In this document: piece after piece, positions 1-32,081 of the stretch
How the letters are laid out: the number at the start of each line of letters is the position of its first letter
Numbering within the stretch: the stretch's first letter is position 1
Assembly (NCBI GenBank): GCA_902796855.1
Contig: CADBQN010000011.1
Coordinates: 1-32,081, forward strand
DNA length: 32,081 bases
Reading direction: 5' to 3'
From: an uncultured Bacillota bacterium
Lineage (GTDB): Bacteria > Bacillota > Dehalobacteriia > UBA7702
Notes under the pieces: generated by a model
Seen by the model: only the letters and a program-made list of their open reading frames with translations
Database searches by the model: none
What the model was told of the DNA's origin: nothing
Position numbers and translations under genes: made by a program

Positions 1-116
1 AAAATTCCGCGAAAAAAGATCCGCGCTTTCGCGCCATCCCGACAATACCGCGCCCCGGGGCGGCAGTGTGGTTTGCGCAGGCCCGCCGCCCGACTCAAAG
101 GGTTTCGTTGAGGATC

Positions 117-220
117 GGGATGATGCCGCGAGCCTCTTTAGCGGCTTACCGCAATAAGGTATATGCGCGGAAACTGTTCCGGAAGTTCTCGCATTCCAAA
201 GAGGCCCGCGCCATCATCCC
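117..220. repeat. Large imperfect inverted repeat (23 bp arms)
   Basis: The left arm (117-139) and right arm (198-220) are complementary at 21 of 23 positions and enclose a 58-base loop that has smaller complementary segments (AACT/AGTT around TTCCGGA). The transcript would fold into a long hairpin on either strand. No T-tract follows on either side, so it is not an ordinary terminator. It could be a structured RNA, a recombination or miniature-element remnant, or a cruciform. No flanking target duplication was recognised. Confidence 0.6.
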
Positions 221-276
221 ACATAATCCGTTTCAATCCAAAAAAATCAGTCTGATCCGGATATACTCGGGTACAA

Positions 277-307
277 CAAAAAAATCTTACGAGTCACCCC
301 GTAAGAT
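277..307 (-). terminator. Intrinsic terminator ending the cobalamin-riboswitch unit
   Basis: On the minus strand an 8-bp perfect stem (ATCTTACG/CGTAAGAT, 8-base loop) is followed by seven to eight T residues. It lies about 190 nt beyond the riboswitch terminator and would end any read-through transcript without crossing a sizeable gene. Confidence 0.75.
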
Positions 308-328
308 CATCTTCTTCGCACGCGTTTT

Positions 329-403
329 TCAATGAGAATCATTGACTTTTTTTATAAAATAAAGTAGAATAAAGATGTTCCGAGAAATGATCTTGGAGCT
401 CAT
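329..403 (-). CDS. Possible 24-residue hydrophobic peptide
   Basis: An ATG ORF of 24 residues lies between the riboswitch terminator and the distal terminator. It has a hydrophobic core (NIFILLYFI) flanked by basic residues, as in small membrane peptides and type I toxins. No Shine-Dalgarno sequence precedes the ATG, and the opposite strand carries the promoter and Fur-like box, so the ORF may be fortuitous. It is listed because it is the only ORF start in the read-through part of the riboswitch transcript that gives more than a few codons. Confidence 0.18.
   Translation of the reverse strand: MSSKIISRNIFILLYFIKKVNDSH
331..345 (+). promoter_or_regulatory. Fur-like operator overlapping a plus-strand promoter
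   Basis: The 11-base core TGAGAATCATT matches the central part of Fur boxes (consensus TGATAATnATTATCA). Its right half overlaps the -35 hexamer at 342-347, where a bound repressor would block initiation. The outer right half is degenerate, so metal specificity (Fur or another family member) is an inference. Confidence 0.5.
342..370 (+). promoter_or_regulatory. Sigma-A type promoter of candidate sRNA
   Basis: TTGACT at 342-347 and TAGAAT at 365-370 are separated by exactly 17 bases. The predicted start is near 377, and the only thing downstream is a short terminated transcript. Confidence 0.6.
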
Positions 404-461
404 ACACTGTGATGAGGGTGTTCTCGCCAAAGAAATTTGCCTCGTCACAGTGTTTTTATTT
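377..461 (+). ncRNA. Candidate Fur-regulated small RNA, antisense to the riboswitch unit
   Basis: The predicted transcript starts about 7 bases after the -10 box and ends at an intrinsic terminator, giving roughly 80-85 nt with no ORF. CGAGAA near its 5' end (381-386) can pair with TTCTCG (422-427) in the terminator loop, a pseudoknot-like contact. It is antisense to the read-through portion of the cobalamin-riboswitch transcript, including the start of the small hydrophobic ORF. Expression is inferred from promoter and terminator only. Confidence 0.45.
405..461 (+). terminator. Intrinsic terminator of the candidate sRNA
   Basis: The arms 405-417 and 440-452 form a 13-bp stem with a single G-T wobble, followed directly by TTTTTATTT. 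The T-tract is only on this side, so the terminator acts on plus-strand transcription. Confidence 0.7.
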
Positions 462-467
462 AGTTAG

Positions 468-495
468 TAAAAAATGTATTCCTTTCTCGGAATAC
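468..495 (-). terminator. Expression-platform terminator of the cobalamin riboswitch
   Basis: A 7-bp stem (GTATTCC/GGAATAC) with a 6-base loop is followed on the minus strand by A and then six T residues. It starts 29 bases after the aptamer. A second hairpin (ATCTCT/AGAGAT) lies between aptamer and terminator and may take part in the switch. The layout is that of a transcription-terminating off-switch. Confidence 0.75.
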
Positions 496-524
496 ATCTC
501 TATAAAATACCCCAAGAGATTTGT

Positions 525-664
525 GGCAATATAGCGTATCCTGACTTCGCATCATCACGTCCCTCCGCCTTCCCAGCCGCGTACAGCCAGTGGCATAATG
601 GAGTTTGCTCCGCTTTACAGTTCCTTGGTAGAGTTCGGGATTCACACCCGATTCCCATATTACC
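525..664 (-). promoter_or_regulatory. Cobalamin (adenosylcobalamin-class) riboswitch aptamer
   Basis: On the minus strand the P1 arms GGTAATAT (664-657) and ATATTGCC (532-525) pair, with one G-U, around a complete B12 element. Inside it, in order, are GGTGTGAATCCCG, AACTGTAA, the B12-box core GCCACTG (594-588), GGGAAGG, and GATGATGCGAAGTCAGGATAC. These match the conserved blocks of the family closely. In this family, coenzyme B12 binding normally turns down cobalamin synthesis or transport genes or B12-independent isozymes. Here no such gene follows before the terminator at 277-307. Confidence 0.93.
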
Positions 665-743
665 ATCTATTCAATTAAACAGCTTTACGTTTTACTACGA
701 TATTTTTTTCAGAAACAATCTTTTCTGATTTTTCATTTCTTTT

Positions 744-772
744 ATTATACTTGTCTTCTCTGTGATAATCAA
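744..772 (-). promoter_or_regulatory. Promoter of the cobalamin-riboswitch transcript
   Basis: TTGATT (772-767) and TATAAT (749-744) are separated by 17 bases, with a start near 737. Upstream, A/T tracts at 780-825 contain the direct repeat GCTATTTT at 793-800 and 814-821, one every 21 bp (two helical turns), consistent with an UP element or a regulator site. Confidence 0.75.
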
Positions 773-973
773 GAGTCTTTTTTAAAAAAAAAGCTATTTT
801 ATTGAAAAAATATGCTATTTTTTGTGTTGTGTTAAAAGTTGTTTCAATGTCAGAAAATATGTTCGTCCGTCTCCCCTTTGTTTTTTGACAAATCGTTTCC
901 AACAAGTGTACATAGCATCTGAGTATACATTGTATCCGCGCCGCCGTGAGATGATCGGCAGGAACCAAACCGT

Positions 974-2119
974 TCATTTGATCCGTTTCGCGGGGACGCC
1001 GGCGACCGTCGCCCCGGCGGGTACGTCCTTCGTGACGACACTGCCCGCGGCGATGACGGCGCCTTCGCCGACGGTGACGCCGGGAAGAATCGTCACGTTC
1101 GCGCCGAGCCAGGCTTTATCACCGATACGGATGGGCGCGGGAATCAGGTTGGCCCGTTTCGCCGGGTCGGCGTTGTGGTTCAGCGTGGCAAGGACGGCGT
1201 TATGGCCGATGAGCACGTCGTCGCCGATGTAGATGCCGCCCTGATCCTGAAAGCGGCAGCCGGAATTGACAAAGACGTTTTTGCCGAAATGAATGTTTTT
1301 GCCGCAGTCGGTGTAAAACGGCGGGAACATCGCGAAACTGCCGTCGATGGGGCGGCCCGTCAGCTTTGTCATGATCGCCCGTATTTCCTCCGGCTCACGG
1401 TAGGCGTTGTTCAGCTCCGCGGTGAGGCGCAGCGCCTCCTGAGAGAGACCGTGCATAAACAAATGCGCCTCGGAACCGCCGCTGACTTCCTCGCCGCTGT
1501 CCATGATCGCCAAAAATTCTTTCAGATCCTTCGCGATGTCTCCTTTGCTTTCCTTCTCCGTTTCGGTTCGTTCCCTGCTTTCGGGGAGCGACTCGCCGAG
1601 GGCCCGGGCTTTCGCCAAAGCGTCCGTCGCTTTGATCTCCCCTTTTTCCTTTACGCCCCGGACGAGGACGCGGCCGAAATCTTTCAGCCGGAAATAATTG
1701 AGGACGAGGCGATATTGGGCCTCTATGGCGTCAAAGAGCTCCGGCAGCGTCGCCGCGCCGACCAACAGCAGAGCGAGGCCCCTGACGGAAAAAGCGTCCC
1801 GCGCCGGGGTGTGCAGACGGTCGATCACCGCTTTCAGCTGGGCGCTGACGCCGTAAAAATAGACGGGGGAAGCGATGACGAGGACGTCGGCTTCCCGCAG
1901 TTTTTCATAGACAACGGTCATATCGTCCCGTTGGACACAGCGGCGGTCTTCCCTTTGGAAGCAGCCGTTGCAGCCGGTGCAGGGGCGAATTTCCATTTTC
2001 GCGACGGAGAGGATCTCCGTTTCGTGATGTTTGTTCGCGCCCTCGGCAAAGGCCCGCACCAGCAGGTCGGTGTTGCCGTTTTCCCGCGGGCTCCCCATTA
2101 AAATCAGGACTTTGCTCAC
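974..2119 (-). CDS. Fe-S flavoprotein fused to hexapeptide-repeat acetyltransferase
   Basis: This 381-residue protein has two domains. Residues 1-180 are an NADPH-dependent FMN reductase or iron-sulfur flavoprotein fold: GSPRENGNT at 9-17 binds FMN phosphate, and C47, C50, C53 and C61 form the compact Cys cluster expected to hold an Fe-S centre. A charged linker of about 50 residues follows. Residues 235-381 are a maltose O-acetyltransferase-like left-handed beta-helix (catalytic His in [25 protein letters not shown] repeats). The GTG start at 2119 follows GGAGG and overlaps the stop of the upstream phosphatase by 4 bases (GTGA), indicating translational coupling. Either domain alone would be complete, so this is a true fusion rather than a misjoined frame. 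Substrates are unknown: the acceptor may be a sugar or other hydroxyl compound, and the flavin domain may reduce a small electrophile or protein. Confidence 0.88.
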
Positions 2120-2835
2120 GAAAATCCTCCTTCCGTTTCATCCAAATAAAACTCGGTCAGGTCATCGAGGCGCAGCAGCATCGGCGTCTCGGCACAGGCC
2201 GCGCCGGTGTCGACGTCGATCCAGGTATCGGTAAACAGCGCTTTGCCCCGGTGTTCCTCACCGTAGAACAGCGTCGGCGTGTGGCCGAACACCGTCGTAA
2301 CATCGTCAAAATAGCGCTCGTCGATCTCGGGACGGTGCCAGTACAGCTCGTCGGGGATGTATTCCCTCATCTTCTTATCCTTCCGGAAGCCGCCGAGGCC
2401 GCTGTGGACGAGAAGAAAATCCCTGTCCGCGACGGTGACGGTATCGTAAAGCGGCGCGTCCCGCAGATAATCGAGGATGCAGCCAATGGACTCCCTATCG
2501 GTGTTCAGCAGGGAATGCACCGTCGTGGAAGCGCCGTTCTGACGCCACAGATGCCAGAGATCCCGCTCATAGGAATTCATCGCGGAGATGGCCTCCTCCA
2601 TATCGCCGCGGAACATGAAATCGCAGGCGAGGAACATCGCCTCGTGATTGCCGAGGATCAATTCGATATTGGGCTGCTCCATCAGCCAAAGGAGGAGCTT
2701 CACGCCGTAAAGCCCCCGGTCGATCACATCGCCGAGGACGAAGCAAAAATCATTTTCGGAAAAATTCGCTTTTTTGAAAAGCGCTTGGACGCGGTCGAAA
2801 TCATAGCCATGCCAATCGGACGTTACGTAAATCAA
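2116..2835 (-). CDS. PPP-family metallophosphatase (serine/threonine phosphatase-like)
   Basis: The 239-residue protein carries the full PPP metal-site signature: DWHG (D7, H9), GDVIDRG (D36, R40), GNHE (N63, H64), VHSGL and FGHTPT. Length and motifs match bacterial PrpA/PrpE-like phosphatases and symmetrical diadenosine tetraphosphatases. Expected chemistry is Mn/Fe-dependent phosphoester hydrolysis in the cytoplasm; whether the substrate is protein or nucleotide cannot be told. The start is TTG at 2835, chosen because GGAG lies 8 bases upstream and the protein then begins directly at the first beta-strand (IYVTSDWHG). The stop overlaps the next gene. Confidence 0.85.
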
Positions 2836-2957
2836 GTTTCCGGCTCCTTTCCGCCGCCGGCGCGGCGCTGGACTTTTTCACGGCGTTTCAGTTGGGTTGT
2901 GTCACCAAAATTATATCATATCAAAAGCGATTTCATCAATACGATGAGAGGTTTTTG

Positions 2958-3020
2958 TCAAAAAAACCGCCGTTCGCTCCTATCGTGCCCACAACGGTTC
3001 GGGAGTAAACCGACGGTTTT
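2958..3020 (-). terminator. Probable terminator after degV
   Basis: Arms AAAACCGTCG and CGGCGGTTTT (one mismatch), with an inner ACTCC/GGAGT pairing, are followed on the minus strand by seven T residues. A T-rich stretch on the opposite side means it could also work on the plus strand. Confidence 0.5.
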
Positions 3021-3029
3021 CATTTTTTT

Positions 3030-3890
3030 TCAGCAGAGGGAAACGCCGACGGCGACGGCGCCGGGGCCGATGTGACAGCCGATGCTGACGGAAAGCGGAT
3101 CGTAATGCAGCTCCGCGCCGGGGAATGCTTCGGCCAGCATTTTAAGCCACCCGTCACGCTCCGCGTCGGGAAGCATCGTTCCCGCCGCGCCGACGCGCAG
3201 GTCTTTCATCTCGGCGTCGGGAAACCGCGTTTTCAGATCTTTCTTCACCGCCTCGATCATCTTTTGCTGACATTTCCGCATCGTCCGCGCCTTGGAAAAG
3301 GCGTCCAGCTTTTCCCCCTGAATCGTCAGGATCGGTTTGATGCCCAGAGCCGAGCCGATCATCGCGGCGGCCGGCGTGATCCTGCCGCCTTTTTTCAGGT
3401 ATTCCAGCGTATTCACGGAGATATAGATGGTGGAAAGAGCGGCGGTACGTTCCAGCTCCGCCTTGATCTCGCCGCCGGTTTTTCCCACCGCCGCCAGGGA
3501 AACGGCGGTCCTGACCGATTCCCGCAGCGTCACGGAGATGCGGTGATTGTCCGCGACAAAGACATTTCCTTCGTAGGAAGCGGCGAGACCGGCGGCGGTT
3601 TCGCAGGAATTGCTCAGCCCCGAGGACATCGGGATATGGACGATCTGATCAAATCCCTGCTCCAAAAGGGAATCCCAGCGCTTCATCACGTCGCCGGGGG
3701 ATGGCTGCGACGTCGATATTTCCCTGCCGGCGGTAAGGAGCGCGTAGAACCGTTCCTCCGTCAGGTCCTTCCCCTCAAAACAGATTTCGCCATCAATCAG
3801 CACCGGCATTGGCAGGGTGAATACGCCTAGACGCTCCGCCTCCGCGGCGGTGATGCCGCTGTTCGTATCGGTTAAAACCGCGATTTTCAT
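3030..3890 (-). CDS. degV: DegV family fatty-acid-binding protein
   Basis: The 286-residue protein has the DegV layout: N-terminal MKIAVLTDTNSGI, the lipid-contacting TSQPSPGDV segment near residues 60-70, HIPMSSGLSNS, and NTLEYLKKGGRI around 170-180. Family members bind fatty acids between two domains, and some act as FakB, presenting exogenous fatty acid to the FakA kinase. The start at 3890 follows AAGGGGATT about 11 bases upstream; the frame stays open further upstream but there it overlaps the preceding gene and reads non-family sequence. It begins 26 bases after the DUF3267 gene and probably shares its transcript. Confidence 0.93.
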   Translation of the reverse strand: MKIAVLTDTNSGITAAEAERLGVFTLPMPVLIDGEICFEGKDLTEERFYALLTAGREISTSQPSPGDVMKRWDSLLEQGFDQIVHIPMSSGLSNSCETAAGLAASYEGNVFVADNHRISVTLRESVRTAVSLAAVGKTGGEIKAELERTAALSTIYISVNTLEYLKKGGRITPAAAMIGSALGIKPILTIQGEKLDAFSKARTMRKCQQKMIEAVKKDLKTRFPDAEMKDLRVGAAGTMLPDAERDGWLKMLAEAFPGAELHYDPLSVSIGCHIGPGAVAVGVSLC

Positions 3891-3916
3891 AAAAAAACGA
3901 ATCCCCTTTCTCTCTC

Positions 3917-4552
3917 TCAGCGGCGGAAAACGACGCATCCCGCTTCGGTGGGATGATCGAAGAGCAGCGTCTCGCTGCTTCCCCCGTGATATGACAGGAC
4001 TTTTAAAACGATCAGGATATCGCCGCCGGCGGCGATGGTCATCGCGAGACCGATCCAAAGCCAAAAGAACGAACCGGCGAACAGCCCCCACAGCAGCGGC
4101 GCGATACCCAGCAGCACCAGCGGCGACAGCGCGCCGACGATGTATCGCCCCTTGGTCAGCGGCACTTTGCAGGTACAGTAGGGCGTCAGATATTCCCTCA
4201 TAAAGCCAAACTCGATGTCATTGAAACGGCGCTCCGCAAAGAGCGCCCAAGCCGCGCCGTGAATCAGCTCGTGAACGGGAATCAGCAGCAGAAACAGCGC
4301 CAAAAAAGCCACCGGACCGCCGAGGGAAAACCCCGCCGCGTCGAAGCCGTGGATCAGAAAGAACAGGATCACCGCGGCGGCGCAGAGGGGCACGGCAAAG
4401 GCGACGGCGAACAGGTTCGCTTTGACGATCCCTACCGTCAGCTCGATTTTTTCGTACCCTTCGGCGGTGAGCGCCGCACTGATTTTCTCAAACCGTTCCA
4501 GACGCCGCTGTTCCGCCGCCGTCAGTTTTCTGTCTTTTTCGGTGTTGGCCAT
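3917..4552 (-). CDS. DUF3267 zincin-like membrane protein
   Basis: The 211-residue protein has about four membrane segments (roughly 55-80, 90-112, 150-172 and 174-195). HELIHG near residue 116, at a membrane edge, is the Zn-metalloprotease-like motif of DUF3267 proteins. A charged N-terminal region of about 45 residues is cytoplasmic. A role in membrane proteolysis is inferred from the motif; no substrate is known. The ATG at 4552 is preceded by GAGG 7 bases upstream; a longer frame to 4657 lacks a ribosome-binding site and family-like sequence. Confidence 0.82.
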   Translation of the reverse strand: MANTEKDRKLTAAEQRRLERFEKISAALTAEGYEKIELTVGIVKANLFAVAFAVPLCAAAVILFFLIHGFDAAGFSLGGPVAFLALFLLLIPVHELIHGAAWALFAERRFNDIEFGFMREYLTPYCTCKVPLTKGRYIVGALSPLVLLGIAPLLWGLFAGSFFWLWIGLAMTIAAGGDILIVLKVLSYHGGSSETLLFDHPTEAGCVVFRR

Positions 4553-4640
4553 TCCGTTTCCTCTTTTTTCACGGACAGTTTCCTGCCGATGGATTCCCTG
4601 ATTGTTTTGTCCGGCGGCACTGATATTTAAGATACCACAA

Positions 4641-4699
4641 TTCCCGCGCGGAAGCATGAATCACCGATGAACACCGCGTGTAAATTCGCCGCGCGGGAA
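4641..4699. repeat. 11-bp perfect inverted repeat in intergenic leader
   Basis: TTCCCGCGCGG (4641-4651) and CCGCGCGGGAA (4689-4699) are perfect complements around a 37-base loop. They lie between the TetR gene and the DUF3267 gene. On the minus strand the T-tract precedes the stem, so this is not a terminator for that direction; it is more likely a leader structure or a long operator. Confidence 0.5.
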
Positions 4700-4764
4700 A
4701 AAAAACAATGCCGTCCTCCGGCAAAGCCTTTTTCGAAAGGACCTTTGCCGAATGATGACATTGT
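4697..4764 (-). terminator. Terminator of the flavodoxin-AKR-tetR operon (possible leader attenuator)
   Basis: On the minus strand ACAATGTC pairs with GGCATTGT, and inside it CGGCAAAG pairs with CTTTGCCG, with a run of eight T directly after. This fits the end of the upstream operon. A promoter-like pair, ATGACA (4788-4783) and TACAAT (4765-4760) with 17-bp spacing, overlaps its start. The same hairpin could therefore sit at the 5' end of a transcript for DUF3267 and degV. Confidence 0.6.
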
Positions 4765-4805
4765 ACCATATAACGGCTGAATTGTCATGCTTTTTGGGGA
4801 AAAAC

Positions 4806-5387
4806 TTACGCTTTCCGCTCTTTAAAAAAACCATTGACGCCGCCGAGGACCAGCAGATTCGTCAACGCGACAATCTCCTCTAAGGGCAGCGCCTTACCGC
4901 TCTCGACCCATTGCCGGTAGGCGCCGAGAACGGCGTTGTTGATGAATTCCATCAGCAGCTTCCGCTCAAAACCGCTCAGCCTTCGGAACGGTGCCGAGCC
5001 GCGCCAGCCCGCGTCGTTTACCTGGGAAATCATTTTGTCCCGGATGGCTCGGTACGTGCCGCTGCAGGTGATCTTTTCATAAGCTGCCCCCTGTTCCTCG
5101 GAATAGAGGAAGAACGCCCGGTTGACCTCAGCGAGGTCTTCCGGCAGGCAGAGGCCTTGGATCCGTTCCAAAAACCCGGCGGAAAGCTCCGTCTGCATCT
5201 CGCAAAGAAGCGCGTCCAGCGTTTCGTAATAGTGATAGAACGTCTTTTTATTGATCTTCGCCCGTTCGCAAAGCTCTTTGACGGTGATCCGCTCATACTC
5301 TTTTTCGCGGATCAGCGCCGCGAAGGAATCCTTGATGGCGCCGATGGTCTTAACGACCCGAAGATCCTCGTTTCCCTTTAAGATCAC
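4806..5387 (-). CDS. TetR/AcrR family regulator
   Basis: The 193-residue protein has an N-terminal HTH of TetR type: I-x-DSFAALI, ITVKELCERAKINKKTFYHYYETLDALL at about residues 30-60. A helical ligand domain follows, resembling the C-terminal domain seen in DhaS-like Firmicutes regulators. The GTG start at 5387 follows GAGGTG. It is the last gene of a run with the aldo/keto reductase and flavodoxin, 57 bases after the reductase. It probably represses its own operon through the palindrome at 6855-6874, relieved by an aldehyde, quinone or similar electrophile; the ligand is an inference. Confidence 0.87.
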   Translation of the reverse strand: MILKGNEDLRVVKTIGAIKDSFAALIREKEYERITVKELCERAKINKKTFYHYYETLDALLCEMQTELSAGFLERIQGLCLPEDLAEVNRAFFLYSEEQGAAYEKITCSGTYRAIRDKMISQVNDAGWRGSAPFRRLSGFERKLLMEFINNAVLGAYRQWVESGKALPLEEIVALTNLLVLGGVNGFFKERKA

Positions 5388-5444
5388 GACCGCACCTCAT
5401 TTCTCTGTTTCCGACACTCCGCGAAGGAGCGTGCCGCTTTCCTC

Positions 5445-6287
5445 TTACTCCGCCTCGTACGCGGGCTGCCACGACGCGAACTGGTCGAGCTGTTCATCGG
5501 TGCGGTGATAATACCTCCTGTCCCGATCGAGCTTGGCGATTTCCGCTATTTCCGCGTCGGTCAGCTCAAAATCGAGGATATTGAGATTATCGCGGATGTG
5601 ATCCACGTTTTTGCTGCCGGGGATCACGACAAAGCCCATTTGCGTGTGCCAGCGCAGAATCACCTGGGCGGCGGTTTTGCCGTACTTTTCGCCAAGCTTT
5701 TTGAACACCGGCTCTTCCATCAGGGACGAATCGCCGTGGCCCAGCGGATACCAGGACATCAGCTTAATCCCATATTTATCCAGCGTCATTCTGAGCTCTT
5801 TTTGAGTGAAATAGGGGTGCGCTTCCGCCTGCATGAACTGTGGCGCGATTTCCCATTTTGTTTCCAGCTCCGCGATGTATTTGCCCTCAAAATTGGAAAT
5901 GCCGATGGTCTTCGCCTTCCCTTCCCGATAGGCCTTTTCAAGCTGTCTGTAACCGGCGAGCCAATTGCCGGCGGGCTGATGGATATAGAGCAGGTCCACA
6001 TACTCCACGCCGAGGCGCGCCAGCGTTTCATCAACGGCGTTTTCGTTTTCGTATTCGCTGGGCCAAAGCTTTGTGGAGAGGAAGACGTCTTCCCGTTTCA
6101 GGCCGCTTTCTTTGATGCCGCGGCCGCAGGCCCGTTCATTGACGTAGGCATTGGCCGTATCCACCAGGGAATATCCCATTTTCAGCGCTTCTTTAACGCT
6201 GTTTTCCGCTTCCGCGGGAGCCAGCATAAAAGTACCGATACCGATGACGGGGCATTGGACGCCGTTGTTTAATTTTAAAAACTCCAT
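5445..6287 (-). CDS. Aldo/keto reductase
   Basis: The 280-residue protein is a complete NADPH-dependent aldo/keto reductase. The catalytic tetrad is visible as D43, Y48, K73 and H103. ISNF and IPGSKNVDHI are the usual barrel and cofactor-phosphate motifs. It reduces aldehydes or ketones to alcohols in the cytosol, and related Firmicutes enzymes act on 2,5-diketogluconate, methylglyoxal or glyoxal. The ATG at 6287 follows AGAGG 8 bases upstream, and the gene starts 18 bases after the flavodoxin stop, so the two are co-transcribed. Confidence 0.92.
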   Translation of the reverse strand: MEFLKLNNGVQCPVIGIGTFMLAPAEAENSVKEALKMGYSLVDTANAYVNERACGRGIKESGLKREDVFLSTKLWPSEYENENAVDETLARLGVEYVDLLYIHQPAGNWLAGYRQLEKAYREGKAKTIGISNFEGKYIAELETKWEIAPQFMQAEAHPYFTQKELRMTLDKYGIKLMSWYPLGHGDSSLMEEPVFKKLGEKYGKTAAQVILRWHTQMGFVVIPGSKNVDHIRDNLNILDFELTDAEIAEIAKLDRDRRYYHRTDEQLDQFASWQPAYEAE

Positions 6288-6305
6288 GATAAAACCTCTT
6301 TCTTT

Positions 6306-6827
6306 TTATAATACTCCCTGGTCTTTCAACCATTTCTCAATTCTGGGTTTCGCGTTTGCCACATGGCTGCCGCTCACCGCCAGCCCTTTGGCAATTTCCG
6401 CGCCGGGGCAGGTCTTTTGAAGATCCCCGACACTTGCGCCGAGGCCGCTCCCTTCGTTGGTGCAGAGAGGCAGGATCCGCTTGCCGCTGAAATCGAATTG
6501 TTCCAGGAAGGTGAAAACAGCCATCGGCATGGTGCCCCAGTAATTCGGATACGCCAGGATGATCGTGTCGTAGTCTGCCACGCTTTCCGGCAGGTTCGTG
6601 AGCTCGGGACGTTTGCCGCTGTTCAGATCCGCTTTCGCTTCCTCGATACAGGTCATGTAATCCTTCGCGTATGGCGTTTTCATCTCGATTTTAAATACGT
6701 CCGCGTCGATGAGTTCACGGATTTGTCCCACCGCGATTTCGGTATTGCCGACCTCCACATACCGGGTAGAGCCGCCAAAATAGTTTTCATCCGCCCTTGA
6801 GAAAAAAGCGATCAGTTTTTCTGCCAT
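6306..6827 (-). CDS. Flavodoxin family protein (flavodoxin_4 type)
   Basis: The 173-residue protein starts with AEKLIAFFSRADENY, a modified flavodoxin phosphate loop. It continues with YDTIILAYPNYWGTMPMAVFTFLEQFDFSGK and CTNEGSGLG, the FMN-contact loops of this subgroup. It should carry FMN as a small electron carrier or reductase. Length fits single-domain members. The ATG at 6827 follows AGGAGG 7 bases upstream. It is the first gene of the operon with the aldo/keto reductase and TetR regulator; such sets commonly respond to reactive aldehydes or quinones. Confidence 0.9.
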   Translation of the reverse strand: MAEKLIAFFSRADENYFGGSTRYVEVGNTEIAVGQIRELIDADVFKIEMKTPYAKDYMTCIEEAKADLNSGKRPELTNLPESVADYDTIILAYPNYWGTMPMAVFTFLEQFDFSGKRILPLCTNEGSGLGASVGDLQKTCPGAEIAKGLAVSGSHVANAKPRIEKWLKDQGVL

Positions 6828-6854
6828 CGTGTGTCCTCCTTCGGTTTTTCGATT

Positions 6855-6874
6855 TAAGAAACCCTCGTTTCTTA
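6855..6874. promoter_or_regulatory. Candidate TetR operator in the flavodoxin leader
   Basis: A perfect 8-4-8 palindrome, TAAGAAAC-4-GTTTCTTA, starts 12 bases after the -10 box. Position and symmetry fit a dimeric repressor, most simply the TetR protein encoded last in the operon. It has no T-tract, so it is not a terminator. Confidence 0.5.
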
Positions 6875-6886
6875 TCCTTTGACTCT

Positions 6887-6915
6887 ATTATACCCCTCTC
6901 CGCTTTTTTGTACAA
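6887..6915 (-). promoter_or_regulatory. Promoter of the flavodoxin-AKR-tetR operon
   Basis: TTGTAC (6915-6910) and TATAAT (6892-6887) are separated by 17 bases, about 50 bases before the flavodoxin ribosome-binding site. Confidence 0.72.
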
Positions 6916-6977
6916 CGGGCAGTTTTTCAAATTGTGTTGCATAGGAAACGCTTTTTTAAAAACAGGCGCTTATTTCT

Positions 6978-7005
6978 TAAAAGAAGAAGAGCGGATTTCC
7001 CGCTC
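6978..7005 (-). terminator. Terminator after the PPC-domain gene
   Basis: GAGCGG-gaaat-CCGCTC is followed by TTCTTCTTTT on the minus strand. It separates the glyoxalase-PPC pair from the flavodoxin operon promoter. Confidence 0.65.
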
Positions 7006-7058
7006 CTTTATATTCCCACTGTCATTCTCCCCTCTCTGTTCGGGAGCATCGGCGCCGT

Positions 7059-7499
7059 TCAGCCGCGCAGATCCCAAAAACCCGTTCCCGTTTCAGCGTC
7101 GTGCTTTCTTCTTATCTCACCGCCAAAAACGGGTCTCAACTCGAGCTCCGCCGTATAAAGCACCGTTGAGGACTTGATATGTCCCGCGATGACGCGGTGC
7201 TCCCCATTCTTCTTAAAAGCGAACAGACCGTGGGCGTGAGGATAGAGACCGCCCTCGCCGTCGTTCATGACGTTTCCCATGATGGAAACGAGTTCCAGCA
7301 TGCCCTCGGCGCGCTCCGTCTCAAAGCGTCCTTCCTCCGGCAGAAACGTCTGTATTTCCGCGTCACGGCAGCCGCCGATGCCGGAAAACGTCGCGGATCG
7401 TATCCCTTCTTTACGGCAGACACTTAAAACCGCCGCGATGATCTCCTCACCTTTGTCCACGCGGATGTAAAGCCGCTCCCCGAATTTTTTATATTCCAT
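7059..7499 (-). CDS. PPC/DUF296 domain protein
   Basis: The 146-residue protein is a single PPC domain (plants and prokaryotes conserved, DUF296). Visible features are FSGIGGCRDAEI at 39-50, ELVSIMGN, and the metal-ligand-like PHAHG near residue 89. In bacteria these proteins form trimers; a DNA-binding role is proposed from AT-hook plant relatives but no AT-hook is present here. The ATG at 7499 follows GGAGG 8 bases upstream. The gene starts 24 bases after the glyoxalase-fold gene and is probably its operon partner. Confidence 0.85.
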   Translation of the reverse strand: MEYKKFGERLYIRVDKGEEIIAAVLSVCRKEGIRSATFSGIGGCRDAEIQTFLPEEGRFETERAEGMLELVSIMGNVMNDGEGGLYPHAHGLFAFKKNGEHRVIAGHIKSSTVLYTAELELRPVFGGEIRRKHDAETGTGFWDLRG

Positions 7500-7523
7500 G
7501 GCTGTTCCTCCGTTTTTTCAACC

Positions 7524-8000
7524 TTATTTCTTTTCCAAAAAGGAAGCGAGGCATTCTTCCACGTAGGCCACGGGCACATCCATCCGCTTCGCGACCTGCT
7601 CTGCCGTCATGCCGCTGTCCGCGAAGCGCTTTACCGTGACGGCCATGTTTTCACCGACCTCGATGATGTGCCCGTCGGGATCGTAAAAGCGAACGACGCG
7701 CTGACCCCAGGCGTGCTCCCTGACGGGATGGACGCAGCGTATTTCCAAACGACGCAAACGTTCCGCGAACGCGTCGAAGTCATCTTCCTCAAAATAAATC
7801 TCGGCATCGTTCCCGCCGAAAGCGACTTCGGCGCCGTCGATGAACTCTTTCCACGTCTCAAGGGTCTGCAAACATAAACCGCCGGTCAGCGTTTTGTTCG
7901 CGCCGAAATCCAGCGTCACTTTCAGTCCGAGGACTTCCTCATAAAACGCGACGGAACGTTCCATGTCCGTCACGGCCAGCAGCGGAGCCTTATATTCCAT
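7524..8000 (-). CDS. VOC (glyoxalase/bleomycin resistance) family protein
   Basis: The 158-residue protein begins with APLLAVTDMERSVAFYEEVLGLKV and ends its core with VVRFYDPDGHIIEVGEN, the hallmarks of a vicinal-oxygen-chelate fold (residues 1-117). A further 40 residues (MTAEQVAKRMDVPVAYVEECL) look like a small helix-turn-helix-like extension. The substrate cannot be deduced; metal-dependent detoxification of a small molecule is typical. The ATG at 8000 follows GGAGGG. It is the first gene of a two-gene unit. Confidence 0.88.
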   Translation of the reverse strand: MEYKAPLLAVTDMERSVAFYEEVLGLKVTLDFGANKTLTGGLCLQTLETWKEFIDGAEVAFGGNDAEIYFEEDDFDAFAERLRRLEIRCVHPVREHAWGQRVVRFYDPDGHIIEVGENMAVTVKRFADSGMTAEQVAKRMDVPVAYVEECLASFLEKK

Positions 8001-8058
8001 TCTGCCGCCCTCCTCGTGAAGTTTTTCGGTTCAGTCGGCCTGCGCCGATCCCCCATTC

Positions 8059-8087
8059 ATTTTATACGAAGAGCGGATTTATTTCAA
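8059..8087 (-). promoter_or_regulatory. Promoter of the VOC-PPC operon
   Basis: TTGAAA (8087-8082) and TAAAAT (8064-8059) are separated by 17 bases, about 60 bases before the VOC start. Confidence 0.65.
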
Positions 8088-8103
8088 CAGAAAATTCCGT
8101 GAG

Positions 8104-8133
8104 AATTTCCCTTTTTTACAGGGAAATTTTTTT
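8104..8133 (+). terminator. Terminator-like hairpin upstream of the SLH/GH26 gene
   Basis: AATTTCCC and GGGAAATT form an 8-bp stem followed by five or more T residues on the plus strand. No plus-strand gene ends here. It could stop antisense transcription from the divergent unit or attenuate the leader of the downstream gene, if its promoter lies upstream. Confidence 0.55.
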
Positions 8134-8227
8134 ATCCGGAACGATCTTTGAGAAGGATTTCAGTGATCCGCGAAGAACATATAAAACACATAGAAACGGC
8201 AAATAAATGATACAGGGGAAACAAACA

Positions 8228-10735
8228 ATGAAAAAAAACCTGATACCTTTCTTCCTCGTTCTCTTCACCTTTACTCTGATCCTGGCGGCGCCGACGGCGG
8301 CGTCAGCCTTTTCCGTGACCGTCAATCAAACGGAAGTGCCCTATTCGTCGGCGACGGGCTATCCCTATGACGCCGGCGGCACGCCGATGATTCCCGTCCA
8401 ACAGACAATGACCTATTACGGCGCCATCTGCGCCACGGATCCCCATACCGGCGACACCGTCCTCAACCTCGGCGTCAACGAAATCCGCGTATTTGACAAT
8501 CAGGCCAAAATTGCCGTCAACGGCAATCTTGTTGCCACCGGCGCCGCCGCTGTGAAAAAGAACGGCGTTCTGTACGCCCCGGCAAAAGAGATCATCACCG
8601 GTCTGGGCGGCTATTACGCTTATAACGGCGCCAAGCTGGAGATCGCCACACAGACACAGGATCACGCCGTCTATATGCTGGAAAAGAAAAAGAAAGCGCG
8701 GGATATCTGGGGAACATGGGCAACAGCCAATGATCAAAAGAACGCGGGAAATTACCGGGCCGCGATCCCCAATTATGAGATCAGTGTCCCCGGTATGCTG
8801 GCGGAAAAGAACGATCTGGGCCTCGCCCTTTGCTATCAGCGCCTGGCCATCTGCTATGCCAGAACCGGGAGCTATGATAAAGCCGCGGCATCATTTCAGC
8901 GCTCCTCTTATTACTGGAACATCTGCGGCGACGACCAGACAGCTTTGATCACGCACAAATGCGATAAGAACATCCGCGAGGAGATCCGTCTCTTTTGGAA
9001 AACGGAAGACGGGGCCCGCTCCGTCGCGACGGCCCACCGGGTAAATTATGAACCGGAACGCGGCGTCGTCTTGGGCTACACCAGCGACGCGACAAACACA
9101 TACCCCTCGACCAGCGCCAAACAGGCGGGAATGTGGCTCACCTACGCGCAGTACACCGATGACGTTGGACCGGGGACCGCCATCGACCGCAAGATCCAAA
9201 GCGTTGCTGACGATACCGTCATTGAGCTGGCCATTGAACCGGGAAAAGGCTGGATCTCTCTCAGCGACGAAACGACCAAAAATTGGGCACTTTATCTCCA
9301 TAACTGCGGCAAAAAAGTGATGGTGCGCTTTGCCAATGAAATGAACGACTCCTCCAACGGCTGGTACACCTCGAATTACGACACCTACAAAAACGGCTAT
9401 ATTCGATTCGCGAAGGTTTTCCGCCAATACGCCCCGGAAATCCCGCTGATCTGGGCACCGAACTTTTTCCCGGAAAACGTCGTCGATCACTACTATCCCG
9501 GCGACGATTACGTCGACTACGTGGGGATTTCCAGCTACATTTTTTCCCGGACTCTCACCGCCGCCGAAATTCAGGCGAACTACGACATTCTCGGGACCGG
9601 CAAGCGGCTCGACCGCTGGAGCCAGCAGATCGATTTTCTCTACAACCGCTACGCCTATAAAAAGCCGATCCTCATCTCGGAAGGCGCCGTCTCCTACGTC
9701 GATAAGAACGCGGGAGCGCAGATTGTCAACGAAGCGGCGTATCAGATCGGCGATATGTATACCTATCTGCCGATCCGCTACGCGAACCTCAAATACGCTG
9801 TTTACTTCAACATCGATAAAGAAAACAAAAAAGAACAGTACCGTTTATCGGATCACGCGGAACTCCTGAACGCCTATAACGGCGCGATTCAAAGCGACAG
9901 CTTCCTTTCGGATTTCCGGCAGACGGCGCCGTTCTCCTACGTCCCCCTTGAGGGTCTGACGGAACGGGATCTCCTTCCCGATACGAAGCAGACGCTCTGC
10001 GCCTACGTCAAATACGGCGACGACAGCGCCGTTCGCTCCGTTCGTTACAGCGTCAACGGGACCGCCGTCGGCACCGCCGCAGCGCCGCCTTACGAAATCA
10101 CCTGCGATTTAAAGCCTTACGCGGGTCAGAGAATCAACATCAAAGCGGAAATCCTTGATAAGAACGGCAAAGTCCTCACATCGAAAGTGTTCCGCGTCAC
10201 TGTGGAAGGTTTTTCCGACGTTCCGGCCAAGGCCTATTTCTGCGACGCCGTTCAGTGGGCCGTCGATCAAAAGATCACCGAAGGCACCTCCAAAACGACG
10301 TTCTCCCCAAAGAACGACTGCACCAGAGGTCAGGTCGTCACCTTCCTGTGGCGTGCCGCAGGTTCTCCCGAGCCCGTTACTGCGGAAAACCCCTTCAGCG
10401 ATATCGCGCCGAAAAACTATTATTACAAAGCGGTGCTCTGGGCCGCGGAAAACGAAATCACCAAAGGCACCTCCGCCACGGCCTTCAGCCCGAACAAAAC
10501 GTGCAGCCGCGGCGAGATCGTCACGTTTCTGTGGCGGGCCGCCGGCAGCCCCCAAGACGGCAGCGGAACGGAAAATCCCTTCAGCGACGTCCGTGCCGAC
10601 AAATTCTACTATCAGTCGGTGCTTTGGGCCGTCAACAGAGGCGTCACCAAGGGATCGACGGCGACGACCTTTAATCCGGAAAAAACCTGCACAAGAGCGG
10701 AAGTGGTCACCTTTATCTACCGCGACCGGAAATAA
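8228..10735 (+). CDS. Secreted SLH-anchored GH26-like glycoside hydrolase
   Basis: The 835-residue protein has a signal peptide (about 1-27), a copper-amine-oxidase-N-like domain (about 31-140), and TPR-like helices (about 155-235). A GH26-type barrel follows (about 275-545), then a Big/Ig-like domain (about 570-655) and three SLH repeats (about 661, 720 and 782 onward). In the barrel E371 (MVRFANEMND) is placed as acid/base and E485 (PILISEGA) as nucleophile, 114 residues apart; WAPNF and VDYVGISSY support the fold. GH26 enzymes cut beta-mannans or mixed beta-glucans, and SLH repeats tether the protein to cell-wall polymers. The usual His before the acid/base Glu is Asn here. The ATG at 8228 has AGGGG 9 bases upstream; an in-frame ATG at 8207 has none. 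The neighbour across the terminator is another SLH protein. Confidence 0.87.
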   Translation: MKKNLIPFFLVLFTFTLILAAPTAASAFSVTVNQTEVPYSSATGYPYDAGGTPMIPVQQTMTYYGAICATDPHTGDTVLNLGVNEIRVFDNQAKIAVNGNLVATGAAAVKKNGVLYAPAKEIITGLGGYYAYNGAKLEIATQTQDHAVYMLEKKKKARDIWGTWATANDQKNAGNYRAAIPNYEISVPGMLAEKNDLGLALCYQRLAICYARTGSYDKAAASFQRSSYYWNICGDDQTALITHKCDKNIREEIRLFWKTEDGARSVATAHRVNYEPERGVVLGYTSDATNTYPSTSAKQAGMWLTYAQYTDDVGPGTAIDRKIQSVADDTVIELAIEPGKGWISLSDETTKNWALYLHNCGKKVMVRFANEMNDSSNGWYTSNYDTYKNGYIRFAKVFRQYAPEIPLIWAPNFFPENVVDHYYPGDDYVDYVGISSYIFSRTLTAAEIQANYDILGTGKRLDRWSQQIDFLYNRYAYKKPILISEGAVSYVDKNAGAQIVNEAAYQIGDMYTYLPIRYANLKYAVYFNIDKENKKEQYRLSDHAELLNAYNGAIQSDSFLSDFRQTAPFSYVPLEGLTERDLLPDTKQTLCAYVKYGDDSAVRSVRYSVNGTAVGTAAAPPYEITCDLKPYAGQRINIKAEILDKNGKVLTSKVFRVTVEGFSDVPAKAYFCDAVQWAVDQKITEGTSKTTFSPKNDCTRGQVVTFLWRAAGSPEPVTAENPFSDIAPKNYYYKAVLWAAENEITKGTSATAFSPNKTCSRGEIVTFLWRAAGSPQDGSGTENPFSDVRADKFYYQSVLWAVNRGVTKGSTATTFNPEKTCTRAEVVTFIYRDRK

Positions 10736-10799
10736 ACACCGCGCTCACGACAACAAGACCGCTGTTCGGGGAGGTCTGCCATCCCGGACAGCGCGTCGT

Positions 10800-10846
10800 A
10801 AAAAGCGATTTCTCTCGGAAAAAAACCGAAAGAAATCGCTTTTTTT
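10800..10846. terminator. Bidirectional terminator between convergent SLH genes
   Basis: A 14-bp stem (AAAAAGCGATTTCT/AGAAATCGCTTTTT) with an inner CGG/CCG pairing has T-tracts on both strands. It lies between the ends of the two convergent genes and serves both. Confidence 0.88.
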
Positions 10847-10882
10847 GATTCTCTTTTCAGGAAGAAGCCGCGGCCTGCCCCG

Positions 10883-12589
10883 TTACAGTCCTTTGGAATA
10901 GGCCCGGATCCGCGCCAGAACCCGCTCGGCCTCGCTGCCCGTCAGGATGGTCGGCCGGTAGTCGTTCCGGGTGGTGACGGAAGAGACCCGGCAGGGAATG
11001 ATCGTTGAAACGTTGTCCCGAACAAGCTCGTCATCGAGGAGCGTGAAGGTCTGCTGGAAGATCATGGTGTCCTTATCGGCGGGGTTTTTATTGCCGCCGA
11101 AACAGAAATTGGCCAGACTGTAGACGATGTTTTTCCCTTTATAGACCTCAACGCCCTGCAAAACATGGGGATGATGCCCGAGCACGAGATCGGCACCGTT
11201 GTCAACGGCCATATGCGCCAGCCGCTTCTGGGTCATGTTGGGATAATTGGACCGTTCCACGCCCCAGTGGAACGAGACGATCACGATGTCGGCGCCATCC
11301 CGCTTTACGGCGTTCAGCTGACGCACCATCTCCCCGCCGCAGCTCATGCCGTAGGGAAGCTCATAAACGCCGATCAGTCCCACTTTCACGCCGTTGACCT
11401 CCATCACTGCCCGACGGTCGTAGCCAAAGGTGCGGATGCCGGCGGCTTCGGTGTAACGGATGGTATCGTAATAGCTTTGAAGACCGTAATCACGGCTGTG
11501 GTTGTTGGCCAGATTCGCCGCTTCCACGCTCCCCGCCGTCAGAATTTTGACATAAGACGGGTCACCCTTAAAGGCAAAGGTCTTGTTCGCCCGGGCGGTC
11601 TGCGTCGTCAGCGTTCCCTCTAAATTAACGATGGTGAGATCGTCCCGGGAGAAAACACCGTAAACATTGGAGAAGAAATAGGCCGGGTTCCCCACATTGG
11701 CGTACATGGCCGGAAAGCTCGTGGCGTAAGCCGCGTTCTTATCTTTCCCCAGGGTGCAGTCGCCGGCGGCGCTGACGGTGACGGACACCGGCGCGATGCG
11801 CATGGCCTCGATATCCGCGGCGGTGATGCCGTGGTAACGGGCGAGGACCGCCGCCGCTTCCGACCGGGCAATGTTCCGGCGCGGCTCGATATTTCCCTGG
11901 TTCGTGCCGAGGAACAGACCGGCGGAGACGGCCCAGGAAAGAGGCGTCCGCGCGTATTCCGAAACAGACGCGCCGTCTTTGAACCGCGTCAGGTCGCCCG
12001 GCGCGTAGGTTTCGTCAAAACCCGGCGTTTCCGCTTCGGCGGGAACTTCCGTTCCCTCCGCGGGATCCTCCGCCGCCGCTTCCTCCGTTTCCCCGTTTTC
12101 GGCAATGGTCTGTTCATAGAGATACTTTTCATACCGATACAGAAACGCGGCGAATTCTTCCCGGGTGACCGGCTGATCCGGTCTGAATAACGTCTCGGTA
12201 ACACCGGTGGTGACCCCGGTCTGCCAGGCCCAGCGCACAGCCTCGGCGTACCAGGCCGAATCCGCCACGTCGCTGAAACGGCGCCATTCCGGATAAGCCG
12301 GATCATCGCACTCCGCCACCGGAGGACGACCGGCGAGGTTGTAGACGGTCTGCACCGTCATGGCCCGGGACATGGATTCCCCGGGCAGAAAGGACGTGGC
12401 GGAAGTACCTTTCATGATACCATGGTCGTAGTCGTATTTCACATAGAAATAATACCAGGAACTGTATTTCACGTCCTGAAACAGTGTGGAGCCGAAGATC
12501 CCCGCCGAAAAGGCGAACAGCGCCAGACAGACCGTCAGCAGCGCCGCCGCGGCGGAAATCTTTTTGCAAAGCGTATGATTCTTTTTCAT
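10883..12589 (-). CDS. SLH-anchored CapA-like metallophosphatase
   Basis: The 568-residue protein has a signal peptide (about 1-33). Three SLH repeats are at about 36-90, 103-155 and 206-255, the second and third separated by a Glu/Ala/Pro-rich linker. A CapA (PGA_cap) calcineurin-like domain covers about 270-530. Its motifs are AAGDCTLGK, NLEGTLT, NLANNHSRDYG, SFHWGVE and GHHPHVLQG. CapA relatives take part in poly-gamma-glutamate capsule anchoring or surface polymer turnover; no other cap genes are nearby, so that role is uncertain. The ATG at 12589 has AAGGA about 11 bases upstream. It is monocistronic with its own promoter and a shared downstream terminator. Confidence 0.88.
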   Translation of the reverse strand: MKKNHTLCKKISAAAALLTVCLALFAFSAGIFGSTLFQDVKYSSWYYFYVKYDYDHGIMKGTSATSFLPGESMSRAMTVQTVYNLAGRPPVAECDDPAYPEWRRFSDVADSAWYAEAVRWAWQTGVTTGVTETLFRPDQPVTREEFAAFLYRYEKYLYEQTIAENGETEEAAAEDPAEGTEVPAEAETPGFDETYAPGDLTRFKDGASVSEYARTPLSWAVSAGLFLGTNQGNIEPRRNIARSEAAAVLARYHGITAADIEAMRIAPVSVTVSAAGDCTLGKDKNAAYATSFPAMYANVGNPAYFFSNVYGVFSRDDLTIVNLEGTLTTQTARANKTFAFKGDPSYVKILTAGSVEAANLANNHSRDYGLQSYYDTIRYTEAAGIRTFGYDRRAVMEVNGVKVGLIGVYELPYGMSCGGEMVRQLNAVKRDGADIVIVSFHWGVERSNYPNMTQKRLAHMAVDNGADLVLGHHPHVLQGVEVYKGKNIVYSLANFCFGGNKNPADKDTMIFQQTFTLLDDELVRDNVSTIIPCRVSSVTTRNDYRPTILTGSEAERVLARIRAYSKGL

Positions 12590-12649
12590 TTTGACCCATC
12601 CTTTTCCGGGGAGCGTTCTAAATCGGGTTCATTATTTCAATCTATCTTC

Positions 12650-12679
12650 ATTTTATTATTTCATTCACCGTGTTGTCAA
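12650..12679 (-). promoter_or_regulatory. Promoter of the SLH-CapA gene
   Basis: TTGACA (12679-12674) and TAAAAT (12655-12650) are separated by 18 bases, about 60 bases before the start codon. Confidence 0.7.
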
Positions 12680-12758
12680 TCCAAATTTAAAAACTTCATC
12701 GGGTTATTTGCCGTTTTTTTCTCTGCCTTTCCGGGAACAGATCGGAATAAACAAAGAT

Positions 12759-12782
12759 GCCCATTTCCACACGGAAATGGGC
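12759..12782 (-). terminator. Probable yjdF terminator
   Basis: A perfect 10-bp stem (GCCCATTTCC/GGAAATGGGC) with a 4-base loop lies just beyond the yjdF stop. The T-rich stretch after it (ATCTTTGTTTATT) is broken, so termination may be partial. Confidence 0.55.
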
Positions 12783-12792
12783 AAAAAAAGAC

Positions 12793-13209
12793 TCAATGAC
12801 CTTTGTGCTTTTCTTTTCGTTTTTGTTGTTTCTGCTGAAACCGACGTTTTTTCTCCGCTTCCCGCTGTTCTTTGGAGACTCTTTCACGCTCCGTTTTCAT
12901 TTCTTCCCGCCGGGCCTGAAGCGCCTGCTGAGATTTTGTGCCGACGCCGCTGTTTCGCAGCTGCTTTTGAATCTCACGCTGTCTGCGTTTCGGGCGGTCG
13001 GCGGCCTGCCGCGCTTCCGCGGGGACAGCGGGGCTGAATTTCAGACCGACGTACCGTTTGAGAATGAAATCCAGTACCTCGTAATCTTTCGGTTCGGCTC
13101 CGAACGTCACTTTACAGACGGTCAGTTTTCCGTCACAGACGCGCTCAAACACGCCGACCCAAAAAGGATCCTCAAAAAAAACCGTCAGTTTCTGGTCGAT
13201 CCTGTCCAT
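12793..13209 (-). CDS. yjdF: YjdF family protein (DUF2992)
   Basis: The 138-residue protein has the YjdF core (LTVFFEDPFWVGVFER, CKVTFGAEPKDYEV, FILKRYVGLKFSPAV) followed by a long basic, Gln/Glu/Lys-rich helical tail (about 70-138). Biochemical function is not established; YjdF genes are typically governed by a riboswitch sensing azaaromatic compounds and are thought to protect against such molecules. The ATG at 13209 follows AAGGAGGG. It stands alone, with the riboswitch directly upstream and a hairpin directly downstream. Confidence 0.9.
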   Translation of the reverse strand: MDRIDQKLTVFFEDPFWVGVFERVCDGKLTVCKVTFGAEPKDYEVLDFILKRYVGLKFSPAVPAEARQAADRPKRRQREIQKQLRNSGVGTKSQQALQARREEMKTERERVSKEQREAEKKRRFQQKQQKRKEKHKGH

Positions 13210-13234
13210 AACAATCCCTCCTTTAACGTGTTAT

Positions 13235-13345
13235 GGACAAAGAACGGACAACCCGGGAGGGGCAGGTTACTTACCCTGTTTTACAGGACGGCCGGGCTAC
13301 CTACCGGCTCTGGCGCTTTTGAAAAGAGGCGCGTTGCGTTTTTAT
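13235..13345 (-). promoter_or_regulatory. yjdF-type riboswitch
   Basis: The yjdF leader is about 110 nt of compact structure: an outer GCGC...GCGC pairing, GCCGGTAGGTAGCCCGGC, CCTGTAAAACAGG and TAAGTAACCTGCCC, ending about 25 nt before the start codon. The GGTAGGTAGCC and AAGTAACCTG blocks are what I remember of the yjdF motif, and the position next to yjdF agrees. In this family azaaromatic ligands raise expression, usually by freeing the ribosome-binding site; no terminator is seen before the gene, which fits translational control. The boundaries are approximate. Confidence 0.72.
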
Positions 13346-13369
13346 CTTTGTCTTTTATGTATGTTACAG

Positions 13370-13392
13370 GGCGCTCCGCGCCACGGAGCGCC
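13370..13392. repeat. Strong GC hairpin after the Fe-S flavoprotein gene
   Basis: GGCGCTCCG and CGGAGCGCC pair perfectly around 5 bases. It sits between the Fe-S flavoprotein stop and the yjdF leader. No T-tract follows, so it may be a 3'-end stabilising or weak termination element. Confidence 0.5.
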
Positions 13393-13416
13393 GGTAAAAC
13401 CGATACACGGTGAAAT

Positions 13417-14061
13417 TCATTTCCCCTGCGCCAGGGCGGCGCCGAGCCGAAACACGCGCTCTTTCTCCTTTGGGAAAACGGCGTCGTGCCGTTTTTGTTT
13501 ATGCGCCGGATCAAACAGCGTCCAATGATAGCGGGAATAATCCTTTACCTGCAGGGTATCGCCGCTGATAAAGACTTCCGTCGGGCCGACACTGCTGGTC
13601 AGTCCATCCTGATAACGCCGGATCATATCCGCCGCGGCGCCGGAGCGGTATCCTTCTTCCGGCATGTTGCTGGTCATGATAAAGAGCGCGGGGGTTTTGC
13701 TTTCGTGGTAGTGCCACCGCTCTTTTTGATAGGTAAGGTTCTGGAACACCAGCCGTTCATAGAGCGCGATAAATCCCGCGTTCGGCTGGCCGAGATAGTT
13801 CGGCGTACCGATGATGACGCCGTCCGCTTCGCGGATCGCCCGCAGGACCGGTTCCAGACCGTCTTGATAGACGCATTTTCCCTCGTTGGGCTCACGCTTA
13901 CACCTGAAACAGGAAATACAGCCGCTGTATTTCTCCAGACGGCAAAGATCGAAATATTGGATCTCCGCGCCGGCGGAGGCCGCGCCCGCGGCGGCTTCCT
14001 TCACCAGGGTCGCCGTGTTCCAATTCGTTCTGGGGCTTGTATTGATCGCGGTAATTTTCAT
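13417..14061 (-). CDS. Iron-sulfur flavoprotein / NAD(P)H-dependent FMN reductase
   Basis: The 214-residue protein has a flavodoxin-like fold with INTSPRTNWNT (7-17) at the FMN phosphate and GVIIGTPNYLGQPNA as the second flavin loop. C48, C51, C54 and C63 form a compact CxxCxxCx8C cluster typical of iron-sulfur flavoproteins. Such enzymes pass electrons to small oxidants, including O2 or peroxide in anaerobes. It begins 37 bases after the OhrR-type regulator and probably shares its transcript, so it is a likely target of that thiol sensor. The ribosome-binding site is weak (AAAGGACAGG upstream). Confidence 0.87.
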   Translation of the reverse strand: MKITAINTSPRTNWNTATLVKEAAAGAASAGAEIQYFDLCRLEKYSGCISCFRCKREPNEGKCVYQDGLEPVLRAIREADGVIIGTPNYLGQPNAGFIALYERLVFQNLTYQKERWHYHESKTPALFIMTSNMPEEGYRSGAAADMIRRYQDGLTSSVGPTEVFISGDTLQVKDYSRYHWTLFDPAHKQKRHDAVFPKEKERVFRLGAALAQGK

Positions 14062-14098
14062 TTGTTTAAACCTGTCCTTTCACCGATTCAGCCGAGGC

Positions 14099-14542
14099 CT
14101 ATTCTTTGATCTTCATATTGAGCAGCGCTTTATTGAGCAGTTCCCGAAGGAGATTTATTTCTTCCTCCGAAAGTGGGACGCACCCCCGCATCGCGGCGGG
14201 TACAGCCAACGCTTTTTCTTTGAGGGCGCCGCCTTTTTCCGTCAGCTCGATCATCAGTTTTCGTTCGTTGGTATCGGGGCGGATCCGCTCAACAAATCCC
14301 TGTTTTTCCAACCGTTTCAGCAGCGGCGCCAGGGTGCCGGAATCAAGGCACACCTTCTTCCCGAGCTCCCCTTCGGTCATACCGCCGAATTCCCAAAGCA
14401 CCATCATCACAATATACTGGGTATACGTCAGGTTCAGCTCTTCCAGCGGCTTCCGATACCGCCGGACGATTTCTTTCGCGCAGGCATAGAGCGGAAAGCA
14501 AAGCTGATTCTCAAGGCGAATCCCTTCATATTCTTGTTTCAT
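14099..14542 (-). CDS. MarR family regulator, OhrR type
   Basis: The 147-residue protein is a winged-helix MarR regulator with the OhrR signature LENQLCFPLYACAKEI. With the start chosen at 14542 the cysteine is residue 15, the position of the peroxide-sensing Cys15 of OhrR. The wing region (SGTLAPLLKRLEKQGFVERIRPDTNERKL, split over two elements) is intact. Sulfenylation of this Cys by organic peroxide or hypochlorite releases DNA in characterised relatives. GGAG lies 9 bases before 14542; two in-frame ATGs further upstream lack this. It follows thrS by 26 bases. No ohr peroxidase gene is present; the neighbour is an Fe-S flavoprotein. Confidence 0.88.
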   Translation of the reverse strand: MKQEYEGIRLENQLCFPLYACAKEIVRRYRKPLEELNLTYTQYIVMMVLWEFGGMTEGELGKKVCLDSGTLAPLLKRLEKQGFVERIRPDTNERKLMIELTEKGGALKEKALAVPAAMRGCVPLSEEEINLLRELLNKALLNMKIKE

Positions 14543-14568
14543 CCGAGTGTTCTCCATTCCGCGAAGCG

Positions 14569-16356
14569 TCAGCCACAACGGCGGCTGATTTCCCGCCGGG
14601 CTTTTTCGATGAATTCCGCCACGGTATAACCGGCGGTCTGATCCGTCGCCCGGTCTCTCACGGAGATGGTGCCCGCCGCGGCTTCCTTCTCGCCGACGAT
14701 GATCATATAGGGCACTTTATCTTCCTGCCGCGCCTCGCGGATCTTATAGCCGATTTTTTCATTGCGGTCGTCCAGTTCGGCCCGAAGCCCCTCGCGGCGG
14801 AGGGCTTCGTATACTTCCCCGGCGTAGGACGCGCTCTTTTCGGACACGGGCAGCACTTTGACCTGAACCGGCGCCAGCCACAGGGGGAAGATCCCTTTCG
14901 TCTCTTCAATCAGGTAGGCCATGAACCGATCCAAACTGCCTAAAATCGCCCGGTGCAGAACGACGGGGGTTTTTTCGCCGCCGTCTTTGTCGGTATAGGT
15001 CAGGCCGAATTTCAGCGGCAGGCAGAAATCGAGCTGGCAGGTGGAAAGGGTATATTCCGCGCCGACGGCGGGCTGTACGTTGACATCGAGTTTGGGTCCG
15101 TAAAACGCCGCTTCCCCGATTTCCTCGGTGAAGTGAATGCCCAGATCCGTCAGCACTTCCCTTAGGGCGCTCTCCGCCTGTTCCCACATGGCGTCATCCT
15201 GGTGATATTTCACCTTGTCATCGGGATCGCGCAGCGATAAGACACAGCGATAATCGGTGATGCCGAAATCGCCGTAAACGTCGAAAATCAGATCCACGAC
15301 GCGGCCGACTTCCTCTTTGATCTGTTCCGGCGTCACAAAAAGATGAGCGTCGTTCTGACAGAAGTGACGGCCACGTTCAATACCTTTCAGCGTACCGCTG
15401 GGCTCAAAGCGAAAATCATGGGCGATTTCCCCGATGCGAATGGGAAGATCCCGATAGGAATGGGGCTGGTTGGCGTAGATCATCATATGGTGCGGGCAGT
15501 TCATGGGGCGCAGCACGAACTGATCGCCCTCCACGTCCATGACGGGGAACATATTTTCCCTGTAATGATCCCAATGGCCGCTGGTGCGGTAGAGATCGAC
15601 CGTTCCCACACAGGGCGTCAGCACGTGCTGATAGCCGAGGGCGCGTTCCTTTTCCTTGATATAGTCTTCCAGCTGCTGCCAGACCGTATACCCTTTGGGC
15701 AGGAACATCGGCAGTCCCTTCCCGATCAGGTCGTCGGTCATGAACAGTTTCATTTCCCTGCCGATGCGGCGGTGATCCCGGGCTTTCGCCTCTTTGACCG
15801 CGGTTTCATAGGCGGCGAGCTCCTCCTGGGTGCGGAAAGCGACGCCGCTGACGCGGGTGAGCATTTTGTTGTTCCGGTCGTTTTTCCAGTAAGCGCCGGA
15901 AATCGCCGTCAGTTTGAAAGCCTTGAGAGCTTTGGTGTAGGTCAGATGGGGGCCGACGCACATATCGATATAGTCCCCCTGCTGATAGAAGGTGATCACC
16001 TCATCCTCAGGCAGGTCGCCGATGTGCTCGATCTTATAGATCTCGCCCCGCTCCCGCATCAGTTGGACCGCCTCGTCCCGAGGCAGGGGGAAGACCTTAA
16101 AGGGGAGGTTCTCTTTGACGATCTTCCGCATTTCCTTTTCGATGGCGGGGAGATCTTCTTCGCCGATGGTCCGGTCGCCCAAATCAATATCGTAATGGAA
16201 GCCCTTTTCCGTCGCCGGTCCGTAAGCGAAGCGGGCGTCGGGATAAAGCCGCCGGACGGCCTGGGCCATGATGTGGGCCGCCGAATGGCGGAGCACCTCC
16301 TGTTCCATCTCTTTGGGACATTCCGCGGCGTGACCGTCGTTATAGAGTATTTTCAT
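14569..16356 (-). CDS. thrS: Threonyl-tRNA synthetase lacking the TGS domain
   Basis: The 595-residue protein charges tRNA-Thr. It has the editing (SAD) domain with HSAAHIMAQAV at about 24-34 and YIDMCVGPHL, the class II catalytic core with RPMNCPHHM, motif 2 (FRFEPSGTLKGIERGR) and FCQNDAHLF, and a C-terminal anticodon-binding domain (LAPVQVKVLPV onward). Cys and two His zinc ligands are recognisable. Usual bacterial enzymes are about 640 residues with an N-terminal TGS domain; here the editing domain follows after about 20 residues. The start at 16356 has AAGGAGCG about 9 bases upstream, and the longer frame overlaps the flavin reductase gene. No T-box leader was found. Confidence 0.95.
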   Translation of the reverse strand: MKILYNDGHAAECPKEMEQEVLRHSAAHIMAQAVRRLYPDARFAYGPATEKGFHYDIDLGDRTIGEEDLPAIEKEMRKIVKENLPFKVFPLPRDEAVQLMRERGEIYKIEHIGDLPEDEVITFYQQGDYIDMCVGPHLTYTKALKAFKLTAISGAYWKNDRNNKMLTRVSGVAFRTQEELAAYETAVKEAKARDHRRIGREMKLFMTDDLIGKGLPMFLPKGYTVWQQLEDYIKEKERALGYQHVLTPCVGTVDLYRTSGHWDHYRENMFPVMDVEGDQFVLRPMNCPHHMMIYANQPHSYRDLPIRIGEIAHDFRFEPSGTLKGIERGRHFCQNDAHLFVTPEQIKEEVGRVVDLIFDVYGDFGITDYRCVLSLRDPDDKVKYHQDDAMWEQAESALREVLTDLGIHFTEEIGEAAFYGPKLDVNVQPAVGAEYTLSTCQLDFCLPLKFGLTYTDKDGGEKTPVVLHRAILGSLDRFMAYLIEETKGIFPLWLAPVQVKVLPVSEKSASYAGEVYEALRREGLRAELDDRNEKIGYKIREARQEDKVPYMIIVGEKEAAAGTISVRDRATDQTAGYTVAEFIEKARREISRRCG

Positions 16357-16375
16357 TTTTTGAGCGCTCCTTTGT

Positions 16376-16897
16376 TCATCCTTTTTCGTCCTCGATGATA
16401 TAGGCTTCCACGATTTCACCGTAAAAGCAGATATGGTCATCCGTCTCAACGGAATAGAATTTCTTCCTTATGTCCGCACCGAGACGGGCGGAGGTCTGTT
16501 CCTCCCGATAGAGCAGACGGCATTCCAGCGTCAGCGGAAATTCCCTGATCCCCGGCACGGAAATGATTTCCGGCTCTTCCAATGTGAAACCCGCCGCCGC
16601 GATTTTATCCATATCCCTGCCGCTTTTGGTGCCGCAGACAGAAAACGCGTGTTTATCAAAGGCTCCGAGGGGAACGTTCACGGTGAATTCCGGGTTCCGA
16701 TCCAGCATCTCACGGGTATAGCGTCTGTCCCGAACATAGGCGATAAACACCGGTTTTTCCCAAACGCGGCCAAGCGTTCCCCAGCCGATGACCATGGAAT
16801 TCACCTGATCCCCGGCTTTTGTCGTCAGAAGGATGCCCGGGCACATCGCTTTGATGATATCATTGGCGTAATCCGTCACATCGATTTTTCTTTTCAT
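16376..16897 (-). CDS. Flavin reductase family protein (flavoredoxin-like)
   Basis: The 173-residue protein has the FMN-binding split-barrel fold: MCPGILLTTKAGDQVNSMVIGW (split over a strand pair), RRYTREMLDRNPEFTVNVP and FSVCGTKSGRDMDK are typical. It binds FMN and moves electrons between NAD(P)H or ferredoxin and acceptors. GGAGGG lies 11 bases before the ATG at 16897. The stop is 19 bases from thrS, so both are probably on one transcript, which links redox and translation genes by position only. Confidence 0.88.
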   Translation of the reverse strand: MKRKIDVTDYANDIIKAMCPGILLTTKAGDQVNSMVIGWGTLGRVWEKPVFIAYVRDRRYTREMLDRNPEFTVNVPLGAFDKHAFSVCGTKSGRDMDKIAAAGFTLEEPEIISVPGIREFPLTLECRLLYREEQTSARLGADIRKKFYSVETDDHICFYGEIVEAYIIEDEKG

Positions 16898-16950
16898 TAT
16901 ACAATCTTCCCTCCTTTGCTGTCAAAGCAAACTTATTCCAATAGAGAACA

Positions 16951-16975
16951 GACCGTCCTCACGGAGAAGACGGTC
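16951..16975 (-). terminator. Weak terminator-like hairpin after the ferritin-like gene
   Basis: GACCGTC and GACGGTC pair around 11 bases, followed by the pyrimidine-rich TGTTCTCTATT on the minus strand. Termination strength is doubtful. Confidence 0.35.
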
Positions 16976-17069
16976 CGGATCGTTTCCTTTTTACGCTCTG
17001 AGCGCCGAGACCGGCGCGGTTCGGCAATACCGAATTCCCTTGACGCGGCGGCCTGTTCTCAGCCGTTTC

Positions 17070-17525
17070 TCAGAGCTGCCGGAGAAGCCAATTCTGCTCC
17101 CCGATGCGCTCAATCATTTCCAGCTGACCTTCGCCCCAGTACATATCTTCTTCCTCGTCCTGATAGTATTTCTTTAAAATATCAAAGGTCATGTAGTCTT
17201 CCCTGGCGGCTTCCACGATTTCTTTCAGCCAGGCGAGACCGTCTTTGGAGACCTGCAGATCGTATTTCAGCCAATCGACGGGGTTTTTGCAGAGCGGCGC
17301 TTCCTGTTTCGCTTCCAATTTGACGTCGCAGCCCAGATCGAGGAGCCGGTCAACGCACTGATCGACATAGCCCCGTTCCTCGGCGGCGTGTTCCGCGTAT
17401 TTGTCCGCCAGTTTTGAGAAGCCTTCGGCCGCGAAAATCCGCGACTGGAGCTGATGCCCGTCCGCCTGCTGGGAGAGACCGGTTACGATGGATTGAAGAC
17501 CCGCGATTACTTTTTCGTTTGCCAT
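17070..17525 (-). CDS. Ferritin-like (bacterioferritin-type) protein
   Basis: The 151-residue helical protein has candidate iron ligands in AEHAAEERGYVDQCVDRL (about 52-69) and KYYQDEEEDMYWGEGQLEMIE (about 122-142), the paired Glu/His pattern of the ferritin-like four-helix bundle. It probably stores or oxidises iron, or acts as a small oxidoreductase. The ATG at 17525 follows GGAGG 7 bases upstream; the upstream in-frame ATG at 17546 has no site. It has its own promoter and an 8-bp palindrome in the leader. Confidence 0.8.
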   Translation of the reverse strand: MANEKVIAGLQSIVTGLSQQADGHQLQSRIFAAEGFSKLADKYAEHAAEERGYVDQCVDRLLDLGCDVKLEAKQEAPLCKNPVDWLKYDLQVSKDGLAWLKEIVEAAREDYMTFDILKKYYQDEEEDMYWGEGQLEMIERIGEQNWLLRQL

Positions 17526-17552
17526 GAGAATACCTCCGTAAATCAATTCTTA

Positions 17553-17577
17553 TTGCGCGCTGTTTCATTGCGCGCAA
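17553..17577. repeat. 8-bp inverted repeat in the ferritin leader
   Basis: TTGCGCGC and GCGCGCAA flank a 9-base loop between the promoter and the ribosome-binding site of the ferritin-like gene. It may be an operator or a leader hairpin. Confidence 0.45.
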
Positions 17578-17588
17578 CATCATTTACT

Positions 17589-17616
17589 ATTTTATCGGAG
17601 CGCGGAGATATTTCAA
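17589..17616 (-). promoter_or_regulatory. Promoter of the ferritin-like gene
   Basis: TTGAAA (17616-17611) and TAAAAT (17594-17589) are separated by 16 bases. Confidence 0.55.
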
Positions 17617-17667
17617 TTCAGAATCGCGGCTCAATCTCTCATAATGATAGATTCAAAGCGAATTCTC

Positions 17668-18222
17668 TCATTCTATGATGAGATATGGACGAAGCGGCGC
17701 CGGCAGAGCGTTTTCAAATACTTCCGCCAGTTCCTCAGGGCCCGCCTCGTAACGGCCGAGGATCCATTCACAGGTCAGCCGCACCGTTCCCAGGCAATAG
17801 ACGCGGAGAACCATTTCCGTCTTTTCATCCGGCGTTTCTTCGCCGATGGCGCGCATCACGTGCTTTTTTAAATAGCAGTAATTGATTTCCGTCATGTGAT
17901 GCACAAAGGAATCGAGTCCGCTGGTATGAAGGAGCAGATTGGTGAGATATTCTTTTCGTTCCTGATAATAGTTGGCGCCGTCGATCAGCGTTTCTCGCCA
18001 GGAATATCCCTCCGACCCGATCCGATTCATGATTTCCTCCACGCCGCGGGCGTAGTCCCAGGCGATGAGATCGTACTTGTCTTTGAACTGCCGATAGAAC
18101 GTCGCCGGGGAATAGCCGCCGTTCGCGGCGATATATTTGATCGTGATCTTATCGATTTTCTTTTTCTGCGCCAGCTCCCGAAAGGAATCCGCCAGAATAT
18201 CTTTGGCCGTTTTTCTTTTCAT
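17668..18222 (-). CDS. TetR family regulator
   Basis: The 184-residue protein has a TetR HTH (ILADSFRELAQKKKIDKI, then IKYIAANGGYSPATFYRQF at about 28-46) and a helical C-terminal domain with a conserved-looking YYQERKEYLTNLL segment. The start at 18222 is preceded by GGAG 10 bases upstream; the frame extends to 18309 without family-like sequence. Its target is not evident: the flanking units are the ferritin-like gene and a lipoprotein, each with its own signals. Confidence 0.85.
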   Translation of the reverse strand: MKRKTAKDILADSFRELAQKKKIDKITIKYIAANGGYSPATFYRQFKDKYDLIAWDYARGVEEIMNRIGSEGYSWRETLIDGANYYQERKEYLTNLLLHTSGLDSFVHHMTEINYCYLKKHVMRAIGEETPDEKTEMVLRVYCLGTVRLTCEWILGRYEAGPEELAEVFENALPAPLRPYLIIE

Positions 18223-18344
18223 CGAATCGTTTCTCCCAAACAAATCAGGGCTGTCGGGGCGCTTTCGCCTGAACCGTGCAAAGGAGCCGTTCCCCCGCTC
18301 CCGAAACAAGGAGGCCCCTGCCCCTTCAATCCTTTACTGAGTCA

Positions 18345-18373
18345 ATCATAACACATTTTTCCTTTGTTTTCCA
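18345..18373 (-). promoter_or_regulatory. Probable promoter of the second TetR gene
   Basis: TGGAAA (18373-18368) and TATGAT (18350-18345) are 17 bases apart. This leaves a leader of about 115 nt. Confidence 0.45.
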
Positions 18374-18459
18374 TTGTTGGAAATGACATCGCCGGAAGAC
18401 CGCGGCGGTTTTCCCATGATATCGATGCCGGAGATTCGACCGCATGCGTCACGGTCTAT

Positions 18460-18500
18460 AAAAAACTTCCCGCCGTGAACCCGATCGTTCACAGCGGGAA
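18460..18500 (-). terminator. Terminator of the lipoprotein gene
   Basis: A long stem (TTCCCGCTGTGAAC/GTTCACGGCGGGAA, one G-U) is followed by G and six T residues on the minus strand, just beyond the lipoprotein stop. Confidence 0.85.
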
Positions 18501-18536
18501 CTCTTTTGACGCTGTTTTTCTATTACCTTTAACCCG

Positions 18537-19301
18537 TCATAATTCAGTCTTCTCGTACCCGGAAAGGTCGGGCAGTTCGAAGGTGCCGGCAGGGATTTCT
18601 CCCGACATTTCCTGTATGATCTCGGTACTCTCAATCACCAGATCGCCCCAGGTCGTCTTCGTATATATCGCGAATACATCCCCGTCTTTCAGATAGAAAC
18701 GTTCAACCGTAGAACTGTCACCGGATTCTTCCAATTCGGGATAATTGTACTCGTAGTATTCGTATTCCGCTTTGTCGTCCGTCTGCTCGCTGTAAATCGG
18801 TACAGCTTCCGTCCCTGTCCCCGTAAAGCTCCGGCCGGACAGGTTGGTCCCGTTCTTTATGGCGTCATCATATTGTTCGGCCGCCGATTCGGCCATATCG
18901 CTCATATCCTCTTCCATATAGGTCTTGGAGTCTTCATTGAGCGAAAGGATCTTGCCTTCAATCGAGTATACCCTTTTGGTTTCGTCCTCTTCATAGGTGT
19001 TGATCCCGTCGACCGCTTTGATTTCATGACTGACATAGGACATTCCCGCGATGTACATGTCAGCCTTCCTGTAGTAGCGGTTCGTCGCGAGAATATTCAG
19101 ATAATCGCAGTCCGGCATATCCTGAAGCCCGAGCCACGCGTAGGGATGCACCGCGTCCCCAACGTTTTCCGCGCCTTCATCCGCGGTATTCAGGATATTT
19201 TCATCCGTTCCGTCCTCAGCCGACGGATCGGACGAAGAGCCGCATGCGGCCAGCACGAAAACAAGCACAGCCGTCATAAAGATGATCAGATTTTTTTTCA
19301 T
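18537..19301 (-). CDS. Hypothetical lipoprotein
   Basis: The 254-residue protein starts with a lipoprotein signal peptide ending in the lipobox LAAC (Cys at about 20). An acidic Ser/Asp/Glu-rich linker follows, then a beta-rich soluble domain. The later part (VYSIEGKILSLNEDSKTYMEED; VERFYLKDGDVFAIYTKTT; GEIPAGTFELPDLSGY) resembles the outer-surface carrier-type fold of LolA/LppX-like proteins, but I do not assign a family. ATG at 19301 follows GGGAGGG. It lies 112 bases after the chagasin-like lipoprotein gene and may be co-transcribed with it. Confidence 0.8.
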   Translation of the reverse strand: MKKNLIIFMTAVLVFVLAACGSSSDPSAEDGTDENILNTADEGAENVGDAVHPYAWLGLQDMPDCDYLNILATNRYYRKADMYIAGMSYVSHEIKAVDGINTYEEDETKRVYSIEGKILSLNEDSKTYMEEDMSDMAESAAEQYDDAIKNGTNLSGRSFTGTGTEAVPIYSEQTDDKAEYEYYEYNYPELEESGDSSTVERFYLKDGDVFAIYTKTTWGDLVIESTEIIQEMSGEIPAGTFELPDLSGYEKTEL

Positions 19302-19413
19302 AACATACCCTCCCGATAAAGATAAGTTTTTCAGCAATCCTTGCGCGTTTACAATACCTGTCACAGGGTGTTCCCCAAAGCAGTTCTTTATCGTCGATTC
19401 CGTTCGTCCGCCC

Positions 19414-19872
19414 TCAGTTTTCGTCCGCCGGAGGCGTTTCGGACTCCACGCCTTCCGCGCTCTCGATCGTTCCGTCCTCATTCACGGTAACCGTCACGAT
19501 GTACGTAAGTCCCGCTCCGGTACCGTCCCAGCCTACGGGCGTCGTGCAGATGATCCGGGAGGTTCCGGCGCCTTTTCCCTCGAATCCGGCTTCCAGCGTA
19601 CCGATGGCATTCCCCTCGGTGACCTGGCTGCCGGCAAGGTGGAAGACACGGTGCAGCGAGTAACCGATCACGGAGTCATCCTCCGGACGCGTTGTCCACT
19701 CGCACCCCGTGCTCTGATTCTCTCCAAGCATGATCGTAAGCTCCGTACCCTCCCATGACACATCACGAAGATGCTCATAATCCGTGTCGTCACCGGCTCC
19801 GCAGGCTGCCGTCAGAACCGCTGACGCGCAGACTGCCGCCGTGAGCAGCAGTAAAATCATGACTCTTTTCAT
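19414..19872 (-). CDS. Chagasin-like (I42) protease inhibitor lipoprotein
   Basis: The 152-residue protein has a signal peptide with lipobox LTAAC (Cys at about 24). The remaining Ig-like domain has the I42 loop pattern: LGENQSTGCEW corresponds to the NPTTGYxW loop, and GTSRI...TPVGW to the third loop. I42 inhibitors block papain-like cysteine proteases; bacterial ones are thought to restrain own or foreign proteases at the surface. No protease gene lies nearby. ATG at 19872 follows GGAGG 6 bases upstream. It is transcribed divergently from the double-HTH regulator. Confidence 0.75.
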   Translation of the reverse strand: MKRVMILLLLTAAVCASAVLTAACGAGDDTDYEHLRDVSWEGTELTIMLGENQSTGCEWTTRPEDDSVIGYSLHRVFHLAGSQVTEGNAIGTLEAGFEGKGAGTSRIICTTPVGWDGTGAGLTYIVTVTVNEDGTIESAEGVESETPPADEN

Positions 19873-19958
19873 GCTGTCCTCCTTAACTCCTGAGCTCAGA
19901 CAGCGCGGGGAAACGATTCACCGCCGTCCGGCCCGGAATTATGAATTATTTCGATTTT

Positions 19959-19967
19959 ATTATAGCA
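19959..19967 (-). promoter_or_regulatory. Extended -10 promoter of the I42 lipoprotein gene
   Basis: TGCTATAAT is an extended -10 element (TGn before TATAAT). No good -35 hexamer is seen, so an activator may be required, possibly the divergent regulator. Confidence 0.5.
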
Positions 19968-20002
19968 TAGGCGGCTCCCGCATAACAGAGGTGTCATTGT
20001 TC

Positions 20003-20027
20003 TGGCACATTTGACATATTTGGCACA
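20003..20027. promoter_or_regulatory. Direct repeats TGGCACA flanking the regulator's -35 box
   Basis: TGGCACA occurs at 20003-20009 and 20021-20027, 18 bp apart and on both sides of the -35 hexamer. Tandem identical sites could suit a protein with two HTH domains in tandem, such as the adjacent regulator, but this is inference. Confidence 0.4.
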
Positions 20028-20039
20028 CCGCGCTATGAT
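20011..20039 (+). promoter_or_regulatory. Promoter of the double-HTH regulator
   Basis: TTGACA (20011-20016) and TATGAT (20034-20039) are separated by 17 bases, about 40 bases before the start codon. Confidence 0.78.
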
Positions 20040-20081
20040 ATTGACAAAACCAAAAAAATTGGACAGGGAGGATCGGGAGCC

Positions 20082-21548
20082 ATGCTTTCAGACCGAATCA
20101 GCGCAGCACTTGAAACAATGGACGTCACCATCAGCGACGTCGCGCGGGCGGGAGGATGCACTCCGTCGAATCTCAACAGGGTCAAGAACGGAGTGCGGAC
20201 GCCGCCTCCCTCAAGCCCGACGATTCGACTTCTTACGGAAGGATTCATGCGGCTCGCGGCTGAGAGATATATGACCGGCGAGCTCATGAAACTCTGCGGC
20301 GCGAGTTTAAGGGACAGCAAAGAAGACTTTCGGTCAAAGCTGATACAATGGCTGTATGAGGATGAACCCCCCTATATCAGACCGTATCGGAAACGGGAGC
20401 CGGGGAGCCCCGGTGAAGACCATCCGGAGTCCTTGCCCGCCGTTGAATTCTCCAAACGATTGGATCTGCTCATGAAGACCGCCGTAATCAGCAACCGCAG
20501 ACTGGGCCGTGAATCGGGCCTGGACCCGTCATACATCAGCAGGCTCCGTCGGGGCGAACGCATACCGAGATATCAGTCGCCTTATCTGACGCGGATCTGT
20601 CGGATCCTTCGCGACAGCGTCGCGGCAGAGGGGAAACTGGCGGAGCTTTCCGGTCTCACATCGATTGCTCCGGCGGAGCTTTCGGATAAAGACGGCGCCG
20701 ACACACTGAGAAGATGGCTTTTCGGATACGGCGCCGTAACAGGGTATATGGCGGCCGATGAGCTCATGGGGACCATCGCGTCCATTGATAAGCTGATCCA
20801 TAAGGCCCACGCGGCCGCTTCTTCGGAGCATGACATAGAGCGAATCATCGGGGAAGCGGAAAAAAGCGGCGGCGGGACCGTTTTCGGCAATGAGGAGAAA
20901 TATTTTGGTACCGGCAGACTCAGGACCGCGGTAACGCGGTTCCTCGCGGAAATGATAAAAAACGGCGAAAAGGAACTTCTGCTGTACTCCGATCAGCCGA
21001 TGGACTGGATGGAAGGAGATTTTCGTCAAGTACTGACAGCGCTTATGGCCGAGCTCATCAAAGAAGACGTGAAGATAAGCGCGCTCCACAGCGTCAATCG
21101 CTCGATAACGGAACTGGTATTCGCCGTAGAATGGTGGATGCCGCTTTACCTTTCCGGCAAGATCGTATCTTACTACTGTATGCCGAGCGCGGGCAGAAGA
21201 TTCTCTCACACGCTGTTCATCCGTCCCGGCGCGGCCTGCGTCGCCGGAACAAGTGTCGTCGGCCTTGAAAGCCGGACTGTATACAGTTACAGTACGGACA
21301 GTGAAGTTACCGCGCTCGCGGAAGAATCCTTCAGGTCTCTCCTTCAAAATTCCGGCACCCTGGTCGGGATCAGCGACTCCGGCGAAGAGACGCCGGAAGA
21401 TGACGGCTATATACAGACGGATAAAGTGATGGTAAAGGTCACTCCCGATCAGGTGATGATCAGACGGACCGAGCCTCCGTACCTGATGTTCACCTTCACG
21501 CACCCGATGATCGTAAGCGCGTTCAGAGCTTATATGAATTCGAGATAA
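20082..21548 (+). CDS. Double-HTH transcriptional regulator with unknown effector domain
   Basis: The 488-residue protein has two XRE-like HTH units: residues about 15-40 (ISDVARAGGCTPSNLNRVKNG) and about 133-160 (SNRRLGRESGLDPSYISRLRRG, split across helices). Each is followed by a similar helical segment, as if duplicated. Residues about 240-488 form an unrecognised mixed alpha/beta domain with no catalytic motif or membrane segment, probably the sensing part. ATG at 20082 has GGGAGGA about 10 bases upstream. It is divergent from the lipoprotein pair and likely controls it or itself; the TGGCACA repeats in the shared region are candidate sites. Confidence 0.78.
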   Translation: MLSDRISAALETMDVTISDVARAGGCTPSNLNRVKNGVRTPPPSSPTIRLLTEGFMRLAAERYMTGELMKLCGASLRDSKEDFRSKLIQWLYEDEPPYIRPYRKREPGSPGEDHPESLPAVEFSKRLDLLMKTAVISNRRLGRESGLDPSYISRLRRGERIPRYQSPYLTRICRILRDSVAAEGKLAELSGLTSIAPAELSDKDGADTLRRWLFGYGAVTGYMAADELMGTIASIDKLIHKAHAAASSEHDIERIIGEAEKSGGGTVFGNEEKYFGTGRLRTAVTRFLAEMIKNGEKELLLYSDQPMDWMEGDFRQVLTALMAELIKEDVKISALHSVNRSITELVFAVEWWMPLYLSGKIVSYYCMPSAGRRFSHTLFIRPGAACVAGTSVVGLESRTVYSYSTDSEVTALAEESFRSLLQNSGTLVGISDSGEETPEDDGYIQTDKVMVKVTPDQVMIRRTEPPYLMFTFTHPMIVSAFRAYMNSR

Positions 21549-21652
21549 CGAAAAAGCGCTCCCCGTAAATCGGACAGCCGCGCTCCTTCCGAAAAGCGAA
21601 CACTCAGCCTCGCCCTCCCCTTTTCCGGCGGTCAAAACGATGGTCACAGCAA

Positions 21653-21702
21653 TAAAAAAAATTCCGGGGATACCGCTTTCATCACGGCAAACTCCTCGGA
21701 AT
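21653..21702 (-). terminator. Terminator after the GNAT gene
   Basis: ATTCCGAGGA and TCCCCGGAAT pair with one mismatch and are followed on the minus strand by eight T residues. Confidence 0.65.
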
Positions 21703-21744
21703 CCTTTGATTACAAACCCTTTACGAACCCTGAAAATGTGCTCT

Positions 21745-21772
21745 CCGCCGCCGATGCACTGATCGGCGGCGG
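21745..21772. repeat. Strong GC hairpin between convergent genes
   Basis: CCGCCGCCGAT and ATCGGCGGCGG pair perfectly around 6 bases. It lies 16 bases beyond the GNAT stop and about 200 bases beyond the regulator's stop. The T-tract is poor on both sides, so it may assist termination or protect RNA ends. Confidence 0.55.
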
Positions 21773-21787
21773 GGAGCGTCGTTTCGT

Positions 21788-22414
21788 TCAGAAAATCTGT
21801 CCCGGCAGTTTCAGTTTTTCTTTTGGCGGGAACTCCTTGTCGAAGGCCTCTACATCGGCCTCATCCACATAGTAACCACGCGGCGTCTGATATACGCCGG
21901 CAACGCCGTCGAGACAGCCCGGCATCAGTTCTTTGCAGAGAAAGAAGGAAGCGTCGGCGCCCTCCGGCAGATCGTGATAGCGAATGCCGAATTTGGCGGC
22001 GTAATCAAAGCCGCTTTTGCCGTAAAAAGCGATGCTGCCTTCAAACAGAACCGCGCCGTACCCCAGCCCGGCCGCTTTTGCCAGCGACTCATCCAGCAGT
22101 TTTTTGCCGTACCCTTTGCGTTTCAGCTCGGGCGTGATCCCGATGGGCCCCATGGTCAGGACAGGGATCGTCCTGCCGTCGTCCGCGTCGATCACGGTCC
22201 TCATGAACACGTTCTGTCCGATCAGCCGGCCGTTCCGCTCCAAGACGAGATCCAGCTCCTTTACGAAAGCAGGATCGTCCCTCAAGACATGGAGCACATA
22301 ATGCTCGCTGCAGCCGGGACGGTAAACGTTCCAAAACGCTTCCCGGACAAGGTTCTCAACGTCTCTGTATTCTTCTCTTTTTTCCAAACGAATGACGCAG
22401 TCATTTGTATTCAT
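21788..22414 (-). CDS. GNAT family N-acetyltransferase
   Basis: The 208-residue protein has a GNAT fold with the acetyl-CoA pyrophosphate loop in VLTMGPIGITPELKRKGYGKKLL (about 86-108, split) and ALLFEGS-type strand ending in FYGKSGFDY, as in YjbC/YhbS-like acetyltransferases. The substrate is unknown. The C-terminal 45 residues are charged and outside the core fold. ATG at 22414 follows GGAGG 8 bases upstream and overlaps the end of a short upstream frame by ATGA. A leader hairpin precedes it. Confidence 0.87.
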   Translation of the reverse strand: MNTNDCVIRLEKREEYRDVENLVREAFWNVYRPGCSEHYVLHVLRDDPAFVKELDLVLERNGRLIGQNVFMRTVIDADDGRTIPVLTMGPIGITPELKRKGYGKKLLDESLAKAAGLGYGAVLFEGSIAFYGKSGFDYAAKFGIRYHDLPEGADASFFLCKELMPGCLDGVAGVYQTPRGYYVDEADVEAFDKEFPPKEKLKLPGQIF

Positions 22415-22527
22415 TCTTTTTCCTCCTGAAAATTGTTGACTTCAATTGCCTCGCGGCGGGAGGTTTGTTCGATTGCCGGCAAACCTCCCGGTCAGCCCGC
22501 AATCTCCGGTGTGTTGTACTTTTTCAA
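22411..22527 (-). other. Short ORF with in-frame TGA and adjacent hairpin, coupled to GNAT
   Basis: A TTG start at 22527 has AAGGAG 8 bases upstream and opens MKKYNTPEIAG, then TGA (22494-22492). The same frame stays open for 26 more codons and ends in a TGA that overlaps the GNAT ATG. Two bases after the internal TGA a perfect 10-bp hairpin (GGGAGGTTTG/CAAACCTCCC, 12-base loop) begins. MKKY-TPE openings are common in small precursor-like peptides. Options are an 11-residue leader peptide with an attenuating hairpin, a small gene broken by a stop, or a tiny selenocysteine ORF. Expression is unproven. Confidence 0.3.
22458..22489 (-). repeat. 10-bp hairpin in the GNAT leader
   Basis: The perfect stem starts two bases after the TGA of the short leader ORF. 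It has no T-tract on the minus strand, so it is not an intrinsic terminator. The GGGAGG in one arm resembles a ribosome-binding sequence held in the stem. Confidence 0.65.
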
Positions 22528-22598
22528 ACAGCACGCTCCTTAAAATAATATAATATTGAATCAGGCCGAAAGGCCGGATTATCTTTTCTTTTTAACCG

Positions 22599-23183
22599 CT
22601 ATATCTTCCGCTGAAACAGCCCGTGGCGGTTGCAATACGCGTAAATCCGCCTGACACGGTTAATTTTGAACCTCGCTTCGGCGTTCCCTTCCGGATACAG
22701 CTTCACGAACTGAACGCCCTGATCCGACACGGCGGCGAGGAACGAGATATAGTGATCCTTTGTCATCGGATGATCCAGCGTAACATAGGATTCATCTTCC
22801 ACGATCTCCACGCGGACAGCGTGCGCCGCGTCCGCCGCCTCGGGTTCCGCCGGCGGCAGGATGATGCCGCAGCAGCTGATCACCGCTTCGCCGGTGGTCT
22901 GAATCACATTGCCGCAGACCGGGCAGACATAAAATTTGCCTTTGACCATGTTCGAAGCGCGGTTCCGATTTTGGATATCCTCACCGGAGAGCAGCTCGAT
23001 GACGGAAATATCAAGCGCCTTTGCCAGCGGTTCAAGTAAAGTGATATCGGGAAAGCCCTGCCCCGTTTCCCATTTGCTCACGGCCTTGCCGCTGACGAAG
23101 AGTTCCTCCGCCAGATCCTCCTGGGTCATCTTCTTTTTTTCACGGAGTCTGCGGATCACGGCTCCGGTTACGTATCTGTCCAT
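22599..23183 (-). CDS. XRE regulator fused to desulfoferrodoxin-like domains
   Basis: The 194-residue protein has an XRE HTH (about 7-66; MTQEDLAEELFVSGKAVSKWE split at the turn). A desulforedoxin-like Fe site follows: C87, C90, C104 and C105. A superoxide-reductase-like domain ends the protein: H121, H138 (HPM), H144, C184 and H187 (YCNRHG) align with the iron ligands of desulfoferrodoxin. The catalytic Glu-Lys before the first His is Ala-Ala here, so it may sense rather than reduce superoxide. ATG at 23183 follows AAGGAGG 8 bases upstream; the upstream frame to 23294 is not family-like. DNA binding controlled by oxidant or iron is an inference. Confidence 0.83.
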   Translation of the reverse strand: MDRYVTGAVIRRLREKKKMTQEDLAEELFVSGKAVSKWETGQGFPDITLLEPLAKALDISVIELLSGEDIQNRNRASNMVKGKFYVCPVCGNVIQTTGEAVISCCGIILPPAEPEAADAAHAVRVEIVEDESYVTLDHPMTKDHYISFLAAVSDQGVQFVKLYPEGNAEARFKINRVRRIYAYCNRHGLFQRKI

Positions 23184-23309
23184 TCCGTTCGCCTCCTTAC
23201 GCTTCGATACTACCACATGGCTTACAAGAAAGCTACCTACGCATCGTGGAGCCGATAAACCGCCGGAGACAGCTCCGTTCAAAGGACGCCTCATCGCGGG
23301 GCCTTTCCC

Positions 23310-23963
23310 TCAGCCAAAAGGCAAAAACCGGCACAGCAGAAACGACAGCGCGAAACCGCAGAACAGCGAGACGGCCAGCTGCTTCGGGGTTTTGTAAAGA
23401 ACAGCCGCCGCGCCGACGAACACCAAAGAATAGAGCAAGCCCCTGAAAGAAACGTAAAAGAGCCCTATGGAAAAACACGCGGCCGCAAAGACGGCGATGA
23501 TCCCGATATCCAGAATCACGGCGGGCGCGCCCTCCCCTTTCGCGTACCAGCAGAGCGCGGCCAGGAACGGCGAAAGCAGGGTGACGCCGTACCAAAACAT
23601 CATATAGGACGCGGGGTTGAAACCGCCGAAAAGGATCGAGCAGATGTGATAGGAAGCGCACATCCCCGCGAAAAAGGCGAAGACATTCAGAGCGGCTCTC
23701 CGGGCGGATGCGCTGAACACAGCGATGGCCAGCGCCGCCAGCAACCAGACGGCAAAATCGGAAAAGAAATTGCCCAAATCGAACGTTTCAATCAGCCTGT
23801 GCCACCATATGCCGCCGTTGAGTTCAAGACAGTCCAGACACTTTGAAAAAGAGCCGAGCGCCATCCCGATGATAAAAACACCTGCGAGGATCAGCGCCGT
23901 TTTTTTCTTCCCCATCTTTCCGGGCACGCGTATTTGATTCAGTCTTTCTTTATTCATGGTCAT
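23310..23963 (-). CDS. Polytopic membrane protein of unknown function
   Basis: The 217-residue protein has six or seven hydrophobic segments, starting at about 22-40, then 70-85, 90-110, 120-140, 147-165, 168-188 and 195-212. A basic N-terminus of about 20 residues suggests it is cytoplasmic. I recognise no family motif. Two ATGs (23963 and 23957) are possible; AAGGT precedes each at a usable distance, so the start is uncertain by two codons. It lies between the XRE/SOR fusion and a small membrane protein. Confidence 0.75.
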   Translation of the reverse strand: MTMNKERLNQIRVPGKMGKKKTALILAGVFIIGMALGSFSKCLDCLELNGGIWWHRLIETFDLGNFFSDFAVWLLAALAIAVFSASARRAALNVFAFFAGMCASYHICSILFGGFNPASYMMFWYGVTLLSPFLAALCWYAKGEGAPAVILDIGIIAVFAAACFSIGLFYVSFRGLLYSLVFVGAAAVLYKTPKQLAVSLFCGFALSFLLCRFLPFG

Positions 23964-24085
23964 ACCTTGTCATACCTTATTTTACAGGGACCGCGCCGGA
24001 TGCCCGTTCCTTCGGATGAAAAAGTGTCAGCATTTATCCCCGCCGCCCACGGAACAGCGGGGCACGGAGAAACGGCGGTTTCGTC

Positions 24086-24364
24086 TCATAGCCAAAAAGA
24101 GAAGATGACAAGCGCGTAAAACACGACAACATAGAGCGTTGCCAGCCAGTCCAAAACGCCGATCACTCTGACGGACCGGTCGCTCCCGGCGATACGCCGG
24201 CCCAAAAAGAAAAACGCGAAGCCCAAAAAAGCCAACAGGAAAGTGACCGCGATGACCGCTCCAACAATCCCTGAGCCAAAAGAAGATACGGCCAGGAAAT
24301 AGGAAACAGGCGCGGAAACCACCGGTATCAATTCTGCAATTATCGCAACGGTCTTTTTTCTCAT
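24086..24364 (-). CDS. Small membrane protein
   Basis: The 92-residue protein has three hydrophobic segments (about 5-27, 30-54 and 68-92) with RRIAGSDRSVR as the charged loop between the second and third. No family is recognised. The ATG at 24364 overlaps the stop of a 42-residue frame that bridges to the MATE gene. It is 103 bases downstream of the MATE stop and may be in the same transcript. Confidence 0.65.
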   Translation of the reverse strand: MRKKTVAIIAELIPVVSAPVSYFLAVSSFGSGIVGAVIAVTFLLAFLGFAFFFLGRRIAGSDRSVRVIGVLDWLATLYVVVFYALVIFSFWL

Positions 24365-24489
24365 TTGTAATTTCTTCTCAGTCTGTTTCGATATAGCGGA
24401 CGAAGAAACCGCTCCAAACAGAGCAGTTCAGAATCATTCAAAACAATCTCGAGGGAACGAGGCACCGCTATATCCTTATAGAAGTCCAT
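24361..24489 (-). CDS. Possible 42-residue ORF between MATE and small membrane gene
   Basis: An ATG frame begins inside the end of the MATE gene and ends in TGA overlapping the ATG of the next gene. The product is a charged peptide ending in arginines and lysine, without a recognisable domain. No good ribosome-binding site is present. It is listed because both its ends overlap neighbours, as in coupled genes; it may equally be chance. Confidence 0.22.
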   Translation of the reverse strand: MDFYKDIAVPRSLEIVLNDSELLCLERFLRPLYRNRLRRNYK

Positions 24490-25811
24490 TTGCCGGACCG
24501 AAAGCGCAGCATACAAAGGAAACAGCGGAAGAACTGATCGGCCATGACACCGCACCAAACCCCCGCGACTCCCATACCCAGCACATTGCCGAAGACATAC
24601 GAAACACCGGTCCGGACGATAACAACGGAAAACAGGGCAGCCATCGTTATATACCTGATATCGCCGGCGCCGCGGAGACATCCGGCATAGACAACCATGA
24701 TAATCTGGAAAATGACTGTCAGAATCAGGCATGGCATTAACTGAATTCCAATGGCGATGATCTCCGCTTCCTCAAAAAACAGCGCGTACAGCGCCGATGC
24801 GCTGACCCACAGCAAAAACGCCAGCACAGCGGAAACGCCGAGACCAAAATCGCGGCAGATTCGGCCGTATTCCGCCGCCAGACGAGGCTTATTTTCACCC
24901 AAACTGCGTCCGACCAAAGCGACGGCTGCCGCCTGAAGGCCATCGCCGAACGCGTAGGAAATGACAAGAATGTTCATTGCGACCTGGTGCGCGGCCATGG
25001 CGTAGTTCCCGCACGCGGCCGCCAAAATCGAAGTCGCGACAAGGCCGACACGAGTCAGCACCTGTTCAATAGAGATCGGCCATCCGAGGCGGAAGATCGC
25101 GCGCAGATCATTTCGGCTTGTACGAATCCTTTCTCCCAAAATCAGCGGGATGCTGAGGAATCCATCCTTTTTCAACAGAGAAGCTATGCTGATGACACAC
25201 CCGACAGCCGTACCGATGACCGTCGCCGCGGCGGCACCGCGTATTCCCAGCGCGGGAAAGCCCATATGCCCGCCGATCAACAGATAATCGAAGACAATAT
25301 TTACAATATTGGCCGCCATATTCGTGCGCATGGTAATCTTTGTATTCCCGGCGCCTCGCTGGGCCGCGTTGATCACCATCTGAATACAGGAGAACACCAT
25401 ACAGCCCATGACGATCCTATAATAAGAAGTCGCCGCCGCATGCGTTTCCGATGTCGCGCCGCACGCGTTCATAATGGCCGGAGCGAAAAGAAACAGCAGG
25501 GTGCTCATGGCGGCGGACAGCAAAATCACCCATAAAATCGCTGTCAGTGTCAATGCGTTTGCCCCTATTCTGTTTTTCTGCCCGTTTCGTCTGGCAACAA
25601 GCGTCGCGACCGCGATATTGACCGCGTAGAACAGTGTGAAACCGGCGTATTTGGGCTGATTTGTCAGCCCAATCGCGGCAACGGCATTCGCGCCCAAGGA
25701 GCTGACCATAAAAGAGTCTATAAACCCGATTACGGCAGTAAACAGCGATTCCGCGATGGCGGGCGACGCGATTCGGAGTGTTTCCGCCAGCATGTCCCTT
25801 TTTATTGTCAT
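24468..25811 (-). CDS. MATE family multidrug/cation antiporter
   Basis: The 447-residue protein is a complete 12-helix MATE transporter: ASPAIAESLFTAVIGFIDSFMV, GAGNTKITMRTNMAANIVNI, ILGWPISIEQ-type repeat start (RLGWPISIEQVL) and GCLRGAGDIRYI mark the two six-helix halves (each quoted stretch spans a helix boundary). It exports organic cations or drugs using Na+ or H+ gradients. ATG at 25811 follows AGGGA 9 bases upstream; the extension to 25886 lacks a site. It lies 84 bases after the methyltransferase gene. Confidence 0.92.
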   Translation of the reverse strand: MTIKRDMLAETLRIASPAIAESLFTAVIGFIDSFMVSSLGANAVAAIGLTNQPKYAGFTLFYAVNIAVATLVARRNGQKNRIGANALTLTAILWVILLSAAMSTLLFLFAPAIMNACGATSETHAAATSYYRIVMGCMVFSCIQMVINAAQRGAGNTKITMRTNMAANIVNIVFDYLLIGGHMGFPALGIRGAAAATVIGTAVGCVISIASLLKKDGFLSIPLILGERIRTSRNDLRAIFRLGWPISIEQVLTRVGLVATSILAAACGNYAMAAHQVAMNILVISYAFGDGLQAAAVALVGRSLGENKPRLAAEYGRICRDFGLGVSAVLAFLLWVSASALYALFFEEAEIIAIGIQLMPCLILTVIFQIIMVVYAGCLRGAGDIRYITMAALFSVVIVRTGVSYVFGNVLGMGVAGVWCGVMADQFFRCFLCMLRFRSGKWTSIRI

Positions 25812-25895
25812 TGTTATTTTCCCTGCAAATAGTGGATTTACAGATTTGTTATAAACAGACCCAAGGATTCCGCCCCTTGGATTCAAGCCGCTTTC

Positions 25896-26792
25896 TTATT
25901 TTTCTGCTCTCTTTTTTACCGCCAGACAGTAACCTATACCGTCCGGCGCTTCCATACGGTGTTCGGATTCTTTGATATTATGATTCTGAAAGAACGCTTC
26001 CGTCGCTTCGTCATCATTCAGATGCTCATAGATCAGGAACCCCGCTTCCGAAAGCATATCTTCCAGCTCATCGTAGGAATAGACCGCTTTCATCGGTTCC
26101 CCTGCCGCCGCGGCAAGTTCACGGCCGCGCCGGCTTACGGACCCGTCCTTGGAGAAAGGATAGTCAAAACAGATGGAAGATCCTTCGCGCCAAAGGGCGG
26201 ATATCCAATTGATGAGGCGCGCGAAGTCTTCGTTGGAGAGATAATAGCTGATGCCGAGCAAACTGCCAAAGGCTCTCCGATTCACGTCAAATCCCTTTTT
26301 AATCAGCTCCTCTTTCCAAAAAGGACGGGAAAGATCGCAGCCGATGGACTCAACCCGGCAAAGGGGCGCGAAGTCTCCGCGGGCGATTCGTTTTTGTTTA
26401 TCCGCCATCATCTCCGGTCGGTCCAATTCAAACACCGTTAGTTTTCGGTTTTCGGTACGGAGCGCAAACGTATCATATCCGCAGGCAAATAGAACGATCT
26501 GATCGCAGCCGATCCTTACGGCGTTATCAATCGCCCGCTCGCAAAAGGCGCTTCTTGCCAGAACGGGCGGCGCGAGCTGATGATCGACGATCAAGCGCAG
26601 CGCGTCGTCTTTCGACCCCTTAAAACCCGGCGCGAAATAGGAAATGCCCTCGGACATGTTCCGTGAAATCCCGGCATACTCCTCTTCTGTCAGCATTTTT
26701 TCCGCGAGCCGATCCGCGAAAATCCATTCCGAATGATGCCGATAATGATACGACCTTGCAAAGGCGCTGATAAGAGCGGTCATATGTTCCAT
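25896..26792 (-). CDS. LCMT-type class I SAM-dependent methyltransferase
   Basis: The 298-residue protein belongs to the leucine carboxyl methyltransferase (PPM1/Tcmp-like) family: IVLFACGYDTFALR matches its SAM-binding glycine loop, and FELDRPEMMADK the acidic motif at the ribose. Bacterial members methylate small carboxylates, often natural products; the substrate is unknown. The ATG at 26792 is 8 bases from GGAGG; an in-frame TTG at 26798 is too close. It has its own promoter and may be read through to the MATE gene, suggesting modification plus export, an inference. Confidence 0.85.
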   Translation of the reverse strand: MEHMTALISAFARSYHYRHHSEWIFADRLAEKMLTEEEYAGISRNMSEGISYFAPGFKGSKDDALRLIVDHQLAPPVLARSAFCERAIDNAVRIGCDQIVLFACGYDTFALRTENRKLTVFELDRPEMMADKQKRIARGDFAPLCRVESIGCDLSRPFWKEELIKKGFDVNRRAFGSLLGISYYLSNEDFARLINWISALWREGSSICFDYPFSKDGSVSRRGRELAAAAGEPMKAVYSYDELEDMLSEAGFLIYEHLNDDEATEAFFQNHNIKESEHRMEAPDGIGYCLAVKKRAEK

Positions 26793-26826
26793 GTTCAAAA
26801 CCTCCTTTTTCCGTGTTGATATCTAA

Positions 26827-26855
26827 ATCATACAGCGTGTTTCAGGAGATTACAA
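26827..26855 (-). promoter_or_regulatory. Promoter of the methyltransferase gene
   Basis: TTGTAA (26855-26850) and TATGAT (26832-26827) are separated by 17 bases. Confidence 0.7.
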
Positions 26856-26920
26856 GTCTTGAAAAATCGGTGTTTTTATGGTAATGTGACCGCAAAAAGC
26901 TTTCGAACGGGCAATCCAAA

Positions 26921-26956
26921 GAAGCCGTTCTTTTGGAGGAAGAACGGAATGGCTTC
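26921..26956 (-). terminator. Probable terminator after TIGR04076 gene
   Basis: CCGTTCTT/AAGAACGG with outer GAAG/CTTC pairing is followed by a short T-rich stretch (CTTTGGATT) on the minus strand. Confidence 0.5.
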
Positions 26957-26999
26957 CTGTTTTGCGCCGTGTGCCGCTTCAAGCCGGCGCGTGATTCTC

Positions 27000-27410
27000 T
27001 CAGCCGGTATAGGCGTCCTCGGCACTGTTTTTAAAATTCTGCTTCGCCAGCCACTCTTCCTCTTCCGGCGTCTCCGGCAGGTCGATCCGCTCGATCTTAA
27101 AAATGACCGGCCTCGTCCCGTCATTGCAGCAGGCGATCATCACGCGCTCGTCATTCGTCCACTTATGCATGATGGAACCGCCCTGCAGCGCCGTGTATAC
27201 ATAGCGGCTGACGGCGTCCCAGGCCTCGCCGCAGAACCGGCCGTTCATCAAATGATAGAAATCATCTTGTTCCGCCGTGCGCTTCAAAATGAAGGTATCG
27301 CCCGCTTTAAAACAGGGGCACGGCCCCGACTTCGGGTCGGCCAGATATTTCTCCTGTAGTTCCGGAAACACCTTCGTTTCCAAAACCGTTATCTTACATT
27401 CGTAACGCAT
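27000..27410 (-). CDS. TIGR04076 family protein
   Basis: The 136-residue protein matches the TIGR04076 pattern: CKITVLET at the start, CPCFKAGDTFIL, FCGEAWDAVSRYVYTALQGG (a helix region) and CCNDGTRPVIFKIER near the end. Function is unknown; the several cysteines suggest a metal or cluster site. A 25-residue acidic tail follows the core. ATG at 27410 follows GGGAG 7 bases upstream. It ends the run of MBL, sfsA and cupin genes, 78 bases after the cupin. Confidence 0.85.
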   Translation of the reverse strand: MRYECKITVLETKVFPELQEKYLADPKSGPCPCFKAGDTFILKRTAEQDDFYHLMNGRFCGEAWDAVSRYVYTALQGGSIMHKWTNDERVMIACCNDGTRPVIFKIERIDLPETPEEEEWLAKQNFKNSAEDAYTG

Positions 27411-27488
27411 TTTTTGTCTCCCGTTTTTTAATCAACAGAAACGGCTCCGATTGAGCGTTCCGACAAAACCGCCTTTTTTTATGCCGTT

Positions 27489-27818
27489 TTATCTCGACAC
27501 CACCAGCGTGAGCATCACCAGATCCTCATCCCCGGTGTTGATGATGCTGTGCTCCGAACCCTTTGGACAGATGTGCATGACGCCGGGTTTCAGTTCTTCT
27601 TCCGCGCCGCCGCAAATGGCCCGGCCGGTTCCGGACAGAATATAGTTCATATCGTCCCCGGACGTCTGCGTATGCGCTCCGATGCTCCCGCCGGGGTGAA
27701 TCGCTGTCGGTACGATGCGGTATTTCTCGTCGCTGTACATTTTTGCCGACATCGTACCGGTACCGCCGTTCATGCCCGGGATCGTTCTTTCTTCTATTTC
27801 GTTAAAATCGATGATCAT
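27489..27818 (-). CDS. Small cupin-domain protein
   Basis: The 109-residue protein is a single cupin: HPGGSIGAHTQTSGDDMNYILSGTG gives the first metal motif (split; His and Glu/Asp positions partly kept) and PGVMHICPKGSEHSIINTG the second. It may bind a sugar, an acid or a metal. ATG at 27818 follows GAGG 9 bases upstream, and it starts 10 bases after sfsA. Confidence 0.87.
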   Translation of the reverse strand: MIIDFNEIEERTIPGMNGGTGTMSAKMYSDEKYRIVPTAIHPGGSIGAHTQTSGDDMNYILSGTGRAICGGAEEELKPGVMHICPKGSEHSIINTGDEDLVMLTLVVSR

Positions 27819-27828
27819 GCTGTTAACC

Positions 27829-28566
27829 TCACTCTATGTTGATTGGAAAATACTTTCTCAGCTTTACACCATCGGGGGTAATTTCAAAATTCGCCTGCCA
27901 TGTCTCCACGCCTTTCGACACGCTTTCGGACACTGTCGCTTTGACTTCCTCATAGTTGGTGCTCCGCTCAACGATCCGAAAGCCGGGATTGTCATAGAGA
28001 AAGACCACCAGCATGATGGCGCGTTCGCGCTCTTTAAGGCTTTTCCCCAGTTCCGCCATGTGCCGCTGCATCCGTGTCGTCAACGAAAACGGCGCGGCTT
28101 TTTTTGTTTTCACCCACGCAGGGATCTCCGTCTGCAAATGCTGCAGCGGTGTTTTGACTTCAAGATAGGTATTTCCGACCAGGAAATCCAGTTTTGAGTC
28201 GCCGAGAAAGGTCTCGCGCCGCACCTCATGGCAGGCGCCGACCATCTCGGCGAAACCGCCGTTTTTAAGATAATGCTCCACATAGCGGTTGGCGGCGTTT
28301 TGATTGATGCCGATCCATGTTTTTTCGTCGTCTTCCGGTCGGTCCAGCGAAACGGCCTCGACCGTGTAGGGCGTCTTACGTTTCGGCTCTGTACTTTTTG
28401 ACAACAGACAGGGCCTCCCGGCGAGGTCCAGGTTGCCGACTCTGCCGGTGGTCGGACAATGGCAGGATACGCCCGCCTGTCCGTCCACACTGACCGCCAT
28501 TGTGAACTGGCTTTTTCTTTTTTCGATGATCCCTTCCGCCAGCGGACGCTCAAATACAAAATCCAT
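27829..28566 (-). CDS. sfsA: SfsA family DNA/RNA nuclease
   Basis: The 245-residue protein carries the SfsA motifs: HCPTTGRVGNLDLAGRP near the N-terminus (OB-like part) and SKLDFLVGNTYLEVKTP (nuclease core with D...E-V-K). SfsA was first linked to sugar fermentation genes in E. coli; the fold is now regarded as nuclease-like. Length is typical. ATG at 28566 follows GGAG 7 bases upstream and is 3 bases from the MBL stop. Confidence 0.93.
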   Translation of the reverse strand: MDFVFERPLAEGIIEKRKSQFTMAVSVDGQAGVSCHCPTTGRVGNLDLAGRPCLLSKSTEPKRKTPYTVEAVSLDRPEDDEKTWIGINQNAANRYVEHYLKNGGFAEMVGACHEVRRETFLGDSKLDFLVGNTYLEVKTPLQHLQTEIPAWVKTKKAAPFSLTTRMQRHMAELGKSLKERERAIMLVVFLYDNPGFRIVERSTNYEEVKATVSESVSKGVETWQANFEITPDGVKLRKYFPINIE

Positions 28567-28569
28567 ATT

Positions 28570-29187
28570 TCATCTCCTGTTTGGCTTGATCCGTTCAAAA
28601 TTGTTGTTCCATAGTTCGCCTTGAACCGTTCTTTCGGGAGCATGGGCGTAAAAGACCCGTTTCGGATGAAAAGAGAGGAGATGCTCCCAGTCTTTCTTCA
28701 AAGAAACGTTATCTTCATAGGCCTCAATGTACTCAAAGGGCTCAAGATCCCCGACAAAGCAGTCCCCGTCGTCCAAAACGAGGGAGACGCTGTCCGGGCT
28801 GTGGCTCGGGGTGCGAAGAATTTCGCCCGCTATGCCGAGCCGGGCGAGAAAATCCCTGCTCTCCCCGAGGGAAATGACCGTCGCATTCGCTTCGTTAATC
28901 GGAACAAAGGGCAGGCCATCCCTTTCAAAAAGTCGGTCAGAAAAATGAAGCGATTCCCTTTGTACGTCGATCAGCAAAAGACGGACGCCCTGATTCATGA
29001 GCTTCCCGATGAGCCCCATATGATCGGGATGATAGTGCGTCGCCAAAACGTATTTTATATCTGTTACCCTAACGCCGTTCTTTTTCAGCGCTTTATAAAA
29101 AGCGGGCAGCGTTCCGGCATAGTCGGTATCCACAAGCAGACCGCTGATAAAGAAGGTATTCGTGTTTCCGTACTTCAACTTTTTCAT
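28570..29187 (-). CDS. MBL-fold metallo-hydrolase
   Basis: The 205-residue protein has the metal motif THYHPDH (H51, H53, D55, H56), then TPSHSPDS and FVGDLEP as further ligands, and FYAHAPE at the end. It should bind two zinc or iron ions and hydrolyse an ester, thioester or similar. Strand order and short length fit glyoxalase-II or quorum-lactonase-like members. The ribosome-binding site is weak. It begins an apparent operon with sfsA and the cupin. Confidence 0.87.
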   Translation of the reverse strand: MKKLKYGNTNTFFISGLLVDTDYAGTLPAFYKALKKNGVRVTDIKYVLATHYHPDHMGLIGKLMNQGVRLLLIDVQRESLHFSDRLFERDGLPFVPINEANATVISLGESRDFLARLGIAGEILRTPSHSPDSVSLVLDDGDCFVGDLEPFEYIEAYEDNVSLKKDWEHLLSFHPKRVFYAHAPERTVQGELWNNNFERIKPNRR

Positions 29188-29238
29188 AGGCTTTATTCCG
29201 GCCGGCCCCGGTTCTTTTGGTTCGTCCGGCAGACCGCT

Positions 29239-29985
29239 TTATCGGGAAATGAGTTTTAAAAACTTCCTGTCGTTCATCTGCTCGTTTGTCAGATATTCGC
29301 CGTCGTGAAACAGCGCGTAGGTCGTGACAGGCGTCGGCGCGTTCCGCGCCTCGTCCTTGCTTTCAAGACGGATCGCTTTGAAGGGAATGTGACGTTCCTC
29401 GGCTGTCCGCGCGACGATGGGCACATACTTCGCGTTAAAGGGGCACTGATTTGTGTAGTAGAGCACATAGCCTTGTTCTTCAACACGCGGATTTTTGGCG
29501 CATTCTTTGAATTTCGGCTTTTCGGCGTCGTCGGAAAAAGGCAGGTACCAAAGCTGAATGCCGTTCGCCGCTTCGTCACAAACGGTAAAGCCCTTGTATT
29601 TCAAATACTTCGGGTCGGCGAGGAACGGCTTTTTCTTCGCCGCGGAGAGAACGCAAAGTCCCTTTTTGCCTTTTCCCCTGCTGTCCTCAATACAGGCGCC
29701 GAGCAGGTCGTTTGAATAGCCGTGCCCCTTAAACGAACCGGATACCCAGAGGCAGTCGATATACATATACCCCTCCGCCGAAATCGGGTTCCACGCGTTC
29801 TCGGCGGGGATATACTCAATAAAGCACTTTCCGCGCTCCGCGCTTTTCAAAAAGACGAGTCCGTCGTCGAAGCGCTCCGCGAGCCACGCTTTTTTCGACT
29901 TTACCTGAGCGTCCCCGCTGTTCGATATGGCGCAGCAAATATGTTCTTTTTCCAAATTCTCTTTTGTAACTTTTACGTATTCCAT
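29239..29985 (-). CDS. GNAT acetyltransferase with YoaP-like domain
   Basis: The 248-residue protein has a GNAT domain (about 1-150; SGSFKGHGYSNDLLGACIED is the acetyl-CoA loop) and a C-terminal thioredoxin-like YoaP domain (about 172-248) with YYTNQCPFNAKYVP at its start. YoaP-like proteins act on unknown small substrates. ATG at 29985 follows GGAG 8 bases upstream; in-frame ATG at 30006 has no site. It lies 51 bases before the MBL gene and may be co-transcribed. Confidence 0.87.
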   Translation of the reverse strand: MEYVKVTKENLEKEHICCAISNSGDAQVKSKKAWLAERFDDGLVFLKSAERGKCFIEYIPAENAWNPISAEGYMYIDCLWVSGSFKGHGYSNDLLGACIEDSRGKGKKGLCVLSAAKKKPFLADPKYLKYKGFTVCDEAANGIQLWYLPFSDDAEKPKFKECAKNPRVEEQGYVLYYTNQCPFNAKYVPIVARTAEERHIPFKAIRLESKDEARNAPTPVTTYALFHDGEYLTNEQMNDRKFLKLISR

Positions 29986-30040
29986 CGGAGCGTCTCCTCT
30001 ATTCATCCGAATCCACTGATTTTACGCGTCCTTTTCGGTT

Positions 30041-31693
30041 TTAAAACCCGAAAGCGGTGAGATAACACATCGTACAGAAGCTGGCGATGCCGAACCAGAC
30101 GGCGAGGCTGACCGGCGGCTTAAACAACAGCCGCAGCACCGTTTTCACAATATCCTTCTTCGTCAAATTCGGATTCCGCTTTTCCCGGTATCGCTTCTTC
30201 GTCCCGTCCGGCAACAAGATATAGATCCAAGGTCTGTCATACAGACTAATCCGCCCGAACTTCAGCAGATAGATCGGAATCACCGGCACAAAGACGCAGA
30301 ACCAGACGGCGCTGCCGCCGAGTTCCAGTTCGGAAAAGTGAAAACCGTTCAGGAAAAGGGCAACAATGACCGGCAGGAACAGCACCGCCAACGCCGCCAG
30401 GATCATCCCGACAAAGCGCAGGGGCGACGAGAACCGGATCTCCACTTCTTCCCGCTTTCCGTTCAGCGTCTTAAAAAAGATCGGCGGCGTGATGTGCCGC
30501 TCCGGCGGCGTCGTTTTCGTCAGTTTGCCGTCGACCCCCCGGACAAAGGATTCGTCACCGGAGGTAAAGATCTTTCTGCCGCGCTCCACGCGGAATTTCA
30601 GCCGATCCGTGTCACTGTACGCGGCCAGGGTGACGATGAATGCGAAAAACGCGAGGGCGCCGGTGAAAAAAAGACTTTCTTGGAGGCCGACGCCAAAGAG
30701 GGAAAACCCCAAAAAGGAGACGAGACCGATGGCGGCCGTGGCGAAAACGGATTTCAGCCACCACGGCAGGAAAAAGTAATGCGATTCTTTTATGGCACGG
30801 ACGCTGACCTTCCCCGTCTGTCCGTTGACCGCCGCCATCAAATCACCGTCGGCGAGATAATAGACCGGCAGCAGCGCGGGCATCCTGACGACATTTGAAA
30901 CGTCGGTTTCGACCTGTACCGCCTCGGTTTCCAGCACCTTGCGGACGGTGGGCGCGTAAGATTCGCCGACTTCCTCACGGACACGTTTTTCCAGCTCTTT
31001 GCCGGGAATATGATCGGTCTTCAGATGATGTCCCGCGACATATGCGAAATCAAATTCCGTCAGCTCGTCCAGATCAAAAGGCTCCATCGCGTCCAGCAAC
31101 AGATTATCAAGCTGTTCGGAACAGTTGACGAACACCTCGTCGATGAATCCGCCGCAGCTGTGGGCGCCGCCGCCGGAGAACCGCCGCACCGCGCAGGAGA
31201 CCGGGCCGCGGATGAATTCATAGGGAAGATAGAATCCTTTCATTTCACCGATCTTCCCTTTCAGGAGTTTTGCCTCTTTTTTTCCGTGATGTTCCTCACA
31301 CCACCGGGAGAGACATTCCCGGGCTTCTTCTTCCGTGATCCGGAAGGGAATCACGATCTCCGGCAGGTTCTTCTTGTACAGATAATCCTTCCTGACGAGG
31401 GCGCGTCCGCAAAAAGCGCAGTTCGCGAGGGCCTCGTTTTCCTCGAACACAACTTCCGCGCCGCAGCCCGAACAGGAAGCGCGCCGCAGACGATAATTCC
31501 CCGAAGACTCCCGCAGCCGGTTTTGGCGCAGTTCCCGAAAGCCGCGCTTCTCCTCCTGCGCCGCGCCGACGGTGACTTTGCCGCCGCAGTGTTGACAGGC
31601 GTAAACACCGCCGCGGATATCATAGGCCGCGGGCGCGCCGCAGTTCGGGCAGTGGATATCCGCGATTTTGTTTGTGCTCATATCATCTTTCAT
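30041..31693 (-). CDS. Zinc-ribbon membrane protein (TFIIB-type zinc ribbon family)
   Basis: The 550-residue protein has two zinc ribbons at the N-terminus: C15/C18 with C33/C36, and C74/C77 with C92/C95. A soluble domain of about 200 residues follows, then about five membrane segments (about 312-332, 335-355, 430-450, 470-492 and 525-547). Such proteins are common in Clostridia and are sometimes wrongly labelled PriA or TFIIB-like; function is unknown. ATG at 31693 follows GGAGG 12 bases upstream; a second ATG four codons later is possible. Confidence 0.82.
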   Translation of the reverse strand: MKDDMSTNKIADIHCPNCGAPAAYDIRGGVYACQHCGGKVTVGAAQEEKRGFRELRQNRLRESSGNYRLRRASCSGCGAEVVFEENEALANCAFCGRALVRKDYLYKKNLPEIVIPFRITEEEARECLSRWCEEHHGKKEAKLLKGKIGEMKGFYLPYEFIRGPVSCAVRRFSGGGAHSCGGFIDEVFVNCSEQLDNLLLDAMEPFDLDELTEFDFAYVAGHHLKTDHIPGKELEKRVREEVGESYAPTVRKVLETEAVQVETDVSNVVRMPALLPVYYLADGDLMAAVNGQTGKVSVRAIKESHYFFLPWWLKSVFATAAIGLVSFLGFSLFGVGLQESLFFTGALAFFAFIVTLAAYSDTDRLKFRVERGRKIFTSGDESFVRGVDGKLTKTTPPERHITPPIFFKTLNGKREEVEIRFSSPLRFVGMILAALAVLFLPVIVALFLNGFHFSELELGGSAVWFCVFVPVIPIYLLKFGRISLYDRPWIYILLPDGTKKRYREKRNPNLTKKDIVKTVLRLLFKPPVSLAVWFGIASFCTMCYLTAFGF

Positions 31694-31776
31694 GTCCGTT
31701 TTTCACCTCCTGAAATACAGCCTGAACGCGGTCATAACCGGTTCCTTTTTCTTCCGCGCGCTTTTCGCGCCGCGGC

Positions 31777-32081
31777 CTAGTTCAGCCATTTTTTCGATTC
31801 GGCAGACAGACCGTCGTGTACGCGCGGCCGCTCCGCGAAAAAATTCTCCAACCTTACCTGTCTGCGAAAACCCATATTGAGCAGTTTCATCTGCGGATAC
31901 AGCGTGCCGTTCACGTTCAGCTATGTGTCAGCAGACAGACGGTCTCACAATGGCACGAGAAAATGAAACTACTAATTCATATCTGCGCCAGTAAGCGGGA
32001 ACTTGTCCACCAAACGCTGCCTGTTCGCAAAATCGCGTCCAGGAACATATCAACGTTTTGCCTGTTCGTCAGGAACATATC
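31777..32081 (-). pseudogene. Apparent decayed gene at the right edge
   Basis: On the minus strand a 34-residue frame enters from the edge (DMFLTNRQNV and a second DMFL) and stops at 31977. After a one-base shift the frame reads DKFPLTGADMN, then meets TAG, TAG, TGA and TAG. It resumes as NVNGTLYPQMKLLNMGF to SAESKKWLN, ending at 31777. The protein-like pieces separated by a shift and four stops suggest a degraded gene; they could instead be unrelated short frames. The family is not recognised. The 31694-31776 stretch holds only the next gene's leader. Confidence 0.35.
32040..32081. repeat. Tandem 30-bp partial duplication
   Basis: CAGGAACATATC occurs at 32040-32051 and 32070-32081, and CCTGTTCG precedes each copy. 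The 30-bp period equals ten codons of the frame above (DMFL repeated). The window ends within it, so further copies may exist. Confidence 0.5.

Follow-up and report, generated by a model that had tools for sequence, protein, structure and literature searches.

Candidate antisense attenuator placed in series with a cobalamin riboswitch in the leader of a probable surface-protein gene of an uncultured Bacillota bacterium

The window, which is the whole stretch of 32,081 nucleotides analysed here, comes from an uncultured Bacillota bacterium, and its base 1 coincides with an end of contig C11 in an assembly of 84 contigs. Close to this end, the minus strand carries a predicted transcript with a cobalamin riboswitch and two intrinsic terminators, which are given below in the direction of transcription.

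744..772, minus strand: promoter of the riboswitch transcript, TTGATT-17-TATAAT, 10/12 by consensus scan
516..702, minus strand: cobalamin riboswitch aptamer (RF00174), model positions 1-189 of 189 by cmscan
468..497, minus strand: terminator 1, the expression platform of the riboswitch, ATGTATTCC-GAGAAA-GGAATACAT-TTTTTT
276..308, minus strand (hairpin 308-283): terminator 2, GATCTTACGGGG..CGTAAGAT and then a T-tract; arm sequence ATGATCTT

The aptamer is a full-length match to its family (74.4 bits against a gathering score of 31.5, E 8.7e-17), and the two terminators, 160 bases apart, have fold energies of -14.1 kcal/mol (terminator 1) and -14.2 kcal/mol (terminator 2). The consensus scan, cmscan and the folds confirmed the minus-strand promoter, the complete aptamer and both terminators named in a preliminary description of this DNA. 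The same description had seen no ORF longer than about 25 codons between the terminators, but a 39-codon GTG ORF is present there (448-329, minus strand); nothing like it is kept in the second copy of the locus on contig C64 of the same genome. B12-dependent termination at terminator 1 is predicted from the placement of this terminator after the aptamer.

Between the two terminators, the plus strand carries a predicted promoter-RNA-terminator unit of its own, which runs antisense to the riboswitch transcript and had escaped the preliminary description.

342..370, plus strand: antisense RNA promoter, TTGACT-17-TAGAAT, 10/12
about 374..462, plus strand: predicted antisense RNA, about 85 nt, two hairpins, non-coding; both ends are estimates based on its promoter and terminator
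377..399, plus strand: antisense hairpin 1, GUUCCGAGA/UCUUGGAGC, which complements the 5' strand of the antiterminator (see below)
404..458, plus strand: antisense hairpin 2, by folding, which is the terminator of the antisense RNA, and then a T-tract
421-441, plus strand: recognition loop of hairpin 2, UUCUCGCCAAAGAAAUUUGCC, 21 nt

The predicted antisense RNA is fully complementary to the read-through of the riboswitch, and its fold energy of -38.8 kcal/mol is far below the shuffle mean of -18.5 (z -7.4). Hairpin 2 has 14 bp and starts 33 bases past the plus-strand promoter; its T-tract is present on the plus strand only, and one of its G-U pairs would not be possible on the opposite strand, where A would face C. 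The idea that a B12 riboswitch governs non-coding RNA here can be kept, but the small RNA that is conserved differs from the riboswitch transcript, being encoded separately by the plus strand. A coding reading of the antisense RNA (a 30-codon ORF at 375-467 and similar) was rejected, as the two copies differ by 2 nt within the hairpin, which shifts the reading frames so that they are not conserved, and the stop lies beyond the terminator. Other Rfam sRNA families gave no match near threshold. When the loop pattern was searched for in 84,980 species genomes, the four exact 19-mer matches lay in unrelated contexts without an sRNA-like setting, and they were attributed to chance. We also observed a Fur-box-like sequence, TTCAATGAGAATCATTGAC, at 328-346 (plus strand), which overlaps the -35 element of the antisense promoter; it scores 13/19, equal to others in the window and so not above background, and is absent in C64.

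The homologous locus on contig C64 is 72% identical to window positions 365-693 and keeps the same order of aptamer, terminator, opposite-strand promoter with a two-hairpin RNA, and terminator. Its antisense promoter is TTGACA-17-TAAAAT (11/12), its terminator 1 is the homologous GTATTCC..GGAATAC, and a counterpart of terminator 2 stands at the same position. Identity between the two copies is highest in hairpin 2 (87%), compared with 68% in the aptamer, 59% in the antisense promoter region, 55% in the 5' part of the antisense RNA and 33-54% elsewhere, and the 21-nt recognition loop is identical. Where hairpin 2 differs, pairing is kept (one G-C to A-U and one G-U to A-U change). Hairpin 1 of C64, GUCCCGAGA..UCUU(A)GGGGC, shows one U-A to C-G change relative to the window, and its G-U pairs in the two copies are possible on the antisense-RNA strand only. 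A covariance model of the RNA (R1) found only the window and C64 copies in 43 genomes of the class, with 107-109 bits.

The window ends 275 bases past terminator 2, and since base 1 is the contig end, the absence of a downstream gene is uninformative. The earlier statement that the transcript has no evident protein gene rests on this contig end; in the C64 copy, the leader is followed by a reading frame for an SLH and DUF4430 protein that spans 2131 aa or more. One further element lies between terminator 2 and the contig end of the window.

59..93, minus strand: GC-rich hairpin GGCGGC..GCAAACCACACTGCCGCC, loop GCAAACCAC, a leader element found at five riboswitch loci

Exact matches to this hairpin occur only downstream of the riboswitches in C11, C24, C25, C64 and C76 (other sites: L027 ~9980-10020, L028 ~2840-2865, L029 ~9010-9050 on the minus strand and L031 ~8545-8585 on the minus strand), and it is possibly another leader RNA element. 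Its presence at 59-93 indicates that the leader continues past terminator 2, and as it is common to the window and four other riboswitch loci, the window's own gene, which probably encodes a surface protein, should lie a short way beyond the contig end. Among the sibling riboswitches in the same genome, C24, C52 and C76 precede SLH proteins; the protein behind C25 has 564 aa and matches no family.

Several other features were noted in these leaders and elsewhere in the sequences. A long imperfect hairpin, GATGATGGCGCGGGCCTCTTT..AAAGAGGCTCGCGGCATCATC, lies just beyond terminator 2 (110-205, minus strand), with a similar one in C64 (L027 ~9815-9910), and other sibling loci have the motifs TCTTTGAAAACAGC.. 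/ GGCGGCCAAAACGAGCGG. A 119-codon charged ORF without a family match (L027 10175-10534, plus strand) separates the C64 leader from the surface protein. The genome G000 holds 15 cobalamin riboswitches in 2.1 Mb, several of which control SLH surface proteins that also have a DUF4430, PQQ propeller or Ig-like domain. The window also contains an azaaromatic (yjdF) riboswitch (70.9 bits, 13228-13355, minus strand) in the ordinary arrangement upstream of a DUF2992 (YjdF) protein (12793-13209, minus strand). A PYLIS_3 element, the pyrrolysine insertion element of mttB, was detected at L032 6156-6255 (minus strand), so that the organism may use pyrrolysine.

Using the arrangement at the window as a guide, we surveyed 48 cobalamin riboswitches from the four genomes of the family, looking in the 400 bases after each one for an opposite-strand promoter of at least 10/12 with an intrinsic terminator 60-130 bases further. 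By these criteria, which like the controls for the second gate described below were set after the first locus was known, antisense units were found at 3 of the 48 riboswitches (the window, C64 and G003:C1), and shuffled sequences gave a mean of 0.005 loci and never reached three in 200 rounds. Elsewhere in the class, the same scan of 80 riboswitches yielded no antisense unit. The third locus, G003:C1, belongs to a different but related genus, and its antisense sequence is unrelated. Behind it come a secreted protein, whose match to DUF4430 is weak (E 0.013, which does not reach the cut-off) and which is 39% identical to the protein behind the sibling riboswitch C24, and then a 922-aa SLH protein. 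Two further apparent units were set aside as chance, one inside a transporter gene (G002:C200) and one weak (G003:C83), and the siblings C24, C25, C52 and C76 have no antisense unit.

An antisense unit in this position could act on terminator 2 if the leader held a competing structure, and prefix folding, in which the nascent leader is folded without the 3' arm of terminator 2 and anything beyond it, points to a candidate antiterminator (AAGATCAT) with the following strands.

381..399, minus strand: antiterminator 5' strand, CUCCAAGAUCAUUUCUCG, wholly within the antisense-covered stretch
296..318, minus strand: antiterminator 3' strand, CGAAGAAGAUGAUCUUACGGGG, overlapping the 5' arm and loop of terminator 2

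In the best prefix fold of both the window and C64, the 5' arm and GGGG loop of terminator 2 pair with the antisense-covered stretch, namely the part covered by the 5' half of the antisense RNA. The window helix pairs CUCC-AAGAUCAU-UUCUCG with CGAAGAAG-AUGAUCUU-AC-GGGG, and the C64 helix pairs CCCC-GAGU-GUUG-UCUCG with CGAGG-CAAU-GGCUC-AC-GGGG; the two helices have the outer CYCC:GGGG and inner UCUCG pairings in common and differ in the sequence of their middle part. In C64, the end of the antiterminator 5' strand coincides exactly with the predicted start of the antisense RNA. In both copies, a predicted helix that would exclude an intrinsic terminator has its 5' strand in the region covered by the antisense RNA. 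The window duplex has an energy of -19.5 kcal/mol, and 65 of 2000 shuffles were as good, compared with 4 of 2000 for C64. At G003:C1, an 8-bp helix, CAAGGGCA:TGCCCTTG, is found in the same place; alone it is not significant (p 0.27), and the three loci combined give a Fisher p of 0.001. In minimum-energy folds of the full-length leader, terminator 2 forms even without the antisense RNA, so the antiterminator could act kinetically only. Masking the antisense-covered stretch in partial folds gave a change from 0.74 to 0.64 in the window and from 0.67 to 0.72 in C64, by which the arm is not clearly freed. The alignment of the window and C64 places no antiterminator pair in shared columns, and two homologous sequences are too few to demonstrate covariation of single antiterminator pairs.

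Taken together, we favor, with a probability of roughly 0.58, a leader of a surface-protein gene that has two gates in series, a B12 riboswitch and then an antisense attenuator of the pT181/pIP501 type. What the sequence shows directly is the set of parts, together with a second copy and a third locus; antisense transcription, the response to B12, antisense-induced termination and the feedback are what these parts would predict. At gate 1, binding of B12 would favor terminator 1. Once the polymerase is past terminator 1, the nascent leader would fold a recognition hairpin, the complement of antisense hairpin 2, and next the antiterminator helix, which would hold the 5' arm of terminator 2. The antisense RNA would pair with the recognition hairpin via its conserved loop and then cover the antiterminator 5' strand, by which terminator 2 would form and the gene would stay off. 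With high B12, transcription would stop at terminator 1, and leak-through would be caught at terminator 2 by the antisense RNA. With low B12, the polymerase would pass terminator 1 and cross the antisense gene and its promoter, and this read-through would both titrate the antisense RNA and interfere with its synthesis, so that gate 2 opens and a steep or two-state response to B12 shortage should result. As DUF4430 is the C-terminal domain of animal (vertebrate) transcobalamins (PMC4350170), B12 capture at the cell surface is a reasonable guess for the function, and the SLH and DUF4430 genes suggest that the circuit would control it.

The antisense RNA could also be read as a trans-acting regulator whose gene is silenced in B12 shortage by the riboswitch transcript, following the logic of AspocR, with terminator 2 merely ending the riboswitch transcript that runs antisense. 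The closed unit, with terminator 2 just past the antisense promoter in both copies, and the perfectly conserved 21-nt loop are in line with this, as are the known antisense-acting riboswitches (PMC9943018); however, a complement search of the genome with the loop core gave no convincing site in a 5'-UTR or at a gene start, and neither the match of the antisense 5' part to the terminator 2 arm nor the location of all three antisense units in leaders of the surface-gene riboswitch family would be explained, so we regard it as unlikely. Alternatively, the leader could be a plain B12-off switch in which no true antiterminator exists and the antisense RNA acts only by ordinary transcriptional interference or by causing RNase III to cut the leader. 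The dominance of terminator 2 in full-length folds and the sibling riboswitches that control similar genes without an antisense unit would fit such a switch. As the antiterminator pairing exceeds shuffles in the window and C64, and the start site of the antisense RNA sets the limit of the antiterminator 5' strand, it seems to us improbable.

Two readings offered by the preliminary description fare worse. A remnant, with a riboswitch that lost its gene or with chance terminators, would account for a contig without a gene downstream, but the contig stops shortly after terminator 2, leader elements persist beyond this terminator, and the second copy, in which the antisense hairpin is more strongly conserved than the aptamer, has an intact gene; this makes decay very improbable. 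The proposed B12-responsive sRNA resembling EutX or Rli55, made as part of the riboswitch transcript and bound by an ANTAR protein, would show the same order of aptamer, terminator, non-coding tail and terminator. It is hardly credible here, as the conserved structure belongs to the other strand and a scan of both strands for paired A..G.. hexaloop hairpins found none beyond the aptamer; when a stem of 5 bp or more was required, positions 270-772 gave a single A..G.. hexaloop, which is part of the aptamer.

With the two-gate reading, further consequences can be considered. A riboswitch transcript that silences its own antisense repressor would form a double-negative feedback, which may act as a B12 threshold or two-state switch, and with identical recognition loops, the antisense RNAs of the two paralogous loci could cross-regulate each other like members of one plasmid incompatibility group. 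That all of these, the two-gate leader, the silencing of its own repressor and the cross-regulation of paralogues, hold jointly for chromosomal surface-protein genes is put forward only tentatively. If true, a metabolite signal would be linked to an RNA-based threshold device, the logic of plasmid copy control would be brought to chromosomal surface genes, and other 'orphan' riboswitches with two terminators would merit a search of the opposite strand.

Compared with known systems, the locus shares features with several. In the antisense-acting riboswitches, AspocR of Listeria and the SAM riboswitch at ubiG-mccBA of Clostridium (PMC9943018), riboswitch read-through is likewise antisense to another transcription unit, so that the two units must interfere, and AspocR had rightly been named as a relative. 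In those cases, the victim is a protein gene with the riboswitch at its 3' end, whereas here the opposite-strand unit is non-coding and the victim would be a small RNA gene within the riboswitch's own leader. In Shigella flexneri, the antisense RNA RnaG attenuates transcription of the surface-protein gene icsA, but RnaG is 450 nt long, lies on the virulence plasmid, is countered by the protein VirF and involves no riboswitch (PMC5394118). The sibling DUF4430/SLH riboswitches C24, C25, C52 and C76 have the same aptamer subfamily, type of terminator 1 and kind of downstream gene, and the window differs from them by its antisense unit. The closest likeness is to pT181, in which a recognition hairpin is followed by an antiterminator that sequesters the terminator 5' arm, and the antisense RNA, complementary throughout, covers the antiterminator (PMC4878617); the parts predicted in the window would match this mechanism part for part. 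Like RNAI of pT181 and RNAIII of pIP501, the antisense RNA is a short stem-loop RNA predicted to have its own promoter opposite a leader with a recognition hairpin, and it would cover an antiterminator sequestering the 5' arm of an intrinsic terminator. Unlike these plasmid copy-control systems, the recognition hairpin and the antiterminator strand are separate elements here, and there is no replication gene but a chromosomal-type surface gene downstream of a riboswitch; as the genes at C64 and G003 are SLH/DUF4430 genes, the locus would work like the plasmid attenuator family rather than be a member of it. We found no described case of a riboswitch and an antisense attenuator sharing one leader in the literature searched, within its limits. 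Riboswitches and antisense attenuators are each known, and their combination in one leader is, within that literature, new.
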